Part shown: in pieces, positions 1 to 64,000 of the stretch
How the letters are laid out: each line of letters starts with the position of its first letter
Numbering within the stretch: position 1 is the stretch's first letter
Position numbers and translations under genes: made by a program
Notes under the pieces: generated by a model
What the model was told of the DNA's origin: nothing
Seen by the model: only the letters and a program-made list of their open reading frames with translations
The model's database searches: none
NCBI RefSeq assembly: GCF_000420265.1
Contig: NZ_ATUP01000001.1
Span: forward strand, 1,736,001 to 1,800,000
DNA length: 64,000 nt
Origin: Oceanicaulis alexandrii DSM 11625
GTDB taxonomy: Bacteria > Pseudomonadota > Alphaproteobacteria > Caulobacterales > Maricaulaceae
Direction of reading: 5' to 3'

Positions 1-87
1 GCCTGCAAAACACTGAGTTCCATGGCTTGCAGCCTGGAGAGGAGGTTCTTACCGTCGCCGTCGTTTTGCACAGGTCCAGAGGCGCTC

Positions 88-1089
88 ATGTCCAAACTTC
101 TCAACGATCTCGACCAATTGGCCATTGTGCGCCATGACTGGACGCGCGCCGAGGTCGCCGCCATCCATGATGCGCCGTTTAATGATCTGATCTTCGCCGC
201 GCAAAGCCTGCACCGCCGGGGACATCGCCCCAATACGGTCCAGAAATCACGCCTGCTTTCAATCAAGACCGGCGGCTGCGCGGAGGATTGCGGCTATTGC
301 AATCAGTCCGCACACTTTGACACCGGTCTTAAGGCGTCCAAGTTGATGGATCCCGAAGAGGTCGAGAAAAAGGCGCAAGAGGCCAAAGATCAAGGCGCCA
401 CCCGGTTTTGCATGGGGGCGGCCTGGCGCGAGCTGAAAGAGCGCGACGAGCCGAAAATCCACGACATGATCCGCCGCGTCAAAGCGATGGGGCTTGAGAC
501 CTGCATGACGCTGGGGATGCTGGGCGAGGGACAAGCCGAGCGCCTGGCGGCCGCGGGGCTTGATTATTACAATCACAATCTCGACACCTCGCCGGAATAC
601 TACAAGCAGATCATCACCACCCGCACCTGGGACGACCGGATCGACACCCTGTCCAAGGTGCGCGCGGCGGGCATGAAGACCTGCTGCGGCGGCATTATCG
701 GCATGGGTGAAAGCAAGGACGACCGCATCGGGCTACTGGCCGAGCTCGCCAGCCTGCCGGTCCACCCTGAAAGCGTGCCGGTCAATCATTTGGTGGATGT
801 GGACGGCACGCCGCTATCGGGTTCTCAGCCGCTCGACGGGCTCGATTTCGTCCGCGCGATCGCCACAGCCCGGATCATCATGCCCAAAAGCGTGGTGCGC
901 CTGTCAGCAGGCCGCGAGACCATGTCGCGTGAACTGCAGGCGCTGTGCTTCCTGGCGGGCGCGGGTTCGATTTTCGTCGGCGATGAACTTCTGACCACGC
1001 CGAACCCGGATCAAAACACGGATGCGTCCTTGTTGTCTGATCTGGGGCTGCAAGGCGATCAGGCCGGGCCTGCACCGGCGGGCGCCTGA
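88..1089 (+). CDS. bioB: Biotin synthase
   Basis: Radical-SAM enzyme that inserts sulfur into dethiobiotin, the last step of biotin synthesis. The cluster-binding motif is seen as CAEDCGYC, followed by family-typical stretches such as [12 protein letters not shown] and GGIIGMGE. I place the start at the ATG at 88, which gives 333 residues, close to the usual 320-350. The frame stays open to an ATG at 22, but those extra residues do not look like BioB. A purine-rich AGAGG lies just upstream of 88. It ends 12 bases before the convergent divL stop. No other biotin genes are in view, so it seems to stand alone here. Confidence 0.96.
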
Positions 1090-1101
1090 CGCCCGCCCGG
1101 C

Positions 1102-3564
1102 TTATTCCGCGCTCAGCGAATGGCTGCCCGGCAGGTCAAGCTCGGGGGCGGATTGAGAATTAGTGATCCGGGGCAGGTGGCAGGTCACGCGCGTGCCTTC
1201 GCCCGGCTCGCTTTCCAGCTCCACCCAGCCGCCATGCAGCCGGATGATGTCGTTGACGAGGGCCAGGCCCAGGCCGGCGCCGCCGCCATCGCCGCGTTCA
1301 AAGCGTTCGAAGATCTTCGCCTGACGGTCGGGCGCGATGCCGACGCCGTCATCGGCCACCCAGATGGACACATCCTCGCCGGTGACGTCTGCGCCCACTT
1401 CCACCGCGCCGCCGGGGCTGACATGGTCCATGGCGTTGGTGAGCAGGTTGTAGAAGACCTGTTTGAGGCGTTTGGCGTCCGCGCGGACCAGAGAGGCGTC
1501 CTGATCAGCGTTGAGGGATAGCTTGATGCCAGAATGCTCGGCGCGTGAGGCGATGAGTTCAGACGATTCCTCGGCCAGGGCGTGCAGGTTCACATCGCCC
1601 AGCTCCAGCTCCAGCTGGCCAGCATCAATGGCGGCGATATCCAGAATATCGTCGATCAGCTTGCCCAACTGGCCAGAGGCGGTCTGGATCGCGCCCATAT
1701 GCTCTTTCTGACGATCTGACAGATCCCCCGCGAAGCCGCCCGCCAGCAGATCCGCATAGCCGTGGATCGTGGTCAGAGGCGTGCGTAGCTGATAGCTCAC
1801 ATGCTCGACAAACTCGGTCTTGATCCGCTCTGAGGCCTCCAGCGCTTCGGCGCGGTCACGCAAGGCGGATTCAATGCGGCGGCTGTCAGTAATATCGTCC
1901 CAGGCGATCACGGTCGCGCCATCGGGCAGCGGTCGGGTCAGCCAGGTCAGGACAGAGTTGTCGGCGCGGCGAATTTCACCCGTCATCGCCTTGCGCGATT
2001 CCGGGCTGGGATCGGTGATGCGCGCTTTCAGCTGGCCCCAGGCTTCGCTGTTGTCATAAAGCGGCTGGCAGGCGCTGACCACATCGTCAAAATGCACGCC
2101 GTCCAGCGTATCGGGATCGAGCTTCCACAGCGTTTCAAAGGCCGCGTTGCGCAGTTTCAGACGCCCGTCCGACCCGAACACTGCGACCGCTTCATGCAGC
2201 TTGTCCAGCGTCGCGCGTTGCACCTTGATCTGGGTGTTGTAGCGCGCTTGCAGTGACAGCTGGTCGGTCATGTCTTCGAAAATCACCAGCAGGCCGCCCA
2301 TGGGGTGCCGCTGGCGCGCGACGCGCAAGGTGCGCCCGTCCGGCAAGGCCCAGAGCTCGTCCGGTTCGGCTTCCGAGCCCGGAGCCGCTTCATAACGCGC
2401 CAGCTCGGCGGTGCGCCATTGGCTGTAATCGGCCTGTTCGGGCAGGCGGCGTTTCTCGCGCAAGCGGTCCAAAAGGACGCCATGGGCCGGACGGTCATTG
2501 AGGAAGGCCTCTTCCACATTGAACATCTGGGTGAAGGCCTGATTGTAAAAGACCAGCTTCTTGGCGCGGTCAAAGATCGCGACCGCCTCGGTCATATGGT
2601 TCAGCGTCAGGTCATGCGCTTCCCGGAACCGGTTCAGCGCAGCTTTGGCTTCTTCGCCGTCGGTCACGTCCACCGCGAAGCCCGCCACGCCGCCCTGAAC
2701 GGGATAGCTGGTCACCGACATCACCCGGCGCTGGCCGGCCAGCACCACGCCGCGGGCGCCGGTGCGGGTTTCGGCGGCGCTGAGCACGTCGCGCGCCTGA
2801 TCGGCCAGGCTGGGCTCCAGCAGCACCTGCCGGTCGATCACTTCAGCCACGTCCTTGGCCTCGACCGCTTTGACATAGGCGGCGTTCACCCAGGTCAGCC
2901 GGCCTTTGGCGTCCAGGCGCCACGCCGGAACCGGATTGCGGCCCATCATGTCCATGAAACCGATCGGATCGTCGTGACCGATCCCGTCAGGGCTGTGCGC
3001 GGCGCCTTCAGCCTGGCGCAGGGCGGTGTCGGTCAGCCAGATCACGAGCTGACGGCCGGCGGGGCGGCCATCCACCTGGACCTGACGACCGGACGGGCCG
3101 GACAGGGTCAGGGAAAACGCGGCGCCGTCCGCCATCAGGGCGCGCGCGCGGTCACGAAAACTCGTCGTCTCGCCTGTCGCGGTGCGCGCGGTGAAATCAG
3201 AAATGCTGTCCAGGATGTCGGTCGCGATCTGACCGCTGGGGCCGCCAGTCTGGCTCAGCTCGGCGAATTGCAGCAGCGAAGCGAGGGCGGCGGGAGACCC
3301 ATAGAGCTTGGGGGCGGACCAGTGCTCGGCGTCAGATTGCGGGGCCCCGTCCCAGACCACCACCACGCCCGGATGCGCCGCGAACAGGCTGTCATTGCGT
3401 TCGGCGCGGTCTTCTGCGGCGAGGATGCGGTCGCGCCAGAGTTTGCGGGCCTTTCGGGCGCCGGCGGTCAGTCTGTAAGCCCAGACCGAGGACGCCAGGG
3501 CGAAGGCGACCGAGCCGCCTGTGACGATGAGAGTGGCCAGTTGTACCGGTTCGGCTGCGGTCAT
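1102..3564 (-). CDS. divL: DivL-like PAS-domain pseudo-histidine kinase (tyrosine in H-box)
   Basis: About 820 residues from the ATG at 3564; an in-frame TTG at 3582 is the alternative. It has one N-terminal membrane segment, two or three PAS-like regions (roughly 210-310, 320-440 and 450-570), a dimerisation helix, and an ATPase domain with intact N-box (YNLLTNAMDHV), G1 (VADDGVGI) and G2 (GAGLGLAL). The H-box reads HVSYQLRTPLT, so Tyr591 (codon 1792-1794) replaces the phospho-accepting His. Tyr at this place is the hallmark of Caulobacter DivL, which controls CckA and thereby CtrA in the cell cycle (established for that family). Size and PAS layout agree. The partner kinase CckA and the regulator CtrA are not in this window. 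Confidence 0.88.
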   Translation of the reverse strand: MTAAEPVQLATLIVTGGSVAFALASSVWAYRLTAGARKARKLWRDRILAAEDRAERNDSLFAAHPGVVVVWDGAPQSDAEHWSAPKLYGSPAALASLLQFAELSQTGGPSGQIATDILDSISDFTARTATGETTSFRDRARALMADGAAFSLTLSGPSGRQVQVDGRPAGRQLVIWLTDTALRQAEGAAHSPDGIGHDDPIGFMDMMGRNPVPAWRLDAKGRLTWVNAAYVKAVEAKDVAEVIDRQVLLEPSLADQARDVLSAAETRTGARGVVLAGQRRVMSVTSYPVQGGVAGFAVDVTDGEEAKAALNRFREAHDLTLNHMTEAVAIFDRAKKLVFYNQAFTQMFNVEEAFLNDRPAHGVLLDRLREKRRLPEQADYSQWRTAELARYEAAPGSEAEPDELWALPDGRTLRVARQRHPMGGLLVIFEDMTDQLSLQARYNTQIKVQRATLDKLHEAVAVFGSDGRLKLRNAAFETLWKLDPDTLDGVHFDDVVSACQPLYDNSEAWGQLKARITDPSPESRKAMTGEIRRADNSVLTWLTRPLPDGATVIAWDDITDSRRIESALRDRAEALEASERIKTEFVEHVSYQLRTPLTTIHGYADLLAGGFAGDLSDRQKEHMGAIQTASGQLGKLIDDILDIAAIDAGQLELELGDVNLHALAEESSELIASRAEHSGIKLSLNADQDASLVRADAKRLKQVFYNLLTNAMDHVSPGGAVEVGADVTGEDVSIWVADDGVGIAPDRQAKIFERFERGDGGGAGLGLALVNDIIRLHGGWVELESEPGEGTRVTCHLPRITNSQSAPELDLPGSHSLSAE

Positions 3565-3625
3565 GACGCGCCATATCCCCAATTGCCTGGTGCGCTATCC
3601 CGCTGAACACGCGCACACGTGCGAA

Positions 3626-3653
3626 TCACATCTTACCGGAAGGTGAAATGTGA
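3626..3653. other. Inverted repeat upstream of divL
   Basis: Arms TCACAT and ATGTGA enclose TTACC and GGTGA around a GGAA centre. There is one c/a mismatch and one G-T pair, so about 11 positions pair over 28 bases. It lies 62-89 bases upstream of the divL ATG and 25 bases beyond the stop of the preceding lipoprotein gene. No U-run follows on either strand, so a simple intrinsic terminator is unlikely. An operator for divL or an attenuator-like leader hairpin are both possible (inference). Confidence 0.4.
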
Positions 3654-3677
3654 TGCGATGGGGAAGGCTGAACGGAT

Positions 3678-4127
3678 TTAGGGTGTTGTCTGGTAGCTTG
3701 TGGAGAAGTTGATTTCCTGACGGCAATTCAGTGCGTAACCGGGCGTGCTGCCAGTGGGCCAGGCGAATTGGTAGCCCGACAGGGATTCACCGGCGTTGAA
3801 GATGGCCTCGCGTTTGGCGGAGTTGGTCGTATCAGCGGGATTGCCCGCAAACCGTACATTCACGGCCCGGCCTTCAGGCGTAACGTCAAAGGTCAGGGGC
3901 ACGGTATAACTGAAGCCTCTGGATTGGTTGGCGTAGGCGATCGCCATCAGGCTTGGGGGGTAGACCAGCTCGGCGCGGCTCTGTCGTCGGAGGTTTGCGG
4001 TCTCACAGGGTTGGCTCGGTCCGGAAACCGCCTGCACATACGACGTGCCGCCAAAATCGACCCGGTCCGGTGTCGTGCACGCACCCAGCCCCAGCAGGCA
4101 TACGGTCGCGATAAGCTGTATTTTCAT
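3678..4127 (-). CDS. Small lipoprotein with TonB-C-like domain
   Basis: 149 residues from the ATG at 4127, which is preceded by a G-rich stretch that can act as a ribosome site. The N-terminus is a lipoprotein signal (MKIQLIATVCLLGLGAC) with lipobox LGAC. The rest, with YPPSLMAIAYANQSRG, then VPLTFDVTPEGRAVNVRF and a late YALNCRQEINFS strand, resembles the C-terminal domain of TonB-type energy transducers, fused here to a lipid anchor rather than a membrane helix. The gene just upstream (4191-4643) has the same design, so the two are probably paralogues. Function unknown; an envelope role is inferred. Confidence 0.72.
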   Translation of the reverse strand: MKIQLIATVCLLGLGACTTPDRVDFGGTSYVQAVSGPSQPCETANLRRQSRAELVYPPSLMAIAYANQSRGFSYTVPLTFDVTPEGRAVNVRFAGNPADTTNSAKREAIFNAGESLSGYQFAWPTGSTPGYALNCRQEINFSTSYQTTP

Positions 4128-4190
4128 GATCAATCCCCCCGAATCTCTGTGGGCGGGATATTGCAAATAAAAAACCCTTTTGGGGAGTCT

Positions 4191-4643
4191 TTATCGAATG
4201 CGTACTTCACCTTGGGTGAATTCAAACAACACCACGCAGCCATAAAGATTTGCGCCCTCGCTCAAGGGGGCGAAGCGCCAGTCTTCCACCGCGCGGAGGG
4301 CTTCGCGGTCAAAACTGCCGCCGGGCACGCCGCGCGCGACGGACACGTTTTCGGTCTCGCCGGCTTGAGTGACGTCAAACTGGACAATGGACCAGCCTTG
4401 CAGCCCGCGCGACCAGCCGCGCGCCGGATAGGCGGGCAGGCTGGCGTTTATCGCGCGCAAGGGCTCACCCGCGCACTGATCCGAACTCGCCGCCCGTTCC
4501 ACATTGGGCGGCACGGGCATGTCGGACGTGGCGATGAAGGGCTGAAGTCGCGGATCTGCCAGCGGGTTCAGTTCCGGGCTCGAACCGCACGCGGCGAGCG
4601 AGAGCGACAGGGCGAGAAGGGTCGGGATCAGGATCAGGCGCAT
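4191..4643 (-). CDS. Small lipoprotein with TonB-C-like domain
   Basis: 150 residues from the ATG at 4643. The signal MRLILIPTLLALSLSLAAC carries lipobox LAAC. The mature part has the TonB-C pattern: INASLPAYPARGWSRGLQG, then IVQFDVTQAGETENV, then SFDREALRAVEDWRFAP. It is the second of three consecutive minus-strand envelope genes and is related in layout to the next gene at 3678-4127. Real TonB has an N-terminal membrane helix and a Pro-rich linker; both are missing, so this is not a functional TonB as such. Substrate or partner cannot be told from sequence. Confidence 0.75.
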   Translation of the reverse strand: MRLILIPTLLALSLSLAACGSSPELNPLADPRLQPFIATSDMPVPPNVERAASSDQCAGEPLRAINASLPAYPARGWSRGLQGWSIVQFDVTQAGETENVSVARGVPGGSFDREALRAVEDWRFAPLSEGANLYGCVVLFEFTQGEVRIR

Positions 4644-4693
4644 GGCGCGCACAGTGTGCCGTGAGCGCAGGAAGGGCAAGGCGCAATGCCTGT

Positions 4694-5260
4694 TCAGCAA
4701 GGGGACGCGACTTCAAACTGCCTGGCCAATGAAGGACGAGGTTCCCGTTGTGGCGGCGGGATATGGAGTATGGTCACATCCCCGCTGATGTTCAGAGGCG
4801 CTATGAATGTTCCTGCATCCTCACTTGAAAGACACGTGAGGTACCTACCCAACGCGCGTTGTGCAGCGTTATTCAAACAGACATCCGATTCAGAGTGGAC
4901 TGAAACAGTTTCGCTTTGAAGCTCGATCTTTACAGGACAAGAATGCGTCGAACTATTTGAATAGTGAACAAGTCCCGACCGCCAGCCGCATTCGTCAGTC
5001 TGCTCGTCACTGACTGGGCTAAAGTGAGCCGCGATTTCTTGTGAGAGGATGACCCGAACCTCGGGAAGCGTGAGGGGATGCTGGTAGTGAAGGAGGTAGA
5101 CTTCAAAATCGGGTACGCAATCATTCTCGATGCGCGAAGGCACATAGCCGACAAGCTCGCGTCCGCCGCGTTCGTCGCTGACAGCGATGAGCTGGATCAT
5201 GACGAGCGCCAGAGTGACCGTGAGGCCGGCGGCACCGAACAGGCTGATGATCCATCGCAT
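4694..5260 (-). CDS. Hypothetical membrane-anchored protein
   Basis: 188 residues from the ATG at 5260. One N-terminal membrane segment (MRWIISLFGAAGLTVTLALV), then a soluble part with several cysteines (for example NDCVPDF, DECGWRSG, HSCPVKIE, SDVCLNN), which suggests disulfides in the periplasm. I do not recognise the family. It sits between ahcY and the two TonB-C-like lipoproteins on the same strand, 50 bases ahead of the first. The ahcY terminator lies just upstream, so these three genes probably have their own promoter near 5261-5310. Confidence 0.6.
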   Translation of the reverse strand: MRWIISLFGAAGLTVTLALVMIQLIAVSDERGGRELVGYVPSRIENDCVPDFEVYLLHYQHPLTLPEVRVILSQEIAAHFSPVSDEQTDECGWRSGLVHYSNSSTHSCPVKIELQSETVSVHSESDVCLNNAAQRALGRYLTCLSSEDAGTFIAPLNISGDVTILHIPPPQREPRPSLARQFEVASPC

Positions 5261-5314
5261 GGCAGACTCTCTTCTTTGGGACCCAATAATCCTGCCAGCC
5301 TTCCCGCCAGACAA

Positions 5315-5350
5315 GAAAAAACCCCGCCGGATCTCTCCGACGGGGCTTCT
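5315..5350 (-). terminator. Intrinsic terminator of ahcY
   Basis: Read on the minus strand, GCCCCGTCGG, a short AGAGAT loop and CCGGCGGGG form a strong stem followed by a run of six or more T. It begins about 20 bases after the ahcY stop and is the best terminator in this part of the window. Confidence 0.88.
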
Positions 5351-5372
5351 CGTCTTTAGGAGTAACTAGCGC

Positions 5373-6791
5373 CTAGTAGCGATAGTGCTCGGCCTTGAAC
5401 GGGCCTTTCTGCTCGACGCCGATATACTCGGCCTGCTCGGTGGACAGCTCGCTGAGATTGGCGCCCAGCTTTTCAAGGTGCAGGGCGGCGACTTTCTCGT
5501 CGAGATGCTTGGGCAGGATGTAGACCTGGTTCTCGTACTGATCGCCGCGGGTCCACAGCTCGATCTGGGCCAGCACCTGGTTGGTGAAGCTGGCGGACAT
5601 CACGAAGCTGGGGTGGCCGTTGGCGTTGCCCAGATTCACCAGGCGGCCTTCGGACAGCAGGATGATCTTGTTGCCGTCGGGGAATTCGACCAGATCGACC
5701 TGCGGTTTGACGTTGGTCCACTGGAAGTTCTTCAGCGCCTCGACCTGAATCTCGTTGTCGAAGTGGCCGATATTACACACGATCGCCATGTGCTTCATGG
5801 TGCGCATGTGGTCGACGGTGACGACGTCCTTGTTGCCGGTGGCGGTGACGACGATGTCGATATCGTTGATCACGTCTTCGAGGCGAACCACGGCGAAGCC
5901 GTCCATGGACGCTTGCAGGGCGCAGATCGGGTCGATCTCGGTGACCGACACGCGGGCGCCGGCGTTGCGCAGGGATTCAGCGGACCCTTTGCCCACATCG
6001 CCATAACCGCAGACGACGGCGGTCTTGCCGGCCATCATCAAATCGGTGCCGCGGCGGATAGCGTCCACCAGGCTTTCACGGCAGCCGTAACGGTTGTCGA
6101 ATTTCGACTTGGTCACAGAGTCGTTGACGTTGATCGCCGGGAAGGCCAGCTCGCCCTTCTTGGCCAGCTGGTACAGGCGCATCACGCCGGTGGTGGTCTC
6201 TTCAGACACGCCCTTGATCGCGGCCTTGGCCTTGGCGAACCAGCCCGGCGACAGCTTGATGCGGTTGCGGATGGTCTGGAACAGGAAGGATTCCTCTTCC
6301 GATTTCGGCTCGCCCAGGAAGTTCGGGTCGGCTTCGGCTTTTTCGCCCAGCTGCAGGTACATGGTGGCGTCGCCGCCATCGTCCAGGATCATGTTGGCGG
6401 TTTCGCCGTTCGGCCAATGGAAGATGGCGTCGGCATATTCCCAGTATTCTTCCAGCGTTTCGCCTTTATAGGCGAAAACCGGAATGCCGCGCTCGGCGAT
6501 GGCGGCGGCGGCGTGGTCCTGGGTGGAGAAGATGTTGCACGAGGCCCAGCGCACGTCCGCGCCCAGCTCAACGAGCGTTTCGATCAGCACCGCGGTCTGG
6601 ATGGTCATGTGCAGAGAACCGGCGATGCGCGCGCCCGCCAGAGGCTTCTTGCCTTTGTATTCTTCGCGCAGGGCCATCAGGCCGGGCATTTCAATCTCGG
6701 CCATCTCGATCTCTAGCCGGCCCCAGCGAGCCAGCGAGAGGTCTTTGACATAGCGATCGTCGCCGGTGTTGGCGGCATTGAGCAGGGTCAT
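5373..6791 (-). CDS. ahcY: Adenosylhomocysteinase
   Basis: 472 residues from the ATG at 6791 ([10 protein letters not shown]); the open frame extends 22 codons further, but through the leader RNA. It hydrolyses S-adenosylhomocysteine to adenosine and homocysteine, closing the methylation cycle in the cytoplasm. Seen: [17 protein letters not shown], the NAD-binding [27 protein letters not shown], and the C-terminal KAEHYRY. Length and ending are those of the bacterial long form. It is transcribed alone, ending in a strong terminator, and is preceded by what looks like an SAH riboswitch that would raise expression when the substrate accumulates. Confidence 0.98.
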
Positions 6792-6794
6792 GGG

Positions 6795-6868
6795 AAGGCG
6801 CCTTGTTTTTGACTTCGAACAGGTCAGAGCCTGATGGTTCCATTTGGGACAGCGCACCTCTTAACACG
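6795..6868 (-). promoter_or_regulatory. Probable SAH riboswitch in the ahcY leader
   Basis: Read on the minus strand the leader contains AAGAGGTGCGCTGTCCC and, 10 bases on, ATCAGGCTCTGACC, close to the conserved core of the ahcY/SAH motif (GAGG-GCGCUG ... CAGGCUCG). P1 can form between GTT(A)AGAG and CTCTGAC with one bulged A. A second helix pairs GTCCC with GGAAC. AGGTGC can pair with GCGCCT at 6797-6802 as the pseudoknot that this class uses. That 3' element is only a few bases before the ahcY ATG, so folding would act at translation start. The family match is from memory of the consensus, not from a covariance search. Confidence 0.72.
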
Positions 6869-6933
6869 CGTCCCAAAACGGGCAAACCATCTGGCGTATT
6901 GAACATGAATCGGCAGGAAAAACCCCCGACTTC

Positions 6934-6948
6934 TTAAAAAGGTCCTAA
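6934..6948 (+). promoter_or_regulatory. CtrA-like site
   Basis: TTAA-N7-CTAA, one base from the TTAA-N7-TTAA box bound by CtrA in Caulobacterales. It lies between divergent ahcY and the membrane gene at 7070, about 120 bases from the latter. The core AGGTCCTAAATC recurs near 27660. Such sites occur by chance, so this is only a candidate. Confidence 0.3.
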
Positions 6949-7069
6949 ATCTGTATAAACTTTATGGTAAGATTTTTGCTCAGGACCCGTGATATGGGTT
7001 CATGCGGCATGGCCGCAGGAGACGCCGAGGGGCGGCGGACCTGTGCGACGGACTGAGGGGACTGTTGAA

Positions 7070-8953
7070 ATGGCGAATTTGCCGACCGCTTATGCGAGCC
7101 AGCATTTTGGACGTAAGACGCTGGATTTCTACGCCGCCGCCGGTGAGGTGAGCGGGTCCGATCCGCGCGCCCGCGCCGATGAGCACAGCCTGACCGATTA
7201 TGACGGAGCCAAACATACTGTGCGCGTCATGGATCGTGATTTCGCGCTTGAGGCCGGAGATCAGGCGTCTGTTCTGCGCATGCAGACCGGGCCGTCCCGG
7301 CGTTCACGCCCGGTCGCTGTCGTCAATCATACCCGTCAGGGCTGGTCGCGCACCCATCCCGGCGCCAGCGCCATGCTGTCTCGCGCCGGCGTCGCCCGCA
7401 ACGTCAACTGGTTCCTGACGGTTCTGCTGTTCGCGCTCGCCGCCATGGTGATGGTCTGGCCGTATCTGCGCACCTTCCTCGTGGAAGTGGACCCTAGCCT
7501 CTTCGGCGTCGCGCCCTCTTTCAATATCTTTGCGCTGGCGCTTGGCGCTCTGCCCGATCTGGGCAATTGGAGCTTTTCGCAAACTGTCAGCCCCGTCAGC
7601 GCGCTTATTGCGCAGTCTGTCCCGTCCATGGCGGAGCAGGCCGATCAGATTGTCTTTTACGCCTTGTCTGGTCTGGGGGCGCTGGTGGTGTTCGCGACGC
7701 GCTCCTGGCGGTTGCTCTGGGCGCCGCTGTTTGTGGGATTGGTCGCCGCGGCGGCTCTGGGGCTGGGCGGGCTCGAGGCCGCAGCGGGTTACGCCGTCAT
7801 CGCTTATGGCGTTTCCGCCGTCATCTTCATGGTTGGCGGGGTGATCAACCGTATTCGCGACGCTGCGCGGCTTGAGCGGCGCATTGCGCTTCTGGCCGAT
7901 CATCTTCAGCGTCATGCGCCGGAAGAGACCATCGCACGTACGGAAGAGCCCGAAGTCGAGCCTGAAGTGGCGGAAGTCTCCGAAGAGGCCGCAGAGGACA
8001 CGGCTGCGATGAGTGCGGTCGCGGCCCCGGTCAGCGCGGCGCTGAGTGAAACCGGTGAAGAGCCCCGGATGGAGACCGCTGATGAGCCGGCTCCAGGCTC
8101 GTCTGAAGATGACGCGGGCGCCGTAGACGCGGAGCCTGAGATGCAGGCTGATGCGGCACAGACTGACGAAGCGCCGACCTTGGAAGAGAGCGCGGAGTCC
8201 TCCACTGACGATCAAGAGGACGTCGTCAATGCGACGCAGACGGTTTCAGAGACCGTGGATGGAGACCTTGAGGTCACGCACGAGCCTCAGTCTGAGGCTG
8301 AGCGGCAAGACGAGGTCGTAAGCTCGGATATGAAAGAGGCCGAGCCGGCGCTTTCAGAGGGCGACGCGATTGATGAGGGTTCTGTGGCCGAAGCGCCGGC
8401 TGCAGATGAGACGGATGTTGGCGCGGAAGAAGGCGCTGCGAATGCTGCTGTCCTCGCTGAGGATCAGCAAGCTGTGCACGATGACGCCACGCCAGATGAA
8501 GCCGATGACGGCGTTGAGGTCGAGGCCGAGCTTGAAACGGAGCTTGAAACCAGCGCTGAAGCGGATGCTCTGACTTCAGAAGTCGCAGAAGAGGCTGAGC
8601 CTGCCTTGGCTCTTCCAGAGACTGAGCTTGATGCCGGGGCGTCTGAGGACAAGCCGGAAGATGAGGTCGAACTCGCCGGTTTGGATGCGGAAGAAGCAGA
8701 GCGGATGAAGAATGATCCGCGTTACGCCGCGCGCGCCATCGTGCTGCCCTCGCCGCCGCCCATGCCGTCGGCGGAAGAGAGCACAGACACTGCAATGGCT
8801 TCGGCGCAACCCACCACACGTGAAACGCGCGAGCTGCGGCCTAGCGCACCCTTGACCAATCGGGTCCTGTCACTGTTTTCCAACCCGGTCGTGCCGCCGG
8901 CGCCGCCCGCGCCGCCAGCGCCGAGCCGGTCCCAAGAGGATGAAGACGCCTGA
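7070..8953 (+). CDS. Membrane protein with long acidic low-complexity tail
   Basis: 627 residues from the ATG at 7070, chosen because GAGGGGA precedes it; the frame opens further upstream without a better site. Residues about 1-105 are soluble. Then come four or so membrane segments (for example FLTVLLFALAAMVMVWPYL, VFYALSGLGALVVFA, and a long Ala/Gly-rich pair near 220-265). The rest, roughly 270-580, is an Ala/Glu/Asp-rich tail almost without hydrophobic or basic residues, closing with a Pro-rich stretch (PPAPPAPPAPS). I do not recognise a family. The tail could be a disordered linker or a binding surface for basic proteins (inference). A bidirectional terminator follows. Confidence 0.8.
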   Translation: MANLPTAYASQHFGRKTLDFYAAAGEVSGSDPRARADEHSLTDYDGAKHTVRVMDRDFALEAGDQASVLRMQTGPSRRSRPVAVVNHTRQGWSRTHPGASAMLSRAGVARNVNWFLTVLLFALAAMVMVWPYLRTFLVEVDPSLFGVAPSFNIFALALGALPDLGNWSFSQTVSPVSALIAQSVPSMAEQADQIVFYALSGLGALVVFATRSWRLLWAPLFVGLVAAAALGLGGLEAAAGYAVIAYGVSAVIFMVGGVINRIRDAARLERRIALLADHLQRHAPEETIARTEEPEVEPEVAEVSEEAAEDTAAMSAVAAPVSAALSETGEEPRMETADEPAPGSSEDDAGAVDAEPEMQADAAQTDEAPTLEESAESSTDDQEDVVNATQTVSETVDGDLEVTHEPQSEAERQDEVVSSDMKEAEPALSEGDAIDEGSVAEAPAADETDVGAEEGAANAAVLAEDQQAVHDDATPDEADDGVEVEAELETELETSAEADALTSEVAEEAEPALALPETELDAGASEDKPEDEVELAGLDAEEAERMKNDPRYAARAIVLPSPPPMPSAEESTDTAMASAQPTTRETRELRPSAPLTNRVLSLFSNPVVPPAPPAPPAPSRSQEDEDA

Positions 8954-8978
8954 TCCGGGCAAGCCTGCGACACATCAT

Positions 8979-9015
8979 GAAAAACGCCGCCGGGAGAGCC
9001 CGGCGGCGTTTTTCA
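8979..9015. terminator. Bidirectional intrinsic terminator
   Basis: AAAAACGCCGCCGGG, a short loop and CCCGGCGGCGTTTTT form a perfect stem with A- and T-runs on its two sides. It separates the convergent acidic membrane gene and the HPr gene and would serve both. Confidence 0.92.
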
Positions 9016-9031
9016 TGCGCGCCGGGTCGAC

Positions 9032-9304
9032 CTAGTCGTTTTCGTCAAATCCGCATTCGACCAGAGCGCTGAGCGCATCGACCGCCTCTGCGGCGTCATC
9101 CCCGTCCGCCTTGATGGTGATCTGCACTCCGGGACCGGCGGCGAGCATCAGCAATTCCATAATGGAATCCGCGCTGACCTGCTCATGGTCGCGAGAGACG
9201 CTGATATCGGCGTCATAGCGCGCGGCTTCAGCGACGAATTTGGCGGAGGCGCGGGCGTGCAGGCCGCGCTGATTGCAGATCGTGACCGTGCGCTCAGTGG
9301 TCAC
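9032..9304 (-). CDS. HPr-family phosphocarrier protein
   Basis: 90 residues from a GTG at 9304 that overlaps the TGA of the EIIA gene (GTGA), so the two are translationally coupled. Phosphate acceptor His16 is in GLHARAS, and the regulatory-serine region reads ADSIMELLMLA (Ser47), the site HPr kinase normally modifies. In alphaproteobacteria this protein works in a regulatory PTS without sugar transport, passing phosphate from EI-Ntr. Neither EI nor HPr kinase is in this window. Confidence 0.95.
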   Translation of the reverse strand: MTTERTVTICNQRGLHARASAKFVAEAARYDADISVSRDHEQVSADSIMELLMLAAGPGVQITIKADGDDAAEAVDALSALVECGFDEND

Positions 9305-9705
9305 GCCGCGCCATCCAGGATCTGGGAAGCGACGGCGATATAGCGTTTGCCTGCTTCACTGGCGCTTTCCGCCAGCGCGTTCATGTCGAGCCGGGAGCGG
9401 GCCTCGGCCAGCTTGATCAGCATGGGCAGATTGGCGCCGGCGATGACCTCCACTCGCCCTTTTTCAAGCAGCGAGATGGACAGGTTTGACGGCGTGCCGC
9501 CGAACATGTCGGTGAGGATGATCACGCCCTCGCCCTGATCCGCCTTCTCCACCGCTTCGCGAATATCATCGCGACGGCGCTCCATATCATCATCGGGACC
9601 GATGGAAATGGCGCTGCAGGCTTCAAGCGGGCCGACCACATGCTCAGTGGCGGCGACAAGTTCGTCAGCGAGACGGCCGTGAGTGACGACGACAATGCCG
9701 ATCAT
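9301..9705 (-). CDS. PTS EIIA component, mannose/fructose type
   Basis: 134 residues from the ATG at 9705 (MIGIVVVTHG); the open frame upstream of it is not family-like. His9 in VVTHGRLA is the phosphorylation site, and LTDMFGGTPSN is the second signature of the family. Only the A domain is present, with no B, C or D transport subunits, as expected for the regulatory PTS of alphaproteobacteria. It overlaps the HPr gene and lies 138 bases downstream of chvG. Confidence 0.93.
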   Translation of the reverse strand: MIGIVVVTHGRLADELVAATEHVVGPLEACSAISIGPDDDMERRRDDIREAVEKADQGEGVIILTDMFGGTPSNLSISLLEKGRVEVIAGANLPMLIKLAEARSRLDMNALAESASEAGKRYIAVASQILDGAA

Positions 9706-9843
9706 GGTGTGAGACTGGTCCTCAGACGGAAAGTTATCCCGCCCATGTAAACCCGGTTTTGCGTCGGGCGAAAGCCCTGTGCGACGTGCCTGCAACAGTC
9801 TGCTGCACGAGGATGACAGGCGCCGTTTTCGCGCCACACATAC

Positions 9844-11496
9844 TTATCGGATATAGGCAGGCAGTGTCACCGTGAAGCAGGCGCCAAGGACGACGCCCTG
9901 ATCATCGAGCCGGTTTGAAGCTTCGATCTGTCCGCCATGAGCGGTCACGATCTGGCGCGCAATGGCGAGGCCAAGCCCGGAATGCGCGCCAAAAGCCGCG
10001 CCCTTGGGGCGCTGGGTGTAGAAACGATCAAAAATGGCTTCGCGATTGTCTTCGGGAATGCCCGGCCCGTTGTCCTCGACCCGAACCTGATGGGTTTGCC
10101 CCGGACCGCGTTCGATAGTGATTTTCACCACGCTGTCTGCGGGGGAGAAGGTGATGGCGTTCTCGATCAGGTTGATGAAGACCCGGCTGAGCGGATGCTC
10201 ATGGCCGCGCACCCAGTGCCGGTCAGCGGTGTGACTGACGGTGACGCGCGGCGCCTTGGCGTCAGGGTCGTTCTGAAGGCTGGCGAGATCATTGAGCAAG
10301 ACAGCGAGATCGATCGTCTCCAGATCTTCCCGCGCCAGCTCGGCGTCCAGACGCGAGGCGTTTGAAATGTCGGTGATCAGCCGGTCCAGCCGCTTCACAT
10401 CATGCTGGATCACGTCGATCAGCCGGGCGCGTTTAGCGTCGTCCTTGGCAAGCGGCAGAATTTCAGAGGCGGAGCGGATCGAGGTCAGCGGGTTCTTGAT
10501 CTCGTGCGACACGTCCGCCGCGAAGGCTTCAATGGCGTCCAGTCGATCATAAAGCGCGTTGGTCATCTGGGTGAAGGCGCGTCCCATATCGCCGATTTCA
10601 TCGCGGCGGCCTTTCATGTCGGGCAGGGGCACGCGCCGCCCGCCGGCCAGGCGCACTTCGCGCGCCGCCTCGGCCAGCCGCCGCACAGGCCAGGCGATCT
10701 GAACGGTCAGCACAAGCGCCATGACCAGCGAAACCGACGCGGCCACCAGCACATAAGGCAGGATGGCGGCGCGTTCCTGTGCGATCAGGGCGTCCAGATC
10801 ATACGATTCATAGGTGACGGTGCCGACGACCGCCTGAATGAGTTGAATGGGAATGGTCACGGACACCACGCGCCCGCCGTCAGGGTCGCGGCGCACGCCG
10901 GACTGGGCCTCACCGGTCTGAAAGGCTTCGCGCACCTCATCGGCCAAAGTCCGGTCTAGCGCCGTTCGGTCTTCAGAAGACAGGAACATCTGGCCGATTT
11001 GCTCCATCAAGGAGCGGGAGGCGTTCTGCAGGGCCGTCAGGGGGGTGTCCGGCCGCCCGTCCAGCGGCGGCAGTTCGATCTGGTCCACATCGCCCGCGAT
11101 CAGGTCGGAATCGGCAATGCGCACAGGTCCCGGGGCGTGCAGCAGGGCGCGCGTCTCGTCCGGCACATAGAGCCCTGACAAGCGCCTGAGCACTTCGCGC
11201 GCGGCGTCACGATCCATTTCAGGGCCGGGCGCATCACCGTAGACCGCAGTCTCGGTGATGATGTTGGCGATAATTTCAGCCTGGGCGGAGAGCGAATCCA
11301 CCTTGGCGTCCACCAGCCCGCGCCGGTTCTCGGTGATGGCGAACATGCCGCCGATCACAACGCTCAACGCCACCAGATTGGTCAGGATGATGGTGGCGCC
11401 CAGACGTGACAACAACAGCGGTTTGAGCTGGGCGGACAGGCGCAGGACGGCGCGACGCGCGACCTTAAGCCTCCTTATAACGGTAGCCGACGCCAT
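9844..11496 (-). CDS. chvG: Sensor histidine kinase ChvG
   Basis: About 550 residues. I take the ATG at 11496, overlapping the end of chvI by 32 bases; the first membrane helix ([19 protein letters not shown]) follows at about residue 30. Then a periplasmic sensor part with many Asp/Pro, a second helix ([19 protein letters not shown]), a HAMP region, H-box [19 protein letters not shown]-box [13 protein letters not shown]1 [11 protein letters not shown] and G2 [12 protein letters not shown]. In relatives ChvG senses acid or envelope stress and phosphorylates ChvI. Order chvI-chvG-EIIA-HPr matches other alphaproteobacteria except for the missing hprK. Confidence 0.9.
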
Positions 11497-12169
11497 ACAG
11501 GGTCTCAATGCTGTCGAATGTGTCGTCCACGTCGCGGAACTTCTTGCGGATGCGCTTGATGTGGCTGTCGATGGTGCGATCATCCACATAGACCTGATCG
11601 TCATAGGCCGCGTCCATCAGGCTGTCGCGGCTTTTTACAAAGCCGGGACGGTTGGCCAGCGCATGCAGGATCAGAAATTCAGTGACGGTCAGACGCACTG
11701 GCTTTCCGGCCCAGCTGCAAGCGTGCCGGTTGGGGTCGAGCAGCAATTGGCCGCGTTCGATGACTTTGTGCTCGCCGGTCTCTCCGCCTTCCGCGCCTGC
11801 AGGATCGGCCTGGGCGCGGCGCAGCACGGCCTTGATCCGGCGCGCCAGCAGCTGATGGGAGAAGGGCTTGGCGATGTAATCATCCGCGCCCAGATCAAGC
11901 CCCAGCGCCTCATCGAACTCACCATCCTTTGAGGTGAGGAAGATGACCGGCAGGTTGGAGGACTGGCGCACGCGGCGCAGCAGCTCCAGGCCATCCATGC
12001 GCGGCATCTTGATGTCGAAGATCGCCAGATCGGGCGGCGTTTCGCTCAGATGCGGCAACGCCTCGGCGCCGTCGGTGAAGGTGCGCACGTCATAGCCCTC
12101 ATTTTCCAGAAACATGGAAACGGAGGTCAGAATGTTCTCGTCGTCGTCCACAAGGGCGATGGTCGCCAT
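11465..12169 (-). CDS. chvI: Response regulator ChvI
   Basis: 234 residues, OmpR/PhoB class. The receiver has acidic pocket VDDDE, phospho-acceptor Asp52 in [11 protein letters not shown] and Lys in [14 protein letters not shown]. The winged-helix domain carries [18 protein letters not shown] and [18 protein letters not shown]. It precedes chvG on the same strand with overlapping ends, a typical cognate pair. In known relatives it is a global regulator of envelope, exopolysaccharide and acid responses. Confidence 0.93.
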
Positions 12170-12252
12170 CGTTCGTATCCTGTCTTCTCTCGGTCAAACC
12201 GATGTCTGTAGCGCTTCATACTATTTGTTGCGCGAGATCAAGCAAAGACATG

Positions 12253-12267
12253 GTTACCTAGGGTTAA
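12253..12267 (-). promoter_or_regulatory. CtrA-like site between chvI and the 12315 gene
   Basis: On the minus strand TTAA-CCCTAGG-TAAC, that is TTAA-N7-TAAC, with one mismatch to the CtrA box. It lies 86 bases upstream of chvI and 48 bases upstream of the divergent gene at 12315. Candidate only. Confidence 0.3.
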
Positions 12268-12314
12268 GGCCGGTAGTGCATTACTATCCGAAACTGCTGG
12301 GGAATGAGGCGGAA

Positions 12315-14036
12315 ATGGCGCACGAAGACGTCCATTACGAGGTCTTTCTGAAGAAAAACGTGAAGGCTTCCTGGACCTTGGTCGAGGCGCTGAAGGATCG
12401 TAATGCGGCCATGGGGCTGGCCAAGAAGCTGCAGACCAATCACTCCAGCGGGTCGATCCGCGTGGTGCGTGAAGTCTGGGATGCGGAATCGGGGGGCTTT
12501 CGGGGCGGATCGATCTTTGAAGTCGGCCCGGAAAAATATGCGGGCGATGAGAAGCCGGCCGAAGCCAGCATTCCGTGCCTGACGCCGGACGATCTGTCCG
12601 GGCCTGCAGCGCGCGATACGCTGCGCCGGGCGCTGTCGGACTGGCTTGAACGCTCCCAGGTTTGCCCGATGGAGCTGTTGCACAGACCGGACCTGATCGA
12701 ACAACTGGACGGTTCCGACACCGATTTGCAGCACGCGATCCAGAAAGTCGCGATCGCGCGGGCTCAAAACAGCGACGCCTCGGTGCATGCCTATGTGCGT
12801 CTGATCACCGAACTGGTCCAGCGCGGCATTGAACAGTCGCGCAAGGAAGCAAAGGCGGGCGGCAAGCCGCCCCGCGGCAAATCCTTTGCCGAGACCGCCA
12901 GCCTGGTGGCCGGCAAGTCTGCGCCGGAAAAACAGATGCGCCGCGCCATCGCGGATCAACTCTCTGAATCCTATGACATGGGCGAGAAGGTCCGCCGTCT
13001 GCTCGACATGCATGATGACCTGCCGGAAGACGCGCAGGCGCGTGCCCTGGCGGCGACGCATACGGACGCCTTCATGGCGGAAATCCTGTCCTTTGATTCC
13101 GCCCTGCGCCGGGTTCTGGGCGACACGGTGGATCTGGGTGACGAGGTCCTGCGCCTGACCGGGATTTATGAAGGCGCGCCAGACAGTCCGGACCTGAGCC
13201 GTGCGCCGGAAACTGCGCGTCGGCTCGCCAGCCAGATCAAGCAGGCCTCCTTACCGGCTGCGCATAATGAGCTGGCCCAGCAAATTCTGGAAAAACTGCG
13301 CGCGCCCAAGCGGTTCCGCCCTCGGTCGGTGATGGCTGAGATCGAACTGGCGCGTAAACTCGCCCAGCGCCTGATCGTGTCAGCGGGGCAGAATCTCAAC
13401 CTCAATCCCGATGCGCTCGTGGAAGCGTTCACGCACCGCTCGGCCCGTCTGCTACAGCCGGACGCCATCGAGGAAGCTCTGTCAGGCGCCCATACGCCGG
13501 TGGACCAGATCGAGCGCCTGTTCGCCATGGAAGACCATCTGGTGGGCGAGGAGAACAAGAAGAAGCTCGCCAGCTATATCCGCGGCAAGGTTCAGGCGAA
13601 CACGACGGTCAATTTCTTCCTGCGCGGCGCGGGCCAGCCGCTGGAACGCCTGTCGCAGGTCACCAGCCTGCAGGCGCGCGCCATGAAGGGCGGCTTTCCC
13701 AAAGCGGACAAGCGCGAACTGGTTGAGGCGTTTGATACGCTGGGACTGGCGATTCTGGACGCCACCAAGGTCATGGACCGTGTGGCGGGGTCCAACGCGC
13801 CAGTTCTGGACCGGGCGGCGGCGCTGCTTAAGCTTGCAGCCACGGGCCTGCTGCCCGAAGGCCGGTGTCGGTACGATGCGCAGGCGCGTGCGGTGCGCAT
13901 GATGGAAAGCGATGAGGGCCGTGTCGCGGCGGCGTCTCCGGGGGGCGAGCAGAAAATGCTGGCGGTTCAGCAATTGCTGGCGCAACTGGCGCCGCCTGAA
14001 ACTCAAGGCACGCCTGAAGAGGGCACAGCCGCCTAG
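12315..14036 (+). CDS. Conserved hypothetical protein beside chvIG
   Basis: 573 residues from the ATG at 12315, preceded by AGGCGGA; the longer open frame upstream overlaps chvI on the other strand and is unlikely. No signal peptide and no membrane helix. The N-terminal part (HYEVFLKKNVKASWTLVEAL, then SIRVVREVWDAESGGF) looks like a small compact domain. The rest is rich in amphipathic helices with charged repeats and ends in a Pro/Glu-rich tail. No catalytic motif is visible and I cannot name a family. It diverges from chvIG. Confidence 0.75.
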   Translation: MAHEDVHYEVFLKKNVKASWTLVEALKDRNAAMGLAKKLQTNHSSGSIRVVREVWDAESGGFRGGSIFEVGPEKYAGDEKPAEASIPCLTPDDLSGPAARDTLRRALSDWLERSQVCPMELLHRPDLIEQLDGSDTDLQHAIQKVAIARAQNSDASVHAYVRLITELVQRGIEQSRKEAKAGGKPPRGKSFAETASLVAGKSAPEKQMRRAIADQLSESYDMGEKVRRLLDMHDDLPEDAQARALAATHTDAFMAEILSFDSALRRVLGDTVDLGDEVLRLTGIYEGAPDSPDLSRAPETARRLASQIKQASLPAAHNELAQQILEKLRAPKRFRPRSVMAEIELARKLAQRLIVSAGQNLNLNPDALVEAFTHRSARLLQPDAIEEALSGAHTPVDQIERLFAMEDHLVGEENKKKLASYIRGKVQANTTVNFFLRGAGQPLERLSQVTSLQARAMKGGFPKADKRELVEAFDTLGLAILDATKVMDRVAGSNAPVLDRAAALLKLAATGLLPEGRCRYDAQARAVRMMESDEGRVAAASPGGEQKMLAVQQLLAQLAPPETQGTPEEGTAA

Positions 14037-14389
14037 CGCGGCAGGCCCGCAGTTTTCAGCCGGTCTTTATAGGCGCTCAGCAAAGTGTCGCTGTTCTCGC
14101 CCAGCTCGCGCAGATAGTCCCAGGAGAAAATGCCGCTGTCATGACCGTCGTCAAAACTCAGCCGGACGGCGTAGCGGCCCACCGTATCGGCGGACATGAC
14201 CCGGACATTAGACTTGCCGGGAACCAGTTTTTTCTGATCTGGGCTGTGTCCCTGCACTTCAGCCGACGGGCTTTCGACGCGCAGCAGCTCGAACGGGATG
14301 GCGAAGCGCGCCCCGTCGTCATAGGCGATGTCCAGCACGCCGTCTGACGCCTTGAAGCTGAGACGGGTCGGCCAGGGGCGATCACTCAT
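14033..14389 (-). CDS. DUF971 domain protein
   Basis: 118 residues. WPTRLSFKASDGVLDIAYDD, FELLRVESPSAEVQGH and GRYAVRLSFDDGHDSGIFSW fit the DUF971 fold, also the N-terminal domain of gamma-butyrobetaine hydroxylase. Stand-alone bacterial members are often linked with iron-sulfur or Mrp-type proteins; the role here is not known. Its stop overlaps the stop of the convergent gene at 14036. The Trm112-like gene starts the same minus-strand group just upstream. Confidence 0.85.
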   Translation of the reverse strand: MSDRPWPTRLSFKASDGVLDIAYDDGARFAIPFELLRVESPSAEVQGHSPDQKKLVPGKSNVRVMSADTVGRYAVRLSFDDGHDSGIFSWDYLRELGENSDTLLSAYKDRLKTAGLPR

Positions 14390-14392
14390 GGA

Positions 14393-14590
14393 TCAGTCGT
14401 CCAGATTGCGAGCTTCTTCAGGCAACATGATCGGCACGCCTTCGCGGATCGGATAGGCGAGCCGGGCCTGTTTGGAGACCAGCTCATTGGCCTCGCGATC
14501 ATACTCGAGCGGGCCGCGGCTGACCGGGCAGACCAGGATCTCCAGCAATTTGGGATCCAGAACGGCGGGTTCAGATTTCACATCACTCAT
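14393..14590 (-). CDS. Trm112 / UPF0434 family small protein
   Basis: 65 residues: [20 protein letters not shown], then [17 protein letters not shown]. This is the short Trm112-like fold; eukaryotic Trm112 activates methyltransferases, while bacterial members are mostly uncharacterised. Only one Cys remains of the usual zinc-binding set, so metal binding is doubtful. It lies three bases before the DUF971 gene and 34 bases after the LON-domain gene. Confidence 0.88.
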
Positions 14591-14624
14591 GACACAACTT
14601 CTTACGCGGGCCTCTGGCGGGCGT

Positions 14625-15263
14625 CTAGCCTGCCGAGCCGCTAGAGGCCTGGCTGAGGCTGTCCTGCATCAGACTGTCGAGCAGCTCCGCGCGCTGGGGG
14701 ATGGAGCTTGCTTCCAGAAGACGTTGCTTGGCGGCAGGATCGAAGGGCGCGGCCATGGCGGTCTTGTTGATCACCAGAGACAGCGGCGCCTGTTCCAGCG
14801 CCGGCCAGTCGGTTTCAATCCCGACCAGGTCGAAATAGGCGTGCAACCGATCCAGAAGGCCCGCCACTTCGATCATCGGCGTGAGGTGGGCCTCGACCAG
14901 ATCCTGGGTGAAGGGGCGGTAATCGGCGCGCGCGACACGATAGGGTGTGCGCAAATCCAGCTCTTCATCGACGGCGAAGCGCATCACGCCTTCCAGCACC
15001 ATCAGATAGCGGCCGTCGGACGTTTCCTGATGGCTGACAATGCGTCCCGCGCCGCCGATCCGCTCCAGCGTGGGTTTGTCGGACTGACCGCCGGGCGTGG
15101 GCTGGATGACGCCGATGAACCCGTCGCCGGCCAGCGCGTCATCCACCATGTTCAGATAGCGCGGCTCAAAGACGTTGAGCGGCAGATGCTCTCCCGGCGG
15201 CAGGATACAGCCGCGAATGGGGAAGAGTTTGATCTCGCTCGGCGGGTTGATGATCTGGGACAT
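14625..15263 (-). CDS. LON substrate-binding-domain protein
   Basis: 212 residues, matching the N-terminal domain of Lon protease alone: [54 protein letters not shown] and [11 protein letters not shown]. There is no AAA+ or protease domain, so it is not Lon itself. Stand-alone LON-domain proteins are common in alphaproteobacteria, with unknown function. It lies 83 bases downstream of the CnoX-like gene on the same strand. Confidence 0.9.
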
Positions 15264-15346
15264 GGCCGGTCGCTTTTCCTGCTGTCGTATTTCCCCAGAT
15301 AGCCCGATCAGGGCCGCAGTCTAGCGCTGCGGCCCTGATGTTCAGG

Positions 15347-16255
15347 TCAGGAAAACAGGATGGAGGAGAGGCGGCGGCGGCCGTTCTTGGCCAGCTCGGA
15401 GCCTGCGCCGGCGGATTCAAACACTCGTAACAGCAATTGCCGCGCGGCGGCGTCATTGAAGTCGCGATCTATCGCAATGGATTGAAGAAGCGCGTCTGCG
15501 GCGCCGTCCATATCGCCTGCACCCAGGCGCGCGCGACCCAGCGTATGCCAGGTCTCGGCGTTGGGTGCGCTTTGAACCGCTGATTCCGCCTCGCTGACTT
15601 CCGGCGCATCCTGGGCTTCGCCGGCGAGTTCCATTGACGCGCGTACGGCGGCTATGGCCGGAGCGGATTTCAAGGTCTCTGGCACATTGTCCAGAATGGC
15701 TTTGGCCTGAACCGGATCGCCACCCGCCAGATGCACGCGGGCCAGACCGGCGATGGCGTCGGCGTTCTCCTGATCCATCTGAAGAGCGGTGGCGAAGTCT
15801 TGTGCCGCGCCGCCCATGTCGCCCTGGCTCAGGGCCTCCTGAGCGCGCTCCACAAGGGCCGCCACCTCTTCTTCGGAAACTTCGCCCGTCATGCGGTTGA
15901 TGAAGTCATTGACCTGGCTTTCGGGCAGGGCGCCCATGAAGCCGTCCACCGGCTGGCCGTCCATGAAAGCGATGACGGCCGGGATGGACTGGATGCGCAA
16001 TTGGCCTGCGATGCCAGGGTTCTCGTCAATATTGACCTTGACGAGTTTGACCTTGCCGCCCGCCTTGGTGACGGCGCGTTCGATCGTGGGTCCCAGCTGG
16101 CGGCACGGTCCGCACCAGGGCGCCCAGAAATCAACCAGAACCGGCACGTCCTTGGACGGTTCGATCACATCGTTCATGAAGGTCTGGTCGGTGCCATCCT
16201 TGACCAGATCGGCGCCGGCCGGCGCCTGATGGCTGTTTGTTCCAAAATTTTCCAT
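15347..16255 (-). CDS. CnoX/YbbN-like thioredoxin-TPR co-chaperone
   Basis: 302 residues. N-terminal thioredoxin domain (about 20-130) with active site WAPWCGPCRQ (Cys48, Cys51), then a helical TPR-like region (about 130-302) with repeated AQEALSQGDMGGAAQDFATA and RARLGAGDMDGAADAL motifs. In E. coli CnoX protects proteins from hypochlorite-induced aggregation and hands them to GroEL/DnaK. There the second active-site Cys is lost, while here the CGPC pair is kept, so redox activity is more likely. Confidence 0.9.
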   Translation of the reverse strand: MENFGTNSHQAPAGADLVKDGTDQTFMNDVIEPSKDVPVLVDFWAPWCGPCRQLGPTIERAVTKAGGKVKLVKVNIDENPGIAGQLRIQSIPAVIAFMDGQPVDGFMGALPESQVNDFINRMTGEVSEEEVAALVERAQEALSQGDMGGAAQDFATALQMDQENADAIAGLARVHLAGGDPVQAKAILDNVPETLKSAPAIAAVRASMELAGEAQDAPEVSEAESAVQSAPNAETWHTLGRARLGAGDMDGAADALLQSIAIDRDFNDAAARQLLLRVFESAGAGSELAKNGRRRLSSILFS

Positions 16256-16333
16256 CTGTAGGTCTCCAGCAGGGAGCGAATGACGCTTTACCCCTAGGTG
16301 GCCGCTCCAGCGCCGGGATGCAAGCGCGGGCGA

Positions 16334-16855
16334 TCACCCGTCCAGCTTCACAATTTCAGGAGTTCGGCCCAGCGAGGTGAGAAACCGCAACAGATCATTT
16401 GAGCGAATGGCCGTGGTGGCGTCGTTTTTCAGCGGATGGAAGTTGACGATCTCGTGCGCCATCAACGCCTGGTCGAGAATGAAGCGGACCTTGCGATCAG
16501 GGTCATTGACCAAGGCGAAGGCGGTCACAGATCCTGGCGTCACGCCAAGAGCGTCTTCCAATAGCTCGGCCTTGCCGAAGGATAAGCGCCCGCAATCCAG
16601 TATCTTGTGCAGGTGCTTGAGCGCGATCTGGGTGGATTGCAGCGCCGAGATCAGGATCAACGCGCCTTTCTTGTCCTTGAGGAACAAATTCTTTGTGTGC
16701 CCGCCTGGCATGTCGGCCTTGAGGGCTTCGCCTTCGTCGACGGTGAAGACCGGCTCATGGTCGCGCGTGTCATGAGGGATGCCGAGCGCGTCCAGATACT
16801 CAAACAAGGCCTGTCGCGAGGCGGGGCGGGCGGGAAGCGGGGGCGTCTGGGTCAT
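16334..16855 (-). CDS. YbaK/ProX-type aminoacyl-tRNA deacylase
   Basis: 173 residues. The family hydrolyses mischarged Ala- or Cys-tRNA(Pro) in trans. Seen: [63 protein letters not shown] and the ending [13 protein letters not shown]. It is a stand-alone domain rather than part of ProRS. The tRNA-Gly gene lies just beyond on the other strand. Substrate (Ala versus Cys) is not decided by sequence alone. Confidence 0.92.
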
Positions 16856-16996
16856 GGCGTCAGCTCAGCAGGATGCAAGAAATCAGGCAAGCTGCTCATA
16901 TACTGCAAAAGCTGTACAGGACGGGCTTGCAAAACGACCTTCGATAAGCGATATACCCGGCCTCGGCGCAAGCCGGACCCTGTACGCAGGTAGTGA

Positions 16997-17071
16997 GCGG
17001 GCGTAGCTCAGGGGTAGAGCATCACCTTGCCAAGGTGAGGGTCGTGCGTTCGAATCGCATCGCCCGCTCCA
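16997..17071 (+). tRNA. tRNA-Gly (anticodon GCC)
   Basis: 75 bases including an encoded CCA. The 7-bp acceptor stem is GCGGGCG with CGCCCGC and discriminator T. The D arm is GCTCAGGGGTAGAGC, the anticodon stem is CACCT/AGGTG around loop TGCCA, and the T loop is GTTCGAATC. Anticodon GCC reads GGC/GGT. No other tRNA is adjacent. Confidence 0.97.
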
Positions 17072-17108
17072 TTTTCTTCAGACGACATGAGAAGACTTGC
17101 ACCTGCAG

Positions 17109-17516
17109 CCGGGCGTCATGCCCGGGCAAGTCCCCAGTCGCCGGCCCTTGGGCCGGCGAAACGCGTTTGAGGCGGATGCAGATCTGGCGACCGGCGCCAT
17201 CATACAATGGCGCCGCGTTTCTGGACCTGCCTGTCCCTACAGGATGGACTGTCGGGGCGGATCAAATCGTCAGCCTTCCCCCAAGGCGTCAAATGGCCCC
17301 CAATCCCTCTGGACCGCCTACGGCTTGATCCGCTCCGCCCCATCCCTGGTCGCAGTATTGCTGATCCGGAAACACACATTTCACGCAAGCGTGAGCCCAT
17401 GTGTGTGGCAATGACCGCGGCCGCAGCCCATATGTGAATTCGCCAAGGACGGATCGGGGTCCCCCACCGGTCTCCTCCCCAACCGGAAGGCTTCGAAGCG
17501 CAACTGCGTTTTCCGG
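17109..17516 (+). other. Highly structured non-coding stretch, candidate ncRNA
   Basis: About 500 bases lie between the tRNA and the small lipoprotein with no convincing gene. Frames are open on both strands only because stops are rare in GC-rich DNA. The stretch contains a series of near-perfect hairpins: 17109-17125 (6 bp), 17139-17158 (8 bp plus a 4-base loop), 17192-17215 (9 bp), 17230-17243 (5 bp), a 9-bp long-range pair GCGGATCAA/TTGATCCGC (17257-17265 with 17325-17333) enclosing GCCTT/AAGGC, 17371-17406 (8+5 bp), and 17483-17516 (6 bp). It lacks the signatures I know for RNase P, tmRNA and SRP RNA. Strand is assumed. Confidence 0.35.
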
Positions 17517-17582
17517 CCTCCTCGCGCTGTCCTTGGCCAATCGGCTTCACGCCGAAAACAAGAAAAGAAAGAAGGTTCAACC

Positions 17583-17684
17583 ATGGCCCGCGCCGTTTCA
17601 CTGGTGATCGCAACTGGAATTTTTCTGACTGTCAGCCTCGTCGCCGCTTGCGCTTCGGGCAATGGTCTCTACATCAGCTCATGA
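17583..17684 (+). CDS. 33-residue lipoprotein
   Basis: The ATG at 17583 is preceded by a good ribosome site (AAGAAGG, 6 bases away). The product starts MARAVSLVIATGIFLTVSLV and continues AACASGNG to a 5-residue end, a lipoprotein signal with lipobox VAAC. After processing only about 11 residues remain on the lipid, so it is of entericidin-like size but not clearly related. A terminator lies 130 bases downstream. Function unknown. Confidence 0.6.
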   Translation: MARAVSLVIATGIFLTVSLVAACASGNGLYISS

Positions 17685-17812
17685 TGAACGAGATTCGCTG
17701 AAACCTGTCAGCGAAGCTTTACAGGCCTCAGAGTGCGTCCCCCCAGCCTGCCCGATGAGGCCTGCAGGCGCCGCTGGACATGCCTGTCCCCGTCCGGCGG
17801 CGCCGCTTCCAT

Positions 17813-17847
17813 AAAAAACCCCGCAGCCTCTGGCTGCGGGGTTTTTC
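17813..17847. terminator. Bidirectional intrinsic terminator
   Basis: AAAAAACCCCGCAGCC, a 3-base loop and GGCTGCGGGGTTTTT form a perfect stem flanked by A and T runs. It would stop the plus-strand lipoprotein transcript and the minus-strand SDR transcript. Confidence 0.92.
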
Positions 17848-17869
17848 ATGTCGGTAAAGCGCGCGCTTC

Positions 17870-18559
17870 CTACCAGGGCAGGTCTTCGCCACTGATATGG
17901 AAGAAGCGGCCGCTCATCGCCGGGTTGGCGCGAGCGATCAGGTCAAGCTGCGCGCTGACAGCTTCGCTGGGGGTCAAAAGGCCGTTCGGCCCGCCCATAT
18001 CGGTGCGCACCCACCCCGGATGCAGGGTCAGCACGACGACACCCTTGTCCTTGAGGTCGATGCTGAGCGATTTGCCAACCGCGTTCAGCGCCGCCTTGGA
18101 GGCGCGATAGGCGTACCGGCCGCCGCTGTCATTGTCGGCGATGGAGCCCATGCGGCTCGATTGCAGGGCGATCACCTTGAGCTGGCTTTGCGCCACCTGA
18201 TCGGCGAACGCTTCCGCCAGCGCCAGCGGCGCCAGGGTGTTCACGCGGAAGGTGTCCAGAAAGCCGTCATTGGCCGCTTCACCGAAGGCTTGTTCCTTCG
18301 GTCCCATGACGCCGGCATTGGCGAACAGGATGTCGATCTGCCCCGTCACTTTTTCCTTGAGCGCCTTGGCGGCGTTCAGATCGCTTGCGTCATAGGCCAG
18401 GATGTTCAGTCGGCCGTCGCCGGGGTCGAGCGCCTTGAGCGCATCGGCGCTCTCGGGGTCGCGCACCGCGGCGCTGATGGTCCATTCGCGCTTAAGAAGT
18501 TGGCTGACATGCTCAAGGCCCAGGCCGCGATTGGCGCCGGTGATGAGAGCGTGAGGCAT
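17870..18559 (-). CDS. SDR-family oxidoreductase (C-factor-like)
   Basis: 229 residues from the ATG at 18559. Cofactor motif TGANRGLG, then NAGVMG and the catalytic region with Tyr in YRASKAALN. It resembles the short CsgA/C-factor branch of the SDRs, NAD(P)-dependent, substrate unknown. It diverges from the NAD-glutamate dehydrogenase with about 190 bases between them. Confidence 0.88.
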   Translation of the reverse strand: MPHALITGANRGLGLEHVSQLLKREWTISAAVRDPESADALKALDPGDGRLNILAYDASDLNAAKALKEKVTGQIDILFANAGVMGPKEQAFGEAANDGFLDTFRVNTLAPLALAEAFADQVAQSQLKVIALQSSRMGSIADNDSGGRYAYRASKAALNAVGKSLSIDLKDKGVVVLTLHPGWVRTDMGGPNGLLTPSEAVSAQLDLIARANPAMSGRFFHISGEDLPW

Positions 18560-18748
18560 GGTCGTCTCCGATACGGAAATCTGTTGTTTTGTTGGCCTGG
18601 AATCAAGCACAGGCATGATTGCAGGTCTAGCCGCTCAGTACCGCTTGAACCCAGCGCAGCGGGGAGTAGGCTGCGAAACATATGTTCATGCTTTTTCGAT
18701 GAACATGGTCCACCGTCCACCCTTATTCCGTTTCAGGAGCCCTCCATT

Positions 18749-21700
18749 ATGAACGCCGTGGTCAGCGTCAGGCACGCTTATGACAGAGAGGCCTTTTTAA
18801 AGGTCGCACGCAGCCGGTTTGAAGCGGCGTTTGGGGAAAACGGGCCGGATTCAGACAGTTTCCTGGATCAGCTTTGGGGGGATGCGCTTGCTGACGACCT
18901 TGCCGGAGTGAGCGAGCAGGACGCCATTTCGCTGGCTGAAGAGTTCTGGCGATACGGCGCGGATCGCGCTGCGGACAAGATCCTGATCCGCGTGCGCACG
19001 GCCCATGGCGCCGACGGGCGCAGCCTGGATCGAGACATTCTCGAAGTGATTGGCCAGGATCGGCCTTTCCTGGTGGATTCGGTGATGGGCGAAATCGCCA
19101 GCCAGGGCTTGGACGTCATGGCCATGTTCCACCCCGTGGTTCAGGTGCGCCGCGGCGAGGATGGCGAGCGGGTGCAATCAGGCGGTCGTTGCCTGAACGA
19201 ATCCATGATCCAGGTGCATCTCGACCTGCTCAGCGACGATGTGCGCGAACGCCTTGAAGCGGGCGTGCGCGCCACGCTCGACGATGTTCGCGACGCGGTC
19301 GAGGACTGGAACGACATGCGCGCGGAGATGGATGACGCGATCGACCACCTCTCCAACGCCAATACTTCCGCCTCCAAGGAAGAACAGGAAGAAGCCGTCG
19401 CCTTCCTGCGCTGGTTGCGTGACAACCATTTCGCCTTTCTGGGCAGCCGCACCTATCAGTTTGATTTCGACAAGAGCGACGATGCGACCCACAAGCCCGA
19501 GGTGAAGTCGGAATCCGGCCGCGGCGTGCTGCGCGATCCCGAGCGCAAGGTGCTGCGCAAGAGCGCCGAACCGATGATGCTGTCTCCGGCGATTGAAGCG
19601 TATTTGCGCGCGCCATCGCCTGTGATCGTGGCCAAGGCCAACATGAAAAGCCGCGTCCATCGCCGGGTCTACATGGATTATATCGGCGTCAAACGGTATG
19701 ACGCGGATGGCAATGTGGTGGGCGAAACCCGCTTTGTGGGCCTGTTCACCGCCGAGGCCTATGACCAGATGGCGCGTGAAGTGCCGCTGATCCGCCGCAA
19801 GGTGCGCCGCGTGCTCGACAAGGCCGCAAAAGCGCCCGGCTCCCACTCGGCGAAAAAGCTTCAGAACATCGTGGAGAACTATCCTCGCGACGAGCTGTTC
19901 CAGACTGAAGAGCAAGACCTTCTGGACATCTCGCTGGGCATTTTGCACTTGCATGATCGCCCGCGCACGAAGCTCTTCATGCGCCGCGACCAGTTTGACC
20001 GCTTCGTGTCCTGCCTGCTGTTCGTGCCGCGTGACCGTTATAATTCGAAAGTCCGCGAGCTGGCGGGCGAGAAAATTCGTGCGGCGTTCAACGGGCGTCT
20101 GTCGGCGTTCTACCCGCAATTTGGCGACGCGCCTCTGGCGCGGGTGCACTTCATCATCGGGCTCGATCCGTTCAACCATCCCGAGCCTGACCCCTCCGAG
20201 CTGGACCGCGAGATCGTCGCGCTGGCGCGGACCTGGGAAGACGAGTTGCACCAGGTGGCGCGTGCGTCGGGCGAGGCGGATCTGCGCCGGGCGGTGACAC
20301 GGTATCTGGACGGCTATTCCGCCGGCTATCGCGAGCGTTACAGCCCCGAAGAGGCGCTGGCCGATATTGGCCGGATGGAGCACGTGACTGCGCGCGGGCA
20401 GACCGCTGCGCGCGCCTATCGCGTTGAGGGCGAAGCCGATGACCGGCTGCGGGTGAAACTCTATCGCTGTGGGGAGCCGGTGGCGCTGTCGGGCGTCATG
20501 CCAGTGCTTGAAAATCTGGGCCTGCACGTGCTGGCGGAAGCGGGCTATTCAGTTCGGCGTCATTCTGAATCCGGTGAAGACATCGTCTGGGTGCATGAAT
20601 TTGAAGCCTCGCTGGGCGATGAGAACGCTGACAAGATCGAAACGGATGCGGGGGCGTTTGAAGACGCGCTGCTGGCCGTGCTCGGCGGACAGACCGAGGA
20701 TGACGGCTTCAACAAGCTGGTGCTGGGCATCGGGGTGAGCTGGCGTGAAGCGGCGTTCCTGCGCACAGTGGCGCGCTATCGCCAGCAGACTGGCCTTGAT
20801 CCGTCTCAGGCCATTCAGGAAGAAGCGCTGGCGGAAAACTCCGAGATCGCGCGCGGTCTGATGGAGCTGGTGAACACCAAGTTCAACCCTGACCTCGACT
20901 TTGGGGGTGAGAGCCGGGAAAACCACGCCAAGGATGTCAGCAAAGCCATCCGCATTCTTCTGGAGCGGGTGGAGAGCCTGGATCATGACCGGGCGCTGCG
21001 TCGGATGCTGCGCCTGATCGAAGCCGTCTTGCGCACCAATTTCTTCCAGACTGACGAAAACGGCCAGGCCAAGCCCTGGATATCGATGAAGATTTCCAGT
21101 CGGGATGTGCGCGAACTGCCCGACCCCAAGCCTTATCGCGAGATTTTCGTCTGGAGCCCGCGCGTTGAAGGCGTGCATATCCGCTTCGGCCCGGTTGCGC
21201 GCGGCGGCTTGCGCTGGTCAGACCGCCGCGAGGACTTCCGCACCGAGGTGCTGGGTCTGGTGAAGGCCCAGCAGGTCAAGAACGCGGTCATTGTCCCGGT
21301 GGGCTCCAAGGGCGGCTTCTATCCCAAGCAATTGCCCGACCGCAGCGACCGCGACGCCTGGCTGGCGGAAGGTCAGGAAGCGTACAAGACCTTCCTGCGC
21401 GGCTTGCTCGATATCACCGACAACCTTGTCGATGACGCCGTGAAGCGGCCCGACAATGTGGTGTGTTGGGATGATGAGGACCCGTATCTGGTCGTCGCCG
21501 CCGACAAGGGCACGGCCACCTTCTCCGACATGGCCAATGGCGTGGCGCAGGACGAGTATGATTTCTGGCTCGGCGACGCCTTCGCCTCGGGCGGCTCGGC
21601 GGGCTATGACCACAAGAAGATGGGCATCACCGCACGGGGCGGATGGGTCAGCGTTCAGCGCCATTTCCGTGAAATGGGCAAGGACATCCAGAACGAACCC

Positions 21701-23656
21701 TTCACGGTCATCGGCGTGGGCGACATGTCGGGGGACGTGTTCGGCAACGGCATGCTGCTGTCCAGGCAGATCAGGCTGGTGGCCGCGTTCGATCACCGCG
21801 ATATCTTCATCGACCCCAATCCGAACGATCTTGAAAAGACCTGGCAGGAGCGCAAGCGCCTGTTCGAGCTGGGCCGGTCAAGCTGGCAGGACTATGACAA
21901 GTCCCTGATCTCCAAGGGGGGCGGAATCTTTCCGCGCTCGGCCAAGTCGATCAAGCTCAGCGATGAGATCCGCGAACTGACCGGGCTGACCGGCAATACC
22001 GCCTCGGCCACAAATCTGATCCGCGCCTTGCTCAAGGCGAATGTGGAGTTGATGTGGTTTGGCGGGATCGGCACCTACATCAAGGCGTCAAGCGAGCAGA
22101 ACTATCAGGTCGGCGACAAGGCCAATGACGCTCTGCGCATAGACGCCAACGAACTCAACACCAAAGTGATCGGCGAGGGCGCCAATCTGGGCGTCACACA
22201 GGCGGCGCGGATTGAATACGCCCGCAATGGCGGTCGTGTGAACGCTGACTTCGTGGACAATTCAGCGGGCGTCGACAGCTCGGACCACGAGGTCAACATC
22301 AAGATCTTGCTCAATCCGATGATGCGTGAGGGCTCAATGAAGCTCAAAGACCGCAACACATTGCTTGAGTCGATGACAGATACGGTCGCCGACCATGTGC
22401 TGGAGCATAATTACGATCAGACCCTGGCGATCACCATCGCCAAGGAACATGCGGTCGAGGATCTCGATGCCCATGAACGTTTGATGGAGCGACTGGAGCA
22501 GGCTGGACGTCTGGACCGGAAGGTTGAAGGCTTGCCGGCCCCTGACCAGATCCGCGAGCTCAAGGATCAGGGCCAGGGCCTGACGCGACCGGAAATCGCT
22601 GTTCTGATCAGCTACGCCAAGATCGCGCTGTTTGATGCGCTGGTGGAATCGGACGTGCCCGATGACGCGCATTTCAATCGCTCCCTGGTGACCTACTTCC
22701 CTGACAAGCTGGAGAAATTCTCCGACGCTATGCAGGGCCACAGGCTCAAGCGCGAGATCATCGCCACGCGTCTGGCTAACGATATGGTCAATCTGGGCGG
22801 CCCGACCTTTGTGAACCGCGCCATCGAAAGCACCAGCGCGGACATCGCCGCGATCGCCCGCGCCTTTGAGGCGGGCCGGTGCATTTTCCGCTTCAAGGAT
22901 TATAGCGACCGGATCAATGCGCTCGACAACAAGGCCCCGGCCGAAGTCCAGATCGCGCTTCATGACGAGGTGATCCGCCTGTTACGCCGCCAGACGTACT
23001 GGCTGTCGCGGCGGACTTTGGGGCAGGAGGCGTTGCCGATTGCGGATGTGATCGCAGCCTATCAACCTGGCGTGGACGCGCTGAAACCCCTGGTGACCGA
23101 GATCGCCAGCCCGTTTGACTGCGAGGCTCTGGACGCCCGATTCCAGACCTATGTGGAGGCTGGCGCGCCTGAAGACATCGCCCGTGACGTGGCGCGGTTG
23201 CGTCCGCTCACCTCGTCTTCGGACGTGATCGATCTGGGTAAAACGGTGGACTGGCCTCTGGCTGCAGCGGGACGGCTTTATCACGCTGTCGGCGCCCGTT
23301 TCATGTTTGATCAGCTCAGGGCGGCGGGCAACCAGCTCTCCTCCAATCTGCACTGGGACCGGTTGGCCATGCGCCGCCTGATCGAGGATCTGTATGGCAG
23401 CCAGCAGGCCATCTGCGAGGGCATGATGGCTTACGCCAAGGCGGAACGGCCGGATCTGGTCAAGGATCTGAGCAAGCCGGATGCGGACTGGGCTGAGAAC
23501 GTTGTCGGCGCCTGGACGGAGTCTCAGAAGCTGATGGTGGCGCGCGCCGACCGGGCGCTGGAGGAAATCTCCGCCACTGGCGGCTGGACCCTGTCGAAAG
23601 TCGCGATCTGCTCGACGCAATTGCGTGAGCTCGCGGCGACCGTCGACAAGGGCTAG
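18749..23656 (+). CDS. NAD-specific glutamate dehydrogenase, 180-kDa class
   Basis: 1635 residues from the ATG at 18749 (AGGAG ten bases upstream). The frame stays open 850 bases further upstream, but that part is antisense to the SDR gene and is not protein-like. The long N-terminal regulatory part is followed by the catalytic region GPVARGGLRWSDRREDFRTE, KAQQVKNAVIVPVGSKGGF (active-site Lys), the Rossmann stretch FTVIGVGDMSGDVFGNGML, and GEGANLGVTQAARIEY. The class catalyses glutamate to 2-oxoglutarate plus ammonia with NAD, mainly for catabolism. It converges on the response regulator with 16 bases between stops. Confidence 0.97.
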   Translation: MNAVVSVRHAYDREAFLKVARSRFEAAFGENGPDSDSFLDQLWGDALADDLAGVSEQDAISLAEEFWRYGADRAADKILIRVRTAHGADGRSLDRDILEVIGQDRPFLVDSVMGEIASQGLDVMAMFHPVVQVRRGEDGERVQSGGRCLNESMIQVHLDLLSDDVRERLEAGVRATLDDVRDAVEDWNDMRAEMDDAIDHLSNANTSASKEEQEEAVAFLRWLRDNHFAFLGSRTYQFDFDKSDDATHKPEVKSESGRGVLRDPERKVLRKSAEPMMLSPAIEAYLRAPSPVIVAKANMKSRVHRRVYMDYIGVKRYDADGNVVGETRFVGLFTAEAYDQMAREVPLIRRKVRRVLDKAAKAPGSHSAKKLQNIVENYPRDELFQTEEQDLLDISLGILHLHDRPRTKLFMRRDQFDRFVSCLLFVPRDRYNSKVRELAGEKIRAAFNGRLSAFYPQFGDAPLARVHFIIGLDPFNHPEPDPSELDREIVALARTWEDELHQVARASGEADLRRAVTRYLDGYSAGYRERYSPEEALADIGRMEHVTARGQTAARAYRVEGEADDRLRVKLYRCGEPVALSGVMPVLENLGLHVLAEAGYSVRRHSESGEDIVWVHEFEASLGDENADKIETDAGAFEDALLAVLGGQTEDDGFNKLVLGIGVSWREAAFLRTVARYRQQTGLDPSQAIQEEALAENSEIARGLMELVNTKFNPDLDFGGESRENHAKDVSKAIRILLERVESLDHDRALRRMLRLIEAVLRTNFFQTDENGQAKPWISMKISSRDVRELPDPKPYREIFVWSPRVEGVHIRFGPVARGGLRWSDRREDFRTEVLGLVKAQQVKNAVIVPVGSKGGFYPKQLPDRSDRDAWLAEGQEAYKTFLRGLLDITDNLVDDAVKRPDNVVCWDDEDPYLVVAADKGTATFSDMANGVAQDEYDFWLGDAFASGGSAGYDHKKMGITARGGWVSVQRHFREMGKDIQNEPFTVIGVGDMSGDVFGNGMLLSRQIRLVAAFDHRDIFIDPNPNDLEKTWQERKRLFELGRSSWQDYDKSLISKGGGIFPRSAKSIKLSDEIRELTGLTGNTASATNLIRALLKANVELMWFGGIGTYIKASSEQNYQVGDKANDALRIDANELNTKVIGEGANLGVTQAARIEYARNGGRVNADFVDNSAGVDSSDHEVNIKILLNPMMREGSMKLKDRNTLLESMTDTVADHVLEHNYDQTLAITIAKEHAVEDLDAHERLMERLEQAGRLDRKVEGLPAPDQIRELKDQGQGLTRPEIAVLISYAKIALFDALVESDVPDDAHFNRSLVTYFPDKLEKFSDAMQGHRLKREIIATRLANDMVNLGGPTFVNRAIESTSADIAAIARAFEAGRCIFRFKDYSDRINALDNKAPAEVQIALHDEVIRLLRRQTYWLSRRTLGQEALPIADVIAAYQPGVDALKPLVTEIASPFDCEALDARFQTYVEAGAPEDIARDVARLRPLTSSSDVIDLGKTVDWPLAAAGRLYHAVGARFMFDQLRAAGNQLSSNLHWDRLAMRRLIEDLYGSQQAICEGMMAYAKAERPDLVKDLSKPDADWAENVVGAWTESQKLMVARADRALEEISATGGWTLSKVAICSTQLRELAATVDKG

Positions 23657-23672
23657 CCGCACTGTTGAGAGG

Positions 23673-24275
23673 TTAGAGCCAACCGTTTTCGCGGGCGATC
23701 TGAAACGCCTCGATGCGGTTGGCCGCCCCCAGCTTCTGGGTCGCGTCCGCAAGATAATTGCGCACGGTGCCGGGCGACAGGCTGAGCGTGCGGGCGATTT
23801 CCTTGTTGGATTTGCCCTCTTCCACCAGCTTCAGAATGTCACGTTCACGTGCGGTCAGCATGACCGGCGCGCTCCAGGCGCTTTCCGCCAGCTCTGCGGC
23901 GACTGCGCGTTGTCCCTGCGCCACCCGGCGCACGGCGTCCGCCAGCTCCTCGCTGGGCGCGTCTTTCAGCACATAGCCCAGAACGCCCGCTTGCAGCGCG
24001 CGTTGCAGATAGCCGGGGCGGGCGAAAGTGGTCACGATCAGCACGCGAGTGCTGCTGCCCGCCTGACGCAGGGCTTCTGACGCTTCAATTCCGGTCAGGC
24101 CTGGCATTTCAATGTCGGTGACCAGAACATCGGGTTTGAGCTCTTTCACAAGGCGCACGGCCTCTTCACCGTCCTGGGCCTGGGCCAGCAAGTCTATATC
24201 GGGTTCGAGAGACAGCAGGGCCGCCAGCGCGCCGCGCAGCAGCGACTGGTCCTCAGCGATGACAATGGAAATCAT
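23673..24275 (-). CDS. NarL/LuxR-family response regulator (DesR-like)
   Basis: 200 residues. Receiver with Glu-Asp pocket (AEDQ) and Asp54 in VTDIEMPGLTG; C-terminal LuxR-type helix-turn-helix in LTARERDILKLVEEGKSNKEI and LSLSPGTVRNYLADATQKLG. It overlaps the kinase gene by four bases. With the ABC exporter upstream it forms a DesKR/YvfTU-like module. The two GTGAC-N4-GTCAC palindromes ahead of the exporter genes are its likely targets (inference). Confidence 0.93.
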   Translation of the reverse strand: MISIVIAEDQSLLRGALAALLSLEPDIDLLAQAQDGEEAVRLVKELKPDVLVTDIEMPGLTGIEASEALRQAGSSTRVLIVTTFARPGYLQRALQAGVLGYVLKDAPSEELADAVRRVAQGQRAVAAELAESAWSAPVMLTARERDILKLVEEGKSNKEIARTLSLSPGTVRNYLADATQKLGAANRIEAFQIARENGWL

Positions 24276-25450
24276 GGGGTTTGCTCCAGGCTCTCCTGGC
24301 CGGGTTTGGCGGGGGGCAGACTGAGAATGACGCGAACGCCGGACTCCCGGCTTTCGATCTCCATCTCCCCTCCAAGGGATTCAATACGCCGACGCATGCC
24401 ATCCAGACCGGTTCCGGCGTGCAGCTCGCCGCCGCAGCCGTCATCCTCGATGATCAGCGCGCCTTCGGGCGCAAAATGAATACGGGCGCTTCGGGCGCCG
24501 GAATGGCGAATGATGTTGGTGATCGCCTCACGCAAGGCCAGACCCAGCGAGGAATGCGCCGCCTGGTCGAGTTCTGGCGGCTCTCCCTCGACGCTTAACC
24601 TGATCTCGGCGGCGGCGAGCGCGGATCGGGCGCGCGCCAGTTCTTGATGGACGGTCGTGACATGCATGCCCGCGACCGCAGCGCGCACATCCTTGAGGGT
24701 GATGCGGGCGGCGTCGCGGATCTCGATAATCTCGGTTTTCGCCCGGTTTGCATCGGCATCCAGAAGACGCGCGGCCAGTTCGGATTTGACGGCGATCGTC
24801 GTCAGGGTGTGGCCCAACAGATCGTGCAGATCCTGCGCAATGCGTTCGCGTTCACGCAGCGCCGCCAGTTCGGCCTCCATGCGCAGATTGCTCTCGCGGG
24901 TGGAAACTCGCGCAGCGGATTCATACCCGGCCAGGGTCGCCATGGCCGCCATCACGGCGATGAATTGCGACAGCACCATCTCAAAGATCGTCACATCCAG
25001 CAGCCAGGAGGCGCACAGATAGAAGGCGCTCGTTCCCGCCATGACCAGCAGGGCGGTTCTTTGCGGTCTCAGTCCAGCCAGAAGGGTGACGGCGAAAATA
25101 TGAAAGTTGCCGCTCATCCCCACCACAGGGATCAGCGCCAGCGACAGGAAGGACGCGTAGCCTGCGGCCAGCAGAATGCGGTGGGGTTTGACGCCATTGC
25201 GATACGGGTCGCCAGCATTGGCGTAAAGGTACATGGGGATGAAGCTGCCCACGGCCGCAAAGCCGATCAACGCATCGCGCAAGCCCGGCAGCTGGAAAAA
25301 CCAGGGCGTGAAATAAAACGCCAGATATATCAGATAGAAGCTCGGGCTTTCAGACAAGCCACGCACACGGCCTGTCCATTTGGGCCTGGCGCCCTGAGAC
25401 GCGGCGCCAGCGGACAGTCCATCGGATTTGCGGGTCGGTTCTGACGCCAT
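24272..25450 (-). CDS. DesK-like sensor histidine kinase
   Basis: 392 residues. Five or six N-terminal membrane helices (about 35-165), then the HisKA_3 dimerisation helix with phospho-His in RERIAQDLHDLLGHTLTTIA and an ATPase domain with GLALREAITNIIRHSGA and a G1-like LIIEDDGCGG. Kinases of this layout sense membrane state or membrane-active compounds. Coupled to the downstream regulator by a 4-base overlap; 80 bases separate it from the ABC permease gene. Confidence 0.92.
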   Translation of the reverse strand: MASEPTRKSDGLSAGAASQGARPKWTGRVRGLSESPSFYLIYLAFYFTPWFFQLPGLRDALIGFAAVGSFIPMYLYANAGDPYRNGVKPHRILLAAGYASFLSLALIPVVGMSGNFHIFAVTLLAGLRPQRTALLVMAGTSAFYLCASWLLDVTIFEMVLSQFIAVMAAMATLAGYESAARVSTRESNLRMEAELAALRERERIAQDLHDLLGHTLTTIAVKSELAARLLDADANRAKTEIIEIRDAARITLKDVRAAVAGMHVTTVHQELARARSALAAAEIRLSVEGEPPELDQAAHSSLGLALREAITNIIRHSGARSARIHFAPEGALIIEDDGCGGELHAGTGLDGMRRRIESLGGEMEIESRESGVRVILSLPPAKPGQESLEQTP

Positions 25451-25530
25451 AATAAACGCGTATCCTATCGGCGAGCGGCGGAGTCGGGTCAGGGTTCACC
25501 CTGCCCTGCTCCGCAGCTCAGAGCCAGCCT

Positions 25531-26259
25531 CTAGCGTTGGCGCGCCCAGGCGAGAAGCGCCAGGCCGGCCGCGATTGCGGTGATGACTAGTGTTGCGAGG
25601 ACGTGGCCCAGCATCGCTTTTTCGCCGGCGGCTCCGCTGATGGACAACGCGATTTCAGCGAGATGAAAGCTCGGCAGGAATTGGGCGATTTGCGCCATGA
25701 TGCGTGGGAAAACGCTGACCGGCATCCAGAGCCCGCCCAGCACCGCCATGCCCAGATAGAGGATGTTGGCGACGGCGACCGCGGCGTTGGCGCCGAAGAC
25801 GAACCCCAAAGCCAAGCCGATCAGGACAAACGGAATGGCGGACAGCACGTGAACCAGCAACAGGCTGAGCCAGACGAGGGGAGGCAGATTCACGTCGGCG
25901 GCGAAAGCCGCCACGGCGTAGATCGCAGCCAGCGACACGCTTGCGATCAGAATGGTCGCCGTGGTTTTCGCCACCAGCAGCGCGCCCGCTGGCGCCGGTA
26001 CGGCGCGTTTCAGGGTCAGCCAGCCGCGCTCGCGCTCTTGCGCCACGCCTGCGCCGAATCCGAACAAGGCCGGCCCCATCACCGCAAACACGCCGAAGGT
26101 CGAGAGCAGGTAAGGCGCATTGTCCCGGCTGCCCGGGATGATCACGCCGAACAGGGTGAAGAACATCACGGGCAGGATGAGGGTCGGGATCGCAAACTCG
26201 GGCATGCGCGACAATTTGAGGATTTCAGCCTTGATTTCAGCCAGATATGCATTCGCCAT
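25531..26259 (-). CDS. ABC-2 type exporter permease
   Basis: 242 residues with six membrane segments, including FAIPTLILPVMFFTLFGVI near the start, FGVFAVMGPALFGFGAGVA, VWLSLLLVHVLSAIPFVLIG and a final LATLVITAIAAGLALLAW. This is the ABC2_membrane layout (drug, lipid or antibiotic export). The ATPase gene precedes it by four bases. Substrate cannot be read from sequence. Confidence 0.9.
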   Translation of the reverse strand: MANAYLAEIKAEILKLSRMPEFAIPTLILPVMFFTLFGVIIPGSRDNAPYLLSTFGVFAVMGPALFGFGAGVAQERERGWLTLKRAVPAPAGALLVAKTTATILIASVSLAAIYAVAAFAADVNLPPLVWLSLLLVHVLSAIPFVLIGLALGFVFGANAAVAVANILYLGMAVLGGLWMPVSVFPRIMAQIAQFLPSFHLAEIALSISGAAGEKAMLGHVLATLVITAIAAGLALLAWARQR

Positions 26260-26263
26260 GAGA

Positions 26264-27181
26264 TCAGGCTCCCTCTGAGTCAGATTGGCCCGTCAGCGCT
26301 TCAAAGGCGTCTTCCAGGGTGGGTTGCGCGACGCTGAGATCGCTCAGCGCCGGATCCGCATTCAACAGCGCTTTGAGAAAGGCGACTGACTCACTCACCT
26401 GAAGGCGGACCTTGCGGCCCGCCCGGTTCATCGCGATCAGTCCAGGTAATGCATTGAGCGCCTCATCAGACAGGCTGGTGACGCAGCTGATCACAGCACC
26501 GCCCATGCGAGTGCGCAGACCGTCCGCCGTGTCATCGGCGATGACGCGTCCGTTCTGCAAAACGACCACCCGGTCGGCCAACGCATCGGCTTCTTCCAGA
26601 TAATGGGTGGTCAGCACCACCAGGGTTCCGTTCGCGGCCACGTCGCGCACGACGGCCCACAGGGCGCGGCGCGCTTCGGTGTCGAGGCCTGTGGTGGGTT
26701 CGTCCAGGAATAACAGGTCAGGCTTGCCGACGAGAGAGAGCGCAAACTGGATGCGCCGTTTCTGGCCGCCTGAAAGCTGGCCGTAGCGCCGCTTGATGAA
26801 GTCCGTCAGCGCGCACTGTTTGATCAGGGCGTCCAGATCAGCAGCATCAGGATAATAGCTGGCGAACAGCTCCAGCAACTCACGCCCCGTCAAGGTGTGC
26901 GCCAGATCCGTGTCCTGCATCATCACGCCGATACGGGTCTTGGTGGCATGGCTGCCCGGCTTGGCGCCGAAAACCTGCAAAGCGCCGGAGCTGGGAGGGA
27001 CAAGGCCAAGCGCGGTTTGCACGAACGTGGTCTTCCCGGCGCCGTTCGGTCCCAATAGCGCCAGAACGCCAGTGTCGGATACGCTGATGTTCACGCCGTC
27101 AAGCGCGGTCTCGCGGCCAAAACGCCGAGTCAGGGCGTGCGCTTTCAAAACAGGCGCATCAATATCAGGGGAAGCGGTCAT
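26264..27181 (-). CDS. ABC transporter ATP-binding protein
   Basis: 305 residues. Walker A LLGPNGAGKTTF, signature GQLSGGQKRRIQFALSL, Walker B LLFLDEPTTGLD and H-loop VVLTTHYLEEAD. A C-terminal extension of about 75 residues matches exporters of the DrrA/NatA kind. First gene of the ATPase-permease-kinase-regulator run on the minus strand. Paired palindromes 62-98 bases upstream of its start suggest control by the linked response regulator. Confidence 0.95.
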   Translation of the reverse strand: MTASPDIDAPVLKAHALTRRFGRETALDGVNISVSDTGVLALLGPNGAGKTTFVQTALGLVPPSSGALQVFGAKPGSHATKTRIGVMMQDTDLAHTLTGRELLELFASYYPDAADLDALIKQCALTDFIKRRYGQLSGGQKRRIQFALSLVGKPDLLFLDEPTTGLDTEARRALWAVVRDVAANGTLVVLTTHYLEEADALADRVVVLQNGRVIADDTADGLRTRMGGAVISCVTSLSDEALNALPGLIAMNRAGRKVRLQVSESVAFLKALLNADPALSDLSVAQPTLEDAFEALTGQSDSEGA

Positions 27182-27242
27182 CAGTCCTCACAGCCTGGGT
27201 CAGTTGAACCCGTACCGTGCCAGGACTGGAAAGAAATCTGCA

Positions 27243-27279
27243 GTGACGCCCGTCACAAGAGCAGGGTGACACATGTCAC
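27243..27279. promoter_or_regulatory. Two tandem GTGAC-N4-GTCAC operators
   Basis: GTGACGCCCGTCAC at 27243-27256 and GTGACACATGTCAC at 27266-27279 share the same 5-bp arms and 4-base spacer, with starts 23 bases apart (about two helical turns). They lie directly upstream of the ABC-kinase-regulator genes. Palindromic half-sites of this size suit a dimeric NarL/LuxR-type regulator, so autoregulation by the 23673 gene product is the simplest reading. Confidence 0.6.
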
Positions 27280-27292
27280 CATCTTCAAGCGC

Positions 27293-27577
27293 TTAGCCGA
27301 ACAGATGGATGGCGCCGCCGACGACAGCGCCCCAGAAGGCGCCGCAGGTGAACACCAGAAAGGCGAGGGTGCGTCTTGGGCTCCAGCGGTTTTCAACCAC
27401 CGGTTCGGCGAACGCGGTTTCCAGACGTTCCTGCAGGGCGTGCGCCGGAGAGGGGATGGCGTAGCCTGCAGCCGGATCGGCTGTCGGAAACGGAGGGACA
27501 ACGCCTGTAACCGCGCTCTCCGACGGCTGGGCCGGGGCGGGTATTGCGTGTGCTTCAGTCTTGCGGTGTGCCTGCAT
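27293..27577 (-). CDS. Small protein with C-terminal membrane helix
   Basis: 94 residues from the ATG at 27577 with a good ribosome site (GGAGGGAC). The N-terminal 60 residues are Pro/Ala-rich and probably disordered. One membrane segment near the end (TLAFLVFTCGAFWGAVVGGA) puts it in the tail-anchored class. I do not recognise the family. A CtrA-like box lies 74-88 bases upstream. Confidence 0.65.
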   Translation of the reverse strand: MQAHRKTEAHAIPAPAQPSESAVTGVVPPFPTADPAAGYAIPSPAHALQERLETAFAEPVVENRWSPRRTLAFLVFTCGAFWGAVVGGAIHLFG

Positions 27578-27650
27578 GACGTCCCTCCATGATTATCGAA
27601 GGTAGCCGAAAAAGCTGAACAAAGCCCCAACCAGCGTTGTAAACAAAGTG

Positions 27651-27665
27651 TTAACAGGTCCTAAA
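27651..27665 (+). promoter_or_regulatory. CtrA-like site
   Basis: TTAA-CAGGTCC-TAAA, one base from TTAA-N7-TTAA, upstream of the small membrane protein at 27577. It shares AGGTCCTAAATC with the site near 6940. Candidate only. Confidence 0.3.
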
Positions 27666-27689
27666 TCATCGACGAAAAAGCAAGCAAGA

Positions 27690-28670
27690 CTAGGTCTGAC
27701 AGCCTTTATAAGATCGCCACCAGGCCACGTAACGCTGCAACCCTTCGGTGAGCATCACCTTGGGTTTATAGCCGATCTTGGCGTTTAGCCGGCTGATGTC
27801 AGCATAGGTGGCCGTCACATCGCCCGGCTGCATGGGGCGCATGATTTTCTTCGCTTCCATCCCCAGAGCGTCTTCCAGAGAGGCGATCATATCCATCAGG
27901 CCAACGGGCTGACTGTCGCCAATATTGTAAATCTCGTGAGCGCCCCGGTCGGGCGGCGCATCCAGCACGCCGATCACACCGTCAATGATATCATCAATAT
28001 AGGTGAAGTCGCGGGCCATCTGGCCCTGGCCATAAACCTCGATCGGTTCGCCGCGGGCGATCATCTCGGCGAATTTGTAATAGGCCATGTCCGGCCGGCC
28101 CCACGGACCGTAGACGGTGAAAAACCGCAATCCTGTTTGCGGAAAGCCGTAGAGATGGGCGTAGCTCTGGCTGATCAGCTCGCACGAGCGTTTGGTGGCG
28201 GCGTATAGGGAAACCGGTGAGACGGTAGGATCGCTTTCCTTGAAGCCTTCGCCCGTAAGGGGGCGGTCGCCATAGACCGAGCTGGATGAGGCGTACACCA
28301 GATGCTCGACCGCGTTATGACGTGCCGCCTCCAGCACAGACAGGTGCCCGGCAAGGTTTGAGCGCTCATAGGCGAAGGGATTTTCGATGGAGTAGCGGAC
28401 TCCAGCCTGAGCGGCCAGATGCACGATCCGTTTCGCGCCGGAGCGCGCCACAAGCGCATTGAGCGCTTCATGGTCGGCGATATCGGCGCGGACCAGCTCA
28501 AAACCCGTGTGCGCGCACAGCCGGGCGGCGCGCGCCTCTTTCAGGTCCGGGTCGTAATAGGCGTTAAATCCGTCAATGCCGATAACGGTTTCACCACGCG
28601 CCAGCAAACGCTCCGCTGTATGCATGCCGATGAAACCGGCGGCGCCGGTGACGATCACAGGCGAGGTCAT
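27690..28670 (-). CDS. NAD-dependent epimerase, UDP-glucuronate 4-epimerase type
   Basis: 326 residues from the ATG at 28670. Rossmann motif VTGAAGFIGMHTAERLL, then SSSVYGD, catalytic YAATK, and the family stretch TVYGPWGRPDMAYYKFAEMI typical of LpsL/CapI-like UDP-glucuronate epimerases that make UDP-galacturonate for surface polysaccharide. No glycosyltransferases are adjacent. A fixed substrate is inferred only from the motif set; related UDP-sugar epimerases cannot be excluded. Confidence 0.85.
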   Translation of the reverse strand: MTSPVIVTGAAGFIGMHTAERLLARGETVIGIDGFNAYYDPDLKEARAARLCAHTGFELVRADIADHEALNALVARSGAKRIVHLAAQAGVRYSIENPFAYERSNLAGHLSVLEAARHNAVEHLVYASSSSVYGDRPLTGEGFKESDPTVSPVSLYAATKRSCELISQSYAHLYGFPQTGLRFFTVYGPWGRPDMAYYKFAEMIARGEPIEVYGQGQMARDFTYIDDIIDGVIGVLDAPPDRGAHEIYNIGDSQPVGLMDMIASLEDALGMEAKKIMRPMQPGDVTATYADISRLNAKIGYKPKVMLTEGLQRYVAWWRSYKGCQT

Positions 28671-28883
28671 GCCTGCAGTCTCCCTCCCCGTCGCGGGACG
28701 CCTAGGGCGCGCGAACGGTGTTATGTACTTCATCGTCTGCGGCGCAATGAAGATCGGACGGCCAAGGCTGTCAGGTCACGCAGAGATGATCAGCCGCCAG
28801 AAAAGACGACTGATTCCTGCCGCGACCATGCCCCAAGCCGCCCCAAGCGTCCATATCCCGGTCGCTGTGAGGGCATAAGGCGC

Positions 28884-29699
28884 CTAGACACCCTCGCCGG
28901 CGAAGGCTTTTTCGACCACGAAATCGCCCGGTTTGGCGTTCGACCCCTCCTCAAAGCCGCGGGCTTCGAGCATGGCTTTCAGCTCGCCCAGCATCGCCAT
29001 GGAGCCGCAGATCATCACCCGGTCGGTTTCGGGGTTAAGGGCGGGACGGTCGATCATCTCAAAGAGCGCGCCGGTCTCGATCAAGGTGGTTATGCGGCCC
29101 TGTCGTGGCCCGTCCTCGCGGGTGACGCTGTCAAAATAGACAAGGCGGCCAGCTGCGGCCTCCCCCACTAAAGGATCGGTCTTCAGCGCTTCCACAAGAC
29201 CGCGCGAATAAGTCAGCTCCGGGCTGGTGCGGCAGGTATGGGTGAAAACCACCTCGTCAAACTGCTCATAGACGCTCGGCTCGCGGATCAGGCTTGCGAA
29301 CGGCGCAGCCCCGGTGCCGGTCGACAGCATGTACAGGCGCTTGCCAGGCTTGAGCGCATCGGTGACCAGCGTGCCGGTGGGCTTGCGACCGACCAGCACC
29401 CGGTCGCCGGGCCGGATATGGCGCAGGCGCGAGGTCAGGGCGCCGTTCTCCACCTTGATGGAGTAAAACTCCAAAGTGTCGTCCCAGCTCGGGCTCGCCA
29501 CGGAATAGGCGCGCAGAACAGGTTTCTTTTCGCCTTCCAGACCAATCATCAGAAACTCGCCCGGCCGAAACCTCAGGGTCGAAGGCCGCGCCGTGCGAAA
29601 GCGGAACAGGTCATCGGTGAAATGCTCCACCTCAGTGACCTTGCAAGCGAAGAATGCGCCTTGGTCGATCACGTCCGCGTCTTGGGCGACATCAAGCAT
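28884..29699 (-). CDS. fpr: Ferredoxin--NADP+ reductase
   Basis: 271 residues. FAD-binding RAYSVASPSWDDTLEFYSIK and the NADP-binding LYMLSTGTGAAPFASLIREP, with a late VMICGSMAMLGELKAML, identify the bacterial Fpr type. It is the last gene of the sulfur operon, 11 bases after cysK. The likely job is to supply electrons through ferredoxin to the sulfite reductase encoded upstream (inference from position), since no CysJ flavoprotein is present. Confidence 0.93.
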   Translation of the reverse strand: MLDVAQDADVIDQGAFFACKVTEVEHFTDDLFRFRTARPSTLRFRPGEFLMIGLEGEKKPVLRAYSVASPSWDDTLEFYSIKVENGALTSRLRHIRPGDRVLVGRKPTGTLVTDALKPGKRLYMLSTGTGAAPFASLIREPSVYEQFDEVVFTHTCRTSPELTYSRGLVEALKTDPLVGEAAAGRLVYFDSVTREDGPRQGRITTLIETGALFEMIDRPALNPETDRVMICGSMAMLGELKAMLEARGFEEGSNAKPGDFVVEKAFAGEGV

Positions 29700-29710
29700 A
29701 TCGGTCTCCT

Positions 29711-30718
29711 TCAGGCGCTCAGGCCCGCAGCAGCGTCCGGTTCCGTCCAGGGCGGAACTGGCAGCCCGCGGGCGCGCAGGAATTCAGGATTGAAGAGTTT
29801 GCCGGCGTAGCGGGCGCCGGAATCACACAAGAGGGTGACAATGGTCTTGCCCGGTCCAAGGTCTTTCGCGAGGGAGATCGCGCCCGCGATATTCACCCCG
29901 GCGGACCCGCCCAGCGACAAGCCCTCGGTCTGAATGAGATCAAACAGGATCGGCAGGAAGTCAGCATCCTCGATGCGATAGGCGTGATCGACCTCAAGGC
30001 CTTCCAGTTGGCCGGTGATCCGGCCCACGCCGATGCCTTCGGTGATCGAGCCGCCCTGTGATTTGAGTTCGCCTTGGGTGAACCACGAATAGAGCGCGCC
30101 GCCTGCGGGATCGGCGAGACCGATCTTGACGGCGGGTTTGGCGGCTCGCAGGGCGGAGGCGATCCCGGCCAGTGATCCGCCAGTCCCGGCGGCGCAAATG
30201 AAACCGTCGACCTGGCCGTCTGTCTGTTCAAGGATTTCGCGGCCGGTGGTGGCGGCATGGAAGGCCTTGTTGGCGGGATTATCAAACTGGTTCGCCCAGA
30301 CAGCGTTGGGCAGGCTGTCAGCGATCCGTCGCGAGGCGTGGACGAAATGGTGTTCGCTGGAATAGGGCGCAGGATCGACTTCGATAATCTGCGCGCCAGC
30401 TGCGATGAGGGCTTCGCGCTTGCCGGCGCTTTGCCCGCGCGGCATTACGATCAGCGCCTTGTATCCGAGCGCGCCCGCGACCAGCGCCAAGCCGATGCCG
30501 GTGTTGCCTGCCGTGCCCTCGACGATGACGCCGCCGGGCGTGAGCGATCCGTCCGCCTCCGCCGCGCAGATCAGCCCAAGCGCCGTGCGATCCTTCACCG
30601 AGCCTCCGGGATTGAGAAACTCGGCCTTGCCGAAAATTTCACAGCCCGTGGCGTCTGACGCAGCCTTCAGGCGGATCAGCGGCGTGTCGCCGATCAGCTC
30701 CACAATCGGTGCGGTCAT
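29711..30718 (-). CDS. cysK: Cysteine synthase-like PLP enzyme
   Basis: 335 residues. PLP lysine in NPGGSVKDRTALG, substrate loop GTAGNTGIGLA, phosphate loop AAGTGGSLAG. It makes cysteine from O-acetylserine and sulfide, the step after the sulfite reductase encoded in the same operon. About 15-20 residues longer than typical CysK, with an insert near FDNPANKAFHAATTGREI that is also seen in cystathionine beta-synthase-like members, so a CBS-type activity is possible. Position favours cysteine synthase. Confidence 0.87.
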   Translation of the reverse strand: MTAPIVELIGDTPLIRLKAASDATGCEIFGKAEFLNPGGSVKDRTALGLICAAEADGSLTPGGVIVEGTAGNTGIGLALVAGALGYKALIVMPRGQSAGKREALIAAGAQIIEVDPAPYSSEHHFVHASRRIADSLPNAVWANQFDNPANKAFHAATTGREILEQTDGQVDGFICAAGTGGSLAGIASALRAAKPAVKIGLADPAGGALYSWFTQGELKSQGGSITEGIGVGRITGQLEGLEVDHAYRIEDADFLPILFDLIQTEGLSLGGSAGVNIAGAISLAKDLGPGKTIVTLLCDSGARYAGKLFNPEFLRARGLPVPPWTEPDAAAGLSA

Positions 30719-30743
30719 GTCATGCCCTCTTTGATCAGCCGCC

Positions 30744-31844
30744 TCAGATCAGGCGGACGGCGCCGGCGCGTTTGGCGCGCGCGGCGCGAACCGGATCAAA
30801 GATGCCGCACTCTTCGCGGTCCTGACCAGCCCAGCGGCCATCTCGAGAGCCGGGCGCGTCAGAGGGCGCGGTGCAGGGCCAGCACCCGATCGACGCGTAG
30901 CCGTCTTCCGTCAACGGGTGCCGGGGCAGGTCCAGCGCCTTGTAGCGCGCCGAGACCTCTTCTGGGTTCAGGAAGGAGAAAGGGTTGATCTTCACCCGCT
31001 CACCATCAAATTCCACGGCCGGAATGTCGCCGCGCTGACCGCCATGATAGCGCTTTCGGCCCGTAATCAGGGCGTCATACGGGTCGAGCGCGCGGCCGAG
31101 CGGGCGGACCTTGCGCAGATCACAGCAGGCCTGCCCGTCCCGGTCATACAGCGTCTCGTCAGGGTCCTGGGCGCGGACCTCGTCTTTCTCAGGGCTCAAC
31201 ACCTGAAGGTTGGACAGGCCCAGATGGTCGACCAGATGGTCGCGATACCGCAGCGTCTGGGGAAAATGCAGGCCGGTGTCGAGAAACAGGATCGGCGTGT
31301 CAGAGGCGATCTTGGCCACCAGCGCCAGCCCCAGCGCGGCCTCTGCGCCGAAGGAGGACAGCATGGCCATGCGTCCGCCATAGACCTCGGCGGCGCGCGT
31401 GAGAATGGTTTCAGGCGAGGCGCCGTCCAGCTCCGCCGCCAGCGCTTCGGCGGTCGCCTTGCGCGCCGCCAGCGCCCGAATGTGCAGGGCGGTCGGGCGC
31501 GCCGTCACAGCGCCGGGATCAGGCTGGTAGATATAGGGCGCGCCGCCCGTATTACGGTTGCGGGCGGGGCCTTCGGGACGTTCGATATCCACCGCGTCAA
31601 ACCCCATCCGCAACAAATCGTCGACCTGATCAGGCAGCACAGGGCCGACTGCGCGCAGTTCGCCCTCAAACCCTGAGCGTCGCAGCAGCGCGGCGAGCGA
31701 GAAGCCGCGCCCATCCTTGAAGCTCGGGAAGCGGATCACGACGCGGTGCACGCCGTGAATTGCGGTTTGGGCCTCTGAGAACGCCGTGTCGCCCGCCAGC
31801 TCGACAGAGTGCGGTTCGACCCGGGCGAGAGCATCACGCGCCAT
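30744..31844 (-). CDS. cysH: DUF934 domain fused to assimilatory APS/PAPS reductase
   Basis: 366 residues from the ATG at 31844, overlapping cysI by 11 bases. Residues about 1-115 are a DUF934 domain (FPSFKDGRGFSLAALLRRSG, GFDAVDIERPEG), normally a separate protein encoded next to cysI. The rest is the CysH domain: SSFGAEAALGLALVAKI, FLDTGLHFPQT, the Cys pair QACCDLRK and IGCWPC. That CC...CxxC set binds a 4Fe-4S cluster and points to adenylyl-sulfate rather than PAPS as substrate. The C-terminal catalytic motif reads REECGIF, where ECGLH is usual. No cysC or cysDN is in the window. Confidence 0.9.
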   Translation of the reverse strand: MARDALARVEPHSVELAGDTAFSEAQTAIHGVHRVVIRFPSFKDGRGFSLAALLRRSGFEGELRAVGPVLPDQVDDLLRMGFDAVDIERPEGPARNRNTGGAPYIYQPDPGAVTARPTALHIRALAARKATAEALAAELDGASPETILTRAAEVYGGRMAMLSSFGAEAALGLALVAKIASDTPILFLDTGLHFPQTLRYRDHLVDHLGLSNLQVLSPEKDEVRAQDPDETLYDRDGQACCDLRKVRPLGRALDPYDALITGRKRYHGGQRGDIPAVEFDGERVKINPFSFLNPEEVSARYKALDLPRHPLTEDGYASIGCWPCTAPSDAPGSRDGRWAGQDREECGIFDPVRAARAKRAGAVRLI

Positions 31845-33465
31845 AGACGGCCTCCTTGAAGGGTTCTGTTCCCAGACGGTTGAGGGTCTGGATGAAGGTT
31901 TCCTGGGGTAGAGCGTGCTCGGCATAGACGCGCACGCAGGCGATGACGGCGGTGACGGCGTCATCCGCCGATAGGCCGGGGCCAAGGATCTTGCCGATAG
32001 CGGCGGCGCCGTCCCCGACGCCCCCCAGGGTGAGCTGGTAAACCTCCACCCCCGCCTTATCGACGCCCAGAAGGCCGATATTGGCCACGTGGTGATGGCC
32101 GCAGGCATTGATGCAGCCTGAAATCTTGATCGTCAGGTCGCCGGTGGCGTCATCCAGTCCCGCCTGGTGCAGCCCGGTCGAAATGGCTTGCGCGATGGGG
32201 ATGGAGCGGGCGTTGGCGAGATTGCAGTAATCAAGTCCCGGGCAGGCGACGATGTCGCTGGCGCGTCCGGCGTTCGGCGTGGCGAGTCCGGCCTCATCCA
32301 GCAGCGCGAACAGCGTGCCCAGCGCCGCCTTGTCCACATGGGGCAGAACCAGATTCTGCTCCTTGCTGACCCGGATTTCGCTCAGGGCGAACCGGTCGGC
32401 GATGTCGGCGATCAAATCCATCTGATCCGCGCTGGCGTCACCGGGCGTTTCACCGGGCGCTTTGAGCGGGATCACCACGACGGCGCGGTTTTTAACCTTG
32501 TGCGGCTTCACATTCACCGCGCGCCAGCGGGCGAAGGCGGAGCCTGTGGGGATGTTCGTCAGCGCTTCACCCGGCGCCGGCGGGGCGAAATAACCGCTGA
32601 CGCGCTCGATTTCTTCAACGGGCAAAGTCAGGGCGCGGCCCCGGCTCGCGGCGTACTCGGCTTCGACAGCGTCGCGGAAGGCGTCCGGCCCCATGGCGTC
32701 CACAAGGATCTTGATGCGCGCCTTGTAGAGATTGTCCCGGCGGCCCTCGAGATTATAGACGCGCAGGATCGAGGTCAGATAGGCGAGCAGTTCGCGTTGG
32801 GGCAGGAAATCACGGATGATTTTCGCCACCACAGGCGTACGTCCCTGACCACCGCCCACATGCACCTCAAACCCGATCTCGCCGGCGTCGTTCTGCACCA
32901 GGCGCAAGCCGATATCGTGCACGCCGATGGCGGCGCGGTCCTCAGGGGAGCCCGTGACCGCGATCTTGAACTTGCGCGGCAGCCAGGTGAATTCGGGGTG
33001 CGTGGTGGACCATTGCCGGATCAGCTCGCACCAGGGGCGCGGATCGGCGATTTCGTCCGCCGCAGCGCCCGCGAACGGGTCGGTCGTGGTGTTGCGGATG
33101 GTGTTGCCCGAGGTCTGGATGGCGTGCATCTGCACTCCGGCCAGATGGTCGAGCACGTCTGGAATATCCACCAGCGCCGGCCAGTTATACTGGATGTTCT
33201 GGCGTGTGGTGAAATGGCCGTAACCGCGATCATACGTACGCGCCACATAGGCGAGCGAACGCAATTGCTCTGACGACAGAACGCCATAGGGGATGGCGAC
33301 CCGCAGCATATAGGCGTGCAGCTGCAGATAGACGCCGTTCATCAGCCGCAGCGGTTTGAACTCGTCCTCGCTCAGGGCGCCAGACAAGCGCGCATGCACC
33401 TGTTCGCGAAACTCCGCCGTGCGCGCATCGAGCACCGCCCGGTCGATCTCGTCATACTTATACAT
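31834..33465 (-). CDS. cysI: Sulfite reductase hemoprotein subunit
   Basis: 543 residues from the ATG at 33465. Siroheme/4Fe-4S ligands lie in CPGLDYCNLANARS and SGCINACGHHHVANIG, and the sulfite-binding Arg/Lys region in YARTYDRGYGHFTTRQNIQY. The enzyme reduces sulfite to sulfide with six electrons. With cysG upstream (siroheme) and fpr downstream (electrons), a ferredoxin-linked enzyme is more likely than the CysJI flavoprotein complex. It overlaps DUF2849 by 8 bases and cysH by 11. Confidence 0.94.
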   Translation of the reverse strand: MYKYDEIDRAVLDARTAEFREQVHARLSGALSEDEFKPLRLMNGVYLQLHAYMLRVAIPYGVLSSEQLRSLAYVARTYDRGYGHFTTRQNIQYNWPALVDIPDVLDHLAGVQMHAIQTSGNTIRNTTTDPFAGAAADEIADPRPWCELIRQWSTTHPEFTWLPRKFKIAVTGSPEDRAAIGVHDIGLRLVQNDAGEIGFEVHVGGGQGRTPVVAKIIRDFLPQRELLAYLTSILRVYNLEGRRDNLYKARIKILVDAMGPDAFRDAVEAEYAASRGRALTLPVEEIERVSGYFAPPAPGEALTNIPTGSAFARWRAVNVKPHKVKNRAVVVIPLKAPGETPGDASADQMDLIADIADRFALSEIRVSKEQNLVLPHVDKAALGTLFALLDEAGLATPNAGRASDIVACPGLDYCNLANARSIPIAQAISTGLHQAGLDDATGDLTIKISGCINACGHHHVANIGLLGVDKAGVEVYQLTLGGVGDGAAAIGKILGPGLSADDAVTAVIACVRVYAEHALPQETFIQTLNRLGTEPFKEAVYGA

Positions 33466-33748
33466 GCGTGGCGCCCCGCTTGGTCGAACCGGCGCTGGGA
33501 CCGGACAGGCGGATGGTCTCGCGTACATGCTTGCGGCCCGCCGGGCTGAACGCTTCGACGTCCGCACCGATCTCGATGGCGTAAGGGCCGACCACGAGCA
33601 GGATGTCGCGCAGGGCGACGTTAAGCGCTGTTTCGGTCTGGTCGTTGTTCAGGCGGATGGCTTCATCGGCGTTTTCAGTCCAGCTGTGATCGGCGGCTAG
33701 ATAGACGACGCGACCGTCGGTGAGGCGGTTTGCTGTGATGGTTTTCAT
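33458..33748 (-). CDS. DUF2849 protein
   Basis: 96 residues: ITANRLTDGRVVYLAADHSW, then VGPYAIEIGADVEAFSPAGR and HVRETIRLSGPS. This small family sits between cysG and cysI in many alphaproteobacteria and is assumed to help sulfite reduction; its action is not known. It overlaps cysG by four bases and cysI by eight, so translation of the three is coupled. Confidence 0.88.
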   Translation of the reverse strand: MKTITANRLTDGRVVYLAADHSWTENADEAIRLNNDQTETALNVALRDILLVVGPYAIEIGADVEAFSPAGRKHVRETIRLSGPSAGSTKRGATHV

Positions 33749-35145
33749 GCAGCGTGCTCCAGAGCTTGAAGGCTGAGGCTTGCGAGATGACCTGGCGCGC
33801 GCGCCACCACCTCGCCGATCACGAGGACTGCAGGACCGCTGAGCTTTTCAGACGAAATCGTGTGCGCCAGCGCGTCGAGCGTGGTGAAGACCCGCCGCTC
33901 GGTGCTCAGGCTGGCGTTCTCTATGATCCCCACAGGCGTCGCGGGTGAGCGTCCGGCTTCAACCAGACGACGCGACAGGGTCGCGGCCACGGCCACGCCC
34001 ATATAGACCACAAGGGTGTGGGTTGAGGCGGCGAGCGCGGCGTAATCAAGGTCCGGCCCGCCCAGCTTCGGACGTCCCGTCACAAAGGTCACCGCCTGGG
34101 CGGCGTCACGATGGGTCAGCGGGATCTGGGCCTGGGCGCCCGCGGCCAGCGCCGCGGAGATGCCGGGCGTCACATGGGCTTCAATGCCTGCGGCGCGTAC
34201 GGCTTCGACTTCCTCGCCGCCGCGCCCGAATATGAAGCTGTCTCCGCCTTTCAGCCGCACCACACGGCGGCCGAGCTTGGCCTGCTCGATCAGGATTTCG
34301 CAAATCCGCTCCTGCGGCACCGGGTGGTCGCCCTGGCGCTTGCCCACATCAATGCGATGGGCGTCGCGGCGCGCGCGGTCAATGATTTCAGGCGAGACCA
34401 GCCGGTCATGCACGATCACGTCCGCGTCCCGGATCAGACGCGCGGCTTTCACCGTCAGAAGTTCAGGATCGCCCGGCCCGGCGCCGACCAGATGCACCAC
34501 GCCTTTGGGGGTGGGGGCGTCATCTTTCAGGGCGTCCAGAAGCGCATGGCGCACGCCGTCTTCATCGCCGGCGTCGGCCAGCTGTGCGGCGGGGCCGCGC
34601 AGGGCGCGCTCCCAGTATTTACGGCGAGCGTCGACACTGGGAAACGCATCCATGACACGACTGCGCAGCCCTTTGGCGGTTTGCGCGAGCAAACCTACGC
34701 CCGGAGCGATCACGCTTTCCAGCGCACTGCGAAGATCACGCACAAGGACAGGGCCGGCGCCGCCAGAGGACAGGGCGATGGTGATCGCGCCACGATCAAT
34801 CAGGGCGGGGGTGTAGAAATCGCACAGCGGCAGATTGTCGACTACATTAACCAGCGCCCCGGCCTTGCGGGCTTTGTTGGCGAGTTTCACCGCGCGCTTC
34901 TCATCCTCGATCCCGATGAAGACGAGACGCGCGCCCTTGAACACATCATGGGGTCGAGCCCGGGTGTCGATGCGGGTGTTGGGGTTCAGATCAGTGGGCA
35001 AGACCGGAGAAACGCCGAGCGTGCACCAGATCAGCTCACAGGGCGCGGTCCGAAACAAACGCAGCTTGTTCAGCGCGGGTTCGCCGGAACCCAGCACCAC
35101 CACACGGGCGCCGGAGAGAGGGATGGCGGGCAGGAACTGGTCCAT
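33745..35145 (-). CDS. cysG: Siroheme synthase
   Basis: 466 residues with the full CysG layout: an N-terminal precorrin-2 dehydrogenase/ferrochelatase (VVLGSGEPALNKLRLF, about 1-200), then uroporphyrinogen-III methyltransferase (VHLVGAGPGDPELLTVKAAR, VVRLKGGDSFIFGRGGEE, HVTPGISAALA). It turns uroporphyrinogen III into siroheme, the cofactor of the neighbouring CysI. First gene of the sulfur operon; it diverges from the LysR-type regulator with 107 bases between. Confidence 0.95.
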   Translation of the reverse strand: MDQFLPAIPLSGARVVVLGSGEPALNKLRLFRTAPCELIWCTLGVSPVLPTDLNPNTRIDTRARPHDVFKGARLVFIGIEDEKRAVKLANKARKAGALVNVVDNLPLCDFYTPALIDRGAITIALSSGGAGPVLVRDLRSALESVIAPGVGLLAQTAKGLRSRVMDAFPSVDARRKYWERALRGPAAQLADAGDEDGVRHALLDALKDDAPTPKGVVHLVGAGPGDPELLTVKAARLIRDADVIVHDRLVSPEIIDRARRDAHRIDVGKRQGDHPVPQERICEILIEQAKLGRRVVRLKGGDSFIFGRGGEEVEAVRAAGIEAHVTPGISAALAAGAQAQIPLTHRDAAQAVTFVTGRPKLGGPDLDYAALAASTHTLVVYMGVAVAATLSRRLVEAGRSPATPVGIIENASLSTERRVFTTLDALAHTISSEKLSGPAVLVIGEVVARAPGHLASLSLQALEHAA

Positions 35146-35226
35146 AGACGGAGGCCTCTTATAAATCGGCCTCGACCTTCGCCGTCACGAGAACTTTTTA
35201 CAAATCAGTATTTTTGCGTCATATAG

Positions 35227-35239
35227 AAAGAAATTCTTT
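35227..35239. promoter_or_regulatory. Palindrome in the cysG/lysR intergenic region
   Basis: AAAGAA-A-TTCTTT, 13 bases with dyad symmetry, 14 bases before the LysR start and about 80 from cysG. Placement suits an LTTR autoregulatory or activator site, but the usual T-N11-A core is not clear. Confidence 0.35.
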
Positions 35240-35252
35240 TCAATGGTGATGT

Positions 35253-36119
35253 GTGGCCGGTCTCGCTCCTCTCAACGCTCTGCGCGCTTTTGAAGCCGCC
35301 GCCCGCCAGGGCGGGTTTGTCGGCGCGGCGGAGGAACTCAATGTCACGCCCGCCGCCGTGGGCCAGCAGGTGCGCCAGCTGGAAGCGTTGATTGGCGCGC
35401 CCTTGTTTGAGCGCGAAGGCCGCAAGCTCATCCTGACCGAGCGCGGGGCGGCGGCGCTGGAGCCGTTACGGCGCGGGTTCGAGCTGATGGGCGAGGCGAG
35501 CGCCGCCTTGCGGGTGGCTCAGGCGGCGCCGACCCTCACGCTGGCGGCGGATCACGACATCATGACCGCCTGGCTCGGCCGGGATTTGTCAGGCGTCGAC
35601 GTCGCGATCCGCCTGGTCCCGGTCGGGGAGGAGGCTGACCTGACCCTGAAGCGTTCCAGTCTTGCGACCGTACCCGCAGAGGCGGAGCGGGTGATGGAGG
35701 AGGTCCTGACCCCTTTGGCGCGGCCGGGTCTTGTGCCGTCCGAGGCCGGGCTAGACGTGCTTGAGAGGTTGCCGCTGATTGAGGATAGCCGCAGCGGGTT
35801 GAGCTGGGCGGACTGGCTCAGCGCGCGGGGCGGATATGGGCTTGAGGCGCAAGCGCGCTTGAAAGTCAGCGAGTCTCTCGCCGCTCTGGCTTTGGCGGAG
35901 CAGGGCGCCGGGATCGTTCTGGGGCGCAAGCCGCTCGCTTATGACGCCATACGCGCCGGGCGGCTGGCGCCGGTATTCGCCAATGGCGACCAGCCCAGCG
36001 ATCAGGCCTATTTCCTTCACTATGCCGCCGGACGATCACCGTCCGCTGTCGCCACACGCATCGCCCAGCACCTCAAGGCGTGCGCCGCGGCGCGTCAGGA
36101 TCTTGCAGGCGAGCTGTGA
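35253..36119 (+). CDS. LysR-family transcriptional regulator
   Basis: 288 residues from a GTG at 35253, forced by an in-frame stop six bases upstream. The N-terminal winged helix is LNALRAFEAAARQGGFVGAA and LNVTPAAVGQQVRQLEALIG, nearest to the GcvA-like group, followed by an effector domain. Divergent from the sulfur operon, so it probably controls that operon in response to a sulfur or serine signal (inference). Ends at the stop of the convergent BtuF-like gene. Confidence 0.92.
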   Translation: MAGLAPLNALRAFEAAARQGGFVGAAEELNVTPAAVGQQVRQLEALIGAPLFEREGRKLILTERGAAALEPLRRGFELMGEASAALRVAQAAPTLTLAADHDIMTAWLGRDLSGVDVAIRLVPVGEEADLTLKRSSLATVPAEAERVMEEVLTPLARPGLVPSEAGLDVLERLPLIEDSRSGLSWADWLSARGGYGLEAQARLKVSESLAALALAEQGAGIVLGRKPLAYDAIRAGRLAPVFANGDQPSDQAYFLHYAAGRSPSAVATRIAQHLKACAAARQDLAGEL

Positions 36120-37052
36120 TCAGCGTGCCAGAGCGGAGAGCGGGCGGACGGGTCCCATCTCCGACTCGATATCGGGTGCAGGGTGAACGTCAGGCCACAG
36201 CCAATGGGCCAGAGCTTCCAGACTGTCGACAATGCCCGGGCTGGAGCGGCTGAACAGGCGATTGCCGTCAAACACAGTGAGCTGGCAGCCCTGAGCCTCC
36301 AGCTGACGCAGGGCGGCGATGGCGTCTGGATCGCCCGCAATGTCCTCTAGCGTACGCGCGGCGGGAAAACCGCAGGGCGCGATCACCAGCCGCTCAGGTT
36401 TGAGGGCGAGAACATCCGTCCAGCTGGTTGTCCTACTGGGACGACCGGCGGTGTCGCCGACATCCTCGCCGCCCGCGAGCGTGATCAGCTCATGCATCCA
36501 GTGGCCGCCTATGAAGGGCGGGCTGGTCCAGTCCAGAAGCACGGTCCGCGGCTGCGGGCCGGGCAGCGCCTGCGTACGCTTGGCGACGGAGTCGATCCTG
36601 GCCTGAAGGCTGGCGCGGAGCGCTGCAGCGCGGTCGCTGACACTGGCGGCGTCTCCGATCAGGCTGATGGTCTCAAGGATGTCGCCGAGCGAAAAAGGCT
36701 CCAGATTGATGAGCGTGGGCTGAGGGTCGAGACCGCTCAGGACAGCGCTGACCTCGGCGCCGGAAACCGCGCAGACATCACACAGGGCCTGACTGATCAC
36801 CAGATCAGGTTTGAGCGCGGCCAGGGCCTGCGCATCCAGGGCATAGATTGCGTCCTGACCTGCGAGCTTTGCGCGCACGGCGTCGTCGATCTCACGCGCG
36901 GTCTGCGCCTCAAACAATGCGCTGGTCAGGGCCGGCAGGGTTCGGACTTGAGGCGGCCAGTCACAGCAATGGGAGACCGCGACCAGATTATCGGTTAGGC
37001 CCAGGGCGGCGACGATCTCGGTCGAGCTGGCGAGCAGGGAAGCGATGCGCAT
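36120..37052 (-). CDS. BtuF-like periplasmic-binding-fold protein without signal peptide
   Basis: 310 residues of the PF01497 fold (RIASLLASSTEIVAALGLTD, LKPDLVISQALCDVCAVSGA, LALKPERLVIAPCGFPAART). Typical BtuF proteins carry a signal for export, but this one begins directly with the fold, so it should stay in the cytoplasm. No BtuC/BtuD partners lie nearby. Related cytoplasmic proteins are annotated as cobalamin-binding; a corrinoid or heme ligand is unproven here. The CDVC pair is notable. Confidence 0.8.
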   Translation of the reverse strand: MRIASLLASSTEIVAALGLTDNLVAVSHCCDWPPQVRTLPALTSALFEAQTAREIDDAVRAKLAGQDAIYALDAQALAALKPDLVISQALCDVCAVSGAEVSAVLSGLDPQPTLINLEPFSLGDILETISLIGDAASVSDRAAALRASLQARIDSVAKRTQALPGPQPRTVLLDWTSPPFIGGHWMHELITLAGGEDVGDTAGRPSRTTSWTDVLALKPERLVIAPCGFPAARTLEDIAGDPDAIAALRQLEAQGCQLTVFDGNRLFSRSSPGIVDSLEALAHWLWPDVHPAPDIESEMGPVRPLSALAR

Positions 37053-37062
37053 GCGACCGGGT

Positions 37063-39186
37063 CTAGCGGTCAGGCGTGGGACGCGAGACGAAAGGCGCGA
37101 CGCCAGTCATCAGATGGTAGATCATGCTGGCGGGAACATGCGTGACCGCCGGCTCGAAATCCTGGTCAAGCCTGTCCACCCAACCATGCGCTGGGCCCTT
37201 GTTGAGGAAGCGGGCATGGATCTCGTCGATCATCGCTTTCACAGGCGCCTGCGGCGAACCCAGCGTGATATAGGTGCGGAGCCGTTCAAGCTGGGGCCAA
37301 AGCCGATATCCGGCATCCCCATTGCCCAGAACATTCAGCGCCATGCCGTCACGGATGCCATGGCTTTCTGTGAAAGCGTGAATGCGGCGCAGCCAGCTGC
37401 CGCAATCACGGCCCACCAGCCGGTCCGTTTCGCTCAGAAGATAAATCCACTCATAGCAATGGCCAGGTTCGATCCGGTCGTCGCGAATGCGCGTCCAGTC
37501 CGGACCAAAACGTTCCAGCACGGCGCCGGTTTCAGGCGCGAACATGAAGCGCTCAAACAAGGTGGCGAGGGTCTGGATGCGCTCGGCTGAGGCCGTGTCT
37601 CCCATGACCTCGTAATAGCGCAGGCTGGCTTCCAGAAGATGCATGTGCGGATTGGACAGCTTGCCGCCGCCGCCGGTCTCGTGATCCACCCAGCCGCCAT
37701 AAAGGTCGTCAGCGAACAGCTCGTCGATCAGGGCGAAGGCCTCTTCCGCCAGCGCCTGCCCGCGTGGATCGCCCAGGCCTGCGAGTTCCGCGCCGGCCAG
37801 CGCCACGAAGGCATGGTCGTAAAAGTCACGGCGGGGATCATTGATCTTGCCCTGGCCGTCAAACCCGTGCGCCCAGCCGCCCTGAGGAGACCGCGCCGGA
37901 CCGTCCAGGAAGCGGATCGCGGCTTCGATCACCGTATCCGCGGCGCCGTCCGGGTTCCAGCCCAGATGCTTGGCGCGCGCGAAGCTGAACAATTGCCGGG
38001 GCGCGACCCGGCCGCGTCGGGGCAGGCCGGGCGCAGCCTCGCCCTGCAGGTCCAGCCCCTCGATGAAGCCGCCCGTTTCAGGGTCGACGGCCCGCGCGGC
38101 CCAGCCCGGCATCACCGTGTTCCACAGCCAATCGCCCAAGGATTGGCGCTGGTCCGCACGCAGCAGCGTCTGTCCCAGGCTCTGGATGCCGGATACGGCG
38201 GGTTTGATCCCGGCGGCCCCGTCCAGGCTCGACACCAGCACGGCGTCGCGTGTGGCGATCACGGCGATGGCGTCCAGCCCGTGCACGGCCACTTTCGGCC
38301 CGGATGACTGGATGAACACGCGCTCCGCCCCGGGGGCGACCACGGCGCCGCGCAGAACGACCGGATCATGGGCCGCCTCGGCGTGCAGGGCGTGCACGGC
38401 GCGGAAATCACCCACATCGCTCCAGCCCATGGAGGCGGGCAGCACGGAAATATTGTCCGCCGCTTCCATCACCGCATAGTCGATGGATTCAGACCGACAT
38501 TGGGAGAACAAGGTCCGGTCCAGCTGACCTTCTTCGGTGAGCGCGGCTTGCACGCTCTCCAGAATGTCGGGCGCATGAGCGGCCAGCGCCTCGCGCATCA
38601 CCCGGGCGGTGAACATGAAAATGCCGGCGTTCCAGTAAAAGCGGCCGGTTTCGATATAGGTGCGAGCGGTCTCTACATCGGGCTTTTCAACAAAGCGCGC
38701 CACAGGCTTGGCGGCGCTATCGGCGGGAAGCGCCTCGATATAGCCATAGCCGGTGGCGGGAAAGTCAGGCTTGATCCCGAAGGTGACGATCTGCCCCTCG
38801 CAGGCGGCGGGCTGGGCGTTGCGGATGGTGCGGTGAAACGCGGCCACATCCTTGATGTGGTGGTCCGCAGGCAGGATCAGCAGGATTTCCTCAGGATCGG
38901 CCAGCAAGGTCGCCGCGGCGATGGCGGGCGCTGAATTGCGGCCCATGGGTTCAAGTACGAGGCGAACGCCGGGCAGCTCTTGTTGCAGCGCATCACGATG
39001 GCGGCTGGAGCCGATCGCCATGGCCGGTCCGAACAGGCCGTCATCGCTGACGCGCGCCAGGGTTTCGGCCACCATGGATTGCGGACCGGTCAGAGGCAGG
39101 AATTGCTTGGGGGTTCGGGGCGTGGACAGGGGCCAAAGGCGAGTGCCGCCGCCGCCGCACAATATGACGGGCGTGACTTTGGTCAT
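37063..39186 (-). CDS. Mannose-1-phosphate guanylyltransferase fused to AGE-type isomerase
   Basis: 707 residues from the ATG at 39186. N-terminal nucleotidyltransferase (about 1-330): VILCGGGGTRLWPLS, PKQFLPL, FVEKP, YWNAGIFMF, MGWSDVGDF. C-terminal AGE/renin-binding-like alpha-barrel (about 340-707): RQLFSFARAKHLGW, FYDHAFVALAGAEL, EPGHCYEWIYLLSE. Common ManC/AlgA proteins have a cupin isomerase at this end; here the isomerase is of the unrelated AGE type. One chain could run fructose-6-P to mannose-6-P and later make GDP-mannose, though the phosphomannomutase step between needs another enzyme. Confidence 0.88.
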   Translation of the reverse strand: MTKVTPVILCGGGGTRLWPLSTPRTPKQFLPLTGPQSMVAETLARVSDDGLFGPAMAIGSSRHRDALQQELPGVRLVLEPMGRNSAPAIAAATLLADPEEILLILPADHHIKDVAAFHRTIRNAQPAACEGQIVTFGIKPDFPATGYGYIEALPADSAAKPVARFVEKPDVETARTYIETGRFYWNAGIFMFTARVMREALAAHAPDILESVQAALTEEGQLDRTLFSQCRSESIDYAVMEAADNISVLPASMGWSDVGDFRAVHALHAEAAHDPVVLRGAVVAPGAERVFIQSSGPKVAVHGLDAIAVIATRDAVLVSSLDGAAGIKPAVSGIQSLGQTLLRADQRQSLGDWLWNTVMPGWAARAVDPETGGFIEGLDLQGEAAPGLPRRGRVAPRQLFSFARAKHLGWNPDGAADTVIEAAIRFLDGPARSPQGGWAHGFDGQGKINDPRRDFYDHAFVALAGAELAGLGDPRGQALAEEAFALIDELFADDLYGGWVDHETGGGGKLSNPHMHLLEASLRYYEVMGDTASAERIQTLATLFERFMFAPETGAVLERFGPDWTRIRDDRIEPGHCYEWIYLLSETDRLVGRDCGSWLRRIHAFTESHGIRDGMALNVLGNGDAGYRLWPQLERLRTYITLGSPQAPVKAMIDEIHARFLNKGPAHGWVDRLDQDFEPAVTHVPASMIYHLMTGVAPFVSRPTPDR

Positions 39187-39315
39187 GTTCGCTCTCCCCC
39201 GGATGGTCAATCCCGCGCCTGAACGCCTGTCAGCTATCGCAGGTGCTCACACGCCTTGCAATCATTTGTTTGCAGGGCTCGCCAGTCGGGCGCGTCGCTG
39301 CGGTTTCAGGCATGG

Positions 39316-41064
39316 TCAGGCTTGCGGACCTGATGGTCTCGCCTCCGCTTCGCCCCCACTGAGCGCCGCCCAGGCGTCATGCTGGGACAAGAAAACCTCA
39401 CCGCTCAGGGCTTTGAGAAAATGCGTGTCCTTGAGCTTGTCCATCACCGGGCCCTTGACCTCTGAAAGGTGCAGCCGGACGCCCATCTCCGACAATTGGG
39501 TGTTGAGCGTTTCCAGTGTCTCCAGCGCCGAATAATCCACCTCGTTCACCGCCGAACACATCAGCACCACATCACGGATTGTTTGGGCGTCCCGGCTCAG
39601 CCGGTTGAGGATCATGTCCTCAAGGAAGTTGGCGTTGGCGAAGTACAGGCTCTCATCAATGCGCAGCGTCAAGAGAGAGGGCGTGGTCTCCACGGCGTGG
39701 CGGTGGATGTTGCGAAAGTGCTGGGTGCCCGGTACGCGCCCCACTTCGGCGATATGAGGTTTGAAGGTCTTGGTGATGTGCAACAGCACCGACAACACCA
39801 CGCCGGACGCGACGCCCACCTCCACGCCCAGCGACAAGGTCAGCAAAATGGTGGCGAACACCGCGATGAAATCGGAGGTGGAATACCGCCAGGTCGACTT
39901 CAGGATGGAGAAATTCACCAGGCTGAGCACGGCGACAATAATTGTGGCCGCCAGAGTCGCCTTGGGCAGAAAATAGATCAGCGGGGTCAGCGAAATCGCG
40001 GCGAGCGCCAGGCCGATCGCTGTGAACGCGCCGGCGGCTGGGGTTTGCGCTCCGGCGTCGAAATTGACGACGGATCGGGCGAACCCGCCCGTGACCGGAT
40101 ATCCGCCGGTGAACGCCGCGCCGAGATTGGCCGCGCCCAGTCCGATCAGCTCCTGGTCGGGGTCAATGCGCTGGCGCTTTTTGGCGGCGAGCGTCTTGGC
40201 CACCGAGACCGATTCCACAAAGCCGATGATCGAGATCAGGACCGCGGGAATGAACAGGGCGCGCATCAGCTCCAGCGACAAATCCGGCGCAGTCAGGGGC
40301 GGCAGGCTCTGGGGCACGTCGCCCACCAGCGCGACGCCGCGGGCTTCAAGATCAAACCCCCAGGCGAGGGCGGTGGTCGCCGCCACCGCCACGACGGGCC
40401 CGGCCTTGGTGATGAAATCGGCCAGACGCACATTCACGCCGAGCCTGACCAGCACGGGCTTCAACCCCGAGCGCACCCCGAACAGGACTGCGATGACGCT
40501 GAAACCAATCGCAGCCGTCAGTCCATGCACATCGCCGGCATGGGCGACGAGCGAGAGGATCATCTCGATCAGAGTATGGCCTTCGGCCGATACGCCCAGC
40601 ACGTGTTTGAGCTGGCTTGCGGCGATCAGAACGCCGGAGGCGGTGATGAAGCCGGCGATGACCGGATGACTGAGAAAGTTCGCAAGGAAACCCAGCCTCA
40701 ATAATCCCAGCACGACCAGAAAGCCGCCTGACAGGAAGGCCAGAGTCAGCGCCGCTGCGGCGTAGCCGGCGGTTCCGGCTTCAGCCACCTGGCCGATGGT
40801 GGAGGCGGTCAGCAAAGACACCACGGCGACAGGCCCGACCGCCAGCGCCCGGCTGGTGCCGAACAGGGCGTACAGAAGGATAGGGGCGATGGAGGCGTAA
40901 ATCCCCGCTTCAGGCGGCAGTCCGGCCAACAAGGCGTAGGCGAGCGATTGCGGGATCAGCATCAAGGTGACGATCACCGCAGCTGTCAGATCATGCCCAA
41001 GCGCGGCTTTGTCGTAGGTGCGACCCCAGTCGAAGATCGGAAAATAGCGTTTGAAACTGGCCAT
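39316..41064 (-). CDS. SulP-family anion permease with STAS domain
   Basis: 582 residues from the ATG at 41064. About 10-12 membrane segments, with the family signature early (ALGHDLTAAVIVTLMLIPQS and LAGLPPEAGIYASI), and a cytosolic STAS domain from about 440. The ending LSGEVFLSQHDAWAALSGG is almost repeated by the gene at the right edge of the window. It carries sulfate, bicarbonate or another anion; ion not decided. The sulfur operon lies 4 kb away. Confidence 0.92.
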   Translation of the reverse strand: MASFKRYFPIFDWGRTYDKAALGHDLTAAVIVTLMLIPQSLAYALLAGLPPEAGIYASIAPILLYALFGTSRALAVGPVAVVSLLTASTIGQVAEAGTAGYAAAALTLAFLSGGFLVVLGLLRLGFLANFLSHPVIAGFITASGVLIAASQLKHVLGVSAEGHTLIEMILSLVAHAGDVHGLTAAIGFSVIAVLFGVRSGLKPVLVRLGVNVRLADFITKAGPVVAVAATTALAWGFDLEARGVALVGDVPQSLPPLTAPDLSLELMRALFIPAVLISIIGFVESVSVAKTLAAKKRQRIDPDQELIGLGAANLGAAFTGGYPVTGGFARSVVNFDAGAQTPAAGAFTAIGLALAAISLTPLIYFLPKATLAATIIVAVLSLVNFSILKSTWRYSTSDFIAVFATILLTLSLGVEVGVASGVVLSVLLHITKTFKPHIAEVGRVPGTQHFRNIHRHAVETTPSLLTLRIDESLYFANANFLEDMILNRLSRDAQTIRDVVLMCSAVNEVDYSALETLETLNTQLSEMGVRLHLSEVKGPVMDKLKDTHFLKALSGEVFLSQHDAWAALSGGEAEARPSGPQA

Positions 41065-41119
41065 GGGCCAAGGATCGCCTTTCAAAGGGGTTCGCTGTGT
41101 CGCTCAGTTGAGCGTGCGC

Positions 41120-41172
41120 CTGACATCAGGGTCAGACCTGTCCATTATTGGTCCGCCTGACGAGGATGTCAG
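41120..41172. other. Nested inverted repeat in the SulP leader
   Basis: CTGACATC-agg-GTCAG, a 21-base centre, then CTGAC-gag-GATGTCAG. Thirteen pairs are interrupted only by a 3x3 internal loop, and a further ACC/GGT can pair in the centre. It lies 56-108 bases upstream of the SulP ATG and 118 beyond the galE stop. No U-run follows, so it is a leader structure or protein site rather than a plain terminator. Confidence 0.5.
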
Positions 41173-41289
41173 CCAGTAATCCCTTGAAAAATGAACCCGG
41201 ACGTGCGGCCTCCTGTCGCCCGTTCGCAGCGTTTCACGGCTGGGCCGGCGCGAATTGTGTCTGGCCGGGACCTTGATGGTGAGCGGATT

Positions 41290-42276
41290 TTACAGCGAGG
41301 CGACGCCCCATCGCGGGGCATGGAACGCCCAGGCATGCTTGATGATGGTTTGAGCGTCCGAGAAGGCGGGCTCGAAACCAAGAAGCTCGCGCGCCAAGCG
41401 GGTGTCGGAGATCAGCTGCGCGGCGTCTCCCGCCCTGCGGGGAGAAATCGAGTGGGGCACAGGCCTGCCAGTGACGCTTTCGACCGCGTCCAGGATTTGT
41501 TTGACGGAAATGCCTGATCCGGTTCCAAGATTGCAGGCGAAAGACGGTGCTCCATCTCGCAAGCGGTCCAACGCCTTGAGGTGAGCTTGGGCGAGATCCG
41601 TCACGTGGATGTAATCGCGTACGCATGTGCCGTCTGGCGTCTCGTAGTCATCTCCAAACAGGTGCATGGGCCCACCAAGCCCGGCTGCGGCCTTGAGCGC
41701 ATTGGGCACCAGATGGGTCTCGGGGTCATGCTCTTCGCCGATCTCTCCATCCGGGCTCGCGCCAGCCGCGTTGAAATAGCGCAGAGCGGCATAGTTGAGC
41801 GTCCCGATCCCAGAGACATCTTCCAGCATGAGTTCGACCACATGTTTGGTCTGGCCATAGACGTTGACTGGCGTTCGGGGCTCATCCTCGGTGATAGGAA
41901 GCGTTTGGGGCTCGCCATAGACGGCGCAGGTGGATGAGAAGACCAGATGGCGCAGATCCGAGCGCTCCATGGCCTGGAGCAGTGCGATGACCCCGGCGAC
42001 ATTGTTGTCCCAGAACGCCAGCGGCTCGCGCTGGCCTTCGCCAACCTCGATATTCGCGGCGAAGTGCATGACGGCGTCGATGTGCTGGTCTGACATCGCC
42101 TGTGTCACGGCGCTGACATTGCGCACATCTTGCTCGATCAGAGGTCCCCATTTCACCGCGTGGCGGTGACCGCGAGACAAGTTGTCGAGGACGATCGGCG
42201 TATCGCCTCTTTCAGCGAGCGCTTTACAGATGTGCGAACCGATATAGCCCGCGCCGCCAACGACCAATACTCGCAT
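41290..42276 (-). CDS. galE: UDP-glucose 4-epimerase
   Basis: 328 residues from the ATG at 42276. Rossmann motif VVGGAGYIGSHICKALAERG, SSTCAVYG and catalytic YGQTK, C-terminal GDAAQLISDTRLARELLG. It interconverts UDP-glucose and UDP-galactose for polysaccharide synthesis. It stands alone on the minus strand with a long AT-rich region upstream. Confidence 0.94.
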   Translation of the reverse strand: MRVLVVGGAGYIGSHICKALAERGDTPIVLDNLSRGHRHAVKWGPLIEQDVRNVSAVTQAMSDQHIDAVMHFAANIEVGEGQREPLAFWDNNVAGVIALLQAMERSDLRHLVFSSTCAVYGEPQTLPITEDEPRTPVNVYGQTKHVVELMLEDVSGIGTLNYAALRYFNAAGASPDGEIGEEHDPETHLVPNALKAAAGLGGPMHLFGDDYETPDGTCVRDYIHVTDLAQAHLKALDRLRDGAPSFACNLGTGSGISVKQILDAVESVTGRPVPHSISPRRAGDAAQLISDTRLARELLGFEPAFSDAQTIIKHAWAFHAPRWGVASL

Positions 42277-42288
42277 CAAGGCCCCCAT

Positions 42289-42726
42289 TGCTGCGTTGCA
42301 GTGTAAAGAAAGCGAGCGGAAAGCGCGAGCGCAATAGTTGCAAAATCCGCAAGTTGAAGCGCGAGGAATGAGGGTGCGCCGGTCAGTGACGCTGAGCCTG
42401 TCTCTTGCGCAGGGCGGTGAAGCTTCTGCCTTCAGGGCGCTCGCAAAGCCGGCTCACCGGCGACAGAGAAGCGGGCTCTGGGTTAATGCGTCATTATCTA
42501 TAAACACAGGCTAACCACTATACTTGGACGCTGCTGCGGACCTGAGCCGCCCCCGCATTTGACAGAACCTCGTGAGGGCGAGAGAAACTCCATTTTTGAC
42601 AATGATTTAGACGAAGGTTTGGATTTAGATTGTGTTAAGGTTACCCTCAAGTAAAATAAATAAAGCGTTAGGGTAAATTTATATTAAGCAAGTAAATAGT
42701 CCGAATTTTATAAGTTAAAAGGCCAG
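42289..42726. other. Intergenic region, AT-rich, promoters
   Basis: About 440 bases without a plausible gene. The right half is strongly AT-rich (for example GTAAAATAAATAAAG and AATTTTATAAGTTAAAA) and probably holds the promoter of the LapG-like gene, with a TATAAG that could be its -10. No repeat or tRNA seen. Confidence 0.5.
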
Positions 42727-42755
42727 TCTCCTCGTGCGCAGAAGCACGCAGGAGA
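42727..42755 (+). promoter_or_regulatory. Leader hairpin that buries the Shine-Dalgarno of the LapG-like gene
   Basis: TCTCCT pairs with AGGAGA and CGTGC with GCACG around the loop GCAGAA, 11 bp with one bulged C. The 3' arm is the ribosome site itself, 7 bases before the GTG at 42762. Such a fold would block translation until melted or bound, like an RNA thermometer or a protein-controlled leader (inference). Confidence 0.6.
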
Positions 42756-42761
42756 ACAGAC

Positions 42762-43493
42762 GTGTCCACTCAGAATGAGCAACGGTCCCGGCCCACCCTT
42801 TTGTCTCTTCTTGGCCTTGCCCTGGCTGGTCTGTGGTTGACCGCTTGCTCAGCCACCACGCCCGGTACACCCCACCTTGTGGCCCATCAGGTGACGGTGC
42901 CTCCCGTCGGCGCGTTCGCATTCTGTATGGAAAACCGTGAGGCTTGCGGACTTGTCGACGCCGAGCTGGCGACAAACAATAAAGACATGAGCAAGTCTTC
43001 GCCAGCTGTGTTGGAGGAAACGTCAGCAGCGTCTGATGCGTTTTCTGAACAAGAGTATTCTGATGAGCAATTGCTCGCCATGGCGCATGTGGTCAACGCC
43101 GCGATCAATACCGCGATCTCCTATCGAAGCGATGCTCTGACCTGGAATATGGAGGAGCGTTGGGTTCTGCCCATCCGATCGGAAGGCGTCACTTATGGGG
43201 ATTGTGAAGACTTCGCGCTTGAAAAGCGTGCAGCGCTTCTGGAGGCAGGCGCGCCTGCTGACCGGATGCGCATGGCGACAGCCTGGTCACCAGGCACGGG
43301 TTTGCACGCTGTCCTGATCTTGCGGCTTGAAGCGGGAGATTATGTGCTGGACAGCGTGTCGCCTCATATCCTTACGGTGGGGCAAACCCGGTATGAGTGG
43401 CGCGCGCTTCAGACGGGTCCGAGTCTGCTTGAATGGTCCACGGTCTCAAATGATCCGCTGGGGGCTTCTTCCACGTCTTATACAGCAGGCTGA
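42762..43493 (+). CDS. BTLCP/LapG-family cysteine proteinase, lipoprotein
   Basis: 243 residues from a GTG at 42762 with strong AGGAGA. The signal ends LWLTAC (lipobox Cys29). The transglutaminase-like domain has the expected triad: Cys148 in YGDCEDFAL, His182 in LHAVLIL, Asp197 in YVLDSVS. LapG in Pseudomonas is a periplasmic protease that trims adhesins under c-di-GMP control through LapD; neither LapD nor a large adhesin is in view, and LapG is usually not lipidated, so the target here is open. Confidence 0.85.
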   Translation: MSTQNEQRSRPTLLSLLGLALAGLWLTACSATTPGTPHLVAHQVTVPPVGAFAFCMENREACGLVDAELATNNKDMSKSSPAVLEETSAASDAFSEQEYSDEQLLAMAHVVNAAINTAISYRSDALTWNMEERWVLPIRSEGVTYGDCEDFALEKRAALLEAGAPADRMRMATAWSPGTGLHAVLILRLEAGDYVLDSVSPHILTVGQTRYEWRALQTGPSLLEWSTVSNDPLGASSTSYTAG

Positions 43494-43506
43494 CCGCTGA
43501 TGAGGC

Positions 43507-44103
43507 TCAGCGCGTTGAAATGAACTCGACGCCAGCAGCGCTGATGGCTGCGGCTGTCAGAACGCCGGTCTGGTAGGCGCCCGTATCCAGACTGATCCGT
43601 CTGTTATCCTTGCTCGGCTCGGATTGCGGCGTGTGCCCATGCACGATCATGTAGTCGTACTGGCGCGTATCGTTCAGAAACGCATCACGAATCCAGAGAA
43701 ACTCCGCATCAGTCTGCTCGGAAAGCGCTTTGCCAGGGTCTATCCCCGCATGAACAAACAGATACTCGCCGCGTATCGTGAAGCTTTCGAGCGTTTTGTA
43801 AAACTCGAGATGAGCGGGTGGGAGGTGTTCGCGAAACCGCTTGGACGTCGCCGCCCAATGGGCTTCGTCCTTGCTCAGTCCGATATCTTGCACGCCATAG
43901 GATAGAAGGGTTTCAAGGCCGCCATAGGTGCTCCAGGACGAGCCCACTTCAGGGGTGTCGAGAAACTCAAGCAAGGTGGCTTCATGGTTTCCCTTCAGGA
44001 AGGTGCAATCAACGTCCTGAAGGGCCTCTGAATGGATGAGATGCTCCACCACGCCCGCCGATGTTCGAACTTGATAACGCGAACTTCGTTTGGACCTTCT
44101 CAT
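43507..44103 (-). pseudogene. 5'-truncated Ser/Thr-type metallophosphoesterase
   Basis: The frame encodes the C-terminal three quarters of a PrpA-like phosphoesterase: GNHE motif in FLKGNHEATLLEFL, FVHAGIDPGKALSEQ, IVHGHTPQSEPS and the ending SLDTGAYQTG. The first two metal motifs (GDxHG and GDxxDRG) are missing. Family-like sequence begins at SAGVVEHLI, where a GPDSAGVVE-type stretch is expected, and the 13 residues before it are unrelated. The break falls at about 44060-44065. Without the N-terminal ligands the product should be inactive. Confidence 0.8.
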
Positions 44104-44480
44104 ACGAGCTGCAATGGGAGGATACGCGCCTGGATACGGTGCGGTCAGACCTAGAGGTCATTGGCCGCTTGCTCGATGAAGCTGACGTTCCGGTATCCAT
44201 GGATGTCATAGTGGAGGCGTTGGCGGAAGAGGATGAAAGTCAGGGAGTGGTTGCAGATCGTTCCCCTGCCCATCGTGCGCGCAATGCCATAGCCTACCTT
44301 CAGGACCAGGCATTGACCCGTTGTATCAATGTGCGCAGTGCGGATACGGGTTATGTCTGGAACGACCGGGACCTGACGGATACTGAGTGGAAAGCTCGCA
44401 TCGCTGAGCCTCCAGTAACTCGGACAATTCCTGTCATGCGAGTGTTGCCGCCGGAAGCTGTGGTGGTATTGGTAAATTGA
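44061..44480 (+). CDS. Hypothetical protein at the accessory-region edge
   Basis: 139 residues from the ATG at 44061, right at the point where the phosphoesterase homology stops. Protein-like composition (TFSYELQWEDTRLDTVRSDL, VPVSMDVIVEALAEED, then RNAIAYLQDQALTRCINVRS), soluble, no known motif. No clear ribosome site, and its own 5' end may have been cut by the same rearrangement. Function unknown. Confidence 0.45.
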   Translation: MFELDNANFVWTFSYELQWEDTRLDTVRSDLEVIGRLLDEADVPVSMDVIVEALAEEDESQGVVADRSPAHRARNAIAYLQDQALTRCINVRSADTGYVWNDRDLTDTEWKARIAEPPVTRTIPVMRVLPPEAVVVLVN

Positions 44481-44520
44481 GGGTAAGGGCGTGTGGCGCG
44501 CGGCGGAAGCGCCGGCTGCG

Positions 44521-44877
44521 CTAGTCCAAAGCCGTGCTTGGGCTGAGGGGCATATAACCTTCAGCCCTTGCGCCTTCACGCCAGCTCGGGGCAGCCTTCA
44601 GTGAGGCAGCAAGGCGCCAGCGATGCTTTCGCTTGGTGCCAATGTTCCGGACGGTCGGTCGATTGGAGGCGCTTAGCGCATTCATCGACGCCTCGAGCAT
44701 CCGTTTGCTCGGGATCGCCGGAACCACGTGCAAAGATCGGCTTTCCAGATGCTCCAGGAAGAACCGGGCAACGTAAGCCAGATCATCCTCTGACACTTCC
44801 ACCTTGCGATCCTGAAGAGCCTTGCGCAGGGCTTTTACAATCATCCGCCAGTGCGAAATATCGACTTGGTCTGCCAT
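44521..44877 (-). CDS. Hypothetical protein
   Basis: 118 residues from the ATG at 44877. DISHWRMIVKALRKALQDRK and SEDDLAYVARFFLEHLESRS form plausible amphipathic helices; the C-terminal half is basic. No family recognised and no strong ribosome site. It lies inside the region of altered composition. Confidence 0.45.
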   Translation of the reverse strand: MADQVDISHWRMIVKALRKALQDRKVEVSEDDLAYVARFFLEHLESRSLHVVPAIPSKRMLEASMNALSASNRPTVRNIGTKRKHRWRLAASLKAAPSWREGARAEGYMPLSPSTALD

Positions 44878-45320
44878 TGGAAAATGATCTCGCTATTCGT
44901 GTTTTATCAGCCTGGTCCAGACGCAATGAGCTAAAGCGCGAGGTGTGGAAGACCGGGCTTGAGTGAGCCTTCCTTTCATTCAGCCGCCACACCTTTGAAG
45001 TTCTTTCCTAGTGAGGCAGCAACCGTAATGAGCCTGCTGAGAAGAGGGGGGTGAGTCAAGTCAGTTTATTGTAATAATTACCTTTTTCCTTCTGTCAACA
45101 TGGCGTTGACGGAACGAAAGCCTTCTGGAAATGAGCTCGTGGGCCACCATGGAGCGCGCATCTGGCTGCCGCATGGATAGATGTACTTCCGTTTGCGCTT
45201 GATTTTATCAAATGAGGCCGAGAACAATTTGCTTCTCCGGTCACTTCAACGCGCAATCTACTAGGACGAGACCAGCCGGCGCATTGCAGAGCCAACGGCC
45301 GGCCCCCCCCCTTATTTGGT
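44878..45320. other. Gene-poor stretch
   Basis: About 440 bases without a supported gene. It holds the small inverted repeat GTCAAC-N5-GTTGAC (45094-45110), an AT-rich TTATTGTAATAATTACC, and a run of nine C (45303-45311) just ahead of the truncated GIY-YIG frame. Composition differs from the core genes to the left. Confidence 0.45.
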
Positions 45321-45746
45321 GACGCTCAGGAGGAAGAGGATCTCGCGAGCGGGACAATCTATGTCCTGCGCAGCAACTCGACCAATCCAGTGGTCGCAGA
45401 GAACCGTGAGGTGCTCCACAAGATCGGCGTCACGGGCGGCAGCGTGGAGGCGCGTATCGTCGGTGCGGCCAAGGCTGAAACCTACCTCCTCGCAGAGGGC
45501 GAAGTCATGGCGACCTATGAGTTGTTCAACATCAATCGCAAGAAGTTCGAACGCTTGATGCATCGCGTCTTCGAGCCCGCGCGGCTCGAGATTTCCATCC
45601 CGGATCGGTTTGGAAATCCCGTTGAGCCGCGCGAGTGGTTCCTGGTGCCACCTTTTGTGATCGACCAGGCTATTGAGAAGTTCAGGGAAGGGGGCATAGG
45701 CGACTTCGTCTATGACCCCTCAATAGGCATGCTGATTGAGAGATAA
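45321..45746 (+). pseudogene. GIY-YIG nuclease-like gene lacking its 5' end
   Basis: About 140 codons. GTIYVLRSNST is the GIY-YIG-type first strand, followed by HKIGVTGGSVEARI, a helix with FERLMHRVFEPARLEIS, PREWFLV and a C-terminal FVYDPSIGMLIER, as in T5orf172/MUG113-type nuclease domains. The frame is open upstream to a stop at 45213 but has no usual start codon before an internal ATG at 45510 (a GTG at 45390 would cut off the catalytic strand). Full-length relatives usually carry more N-terminal sequence, so I read it as a 5'-deleted remnant. Confidence 0.6.
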
Positions 45747-45798
45747 GGCTATTTGAGCCTATCTCTGTTGCAGTGTCCTTATGCGTGCTGTCCCGGGT

Positions 45799-46386
45799 TT
45801 AGGCGAACTGCTCAGTCTTACCGAACTGGAAAAACCCAAATGCTCGGCCTTTGAGGTCGAAATGCGGATTATGCCATGGGTTAAGCCATTGCTGTGCTTG
45901 GTGCGGATCGATGAAGAGGGGCTCCCAATAACTTACGTGCCCGAGGCCGCCACTTGAGCGAACCAGTTTCGGGTAGAAACAATCTGGTTCTATTGAGCCA
46001 GGTTTAAGATCGTAAGTCCCAGCGATGTAAAAGACATCTCGCCCATTGCCTGGCTTTACTGTCATATAAGGGTCAGAGGGTTTGCGGCTCAAATAGTCAT
46101 AGACGAAACTAGCTATTGGCAGAATACCGCGCTTCTGATTGTGCACATCGATGTCTTTGTTGAGCCGCGGCATTTCGTTAATCCGCGGCAACCCTGCAAC
46201 AGTAAGGAATTTACGGTAAACGCCGCCCGACTCTCTAATTATGATAGGCACCGGCTGGTCTGCGGTGACCTTCCGTCCTGTGATCCACTCAGGTTTCCGG
46301 CGGGGGTTCAGCTTATCCCAGAGGTGGGGTTGTAGCGAAGCGAGGACGTGGCCCTCATCAGGGTATTGGTAGCCTATAATTTTCAT
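45799..46386 (-). CDS. Hypothetical protein, unknown family
   Basis: 195 residues from the ATG at 46386 with a weak AAGAGAGA upstream. Soluble, rich in aromatic residues and prolines (KIIGYQYPDEGHVLASLQPH, SDPYMTVKPGNGRDVFYIAG, SYWEPLFIDPHQAQQWLNPW), suggesting a compact beta-rich fold. No catalytic motif that I know. An inverted repeat CTCTC-TT-GAGAG sits just upstream (46391-46402). It lies between a nuclease remnant and the defence genes. Confidence 0.55.
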   Translation of the reverse strand: MKIIGYQYPDEGHVLASLQPHLWDKLNPRRKPEWITGRKVTADQPVPIIIRESGGVYRKFLTVAGLPRINEMPRLNKDIDVHNQKRGILPIASFVYDYLSRKPSDPYMTVKPGNGRDVFYIAGTYDLKPGSIEPDCFYPKLVRSSGGLGHVSYWEPLFIDPHQAQQWLNPWHNPHFDLKGRAFGFFQFGKTEQFA

Positions 46387-47008
46387 ATTTCTCTCTTGAG
46401 AGCTATGAGCACACAGGATCGATGACCGGTGGTCATAGATTTTGGTGCTAAGATTTTTGGTGGGATTTTGTCAGCATGTGCGATGCGCTGCATTGAAAGC
46501 GAATTGTCATGCTGCAGACGAATTTCCGAAATCTGGGCAGGCTAAACACGGCCTGCTCTTAACTTGAACAGCATCATTAACCACACGTGATGTCGCGCAC
46601 GTGCGATGTGTGCTAAAATCAAGCTAAATTTTCGGAAAATGGGTGCACCCCGTGAACCCATTTTTTTATACTTTAAATTTTCCAAAATTGCAAGATAATT
46701 ATCTTAATAGCTGAATTTTTATCAGCTTTAAAATGACTTTCTCAATCCACATACGGAGCCAGCTAAAGGCGCTCTTCTTTTGGCTGCCCAGCGCGATGGC
46801 TCTTCCGAGACTGCTTTGGCGCAGAAGCGGTCTTAGCCGAGAAAGCCCGATGGCATACAATACCGGTCAGGGGAGATGCTCCGGTTCGTAAGACCCCAGT
46901 CGATCGCCTAGCTATGAAGCGCTTCCCGCTTGGCGTGTGTGGAGCTTCCAAAAATCCAGTCGATCTTCTACGACTCCATGGATGCGTTCAGCTTAGGCAA
47001 AGTCAGCA
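46387..47008. other. AT-rich intergenic region ahead of avs3a
   Basis: About 620 bases with no supported gene. It contains a dense palindromic stretch near 46582-46611 (CACACGTG ... CGCACGTGCG ... GTGTG), an intrinsic terminator at 46639-46667, then 100 very AT-rich bases. The avs3a promoter is presumably in the last 300 bases. Whether a small RNA lies before the terminator is open. Confidence 0.5.
46639..46667 (+). terminator. Intrinsic terminator without an obvious upstream gene
   Basis: ATGGGT-g-CAC, loop CCC, GTG-a-ACCCAT then TTTTTTT. The best U-run is on the plus strand, though no plus-strand gene ends here. It may shield avs3a from read-through or end an unannotated short RNA. Confidence 0.65.
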
Positions 47009-50000
47009 ATGCCAAAGACAGATCTTGTACGACCGAGTCGGGATGGTGATCAGTTTCACTACCTCTGGGCAGCGCGCCGTTGCCTGCGCCTCCTCCATCC
47101 GAAGTCGGGTTTGGTCGCGATTAGCGTCGAAGCAGTATCGCCCAGCGAGCAAGAGGGCGCCCCGGCCACCGAAGCAGGGACAGACGTAATCGATTTGGCG
47201 GAGTACTGGGGAGCCGAAGAACTCGAGAGCGCGACACGAATTCGATACCTGCAGCTCAAGCACTCTACGCTCCACCCTGAACAGCCATGGACCGCGAGCG
47301 GACTGGAGAAAACGATCCGCGGCTTTGCTGAACGATATGCGATGCTGCGTAAGGATTTCTCGCCGGAAGATCTCGCGGCGAAAATAGAATTTCGTTACGT
47401 CACTAATCGTCCGATTGCGAAAGCGATCGCGGAAGCCGTGCTAGACGCCGCTAATGGAAATTCGGCGCGTCATCCGAAAGAGCTCGAAAAGTTGGAGCGC
47501 TTTACAGGCCTGTCTGGATCCGCCCTCAACGCTTTCGCCGGGCTGCTTCACCTCGATGCGGGCCAGCACGGGTATTGGGAACAACGAAATATCCTTCACC
47601 AAGAGGTTCAGGGCTATTTGCCTGGGGGGGACGCGGACGGACCACTCAGAATGAAGGAGTTGGTTACACGCCGCGCAACGTCGGAAGGAGAGGCGAACCC
47701 AACTATCAATAAGATGGATGTTCTCCGAGCTCTAGGAACGGAAGAACACCGATTGTTCCCAGCACCATGTCTTATTGCTTCGCCGCCAGACGAACTTGAA
47801 CGTGCCCAAGAAGCCGAGCTGCTCTCCACAATAATCGAAGCAGCGCACCCGCTAGTTGTCCATGCGGATGCCGGAGTTGGAAAATCCGTTCTTGCGTCTC
47901 GGATTGGTCGGGGGCTTCCCTGCGGGTCGGCTACCGTTTTGTACGACTGTTATGGCAATGGCCTTTATCGCAACATCGCCACGTATCGGCACCGCCACCG
48001 CGACGCACTAGTTCAGATCTCCAACGAACTGGCTGCAGAAGGGTTGTGCCACCCGCTAATACCTAACAGCGCCGCGGATGCCTCTGACTATATGAGAGCA
48101 TTTAACCACCGGATCGGACAGGCTGCCGCTAAGTTGAAACTGAGCGATCCCGCCGCAGTTTTGGCATTGGTGATTGATGCTGCGGACAATGCGCAGATGG
48201 CCGCGGAAGAGATTGGTGAGGCGCGTTCATTTGTCCGAGATCTAATTCGACAGTCTTTTCCGGATAACGTCCGGTTGATTCTTCTCTGTCGTACGCACCG
48301 CCAAGACCTGCTCGATCCGCCGCCTCATACAATTCGGATCGAGTTGCAGCCATTCAGCCGCGAGGAAACAGGATCGCACCTAAGCTCAAAGTTCTCCGAC
48401 TGCAGCCAGCACGACATCGACGAGTTTCATCGTTTGAGTTCGCAAAACCCCCGCGTCCAGGCGCTAGGGCTATCGAAAGGGCTATCCCTTCCGGAAACTC
48501 TTCGCGCGCTTGGCCCAAACCCAACTAGTGTCGCAGAGACTATTAAGCAACTGCTCCAGAATGCCGTCGACAAGTTGTTAGACGAGTGCACAACAGTTGA
48601 GCGCGAGCAGATCAACCGAATTTGTGAGGCGTTGGCTACGTTGAGGCCCTTTGTGCCGATTAGCGTTCTGTCTGAGATGTCGGCGGTGGAGCCGGCCGCG
48701 ATCAGTAGCTTTGTGATCGAGCTAGGCCGTCCACTTTTGCTTTCCGGTGATGCCATCCAGTTTTTCGACGAACCCGCTGAGACTTGGTTCCGGGAACGCT
48801 TTAGACCGTCGCCCGCCGAGCTTGATGCGTTTGTATCTCGTCTAAAGCCGCTAGCCACTGGAAGCGCTTATGCCGCCTCCGTCTTGCCTCAGTTGATGCT
48901 CGAGGCAGGGAACTTTACCGATCTCGTTGATCTCGCCTTAAGTGGTAAGGCATTGCCTGAAACAAGTGATCTGGAGAGGCGTGAGATTGAGCTTCGCCGT
49001 ATTCAGTTCGCCCTAAAAGCGGGGCTTCGTACAAGACGATACGTTGACTCTGCGAAACTTGCTTTGCGAGCTGGCGGGCAGGTCGCTGGCGATGAACGGC
49101 AACGCAATTTGCTGCAAAACAACACTGATTTGGCTTCCGAATTTCTAGATCTAGAACTTATCCAAGAACTTGTTTCACGAGATGTCTTTGGATCGGGGTG
49201 GCTCGGCTCGCACAATGCCTACCAAGCTTCGATCATGTCTGCTCGTCAAGAGCTGCAGGGCGACGCGCGTAGTCGTCTTCGGATGGCACACGAATGGCTT
49301 CAGAACTGGAGCCGTTTGTCGGACGAAGAACGAGAATCGGAACAGGTTTCTCATCAAGACATCGCGGAGCTAACCCTCGCGCATCTGAATGTACACGGAG
49401 CCGCACGTGCCGTTGAAACACTCAATGGTTGGCGCCCGCGTTCGGTTATGTATGACGTCGCCCGCATCGTTGGCCGGCGATTAATTGATCATGGACGTAT
49501 GGATGACATCAAGCAGATGGCCTGCTCGGCGGGCAACAATCTTTGCTTGGTGCTCGGTCTATGTGTGGAACTCAGTGCGGTGCTTAAAACACCAGATGTC
49601 GGCGTTGTTCGCCGCGCTATGCGGCTCGTATCGAGCAAGCGCATTGACCTGTCTGTTAGGGACGCTTGGGATTCAAAGGAGTACGTGCTTGAGGCCGTGA
49701 CCTCGCTCGTAGAAGGGGCCCTGCTCTTGGAGGTCTGTTCTGTCGACGATGGAATCGATGTTCTCACCCGGTACCTACCCAAAACTCCGCCTCGGGGTCT
49801 TTCGCATGGCTATTCAAAATCGCGATCTGTCTTCCTGCGGGCCTATACTTTGAGGTCTGCATTGCGAGGCGAAAAGCTAACTGGGCGCGATCTGGCCCAT
49901 CCGGAATTGCTCAAGGAAATGGATAAAGATCAGCAGCACAGTAAGCCCAGAGAATTGTACGAGTTCGACGAGCATGTTACCGGCCTGCTGCCATTCTACC

Positions 50001-53000
50001 GACTTCGCGCCGCTGGTATTCTGGGTCAGCTTGGCGCCGGCGAGTTGGAAGGCCTCATTGAGGAGGCTAATAAAGCTTCGAACGCTTCCACAGATCGATA
50101 CGCGAGCTATGGGAGCCGCGCCGCTGACGAGAAAGCACTGCTCTGGATGGAAGTCCTGCATCGCGCCGGTGTGTTTGAAGGCGGTGCATGGGAAGCATTT
50201 TTCGCTTGGAAGCGTGGCTTGAAACGAGCCTTGTTTACGCCGACTCTAAACGCATTGTCTCGGTTCTGCGGCAGGACAGCCGAAACTCAGGCAGAGGCGC
50301 TACAGTTCGCTCTAGAGGCTTTCAATCTTCACAACGCAGACCGGTCGGACGCGGATAGCATCGCTGACGGTTACATGGATTGCGCTCGATCAGTGCTGGC
50401 GTTCAGCCCTTTAGATGCCAAGGCTTTTTTTGATGACGCCGTGGCCGTTTCGAGCAGGGTCGGTAATGAAAATCTATCCCGCTGGGCAGCTATCGTTGAC
50501 CTCGCAGATCGGGCCGCCAGCTCCGACCGACCGGTGCCTCAAACAGCCTACAATTTCGCGCGTTGTGCCGAGCTGACTTATCAATATGTGGCCAGAGACA
50601 AGCACTTCGATTGGTCTGCCTCAGTGCGTGCGCTGTCTGGATTGTGTCCTAAGTCAGCGTTGACGATCTCCAGTAGGTGGCGAGACAGGGAGTTTGGATG
50701 GCATAAACGCGTGTTCCCGCTGGTTGTGCAAACGCTTGTCGATCAAGAGTTTCTTCACCCACTCGACGCTGCGCCTTTAATCGCGATTAGTGGTGAGTGG
50801 GATGCCGGTAGGCTGACCGATCAAATCTTAAATGCCTGCCCTGACCGCAAAAATCGAAAGATGTTTGGGCAACACCTGTTCAAGTACATGAAGTTCAGTG
50901 CAGATGGGAGCCAGGCTCTCTTTCGTGCAGCTGAAGCGCACAGTATCGAAATCGACGGACTCGAGAGTATCGCTACTCGAGCCACGCAAAAAGCTGCCAC
51001 TGAAAATGCTCGCGAGCTCGACCGCAACAGCGACTGGAAACTACGTACGAAATCGGCGAAGGAATGGGACGCGATCTTTGAAGATTGCGATGTCTCGAGC
51101 GTCGATGGGATATCGAGGGCTTATAGTCGCTTTCGAGATACAGAGCCGCCATTAGAGCATGATCAGTTCTTCAAAGAATTGCTGGTGCGGGTCTCGATCG
51201 GCAGCGAGCCGGATCTGATTAACGCCATATCTGACGTCGTCGAATTCGAAGCCTATCAGTTTCGTTCGTTTCTAGAGCAAGTTCCCTCAACCTGGAAAGA
51301 AAGACCTGCTACGAAGAAGGCACTAGCTCAAGCTGTGCGAACCAATTTACGTCGCCGGTGTCTCGAAATTGCCCGCAGCCGTTACTATCAAATCCTGCCG
51401 TTTGACTTAGCGTCAGAACTCTCAGGGGCCTCGGAGGCTGAGCTTGCCGCAACAGTTTTGGATGCGGTAGGAGACCTGCCTGATCTGCTCGATAGCGACC
51501 GCCTCTTTTCTCTTATTGGATTGTTGGCACCCAACATTACGGATGACGAGGCTTTATCCGTTCTCGAGTATGGTCTCCAGCTTTTTGACTCGATGCTCGA
51601 AGACACCGACGCGGACGGGTCCTGGGCAAATCACCTGCAGCCGCCAAATTCCGGACTAGCTTCACTGGCAGGCCATCTATGGTCAGTGCTCGCGTCTCCA
51701 GACGCCGTCGAGCGATGGGAGGCAGCGCACGTAGTCCGAGGCATCGTGGAACTCGGCCGCGTCGAACTTTTAGCTGAGCTCGTTAAGCTTGCTGATGGCG
51801 GAAACTCTAATGCGTTCTTTGACGCGACGCTGCCAGCCTATGAACTCCATGCAAAGCAATGGTTTTTGATCGGAATCGCACGAGCTGCAGTTGAGCATCC
51901 GCAGGCGTTAAAGACACACTTTGACACCCTCTTCCTTTGGGCGACTGAGGGCAGCCTGCACATCATGATGCGCGAGTTTGCAAAACGGGCCGCTCTTAGC
52001 CTGGTTAAGCAGGGTGTCGTCAAGGCGACGGGGGACCAGGAGGAGTTTCTGAACAACATAAACTGCTCTCCGTTTGAGATAGAACACGTAGAGGAGTTCG
52101 AACACATAAGACAATCGGAATCAAAAGCAGAGCCCGAGGCGCCGGAGGATCGATACTTCTTCGGCATCGACTTTGGTCCGTATTGGTTGGCACCGTTGGG
52201 TCGCGTTTTCGGGCTCTCCCAGAAGGCTGTTGAAGCGCGCGCGCTCAAGATTATCAGAGAAGAGTTGGGAGCGACTTCCAATGGGCGCTGGGACGAAGAT
52301 CCGCGCGCTAACTCTGGCCTCTATCAGTCCGACCGATCTATGGCGTCCCACGGTTCTTACCCCAGAGTGGACGTGTGGAGCTTTTATCTATCCTACCATG
52401 CGATGATGTTACTCGCCGGCCAGCTTTTGCGGTCGGAGCAGACGATCAGTAATCCCAATTACGGCGAAGAAGATGAATGGGCATCGTGGCTAGAGCGTCA
52501 CGATATCGCGCGCAATGACGGTCGTTGGCTTTCGGATCGCCGTGATACCGAGCCTGAGTTGCTTACGAGCTGGAAAGCGAAAAATCGGGATGACCAAGAA
52601 TATGTTTTGGTCACATCCGCGGATTTTATTGAAGCTCTGTTTACAGGAGAACGCATTGTTGTTGACGGGGACTGGTCTACTGCCAATCCAGAGCGCCAAC
52701 AGAATGTCCACGTTGTAAGCGCATTGGTTGACGCAAGGCACGCTGACGCGCTCACGCGGGCGTTGAGTTCCGCTAAAGACCATATGGATTATTGTCTTCC
52801 AAACGCCGGTTCGGTGCACGAGATCAAGCACGGGGATTTCGGCCTAAGGGGGTGGATATCCTATGAAGGCTATCGCGGTGGCCTCGATGACTTCGACCGG
52901 TGGGCCGGAGGAATCGCCTTTCCTGCTTCCAGGCCAGCCGATGGAATTTGCGGTCGCCTAAAGCTGCGACCAGATGAGGACCAGAGAACGTGGACCGGCC

Positions 53001-53284
53001 CGAATGGCAGCGTTCTATTTTCTTCCGAGGTTTGGGGGCATTTCGACGAAAAGCAACGGAGCGATTTCACCAGTCCTGAACGTGGCCAGCGCTTATTAGC
53101 TTCAAGAGCTGCGATCTGCGAATTACTTAGCGGAACCGAAGAGCAGCTAATTGTTGAAGTTCGGATTGATCGCCACCGGGTCTATCGCCCCTACCAAGCT
53201 AGCGAAGATGAGGAGAAGGAACGTGTCCGAAGCACAAGAAAAATCTTCTTGGTCAACGAGCGTGGCGAAGTCAGAACACACTAG
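47009..53284 (+). CDS. avs3a: Avs3a-like nuclease-STAND ATPase, anti-phage defence
   Basis: 2091 residues. N-terminal Cap4/DUF4297-like DNase (about 1-200): DGDQFHYLWAARRCLRLL, then acidic GTDVIDLAEYWG (Asp59/Asp62) and YLQLKHS (Gln82, Lys84), the D...QxK nuclease core. A STAND P-loop ATPase follows: Walker A VVHADAGVGKSVL (Lys292), Walker B LALVIDAADNA (Asp390), then an Arg-rich LILLCRTHRQD. From about 650 to the end it is helical, repeat-like sensor sequence. In the Avs family the sensor binds a conserved phage protein (terminase for Avs3), which drives tetramerisation and DNA cleavage. Composition is less GC-rich than the flanks, pointing to transfer. No strong ribosome site precedes 47009. 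Confidence 0.82.
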   Translation: MPKTDLVRPSRDGDQFHYLWAARRCLRLLHPKSGLVAISVEAVSPSEQEGAPATEAGTDVIDLAEYWGAEELESATRIRYLQLKHSTLHPEQPWTASGLEKTIRGFAERYAMLRKDFSPEDLAAKIEFRYVTNRPIAKAIAEAVLDAANGNSARHPKELEKLERFTGLSGSALNAFAGLLHLDAGQHGYWEQRNILHQEVQGYLPGGDADGPLRMKELVTRRATSEGEANPTINKMDVLRALGTEEHRLFPAPCLIASPPDELERAQEAELLSTIIEAAHPLVVHADAGVGKSVLASRIGRGLPCGSATVLYDCYGNGLYRNIATYRHRHRDALVQISNELAAEGLCHPLIPNSAADASDYMRAFNHRIGQAAAKLKLSDPAAVLALVIDAADNAQMAAEEIGEARSFVRDLIRQSFPDNVRLILLCRTHRQDLLDPPPHTIRIELQPFSREETGSHLSSKFSDCSQHDIDEFHRLSSQNPRVQALGLSKGLSLPETLRALGPNPTSVAETIKQLLQNAVDKLLDECTTVEREQINRICEALATLRPFVPISVLSEMSAVEPAAISSFVIELGRPLLLSGDAIQFFDEPAETWFRERFRPSPAELDAFVSRLKPLATGSAYAASVLPQLMLEAGNFTDLVDLALSGKALPETSDLERREIELRRIQFALKAGLRTRRYVDSAKLALRAGGQVAGDERQRNLLQNNTDLASEFLDLELIQELVSRDVFGSGWLGSHNAYQASIMSARQELQGDARSRLRMAHEWLQNWSRLSDEERESEQVSHQDIAELTLAHLNVHGAARAVETLNGWRPRSVMYDVARIVGRRLIDHGRMDDIKQMACSAGNNLCLVLGLCVELSAVLKTPDVGVVRRAMRLVSSKRIDLSVRDAWDSKEYVLEAVTSLVEGALLLEVCSVDDGIDVLTRYLPKTPPRGLSHGYSKSRSVFLRAYTLRSALRGEKLTGRDLAHPELLKEMDKDQQHSKPRELYEFDEHVTGLLPFYRLRAAGILGQLGAGELEGLIEEANKASNASTDRYASYGSRAADEKALLWMEVLHRAGVFEGGAWEAFFAWKRGLKRALFTPTLNALSRFCGRTAETQAEALQFALEAFNLHNADRSDADSIADGYMDCARSVLAFSPLDAKAFFDDAVAVSSRVGNENLSRWAAIVDLADRAASSDRPVPQTAYNFARCAELTYQYVARDKHFDWSASVRALSGLCPKSALTISSRWRDREFGWHKRVFPLVVQTLVDQEFLHPLDAAPLIAISGEWDAGRLTDQILNACPDRKNRKMFGQHLFKYMKFSADGSQALFRAAEAHSIEIDGLESIATRATQKAATENARELDRNSDWKLRTKSAKEWDAIFEDCDVSSVDGISRAYSRFRDTEPPLEHDQFFKELLVRVSIGSEPDLINAISDVVEFEAYQFRSFLEQVPSTWKERPATKKALAQAVRTNLRRRCLEIARSRYYQILPFDLASELSGASEAELAATVLDAVGDLPDLLDSDRLFSLIGLLAPNITDDEALSVLEYGLQLFDSMLEDTDADGSWANHLQPPNSGLASLAGHLWSVLASPDAVERWEAAHVVRGIVELGRVELLAELVKLADGGNSNAFFDATLPAYELHAKQWFLIGIARAAVEHPQALKTHFDTLFLWATEGSLHIMMREFAKRAALSLVKQGVVKATGDQEEFLNNINCSPFEIEHVEEFEHIRQSESKAEPEAPEDRYFFGIDFGPYWLAPLGRVFGLSQKAVEARALKIIREELGATSNGRWDEDPRANSGLYQSDRSMASHGSYPRVDVWSFYLSYHAMMLLAGQLLRSEQTISNPNYGEEDEWASWLERHDIARNDGRWLSDRRDTEPELLTSWKAKNRDDQEYVLVTSADFIEALFTGERIVVDGDWSTANPERQQNVHVVSALVDARHADALTRALSSAKDHMDYCLPNAGSVHEIKHGDFGLRGWISYEGYRGGLDDFDRWAGGIAFPASRPADGICGRLKLRPDEDQRTWTGPNGSVLFSSEVWGHFDEKQRSDFTSPERGQRLLASRAAICELLSGTEEQLIVEVRIDRHRVYRPYQASEDEEKERVRSTRKIFLVNERGEVRTH

Positions 53285-53942
53285 CACCGTAATGGAACTA
53301 GGTAAGCGCTTAGTGTGCGAACTCGACCTTGAGGACTCGACTGACACGCTTAGCCGGTGGATGGCTCATCATATCGCGGAGCTGATAACGCGGTCTGAGC
53401 AGGCTGGAGGCTCCAATCGCGCGCTCAATCACGAGTGCTATGAGGCAATTCTTCAGCTGTGGAGGCATCGACACGAACTTCCGGACGGCAAACGTCCATT
53501 TGAGGAAGTAGAGCCGGTCGCACGAGCGATCGCGAGCCTCGACCCAGAATCCACTTTTCCACGGTACTTCCAACGACCTCACGGTCGGCAGGAAAAAGAA
53601 GACCAGAGCCCGAGTGAACAATGGTTGGAGGTCGCTGAGGGGATAGACTATTCAGCGCGAATTCTGATCAGCGAGTGCTTCAAGTTGGCGGCGCAATCAG
53701 CTCCAGACGCCGCAAAACTCATCGAGATTGCCAACGCCGTTGATGGGCCGCCGGATGCAATGCGAGTCGTGGTCGAGTTTGTGTCTTCAAACAGTGGAAT
53801 TGATGAAGACGTTTCCCTGAACAGCGAGGAATTAGAACGTTTAGAAAAACGTTTGCAGCGCCTAGAAGCTTTCACATCGTTTTCGGATACGTTGGCTACG
53901 CACTACAAAATAAGGCTCGCCGCGTTGTCCGGAGAATCTTGA
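53223..53942 (+). CDS. avs3b: Avs3b-like small partner protein
   Basis: 239 residues from a GTG at 53223, chosen for its strong AGGAGAAGGA; it overlaps avs3a by 62 bases. An ATG at 53292 would start it just after avs3a. Helical and acidic: WMAHHIAELITRSEQAG, CYEAILQLWRHRHELPDG, PFEEVEPVARAIASLDPE, ending with a charged heptad-like ERLEKRLQRLEAFTSF. No catalytic motif. Some AVAST type 3 loci carry a second gene of this size and place; I assign it mainly by that context, with its role unknown. Confidence 0.62.
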   Translation: MSEAQEKSSWSTSVAKSEHTSTVMELGKRLVCELDLEDSTDTLSRWMAHHIAELITRSEQAGGSNRALNHECYEAILQLWRHRHELPDGKRPFEEVEPVARAIASLDPESTFPRYFQRPHGRQEKEDQSPSEQWLEVAEGIDYSARILISECFKLAAQSAPDAAKLIEIANAVDGPPDAMRVVVEFVSSNSGIDEDVSLNSEELERLEKRLQRLEAFTSFSDTLATHYKIRLAALSGES

Positions 53943-54114
53943 ACACTGGAGATGGTATGTAATGTGAGCGTCTCCGCTAGCGATCCAGGCTTCTTACCAG
54001 CCGATCAAGCGAGCTTCAGAGTACTACCGGGCGAAATCGCATCTCCCTTTTTGTCCGCTTTAGGGATGAACCGGCAGTAGGCTTCATCAGCTTAGGTAAT
54101 GATGAAGTGATGCT
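53943..54114. other. Right edge of the accessory region
   Basis: 172 bases between avs3b and the efflux operon. A plus-strand frame of 42 codons (53952-54080) encodes NVSVSASDPGFLPADQASF and LPGEIASPFLSALGMNRQ, but its start lacks a proper ribosome site; the opposite strand is also open for about 28 codons. It could be a remnant of a mobile element. I cannot identify it. Confidence 0.3.
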
Positions 54115-55344
54115 TCAGCCATCGACACTTAGAACGCATCCTAAGCGAACGGCGGTCAGCAATTGGGAGTTCAGCCTGTCCGAACTTGCTGAGATTTCCG
54201 CCTCACGAGCGCCCCATAAAGCGCTACGAGCTTCGAGCGTGTCGAGCACCGTCACCGCTTCCAGATCGCGCCCGCGTTCCAGTCGAGCCAGCACCCGTTC
54301 CGCCGCTGTGACAGCCTCCTGTGTCTGCTCCACCTGGCGCTCACTGCGGATATTGCGGGCAATCAGCTCCAAGGCCTGACGACGGATAGTCGCCTCAGCC
54401 GCAGCGAGGCTTGCGACCCGACCACCTTGGGCGCTAGCCGCTTCAGTGAGGCGCGCTGCTCTTAGTCCGCCTGTAATGGGTAAGGACACTCCAACGCCGA
54501 CTCCGGTCTCACGACCATCTTGTTCACTGAAGACCTGAAGGCCCAATTGAAGGTCCGCTCGCCGGTCATATTCAGCACGTTGACGCATCAACTCGGCATG
54601 GTTCAGCTCCAGACGCGCGACATGCAATTGCGGGTTTTCCGCCAACATCGCTGACAGAGCGTCTTCGTTGTCTTGTGAAAGTCTGCATGTACCAGAGAGC
54701 AGCCCTTGCGCCAGTTCAGGACGCGCTGTGCCCGGGAACCGCGCCTCAAGCGCCAAGCGGGTTAGTTCTCGGTCCGTTTGCGCGCCCTGCAGAGCTGCGG
54801 CGGCTAAGGACAGATCGCGTTCCAATCGATCAAGGTCGACATCCCGCCCCCGGTTTTGATCGACCCTGATCGCTTCTGCGTCGCGGCGCGCACGGGCGTC
54901 TTCTAGTCGGCTGCCCATGATCGCTTCCAGTGCGCGCGCCTGATCCCATTGGACCCAGAGGCTGACCCACTCAAGCGCTTCGGCCTGCCAGGCCGCAGCA
55001 TAGGACGCGTCCGCCATAGCCATTTCCGTCCGGGCCAGCTCATTGTCCAGGCGGCGTTTCTGCGGCCAACGAAAACTGCGCGTCACGCCCACCTGCCACT
55101 CACTGGTGTCAGAAGAGGATTCGGCCTGACGCCGGGCGAAGCCTGCATCGAGACTGGTTTCATACTCGCCGATATCGCGCTGTTCGGCCCGAGCCAGCGC
55201 GATCTCTCGCTCCGCTCGAGCGACCGCAACCGAAGGCGCTGCCTCCAATGCAATGCGCACATGCTCTTCTGCAGACTGGGCCTGAGCCGGCGGCGACAGT
55301 AACAATGCGCTGACGAGCAACAGGGCGGGAAATATATAGCTCAT
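54115..55344 (-). CDS. TolC-family outer-membrane efflux protein
   Basis: 409 residues. Signal peptide MSYIFPALLLVSALLLSPPA with AQA cleavage, then two OEP repeats rich in Ala/Arg/Glu helices (for example LALEARFPGTARPELAQGLL and RQRAEYDRRADLQLGLQVF). It is the outer-membrane duct for the adjacent HME-RND pump (CzcC/CusC role). Last gene of the operon, with its start overlapping the DUF3240 stop by four bases. Confidence 0.9.
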   Translation of the reverse strand: MSYIFPALLLVSALLLSPPAQAQSAEEHVRIALEAAPSVAVARAEREIALARAEQRDIGEYETSLDAGFARRQAESSSDTSEWQVGVTRSFRWPQKRRLDNELARTEMAMADASYAAAWQAEALEWVSLWVQWDQARALEAIMGSRLEDARARRDAEAIRVDQNRGRDVDLDRLERDLSLAAAALQGAQTDRELTRLALEARFPGTARPELAQGLLSGTCRLSQDNEDALSAMLAENPQLHVARLELNHAELMRQRAEYDRRADLQLGLQVFSEQDGRETGVGVGVSLPITGGLRAARLTEAASAQGGRVASLAAAEATIRRQALELIARNIRSERQVEQTQEAVTAAERVLARLERGRDLEAVTVLDTLEARSALWGAREAEISASSDRLNSQLLTAVRLGCVLSVDG

Positions 55345-55652
55345 ATCAGCCGTCCAAACTCTTCAATAGGTTCAATCCAGTACGCGATTTGTCGACGAGG
55401 GCAGCGCGCAGCGACTGTATCTAGAATGGTCGCAACATCTCCGCGCGGCAGGATCATCACGAACTGCACGGCCTGCATCGCGCCTCGCACGCGTTCTCCT
55501 GCTGTGGCGAGATGCATGTCAGCCCCACGCCCTTCGCAGGGCAGCATGGTGTAGCCGGGGATGGCGTCGGGCAGATCATCCAGGATGTCAGCCAGGGCTG
55601 TTTTGATGTCGCGTGGACAGACAAGGCTTAGCTTGCATAGGGACGGACCCAT
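55341..55652 (-). CDS. DUF3240-like small cytosolic protein of metal efflux operons
   Basis: 103 residues: SLVCPRDIKTALADILDD, MLPCEGRGADMHLATAGE, FVMILPRGDVATILDTV. The pattern and its place directly after a CzcA-type pump fit DUF3240, a PII-like fold that may bind metal. It overlaps the pump gene by 25 bases and TolC by four, so all three are coupled. The two Cys are candidate ligands (inference). Confidence 0.72.
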   Translation of the reverse strand: MGPSLCKLSLVCPRDIKTALADILDDLPDAIPGYTMLPCEGRGADMHLATAGERVRGAMQAVQFVMILPRGDVATILDTVAARCPRRQIAYWIEPIEEFGRLI

Positions 55653-58600
55653 CGGGCGACCTCCGTACGTTCAGTGTCCAACCCGGTCTCAACGCCGAAG
55701 CGGCGATAGAGCAGAGGCAGGAGGTAAAGGGTCAGAAGTGTGGAGGACACGAGTCCCCCAATGACAACCACTGCCAGAGGGCGCTGGATCTCCGCCCCGG
55801 GACCGGAGGCGAACAACAAAGGCGCCAAGCCGAAAGCGGCGGTTGTCGCTGTCATCAAAACAGGGCGCAGGCGTCGGCGTGTCCCTTTCAGGACGATATC
55901 TTCGACAGATTGGCCTTGGGCGCGCAGATCGTTGAAATGGGTGATCAGCACCAGGCCATTCAAGACCGCAATGCCCAAGAGCGCGATGAAGCCGACAGAG
56001 GCGGGAACCGAGAGGTATTCCCCCGACAGTCGCAACGCGATCACCCCGCCCACCAGCGCGAAGGGGATATTGGCCAGGATGAGCAGCGCTTGACGCACCG
56101 AGCGCAGCGTGGCGAAGAGGACGATGAAGATCAGCACCAGCGCGACGGGCACCATCAGGCTCAGGCGCGCCGCCGCCCGACGCTGGTTCTCGAACTCACC
56201 ACCCCATTCAATCCGATAGCCTGCCGGCAACGGGCCCAGCCCCTGGACCGCCGTCTGCGCATCCTCGACAAAGCCCACAAGGTCCCGGCCCGACACAAAT
56301 GCTTGCACTACGGCGTAGCGTGATCCGTTCTCTCGATCGACGACAGCCAGCCCCTCGGCCCGTTCAACACGGGCGATATCGCTCAGCCGCACCTCTCCGC
56401 CATCTGGCGCAGCGATACGCAAATCCTCGAACCCCCAGGGCGTGTCACGATAGCGCCCGTCGGAGCGTATCATGATCGGCGTCCGGCGCCCCGGCTCGAT
56501 GACCTCGCCTGCGCCCAGGCCTTCCAGACGACTGCGCAGCTCATTCTGCGTGCTGATGACGTCGAAGCCGTAGCGCCCGATCCGTTCAGGATCGATCGAG
56601 ACCTGCAGATATTCAGCCAGATCATTGGAGGTGGTGAAGACATCAGCGGCGCCTTCGACTTCCGCCACTGCGGTTTCTATCTCCCCGGCGATCCGGGCCA
56701 GAGTATCCGCGTCCGGGCCGAAAATCTTGATCGCCAGATCCCCGCGAGAGCCGGTGAGCATCTCGGAAACCCGCATCTCGATCGGTTGGGTAAAGGAGGA
56801 TTCAATGCCCGGAAAATCTTCCAGGACCGCCCTCATTTCCCCGACCAGCCAGTCCGTATCCGGTCCGCGCCAGTCTTCACGCGGGGCCAGCTGCAGAAAG
56901 GCGTCGCTTTCGTTCAGGCTCATGGGATCAAGGCCGAGCTCATCCGACCCGACACGAGCAATGACATGACGCACTTCCGGCACGCGCTCGATCAAGGCCG
57001 CTTCAATGCGCAAATCATCCGCTTGGCTCTGATCGAGATTGATGGACGGCAGGCTGGCGAGCTGCATCACGACAGCGCCTTCGTTCATGGTGGGCATGAA
57101 GATCTTGCCGGCGCTGAGATAACTGATCGCAGCGAGCCCGACGCCCAGAGCGGTGATCACATAAATGATGATCGGGGCTTTCAGAGCGCGTCCCAGCGAC
57201 CATTCAAAGGCCGGTCCCAAGACGCGCATGATGAACGCCTCGTCGCCGCGTCCCGCCTTGAGCGTGAATGCGGCGAGCACCGGGATGAGCGTCAGCGCCA
57301 AGAGCATGGCGCCGCCCAGCGCGAACACGATGGTTAGCGCCACCGGGGAGAACAGCTTGCCCTCCAGCCCCTGCAACGAGATCAAGGGAATAAAGACCAG
57401 GCAGATAATCAGCGTGCCTGCGGCCGTAGGCGTCGCCACCTCGCTTGCAGCGCGATAGACGGTATGCAGTCGGTTTTCCGACGGTCGCTCATTGAGACGT
57501 TCGACGGTGTTCTCCGTCACCACGATCGCGCCGTCCACGATCATGCCGATGGCGATGGCGAGACCTCCAAGGCTCATCAAATTGGCGGAGAGGCCCACCA
57601 TCTGCATCAGCAGAAACGTCATCAGCGCCGAAAAGGGCAATATCAGCGTCACGACCAGCGCAGCGCGCAGATTACCCAGGAACAGCACCAGAATGGCCAC
57701 AACCAATGCACTGGCGATCAGCAGGGCTTCAGAGACCGTGCCCACCGCCCGTTCAATCAGATCCGAGCGGTCATAGAACGGAACAACCCGCAGTCCTTCC
57801 GGGAAACTTTGTTCAAGATCGGTCAGACGCGCTTGAACGCGGCTCACCACGGCGCGCGCATCTGCGCCGCGCAGCGCCACGACGATGCCCTGGACAGCCT
57901 CGCCTTCACCATCCTTGGTCACTGACCCATAGCGTGTCAGCGAACCGATACGCACATCCGCAATATCGCTCACCCTGACGGGCGCCTCGACATCGCTGCG
58001 CACAACAAGCGCGGCGATGTCTTCAAGGCTTTCCGTCGCGCCCAGGCTTCTTACGACCAGCGCTTCCTCGCCGTCATTGATGCGCCCTGCGCCGTCATTG
58101 CGGTTATTCGCTTGCAGGACATCGCGCAGTTGGGAGACGCTGACCCCCGCCGCAGCCATGGCGGCTTCATCGGGCACAATTTCGAAGGTCCGCACCCGTC
58201 CGCCCAACGCATTGACGTCTGCAACGCCAGGCAGGGTGCGCAGGCTGGGCCGGATCACCCAGTCCAGGATGGAGCGTCGCTCTTCCAGAGACAGCCCTCC
58301 ACCTTCCAGCGTGAACATGTACAGCTCGGACAGGGCCGTTGAGATCGGCGCCAGACCGCCTTCGACAGTTTCGGGCATGCTGCCCCGCACGGAGGCCAGG
58401 CGTTCGGAGACCTGCTGACGCGCCCAATAGACGTCCGTACCGTCCTCAAAATCGATTGTGATGTCGGCAATGGCGTATTTCGCCTTGGCGCGCATCACGG
58501 TCTGATTGGGAATGCCGAGCAATTCCATTTCCAGGGGCGTGACCACCCGGGCCTCGACCTCTTCCGGCGTCATGCCGGGCGCCTTGAGGATAATCTTGAC

Positions 58601-58738
58601 CTGGGTCGGAGCGATTTCCGGGAAGGCATCAATCGGCAAGCGCAGGCCGGCAATGGCGCCTGAGATGGCGAGCGCGAAGGCTGCACCCAGAATGAAAAGG
58701 CGCTGGCTCAGGGCGAAGGCGATCAAACGGTTGAGCAT
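55628..58738 (-). CDS. HME-RND heavy-metal efflux pump (CzcA/CusA family)
   Basis: 1036 residues, 12 membrane helices in the RND pattern with two large periplasmic loops. N-terminus MLNRLIAFALSQRLFILGAA and the family stretch IDAFPEIAPTQVKI. The helix-4 proton relay reads GLAIAIGMIVDGAIVVTENT: the Asp and Glu of VDG and TEN are kept, but the earlier DFG Asp of CzcA is replaced by Ala-Ile, as in CusA. Metal (Co/Zn/Cd versus Cu/Ag) is therefore not settled. Its operon includes its own two-component system. Confidence 0.93.
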   Translation of the reverse strand: MLNRLIAFALSQRLFILGAAFALAISGAIAGLRLPIDAFPEIAPTQVKIILKAPGMTPEEVEARVVTPLEMELLGIPNQTVMRAKAKYAIADITIDFEDGTDVYWARQQVSERLASVRGSMPETVEGGLAPISTALSELYMFTLEGGGLSLEERRSILDWVIRPSLRTLPGVADVNALGGRVRTFEIVPDEAAMAAAGVSVSQLRDVLQANNRNDGAGRINDGEEALVVRSLGATESLEDIAALVVRSDVEAPVRVSDIADVRIGSLTRYGSVTKDGEGEAVQGIVVALRGADARAVVSRVQARLTDLEQSFPEGLRVVPFYDRSDLIERAVGTVSEALLIASALVVAILVLFLGNLRAALVVTLILPFSALMTFLLMQMVGLSANLMSLGGLAIAIGMIVDGAIVVTENTVERLNERPSENRLHTVYRAASEVATPTAAGTLIICLVFIPLISLQGLEGKLFSPVALTIVFALGGAMLLALTLIPVLAAFTLKAGRGDEAFIMRVLGPAFEWSLGRALKAPIIIYVITALGVGLAAISYLSAGKIFMPTMNEGAVVMQLASLPSINLDQSQADDLRIEAALIERVPEVRHVIARVGSDELGLDPMSLNESDAFLQLAPREDWRGPDTDWLVGEMRAVLEDFPGIESSFTQPIEMRVSEMLTGSRGDLAIKIFGPDADTLARIAGEIETAVAEVEGAADVFTTSNDLAEYLQVSIDPERIGRYGFDVISTQNELRSRLEGLGAGEVIEPGRRTPIMIRSDGRYRDTPWGFEDLRIAAPDGGEVRLSDIARVERAEGLAVVDRENGSRYAVVQAFVSGRDLVGFVEDAQTAVQGLGPLPAGYRIEWGGEFENQRRAAARLSLMVPVALVLIFIVLFATLRSVRQALLILANIPFALVGGVIALRLSGEYLSVPASVGFIALLGIAVLNGLVLITHFNDLRAQGQSVEDIVLKGTRRRLRPVLMTATTAAFGLAPLLFASGPGAEIQRPLAVVVIGGLVSSTLLTLYLLPLLYRRFGVETGLDTERTEVARWVRPYAS

Positions 58739-58740
58739 GT

Positions 58741-59835
58741 CTAGCCGCCTTCAAGCTGGTTCTTGAGCGCCGCCAGCCCAGAAATGGCGACCTGATCGCC
58801 CTCAGTCACCGTGCCCGGTTCAACCGTCACAGCGTCGCGCGTTCTGGTCAGAACGCGAACGGCGACTGCCTGGAAAGTTTCGCCACGGTCAATAAACACA
58901 TGGTCTTCGCCTGCCAGCCTGACGATGGCTCGGGCAGGCAGGCTCAGCCCCTGGCGCTCCCCTGTCACAGGAAACAGGACGTCAATCAGAGATCCGGGGC
59001 GCTCGCTGACGCCATCGGGCAAGGCCACATGCACGGTCACAGCCCGGCGGGCGGGGTCGATCATGCTGTCGATCGCCATGATCTGGCCGGTCCCTGATAC
59101 GCCGGGAACCCGGATTTCAGACCCCACTGACAAACCATCAGACAAACGGGCAGGCACATGCAGCCGCGCCCACACCGTATCGTCGGTATTGATCGCGAAA
59201 ATGACGGCGCCTTCTTCAAGGCGAAAACCGGGCTCCGTATTGATCTCGGCCAGCACGCCATCGGCGGTCGCGCGCACCAGAAATTGCCCCGCCTCGGAGC
59301 CCGACTCGAAAGCGCCAAAGCGGGCGCGCATTGCAGCCAGTTCCAGACGGGTCGCAGTCGCCGTCAGACGGCGCTCATGCAGGTCCTCGCCTGTGGTCAG
59401 GCCTGCTTCGAGCAGCGCTTCAGCGCGCTGCGCCAGCTCCTGCGCATGCTCGGCTTCCAGTCCGAGCACGTCCAGCTGCGCGCGAAGCCCCTCCAGAACC
59501 GGGCTGTAGAGGACCTGAACAGGATCGTCAGTCGACACCCTTTGCCCAGGCAAGACCAATGTCTCGGCGACAATCATTGTCGCCGGCGCGACAACAGCAC
59601 GCCGCGATTGCGGCGGCACAACGATCTCCCCTGTCAGGACCACGCCGTCGGCCGTGATGGCGGATCTGGCCTCCACTGTTTCGATGCCGAGCCCCAGACG
59701 GGCCGCCGGAGAGATAGTGACGGCCTCTGACTGGGCTTGCGCGTGTGCGGTGATTGAAACCGGCGCCAGCGCAACAGCGGCGATCAGCACGCGCAACATT
59801 CGTCCAGGACAAGCCAGGGCGCTAGCAAGGAACAT
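58741..59835 (-). CDS. RND periplasmic adaptor (CzcB/CusB type)
   Basis: 364 residues from the ATG at 59835, picked for its GGAGAAG ribosome site. A later ATG at 59799 also opens a clean signal peptide (LRVLIAAVALAPVSITAHAQ). Barrel-sandwich and hairpin: VSTDDPVQVLYSPVLEGLR, a coiled coil with Glu/Ala/Leu, then FLVRATADGVLAEINTEPGF and a C-terminal KNQLEGG. It joins the pump to TolC. It ends two bases before the pump gene and has no separate metal-binding N-domain. Confidence 0.9.
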   Translation of the reverse strand: MFLASALACPGRMLRVLIAAVALAPVSITAHAQAQSEAVTISPAARLGLGIETVEARSAITADGVVLTGEIVVPPQSRRAVVAPATMIVAETLVLPGQRVSTDDPVQVLYSPVLEGLRAQLDVLGLEAEHAQELAQRAEALLEAGLTTGEDLHERRLTATATRLELAAMRARFGAFESGSEAGQFLVRATADGVLAEINTEPGFRLEEGAVIFAINTDDTVWARLHVPARLSDGLSVGSEIRVPGVSGTGQIMAIDSMIDPARRAVTVHVALPDGVSERPGSLIDVLFPVTGERQGLSLPARAIVRLAGEDHVFIDRGETFQAVAVRVLTRTRDAVTVEPGTVTEGDQVAISGLAALKNQLEGG

Positions 59836-59942
59836 GAGACTTCTTCTCCACAACGCTACAGGCATGACTTGTCCTCAGACGGACCGTGCATCCAGCATGC
59901 GATGCGGAGCTGACGCGAGGCTGACAGGTCTGATTTCGAAGA

Positions 59943-60944
59943 TCAGTCTTGCGGTGGGAGACTTCGATTGAAACGGATCCGCAGTCCCGTCTCTTCAGGG
60001 CGGCAGGTTTCAAGCTCGCCGTCATGAGCTTCTGCGATCCGGTCAGCAATCGCCAGCCCCAAGCCAGCGCTGCCCGAAGCGCCCTGATCCGCCCGGACTC
60101 CGCGCGCCTTGAAGCGCTCAAGCGAGGGGGCATCCAGGCCGGCGCCGCCATCCAGCACCGCGACTTGCGCTCCAGGGCCCGCTCGGACGACAACCTCTCC
60201 GCCAGCGGGGGTTTCACGCAAAGCGTTGTCCACCAATGTTCTCAGGGCGCTGGCGAGCGCTTCCTCAAGACCGCAAATCCGGACCGATCCCGCATCTTCA
60301 TAGGAAAGCGATTTTCCATCATGGATGGCGCGGGGCGCAAGATCGGCGACAACACGCTTACTGAGTGCAGCCAGATCAACCGGGTTTTGGCCGCCTGGAT
60401 TATTGGATCGGGCGAGCAGTAGAAGCTGGTCAATCAGTGCAGACAGTGCATGGACCTGCGTCTTCAAGGCAGCAGCGGTGTCCTGGGGCAGGCGATCGAG
60501 CTCCATAGCCAGAACCGAAAGCGGCGTCTTGAGCTCATGCGCAGCGTCTGCTGCGAAGGCTTCTTGCTGGCGCGCATGGCGGTCCAAACGGTCTGTCAAA
60601 CGGTTGACCGCCTCAGCGAAAGGGTGAATTTCGCGTGGCAGCGCCTCGAGCGGCGCCTGAAAGGCTTCGCCGCGCGTGCTGGCTTCATTGGCGAGATCCG
60701 CTACCGTCTTGAGCCGTCGTGTCGCTGCATTGATCACAAGGATGCTCCCCGCCATGGACAGCCCGACAAACACCAGCAGCGGGATCACCACATGCTCCAT
60801 GATCTCGGTCAACGTGGCGTTCAGCGGCGGCGGGGTTTGGGAGAAAAACCCGTACTCCAATCCCACAAGTACAATAAGTACGACCGCGCCAAGGAGGGCG
60901 CTGATCACGAAACCCGATACCAGCATGCGGCGCACAGAGGTCAA
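59943..60944 (-). CDS. Sensor histidine kinase of the metal operon
   Basis: 333 residues from a TTG at 60944 (TTGA overlap with the regulator stop, AGAGG upstream). Two membrane helices (about 10-30 and 50-72) with a very short periplasmic loop, then H-box FAADAAHELKTPLSVLAMEL, a G1-like VAVLDGGAGLD and G2 ASGSAGLGLAIADRI. The loop has no clear metal-ligand cluster, so sensing may be intramembrane. QseC/CusS-like layout; the pair probably controls the pump genes just downstream. Confidence 0.9.
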   Translation of the reverse strand: MTSVRRMLVSGFVISALLGAVVLIVLVGLEYGFFSQTPPPLNATLTEIMEHVVIPLLVFVGLSMAGSILVINAATRRLKTVADLANEASTRGEAFQAPLEALPREIHPFAEAVNRLTDRLDRHARQQEAFAADAAHELKTPLSVLAMELDRLPQDTAAALKTQVHALSALIDQLLLLARSNNPGGQNPVDLAALSKRVVADLAPRAIHDGKSLSYEDAGSVRICGLEEALASALRTLVDNALRETPAGGEVVVRAGPGAQVAVLDGGAGLDAPSLERFKARGVRADQGASGSAGLGLAIADRIAEAHDGELETCRPEETGLRIRFNRSLPPQD

Positions 60945-61612
60945 TTCGCCACCTCTCCGAGATAATAGCCCACGCCGCGGACCACATGGATCAGTCCTCC
61001 CGCGCCAGCGTCTGCAAGGCGACGGCGCAGGCGTGAAGCCGTGGCTTCCAGAGCATTCGCGCTAACAGCATCATCCCAGCTGTAAAGCGCGGTCTCGATC
61101 GCTTCTCGCGAGACTACCGCATCAGGTCGTTTCATCAGGACTTCAAGCAAGGCCGCTTCCCGACGCCCCAGGCGCAAGGGCGCGTCCTTGAACCGGGCCT
61201 CGCGCGCCGCCGGATCAAACGTCAGCTCTCCCACTTCGATCCGTGCGGGCTCTCGCGAGCCGGGCCGCCGCAACAAAGCGCGTAATCGAGCGGCGATCTC
61301 ATCAGGGTCTGCCGGTTTGACCATGTAGTCGTCCGCCCCGGCATCAAGGCCGATGACCCGTTCGCCCACACTGGCGCGCGCCGTCAGCACCAGCACCGGC
61401 GCATGAAGGGCTGGCAAAGATTTAAGCCAGTCCACCCCATCGCCATCCGGCAGGCCAAGATCCAATACAAGAACGTCATACGCAGTCACGGCGATGTGGT
61501 CCGCGGCGCTGGTCAAAGACCCCGCCACATCACAACTGAACCCACGTCGGGTCAGCCCCTCTGCGAGCAGGAGTGACAGCCGGTCATTATCTTCGATTAT
61601 CAATACCCGCAT
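60941..61612 (-). CDS. OmpR-family response regulator of the metal operon
   Basis: 223 residues from the ATG at 61612 (AGGAT upstream; a GTG at 61615 is adjacent). Receiver IIEDNDRLSLLLAEGL with Asp51 in LVLDLGLPDGDG, and winged helix LGRREAALLEVLMKRPDAVV, ANALEATASRLRRRLADAG. First gene of the RR-HK-adaptor-pump-DUF3240-TolC run. No clear CusR-type box was seen upstream. Confidence 0.92.
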   Translation of the reverse strand: MRVLIIEDNDRLSLLLAEGLTRRGFSCDVAGSLTSAADHIAVTAYDVLVLDLGLPDGDGVDWLKSLPALHAPVLVLTARASVGERVIGLDAGADDYMVKPADPDEIAARLRALLRRPGSREPARIEVGELTFDPAAREARFKDAPLRLGRREAALLEVLMKRPDAVVSREAIETALYSWDDAVSANALEATASRLRRRLADAGAGGLIHVVRGVGYYLGEVAN

Positions 61613-61697
61613 CACACCATCCTACAGGGCTAACTGTAAAACGCGTAATGTGTGCAGACTAGCTGACGCGAACCTGACTTTGGGTATTTCCCGGAGA

Positions 61698-61718
61698 GAG
61701 CCGAGCACCACTCGGCTC
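61698..61718. other. Hairpin between the methyltransferase and the regulator
   Basis: GAGCCGAG-CACCA-CTCGGCTC, 8 perfect base pairs and a 5-base loop, 15 bases beyond the methyltransferase stop. No U-run follows, so a weak terminator or mRNA 3' end is the most that can be said. Confidence 0.45.
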
Positions 61719-61732
61719 ATGATTGGAGCCGG

Positions 61733-62362
61733 TCACGGTTTGCGCCCCACATAATCGATGAGCGCGGACATTCCAGAATGCCCCATCCCTTCAGAGATGA
61801 CGCTATCATGCGCTCGCAGAACCAGGACGTCCAAGCCTGACAGCTCTGACTTGAGCAGTTGCTCGGTATAGAGGTTCTCTTCTTGTGGCGGGCCGCCGGT
61901 GCCATACGCTAATTGTTCAGTCCTATAGCCTTGCAACATGAAAAGTCCGCCAGGCTTTAAAGATGAGATGGCGTTCTCAAACAGTCGCCTTCGTGCCTCT
62001 GGTCCTGCAAACTGGATAAAGATCGCAACGACGGCGTCATACTGGCTCTTCGGCCAACGCCAGTGGAGTAAATCAGCCTGCTCAAGCTCAATGGAAACCT
62101 CAGCTTGCTGCGCCAAGGCTCTGGCCTTCTCAAGGGCGATCCTGGAACCATCGACCGAGTGAACATTATGGCCCTGTTTGGCAAGCCAGACGCCATTTCG
62201 TCCTTCGCCATCGGCAATCGCCAGGATCCGCGATTGCCCGGGCAACTGGTCGGCGACGCGAACCAGAAAGTCATTGGGCGCGGTCCCGTAGACATACTCG
62301 TCTGTGCTGAACCGTTCGTCCCATATACGGATGGCTGGAGGCGTCTGAGAATTGTCTGACAT
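61733..62362 (-). CDS. SAM-dependent methyltransferase (TehB-like)
   Basis: 209 residues from the ATG at 62362; the open frame further upstream overlaps the cytochrome gene and is not protein-like. Class I fold: WDERFSTDEYVYGTAPNDFL, motif I ILAIADGEGRNGVWLAKQG, VHSVDGSRIALEKARALA, LEQADLLHWRWP. It resembles the tellurite-resistance/thiopurine-type methyltransferases that often sit near metal or sulfur genes. Substrate unknown. Confidence 0.87.
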   Translation of the reverse strand: MSDNSQTPPAIRIWDERFSTDEYVYGTAPNDFLVRVADQLPGQSRILAIADGEGRNGVWLAKQGHNVHSVDGSRIALEKARALAQQAEVSIELEQADLLHWRWPKSQYDAVVAIFIQFAGPEARRRLFENAISSLKPGGLFMLQGYRTEQLAYGTGGPPQEENLYTEQLLKSELSGLDVLVLRAHDSVISEGMGHSGMSALIDYVGRKP

Positions 62363-62397
62363 GGGTTTGGCAGTCTGGCTTGAGGGCAAAGAGGTGA

Positions 62398-62850
62398 TCA
62401 GTCTTCTGACGGCGTCACACGATAGCTGCCGTGACAGCTCGTACAATTGCTGAGCGTCATGGCCAGCTGATCCAGAGCAACCCCCATAGGGGTCTCGTCG
62501 GAGAGTTCTGAAAGGGCGGCAAGATCGCGATTGAGAGACCGGCTGATCTGCCGGAATCCATCTGGCATATGCGTTTGCATGGACCGTGTCGCAGGATCGT
62601 GACGGGTCGTGTTGAGCTCGTCCGCCACTTCCCGAAACCAATCGAGATCGTCATTGGCCGCCGCTTCGGTCATCGCCTGCACGCCCGACAGCAAGTCCAG
62701 CATGCGAGATCTGACATGGGCTTGCTCCGCTTGTGTCAGATCAATCGCTATTCTGGGGTCTGAGTAATCATCTTGCGCCACAGCGTATTGGGGACTGATA
62801 CCGACCAGGGTCAGTGCGCTCAGCAGACCATATGCCAGATGGATTTTCAT
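62398..62850 (-). CDS. Cytochrome c'-like periplasmic protein
   Basis: 150 residues. Signal LAYGLLSALTLVGISPQYAVA, a mostly helical middle (DWFREVADELNTTRHDPATR), and a single C-terminal heme site CTSCH (Cys136, Cys139, His140) followed by GSYR. The placement of CxxCH in the last helix is that of four-helix cytochromes c'. It may bind NO or act in electron transfer (family knowledge). Flanked by the DsrE gene (17 bases upstream) and a methyltransferase. Confidence 0.8.
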   Translation of the reverse strand: MKIHLAYGLLSALTLVGISPQYAVAQDDYSDPRIAIDLTQAEQAHVRSRMLDLLSGVQAMTEAAANDDLDWFREVADELNTTRHDPATRSMQTHMPDGFRQISRSLNRDLAALSELSDETPMGVALDQLAMTLSNCTSCHGSYRVTPSED

Positions 62851-62867
62851 GTTTCGGCTCCGCTCGG

Positions 62868-63308
62868 TCAGAATGTGAACAAGCGGGTGCTTGGCGCCAT
62901 CATCACATCAGCGATCTCAGGCGGAGTGGCGACACTCACGCCCTCAAGCAAATCGTCTTGGGTTGCTTCGCTATTGGGGAGGTAAATCGCACACACCTGT
63001 ACCTGCACGCCATCAGCCATAAGCCCTTCAAGCATCGAGCGCGGCGAAAACCCTCGGGGCTGCATGGGTTGCGTAGAGGCTTCAGGGGCTTCACGCAGCG
63101 CCAGATCACCCGCGCTATCGCACAGAAGAATACGTGCTTGCGCTCCCTCAGCGAGGCTGGCGCGTGTCAGGATCAGGGACATGAGCTGCGTCTGGGGCTG
63201 ATCGCTAGTTAGAATGGTCAACAAATCAGGCGCTAAAGACTCTGATTGAGCCTGGGCAGGCATTGCGACGCCCAGCATTGCGATGGCGGCGATGACAAGT
63301 GTGCGCAT
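62868..63308 (-). CDS. DsrE/DsrF-family periplasmic protein
   Basis: 146 residues with a signal peptide (MRTLVIAAIAMLGVAMPAQA). The DsrE-like core shows LTILTSDQPQTQLMSLILT, ARILLCDSAGDLAL, SPRSMLEGLMADGVQVQVCA and IYLPN. Cys in VQVCAIYLPN sits where the sulfur-carrying Cys of DsrE/TusD-like proteins lies. Export to the periplasm is unusual for the cytosolic sulfur relay, so a thiol or sulfur sensing role is only a guess. First gene of the minus-strand group. Confidence 0.8.
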   Translation of the reverse strand: MRTLVIAAIAMLGVAMPAQAQSESLAPDLLTILTSDQPQTQLMSLILTRASLAEGAQARILLCDSAGDLALREAPEASTQPMQPRGFSPRSMLEGLMADGVQVQVCAIYLPNSEATQDDLLEGVSVATPPEIADVMMAPSTRLFTF

Positions 63309-63457
63309 GACGCAGCTCCTTTAAAATCAGGACGCACCAGATCCGGAAAGTCTGCGGGCGCCCCTTCAAGGGTTATTAAGTATCATATAATAAGTAGTAT
63401 TCAATATGCTAGTTTATGGATCACGGCATGAGTTGCAGACGAAAAAGGATAAGCACA

Positions 63458-63931
63458 ATGAATGATACTGATCTCGGCCAGCCTGATCCGCTCCCCCCTC
63501 AAGCCAGGGAGCAGCTGACACCGCTTCAGATCAGCGCGCTCGCATTTGCACTGGAAGATGAGCGCAAGGCTTATAAAACCTACGGGCTCATACTTGATCG
63601 GTTTGCAGGCCAGCGTCCTTTTGTGAATATCATTGAGGCTGAGAACCGTCACATAGAGGCGTTACTCAGGCTATATCATAAATTTGATCTGGACGTTCCG
63701 ACGGATAGGACCAAGCCAGACCCTTCAGCCTTCACAGCCTCATTGCAGGACCTATGCGCTATAGGCGTCCGATCAGAGCGCGATAATGTCAGGCTCTTTG
63801 ATACGGTGTTGATCCCTGCAGCAGGTGACAATCATGAGATTGTCGAGGTGTTCACAAGGTTGCGTGACGCCTCAGCGCATAGACATCTGCCCGCATTTGA
63901 GCGTTGTTTAGAGCGTCGAAACTGCCGCTAA
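63458..63931 (+). CDS. DUF2202-type ferritin-like protein
   Basis: 157 residues from the ATG at 63458 (AAAAGGAT upstream). ALAFALEDERKAYKTYGLIL and NIIEAENRHIEALLRLYHKF give the ExxR/ExxH iron pattern of four-helix ferritin-like domains, with further Glu/His in NHEIVEVFTRLRDASAHRHL. DUF2202 proteins are thought to bind iron or other metals. It diverges from the DsrE gene across an AT-rich 150-base spacer and overlaps the stop of the next SulP gene. Confidence 0.75.
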   Translation: MNDTDLGQPDPLPPQAREQLTPLQISALAFALEDERKAYKTYGLILDRFAGQRPFVNIIEAENRHIEALLRLYHKFDLDVPTDRTKPDPSAFTASLQDLCAIGVRSERDNVRLFDTVLIPAAGDNHEIVEVFTRLRDASAHRHLPAFERCLERRNCR

Positions 63932-64000
63932 TCCACTGCCTGAGCCCTCGTCAACGCATCCCAGGCGTCAAACTGAGACAGATAGATCTTTCCTGAGAGC
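63928..64000 (-). CDS. SulP-family permease, C-terminal fragment (runs off window)
   Basis: The last 23 codons and stop of a minus-strand gene. LSGKIYLSQFDAWDALTRAQ matches the C-terminus of the SulP permease at 39316 (LSGEVFLSQHDAWAALSGG), so this is the STAS-domain end of a second SulP paralogue. Its stop overlaps the ferritin-like stop by three bases. Confidence 0.72.
   Translation of the reverse strand, partial: LSGKIYLSQFDAWDALTRAQAVD

Follow-up and report, generated by a model that had tools for sequence, protein, structure and literature searches.

The window, a stretch of 64,000 nucleotides from Oceanicaulis alexandrii DSM 11625, lies on the main contig of a 3.0-Mb genome and carries two overlapping genes, avs3a and avs3b, on the forward strand. 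No 16S sequence was found in this assembly. An earlier note, made from the letters and their open reading frames, had described a nuclease-STAND ATPase and a small partner here. The reading frames lie where this note had placed them, at 47009-53284 (2091 aa) and, from a GTG at 53223, up to position 53942 (239 aa). The features of the locus are as follows.

44061-44480, forward strand: 3' remnant of a large serine recombinase (last 139 codons), the left arm of the island; intact (681 aa) in the same-genus genome G007
46638-46668, forward strand: terminator-like hairpin with a T-run, left of the cassette, found by repeat search and by eye and absent from the terminator scan
46838-54053, no strand: cargo cassette, the interval of the slot not common to G007
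47009-53284, forward strand: avs3a, from ATG, 2091 aa, with nuclease, STAND NTPase and large helical sensor
47009-47758, forward strand: N-terminal PD-(D/E)xK (Cap4/DUF4297-type) nuclease domain, residues about 1-250, with E41, D62, Q82 and K84, from column conservation in 84 relatives
47192-47260, forward strand: codons of the catalytic D...QxK (D62-...-Q82-L-K84)
47759-48808, forward strand: STAND/NACHT NTPase, residues about 251-600
47882-47884, forward strand: codon of the Walker A lysine K292 (AGVGKS)
48176-48178, forward strand: codon of the Walker B D390 (LVIDAADN)
48809-53281, forward strand: C-terminal region, residues about 601-2091, within the full-length alignment to 8dgc_A; putative sensor by analogy with SeAvs3
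53210-53219, forward strand: Shine-Dalgarno-like GAGGAGAAGG for avs3b, within avs3a, from the sequence and a Shine-Dalgarno scan
53223-53942, forward strand: avs3b, all-helical partner, 239 aa from GTG

The assignment to AVAST type 3 made in the earlier note was supported by profile searches. The large protein matched PADLOC Avs3a with 2752 bits over residues 1-2090, and Avs3a was the sole family that it matched, end to end, in PADLOC as well as in NCBIfam. Avs3b was likewise the only match of the small protein in both collections (PADLOC PDLC02168, 223 bits; NCBIfam NF041817, 203.7 bits, above the cut-off of 200). A better match to an unrelated STAND family was looked for in PADLOC and NCBIfam and none was found, and neither of the two proteins matched the Avs1, Avs2, Avs4 or Avs5 profiles there at E values up to 1. 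A frame of 2091 codons with one profile spanning residues 1 to 2090 is not a product of chance. Further, the structure of SeAvs3 (PDB 8DGC) could be aligned to residues 5-2090 of Avs3a (E = 0). The score with NCBIfam NF041816 (Avs3a) was 2710 bits, against an equivalog cut-off of 2800. When this profile was calibrated on relatives, scores of 3076, 2969, 2848 and 2016 bits were obtained; the NCBI-named Avs3a of Janthinobacterium accounts for the 2848 bits and an evident Avs3a of Acinetobacter reached only 2016 bits. With relatives spanning 2016-3076 bits, the score under 2800 probably reflects divergence within one family, and the cut-off appears to mark closeness and not system type. The pair is an intact, divergent Avs3 system with both genes full-length family matches. 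Avs3 has already been described, including a solved structure, and the window pair is a further member and not a new type.

A tree of 84 Avs3a proteins places the window copy in a well-supported set together with those from Ferrovibrio, Bradyrhizobium, Paraburkholderia, Alcanivorax, Pelodictyon, Mycoplana and Rhizobium, and the mixture of phyla in this set fits horizontal spread. Within the class, Avs3 is rare and patchy (4 of 385 genomes), and no phage-borne copy was found in 50,697 phage records. One IMG/VR contig classed as viral (L129, 44.5 kb) carries avs3ab very near to the Franconibacter and Pantoea copies, so that carriage by a prophage or satellite is possible. On the Klebsiella variicola plasmid pKPN692_2 (L010, 10.4 kb), avs3ab accounts for about two thirds of a very small replicon. 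A genome of the same family as the host (L003 and L006, G105:C46) has an Avs3a match distributed over two frames, probably a broken copy.

Conservation of single residues was analyzed in 84 Avs3a relatives, all longer than 1900 aa. The D...QxK nuclease and the intact Walker motifs read from the sequence in the earlier note were both borne out: Q82 is found in 84 of 84 relatives, D62 in 83 and K84 in 82, and G289, G291, K292, D313, D390-N394 (the DAADN core), R428, R431, P481 and E588 are invariant. Two copies depart from this pattern: one on a Shewanella baltica plasmid, whose nuclease is degenerate, and one from Rhodobacteraceae, which has K84R. Pfam NACHT matched residues 281-463 with 25.8 bits, just under its cut-off of 26.7. 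The window protein keeps every one of these conserved nuclease and NTPase residues, and because all catalytic and Walker positions are retained, enzymatic activity is expected. The fold type of the nuclease domain is taken from published work (PMC11291478).

SeAvs3 of Salmonella enterica resembles the window Avs3a in length, in the order nuclease-STAND-sensor and in the catalytic and Walker residues, and its close relatives carry an Avs3b-family partner, as the window does. Unlike SeAvs3, the window copy is chromosomal, in a non-enterobacterial host with a gene-transfer-agent-type cluster, and its sensor has diverged. In SeAvs3, binding of a viral protein by the sensor leads to tetramerisation, with the nuclease domains pairing as dimers (PMC11291478), and the DNA of phage and host is cleaved by Avs1-4 when they sense the large terminase, the portal or another phage protein (PMC12931631). 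By analogy, the C-terminal helical sensor of the window Avs3a would bind a conserved part of the packaging machinery of tailed phages, most likely the large terminase subunit. The ATP-bound STAND domains would then form a tetramer; once paired, the N-terminal nuclease domains would cleave the DNA of phage and host alike, and the phage would be stopped by the infected cell. Protection against phages and a response to terminase would likewise be expected from what is known of the family. For the window operon we consider Avs3 identity together with this overall mechanism highly probable. Avs1, Avs2, Avs4 and Avs5 have the STAND receptor logic and phage-protein sensing in common with it; the Avs5 effector is Sir2, and some Avs1 systems combine a protease with a pro-nuclease (PMC12931631, PMC12799240). 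HerA-DUF4297 and the CBASS Cap4 nucleases contain a related PD-(D/E)xK domain type (PMC11291478), but their sensor and ATPase differ and they are not the same system.

Between the window Avs3a and the nearest annotated plasmid copy (Klebsiella) the identity is only about 45%, and this value together with the score below the equivalog cut-off means that the ligand range of the window protein could differ from that of SeAvs3. The sensor might have drifted to another phage ligand, such as the portal or a different structural protein, which would leave an Avs-like receptor that does not sense terminase. The sensor is the fastest-evolving part of the protein (mean distance mostly 0.6-0.74, compared with 0.49 for the NTPase), and the score lies just under the cut-off; portal or other phage proteins are sensed by other Avs (PMC12931631). 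However, the alignment with SeAvs3 runs end to end with no domain replaced, and close relatives score as Avs3a. We regard such a drifted sensor as unlikely, and terminase sensing is the preferred reading.

The two genes stand out from their surroundings by composition. GC3 is 0.55-0.56 in avs3a and avs3b, compared with 0.72-0.79 in the neighbours GDH, galE, RND and sulP, and the genes around avs3ab are housekeeping or metal-efflux genes. The flanks on both sides (window 44057-46739 and from 54053 on) have matches of about 90% in the same-genus genome G007, whose slot (L045:11725-14813) holds a Type II restriction-modification pair, composed of a C5 cytosine methyltransferase and a GHKL-ATPase restriction enzyme. 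Avs3a was present in none of 14 same-genus genomes. One defence cassette has here been cleanly swapped for another, and avs3ab is a foreign-composition cassette, horizontally acquired as cargo in this defence-exchange slot. The cassette lies between two copies of a 10-bp direct repeat, TCAGCTTAGG, at 46988 and 54087; the chance of such a match by accident is estimated at roughly 7%. On the left arm, the front of the recombinase gene is replaced in the window by a segment running from galE to a phosphoesterase gene.

Several other elements were noticed in the same region. The 2.8-kb segment with galE, a BTLCP peptidase and the phosphoesterase occurs twice, at window 41306-44061 and at G000:C1:1818369-1821107; the copies are 85% identical, in the same orientation and about 41 kb apart, and they bracket the Avs3 and metal-efflux region. 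Just past the right end of the window, on the far side of the island and adjoining the downstream copy of this segment, lies a Tn7-like set (L046:8959-15232) with TniQ, a TniB-like ATPase, a Mu-type transposase apparently in two frames and a possible TnsA-like gene. A gene for a small GIY-YIG-type nuclease (MUG113/T5orf172) is located beside the cassette at window 45390-45746.

The truncated recombinase in the flanking island, together with the rare and patchy occurrence of Avs3 in the class, could also suggest that the window system is a decaying acquisition, silent or non-functional. Against this, both frames are intact, all catalytic and Walker residues are kept and avs3b has a good Shine-Dalgarno site. 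Decay is improbable.

The overlapping 239-residue frame with its strong ribosome site, as read in the earlier note, was recovered. avs3a and avs3b overlap by 62 nt, and GAGGAGAAGG is located 3-7 nt upstream of the GTG at 53223, with AGGAG at a distance of 7 nt. An alternative in-frame ATG is present at 53208 (-76 nt), at the position where relatives most often start (-73/-76 nt), so that the start of Avs3b may be either 53208 or GTG 53223. The arrangement was followed in relatives, 80 from species-representative genomes as well as plasmid, viral and other loci. The avs3b frame opens upstream of the avs3a stop in 90 of 90 analysable pairs, the relative frame is +1 in 89 of these 90, and the start codon lies within avs3a in all 87 pairs scanned for it. 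Wherever the sequence extends far enough beyond avs3a, avs3b follows, and the three loci that lack it are cut by contig ends. Avs3b is therefore effectively an obligate partner of Avs3a among the checkable relatives. A fusion of the two proteins by frameshifting was considered and rejected: it would need a +1 shift, and since an internal start codon exists in every scanned pair, coupled initiation is the simpler explanation. avs3b is probably translationally coupled to avs3a.

The helical nature predicted for the small partner was also seen in its AlphaFold2 model, which is all-helical with eight helices (pLDDT 80, pTM 0.67). A comparison of this predicted fold with the PDB and with viral models yielded no clear match: the best Foldseek hits had E values of 2.5 (PDB) and 0.55 (viral models), and the best VIA-align hit reached Z 5.7 over 69 residues (rmsd 3.9), which helical bundles commonly reach without being related. 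A search of the PDB chains with the Avs3b profile gave no credible match either, with only adrenodoxin at E about 0.65, a chance hit. As no PDB chain matches Avs3b, the protein is absent from the solved SeAvs3 complex. No mention of Avs3b was found in the literature collection searched. Within the family (PDLC02168, NF041817), the window copy is alike in its overlapping position 3' of avs3a and shows nothing notably different. Distances between Avs3b proteins agree most closely with those of the last 300 residues of Avs3a (partial r +0.27 to +0.29) and least with those of its nuclease domain (-0.39), a mirror-tree signal confounded by physical linkage, as adjacent DNA would track alike.

Copies of Avs3b without Avs3a, or next to one with a degenerate nuclease, were also found. 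Qipengyuania has a full-length, intact Avs3b frame without Avs3a, where a weak match of 57 aa to the Avs3a C-terminus remains (E 0.018). An orphan Avs3b in Fibrella keeps a truncated C-terminal part of Avs3a, which is located next to an IS3. Both look like remnants of deleted pairs, and the idea of orphan Avs3b as an independent system was dropped. On the Shewanella baltica plasmid pSBAL17502 (L018), the nuclease motif of Avs3a is lost or replaced, while the NTPase, the sensor and Avs3b are kept. The retention of Avs3b beside this degenerate nuclease and its presence alone in Qipengyuania count against Avs3b being simply an antidote to the nuclease, and also against its being toxic.

Two roles of Avs3b can be weighed on these data. 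Avs3b could act as a toxin-control partner, which holds Avs3a off by binding until terminase displaces it. Strict linkage with overlapping translation, as in this pair, is a common arrangement for stoichiometric inhibitors, and the tolerance of an intact Avs3b without Avs3a would also fit such a role. However, the partner is retained where the nuclease motif is lost, and SeAvs3 was solved without Avs3b, so Avs3a can be made alone, at least in that preparation. We consider control of this kind possible, at rather low probability. Alternatively, Avs3b may be a non-catalytic structural or regulatory partner of the C-terminal half of Avs3a, and neither the receptor of the trigger, nor an effector, nor a nuclease antidote. 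It would then serve Avs3a stability, off-state control or ligand range. This is the role that we favour, at about an even chance.

A terminase that could serve as a ligand is encoded by the host itself. On the same chromosome, outside the window, a gene-transfer-agent-type cluster extends from TerL to NlpC/P60 (G000:C1:2539053-2548300; L131:6054-15301), with a large terminase (Terminase_6N/6C; L131:6054-7397), portal, prohead protease, capsid, connector, tail tube, tape measure, DUF2460, baseplate hub and NlpC/P60 genes in this order. Gene order and content point to a gene transfer agent and not to a prophage. A large tail gene directly following NlpC/P60 on the same strand was not seen, and the cluster may thus be incomplete. 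A homologue of its terminase is present in 9 of 17 Avs3-bearing alphaproteobacterial genomes, compared with 81 of 289 genomes of the class (Fisher p about 0.05 towards enrichment); given the taxonomic bias of the sample, the comparison reads only as no avoidance. Mutual avoidance of Avs3 and gene-transfer-agent terminases, considered as a possibility, was accordingly not seen. Either the host terminase escapes recognition, or it is made only in cells that are dying anyway, or Avs3 limits its production. A bolder proposal would make the large terminase of the cluster a ligand of Avs3, or one that is only narrowly avoided, with the receptor policing or restricting gene transfer agent production and Avs3b setting the threshold. 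We rate this proposal as a long shot, and it seems similarly improbable that Avs3 acts on the host's own terminase, which is its strong version.

Two aspects make the window case unusual, namely a partner found in every checkable relative and a host with a virus-derived packaging motor of its own. Avs3b is strictly retained although the solved SeAvs3 lacks it, which makes its role a sharp and cheap question. According to a 2026 paper (PMC13236601), it is poorly understood if immune systems respond to gene transfer agents or are avoided by them. A chromosome with a terminase sensor as well as a terminase of the gene-transfer-agent type offers a direct natural test of that question.
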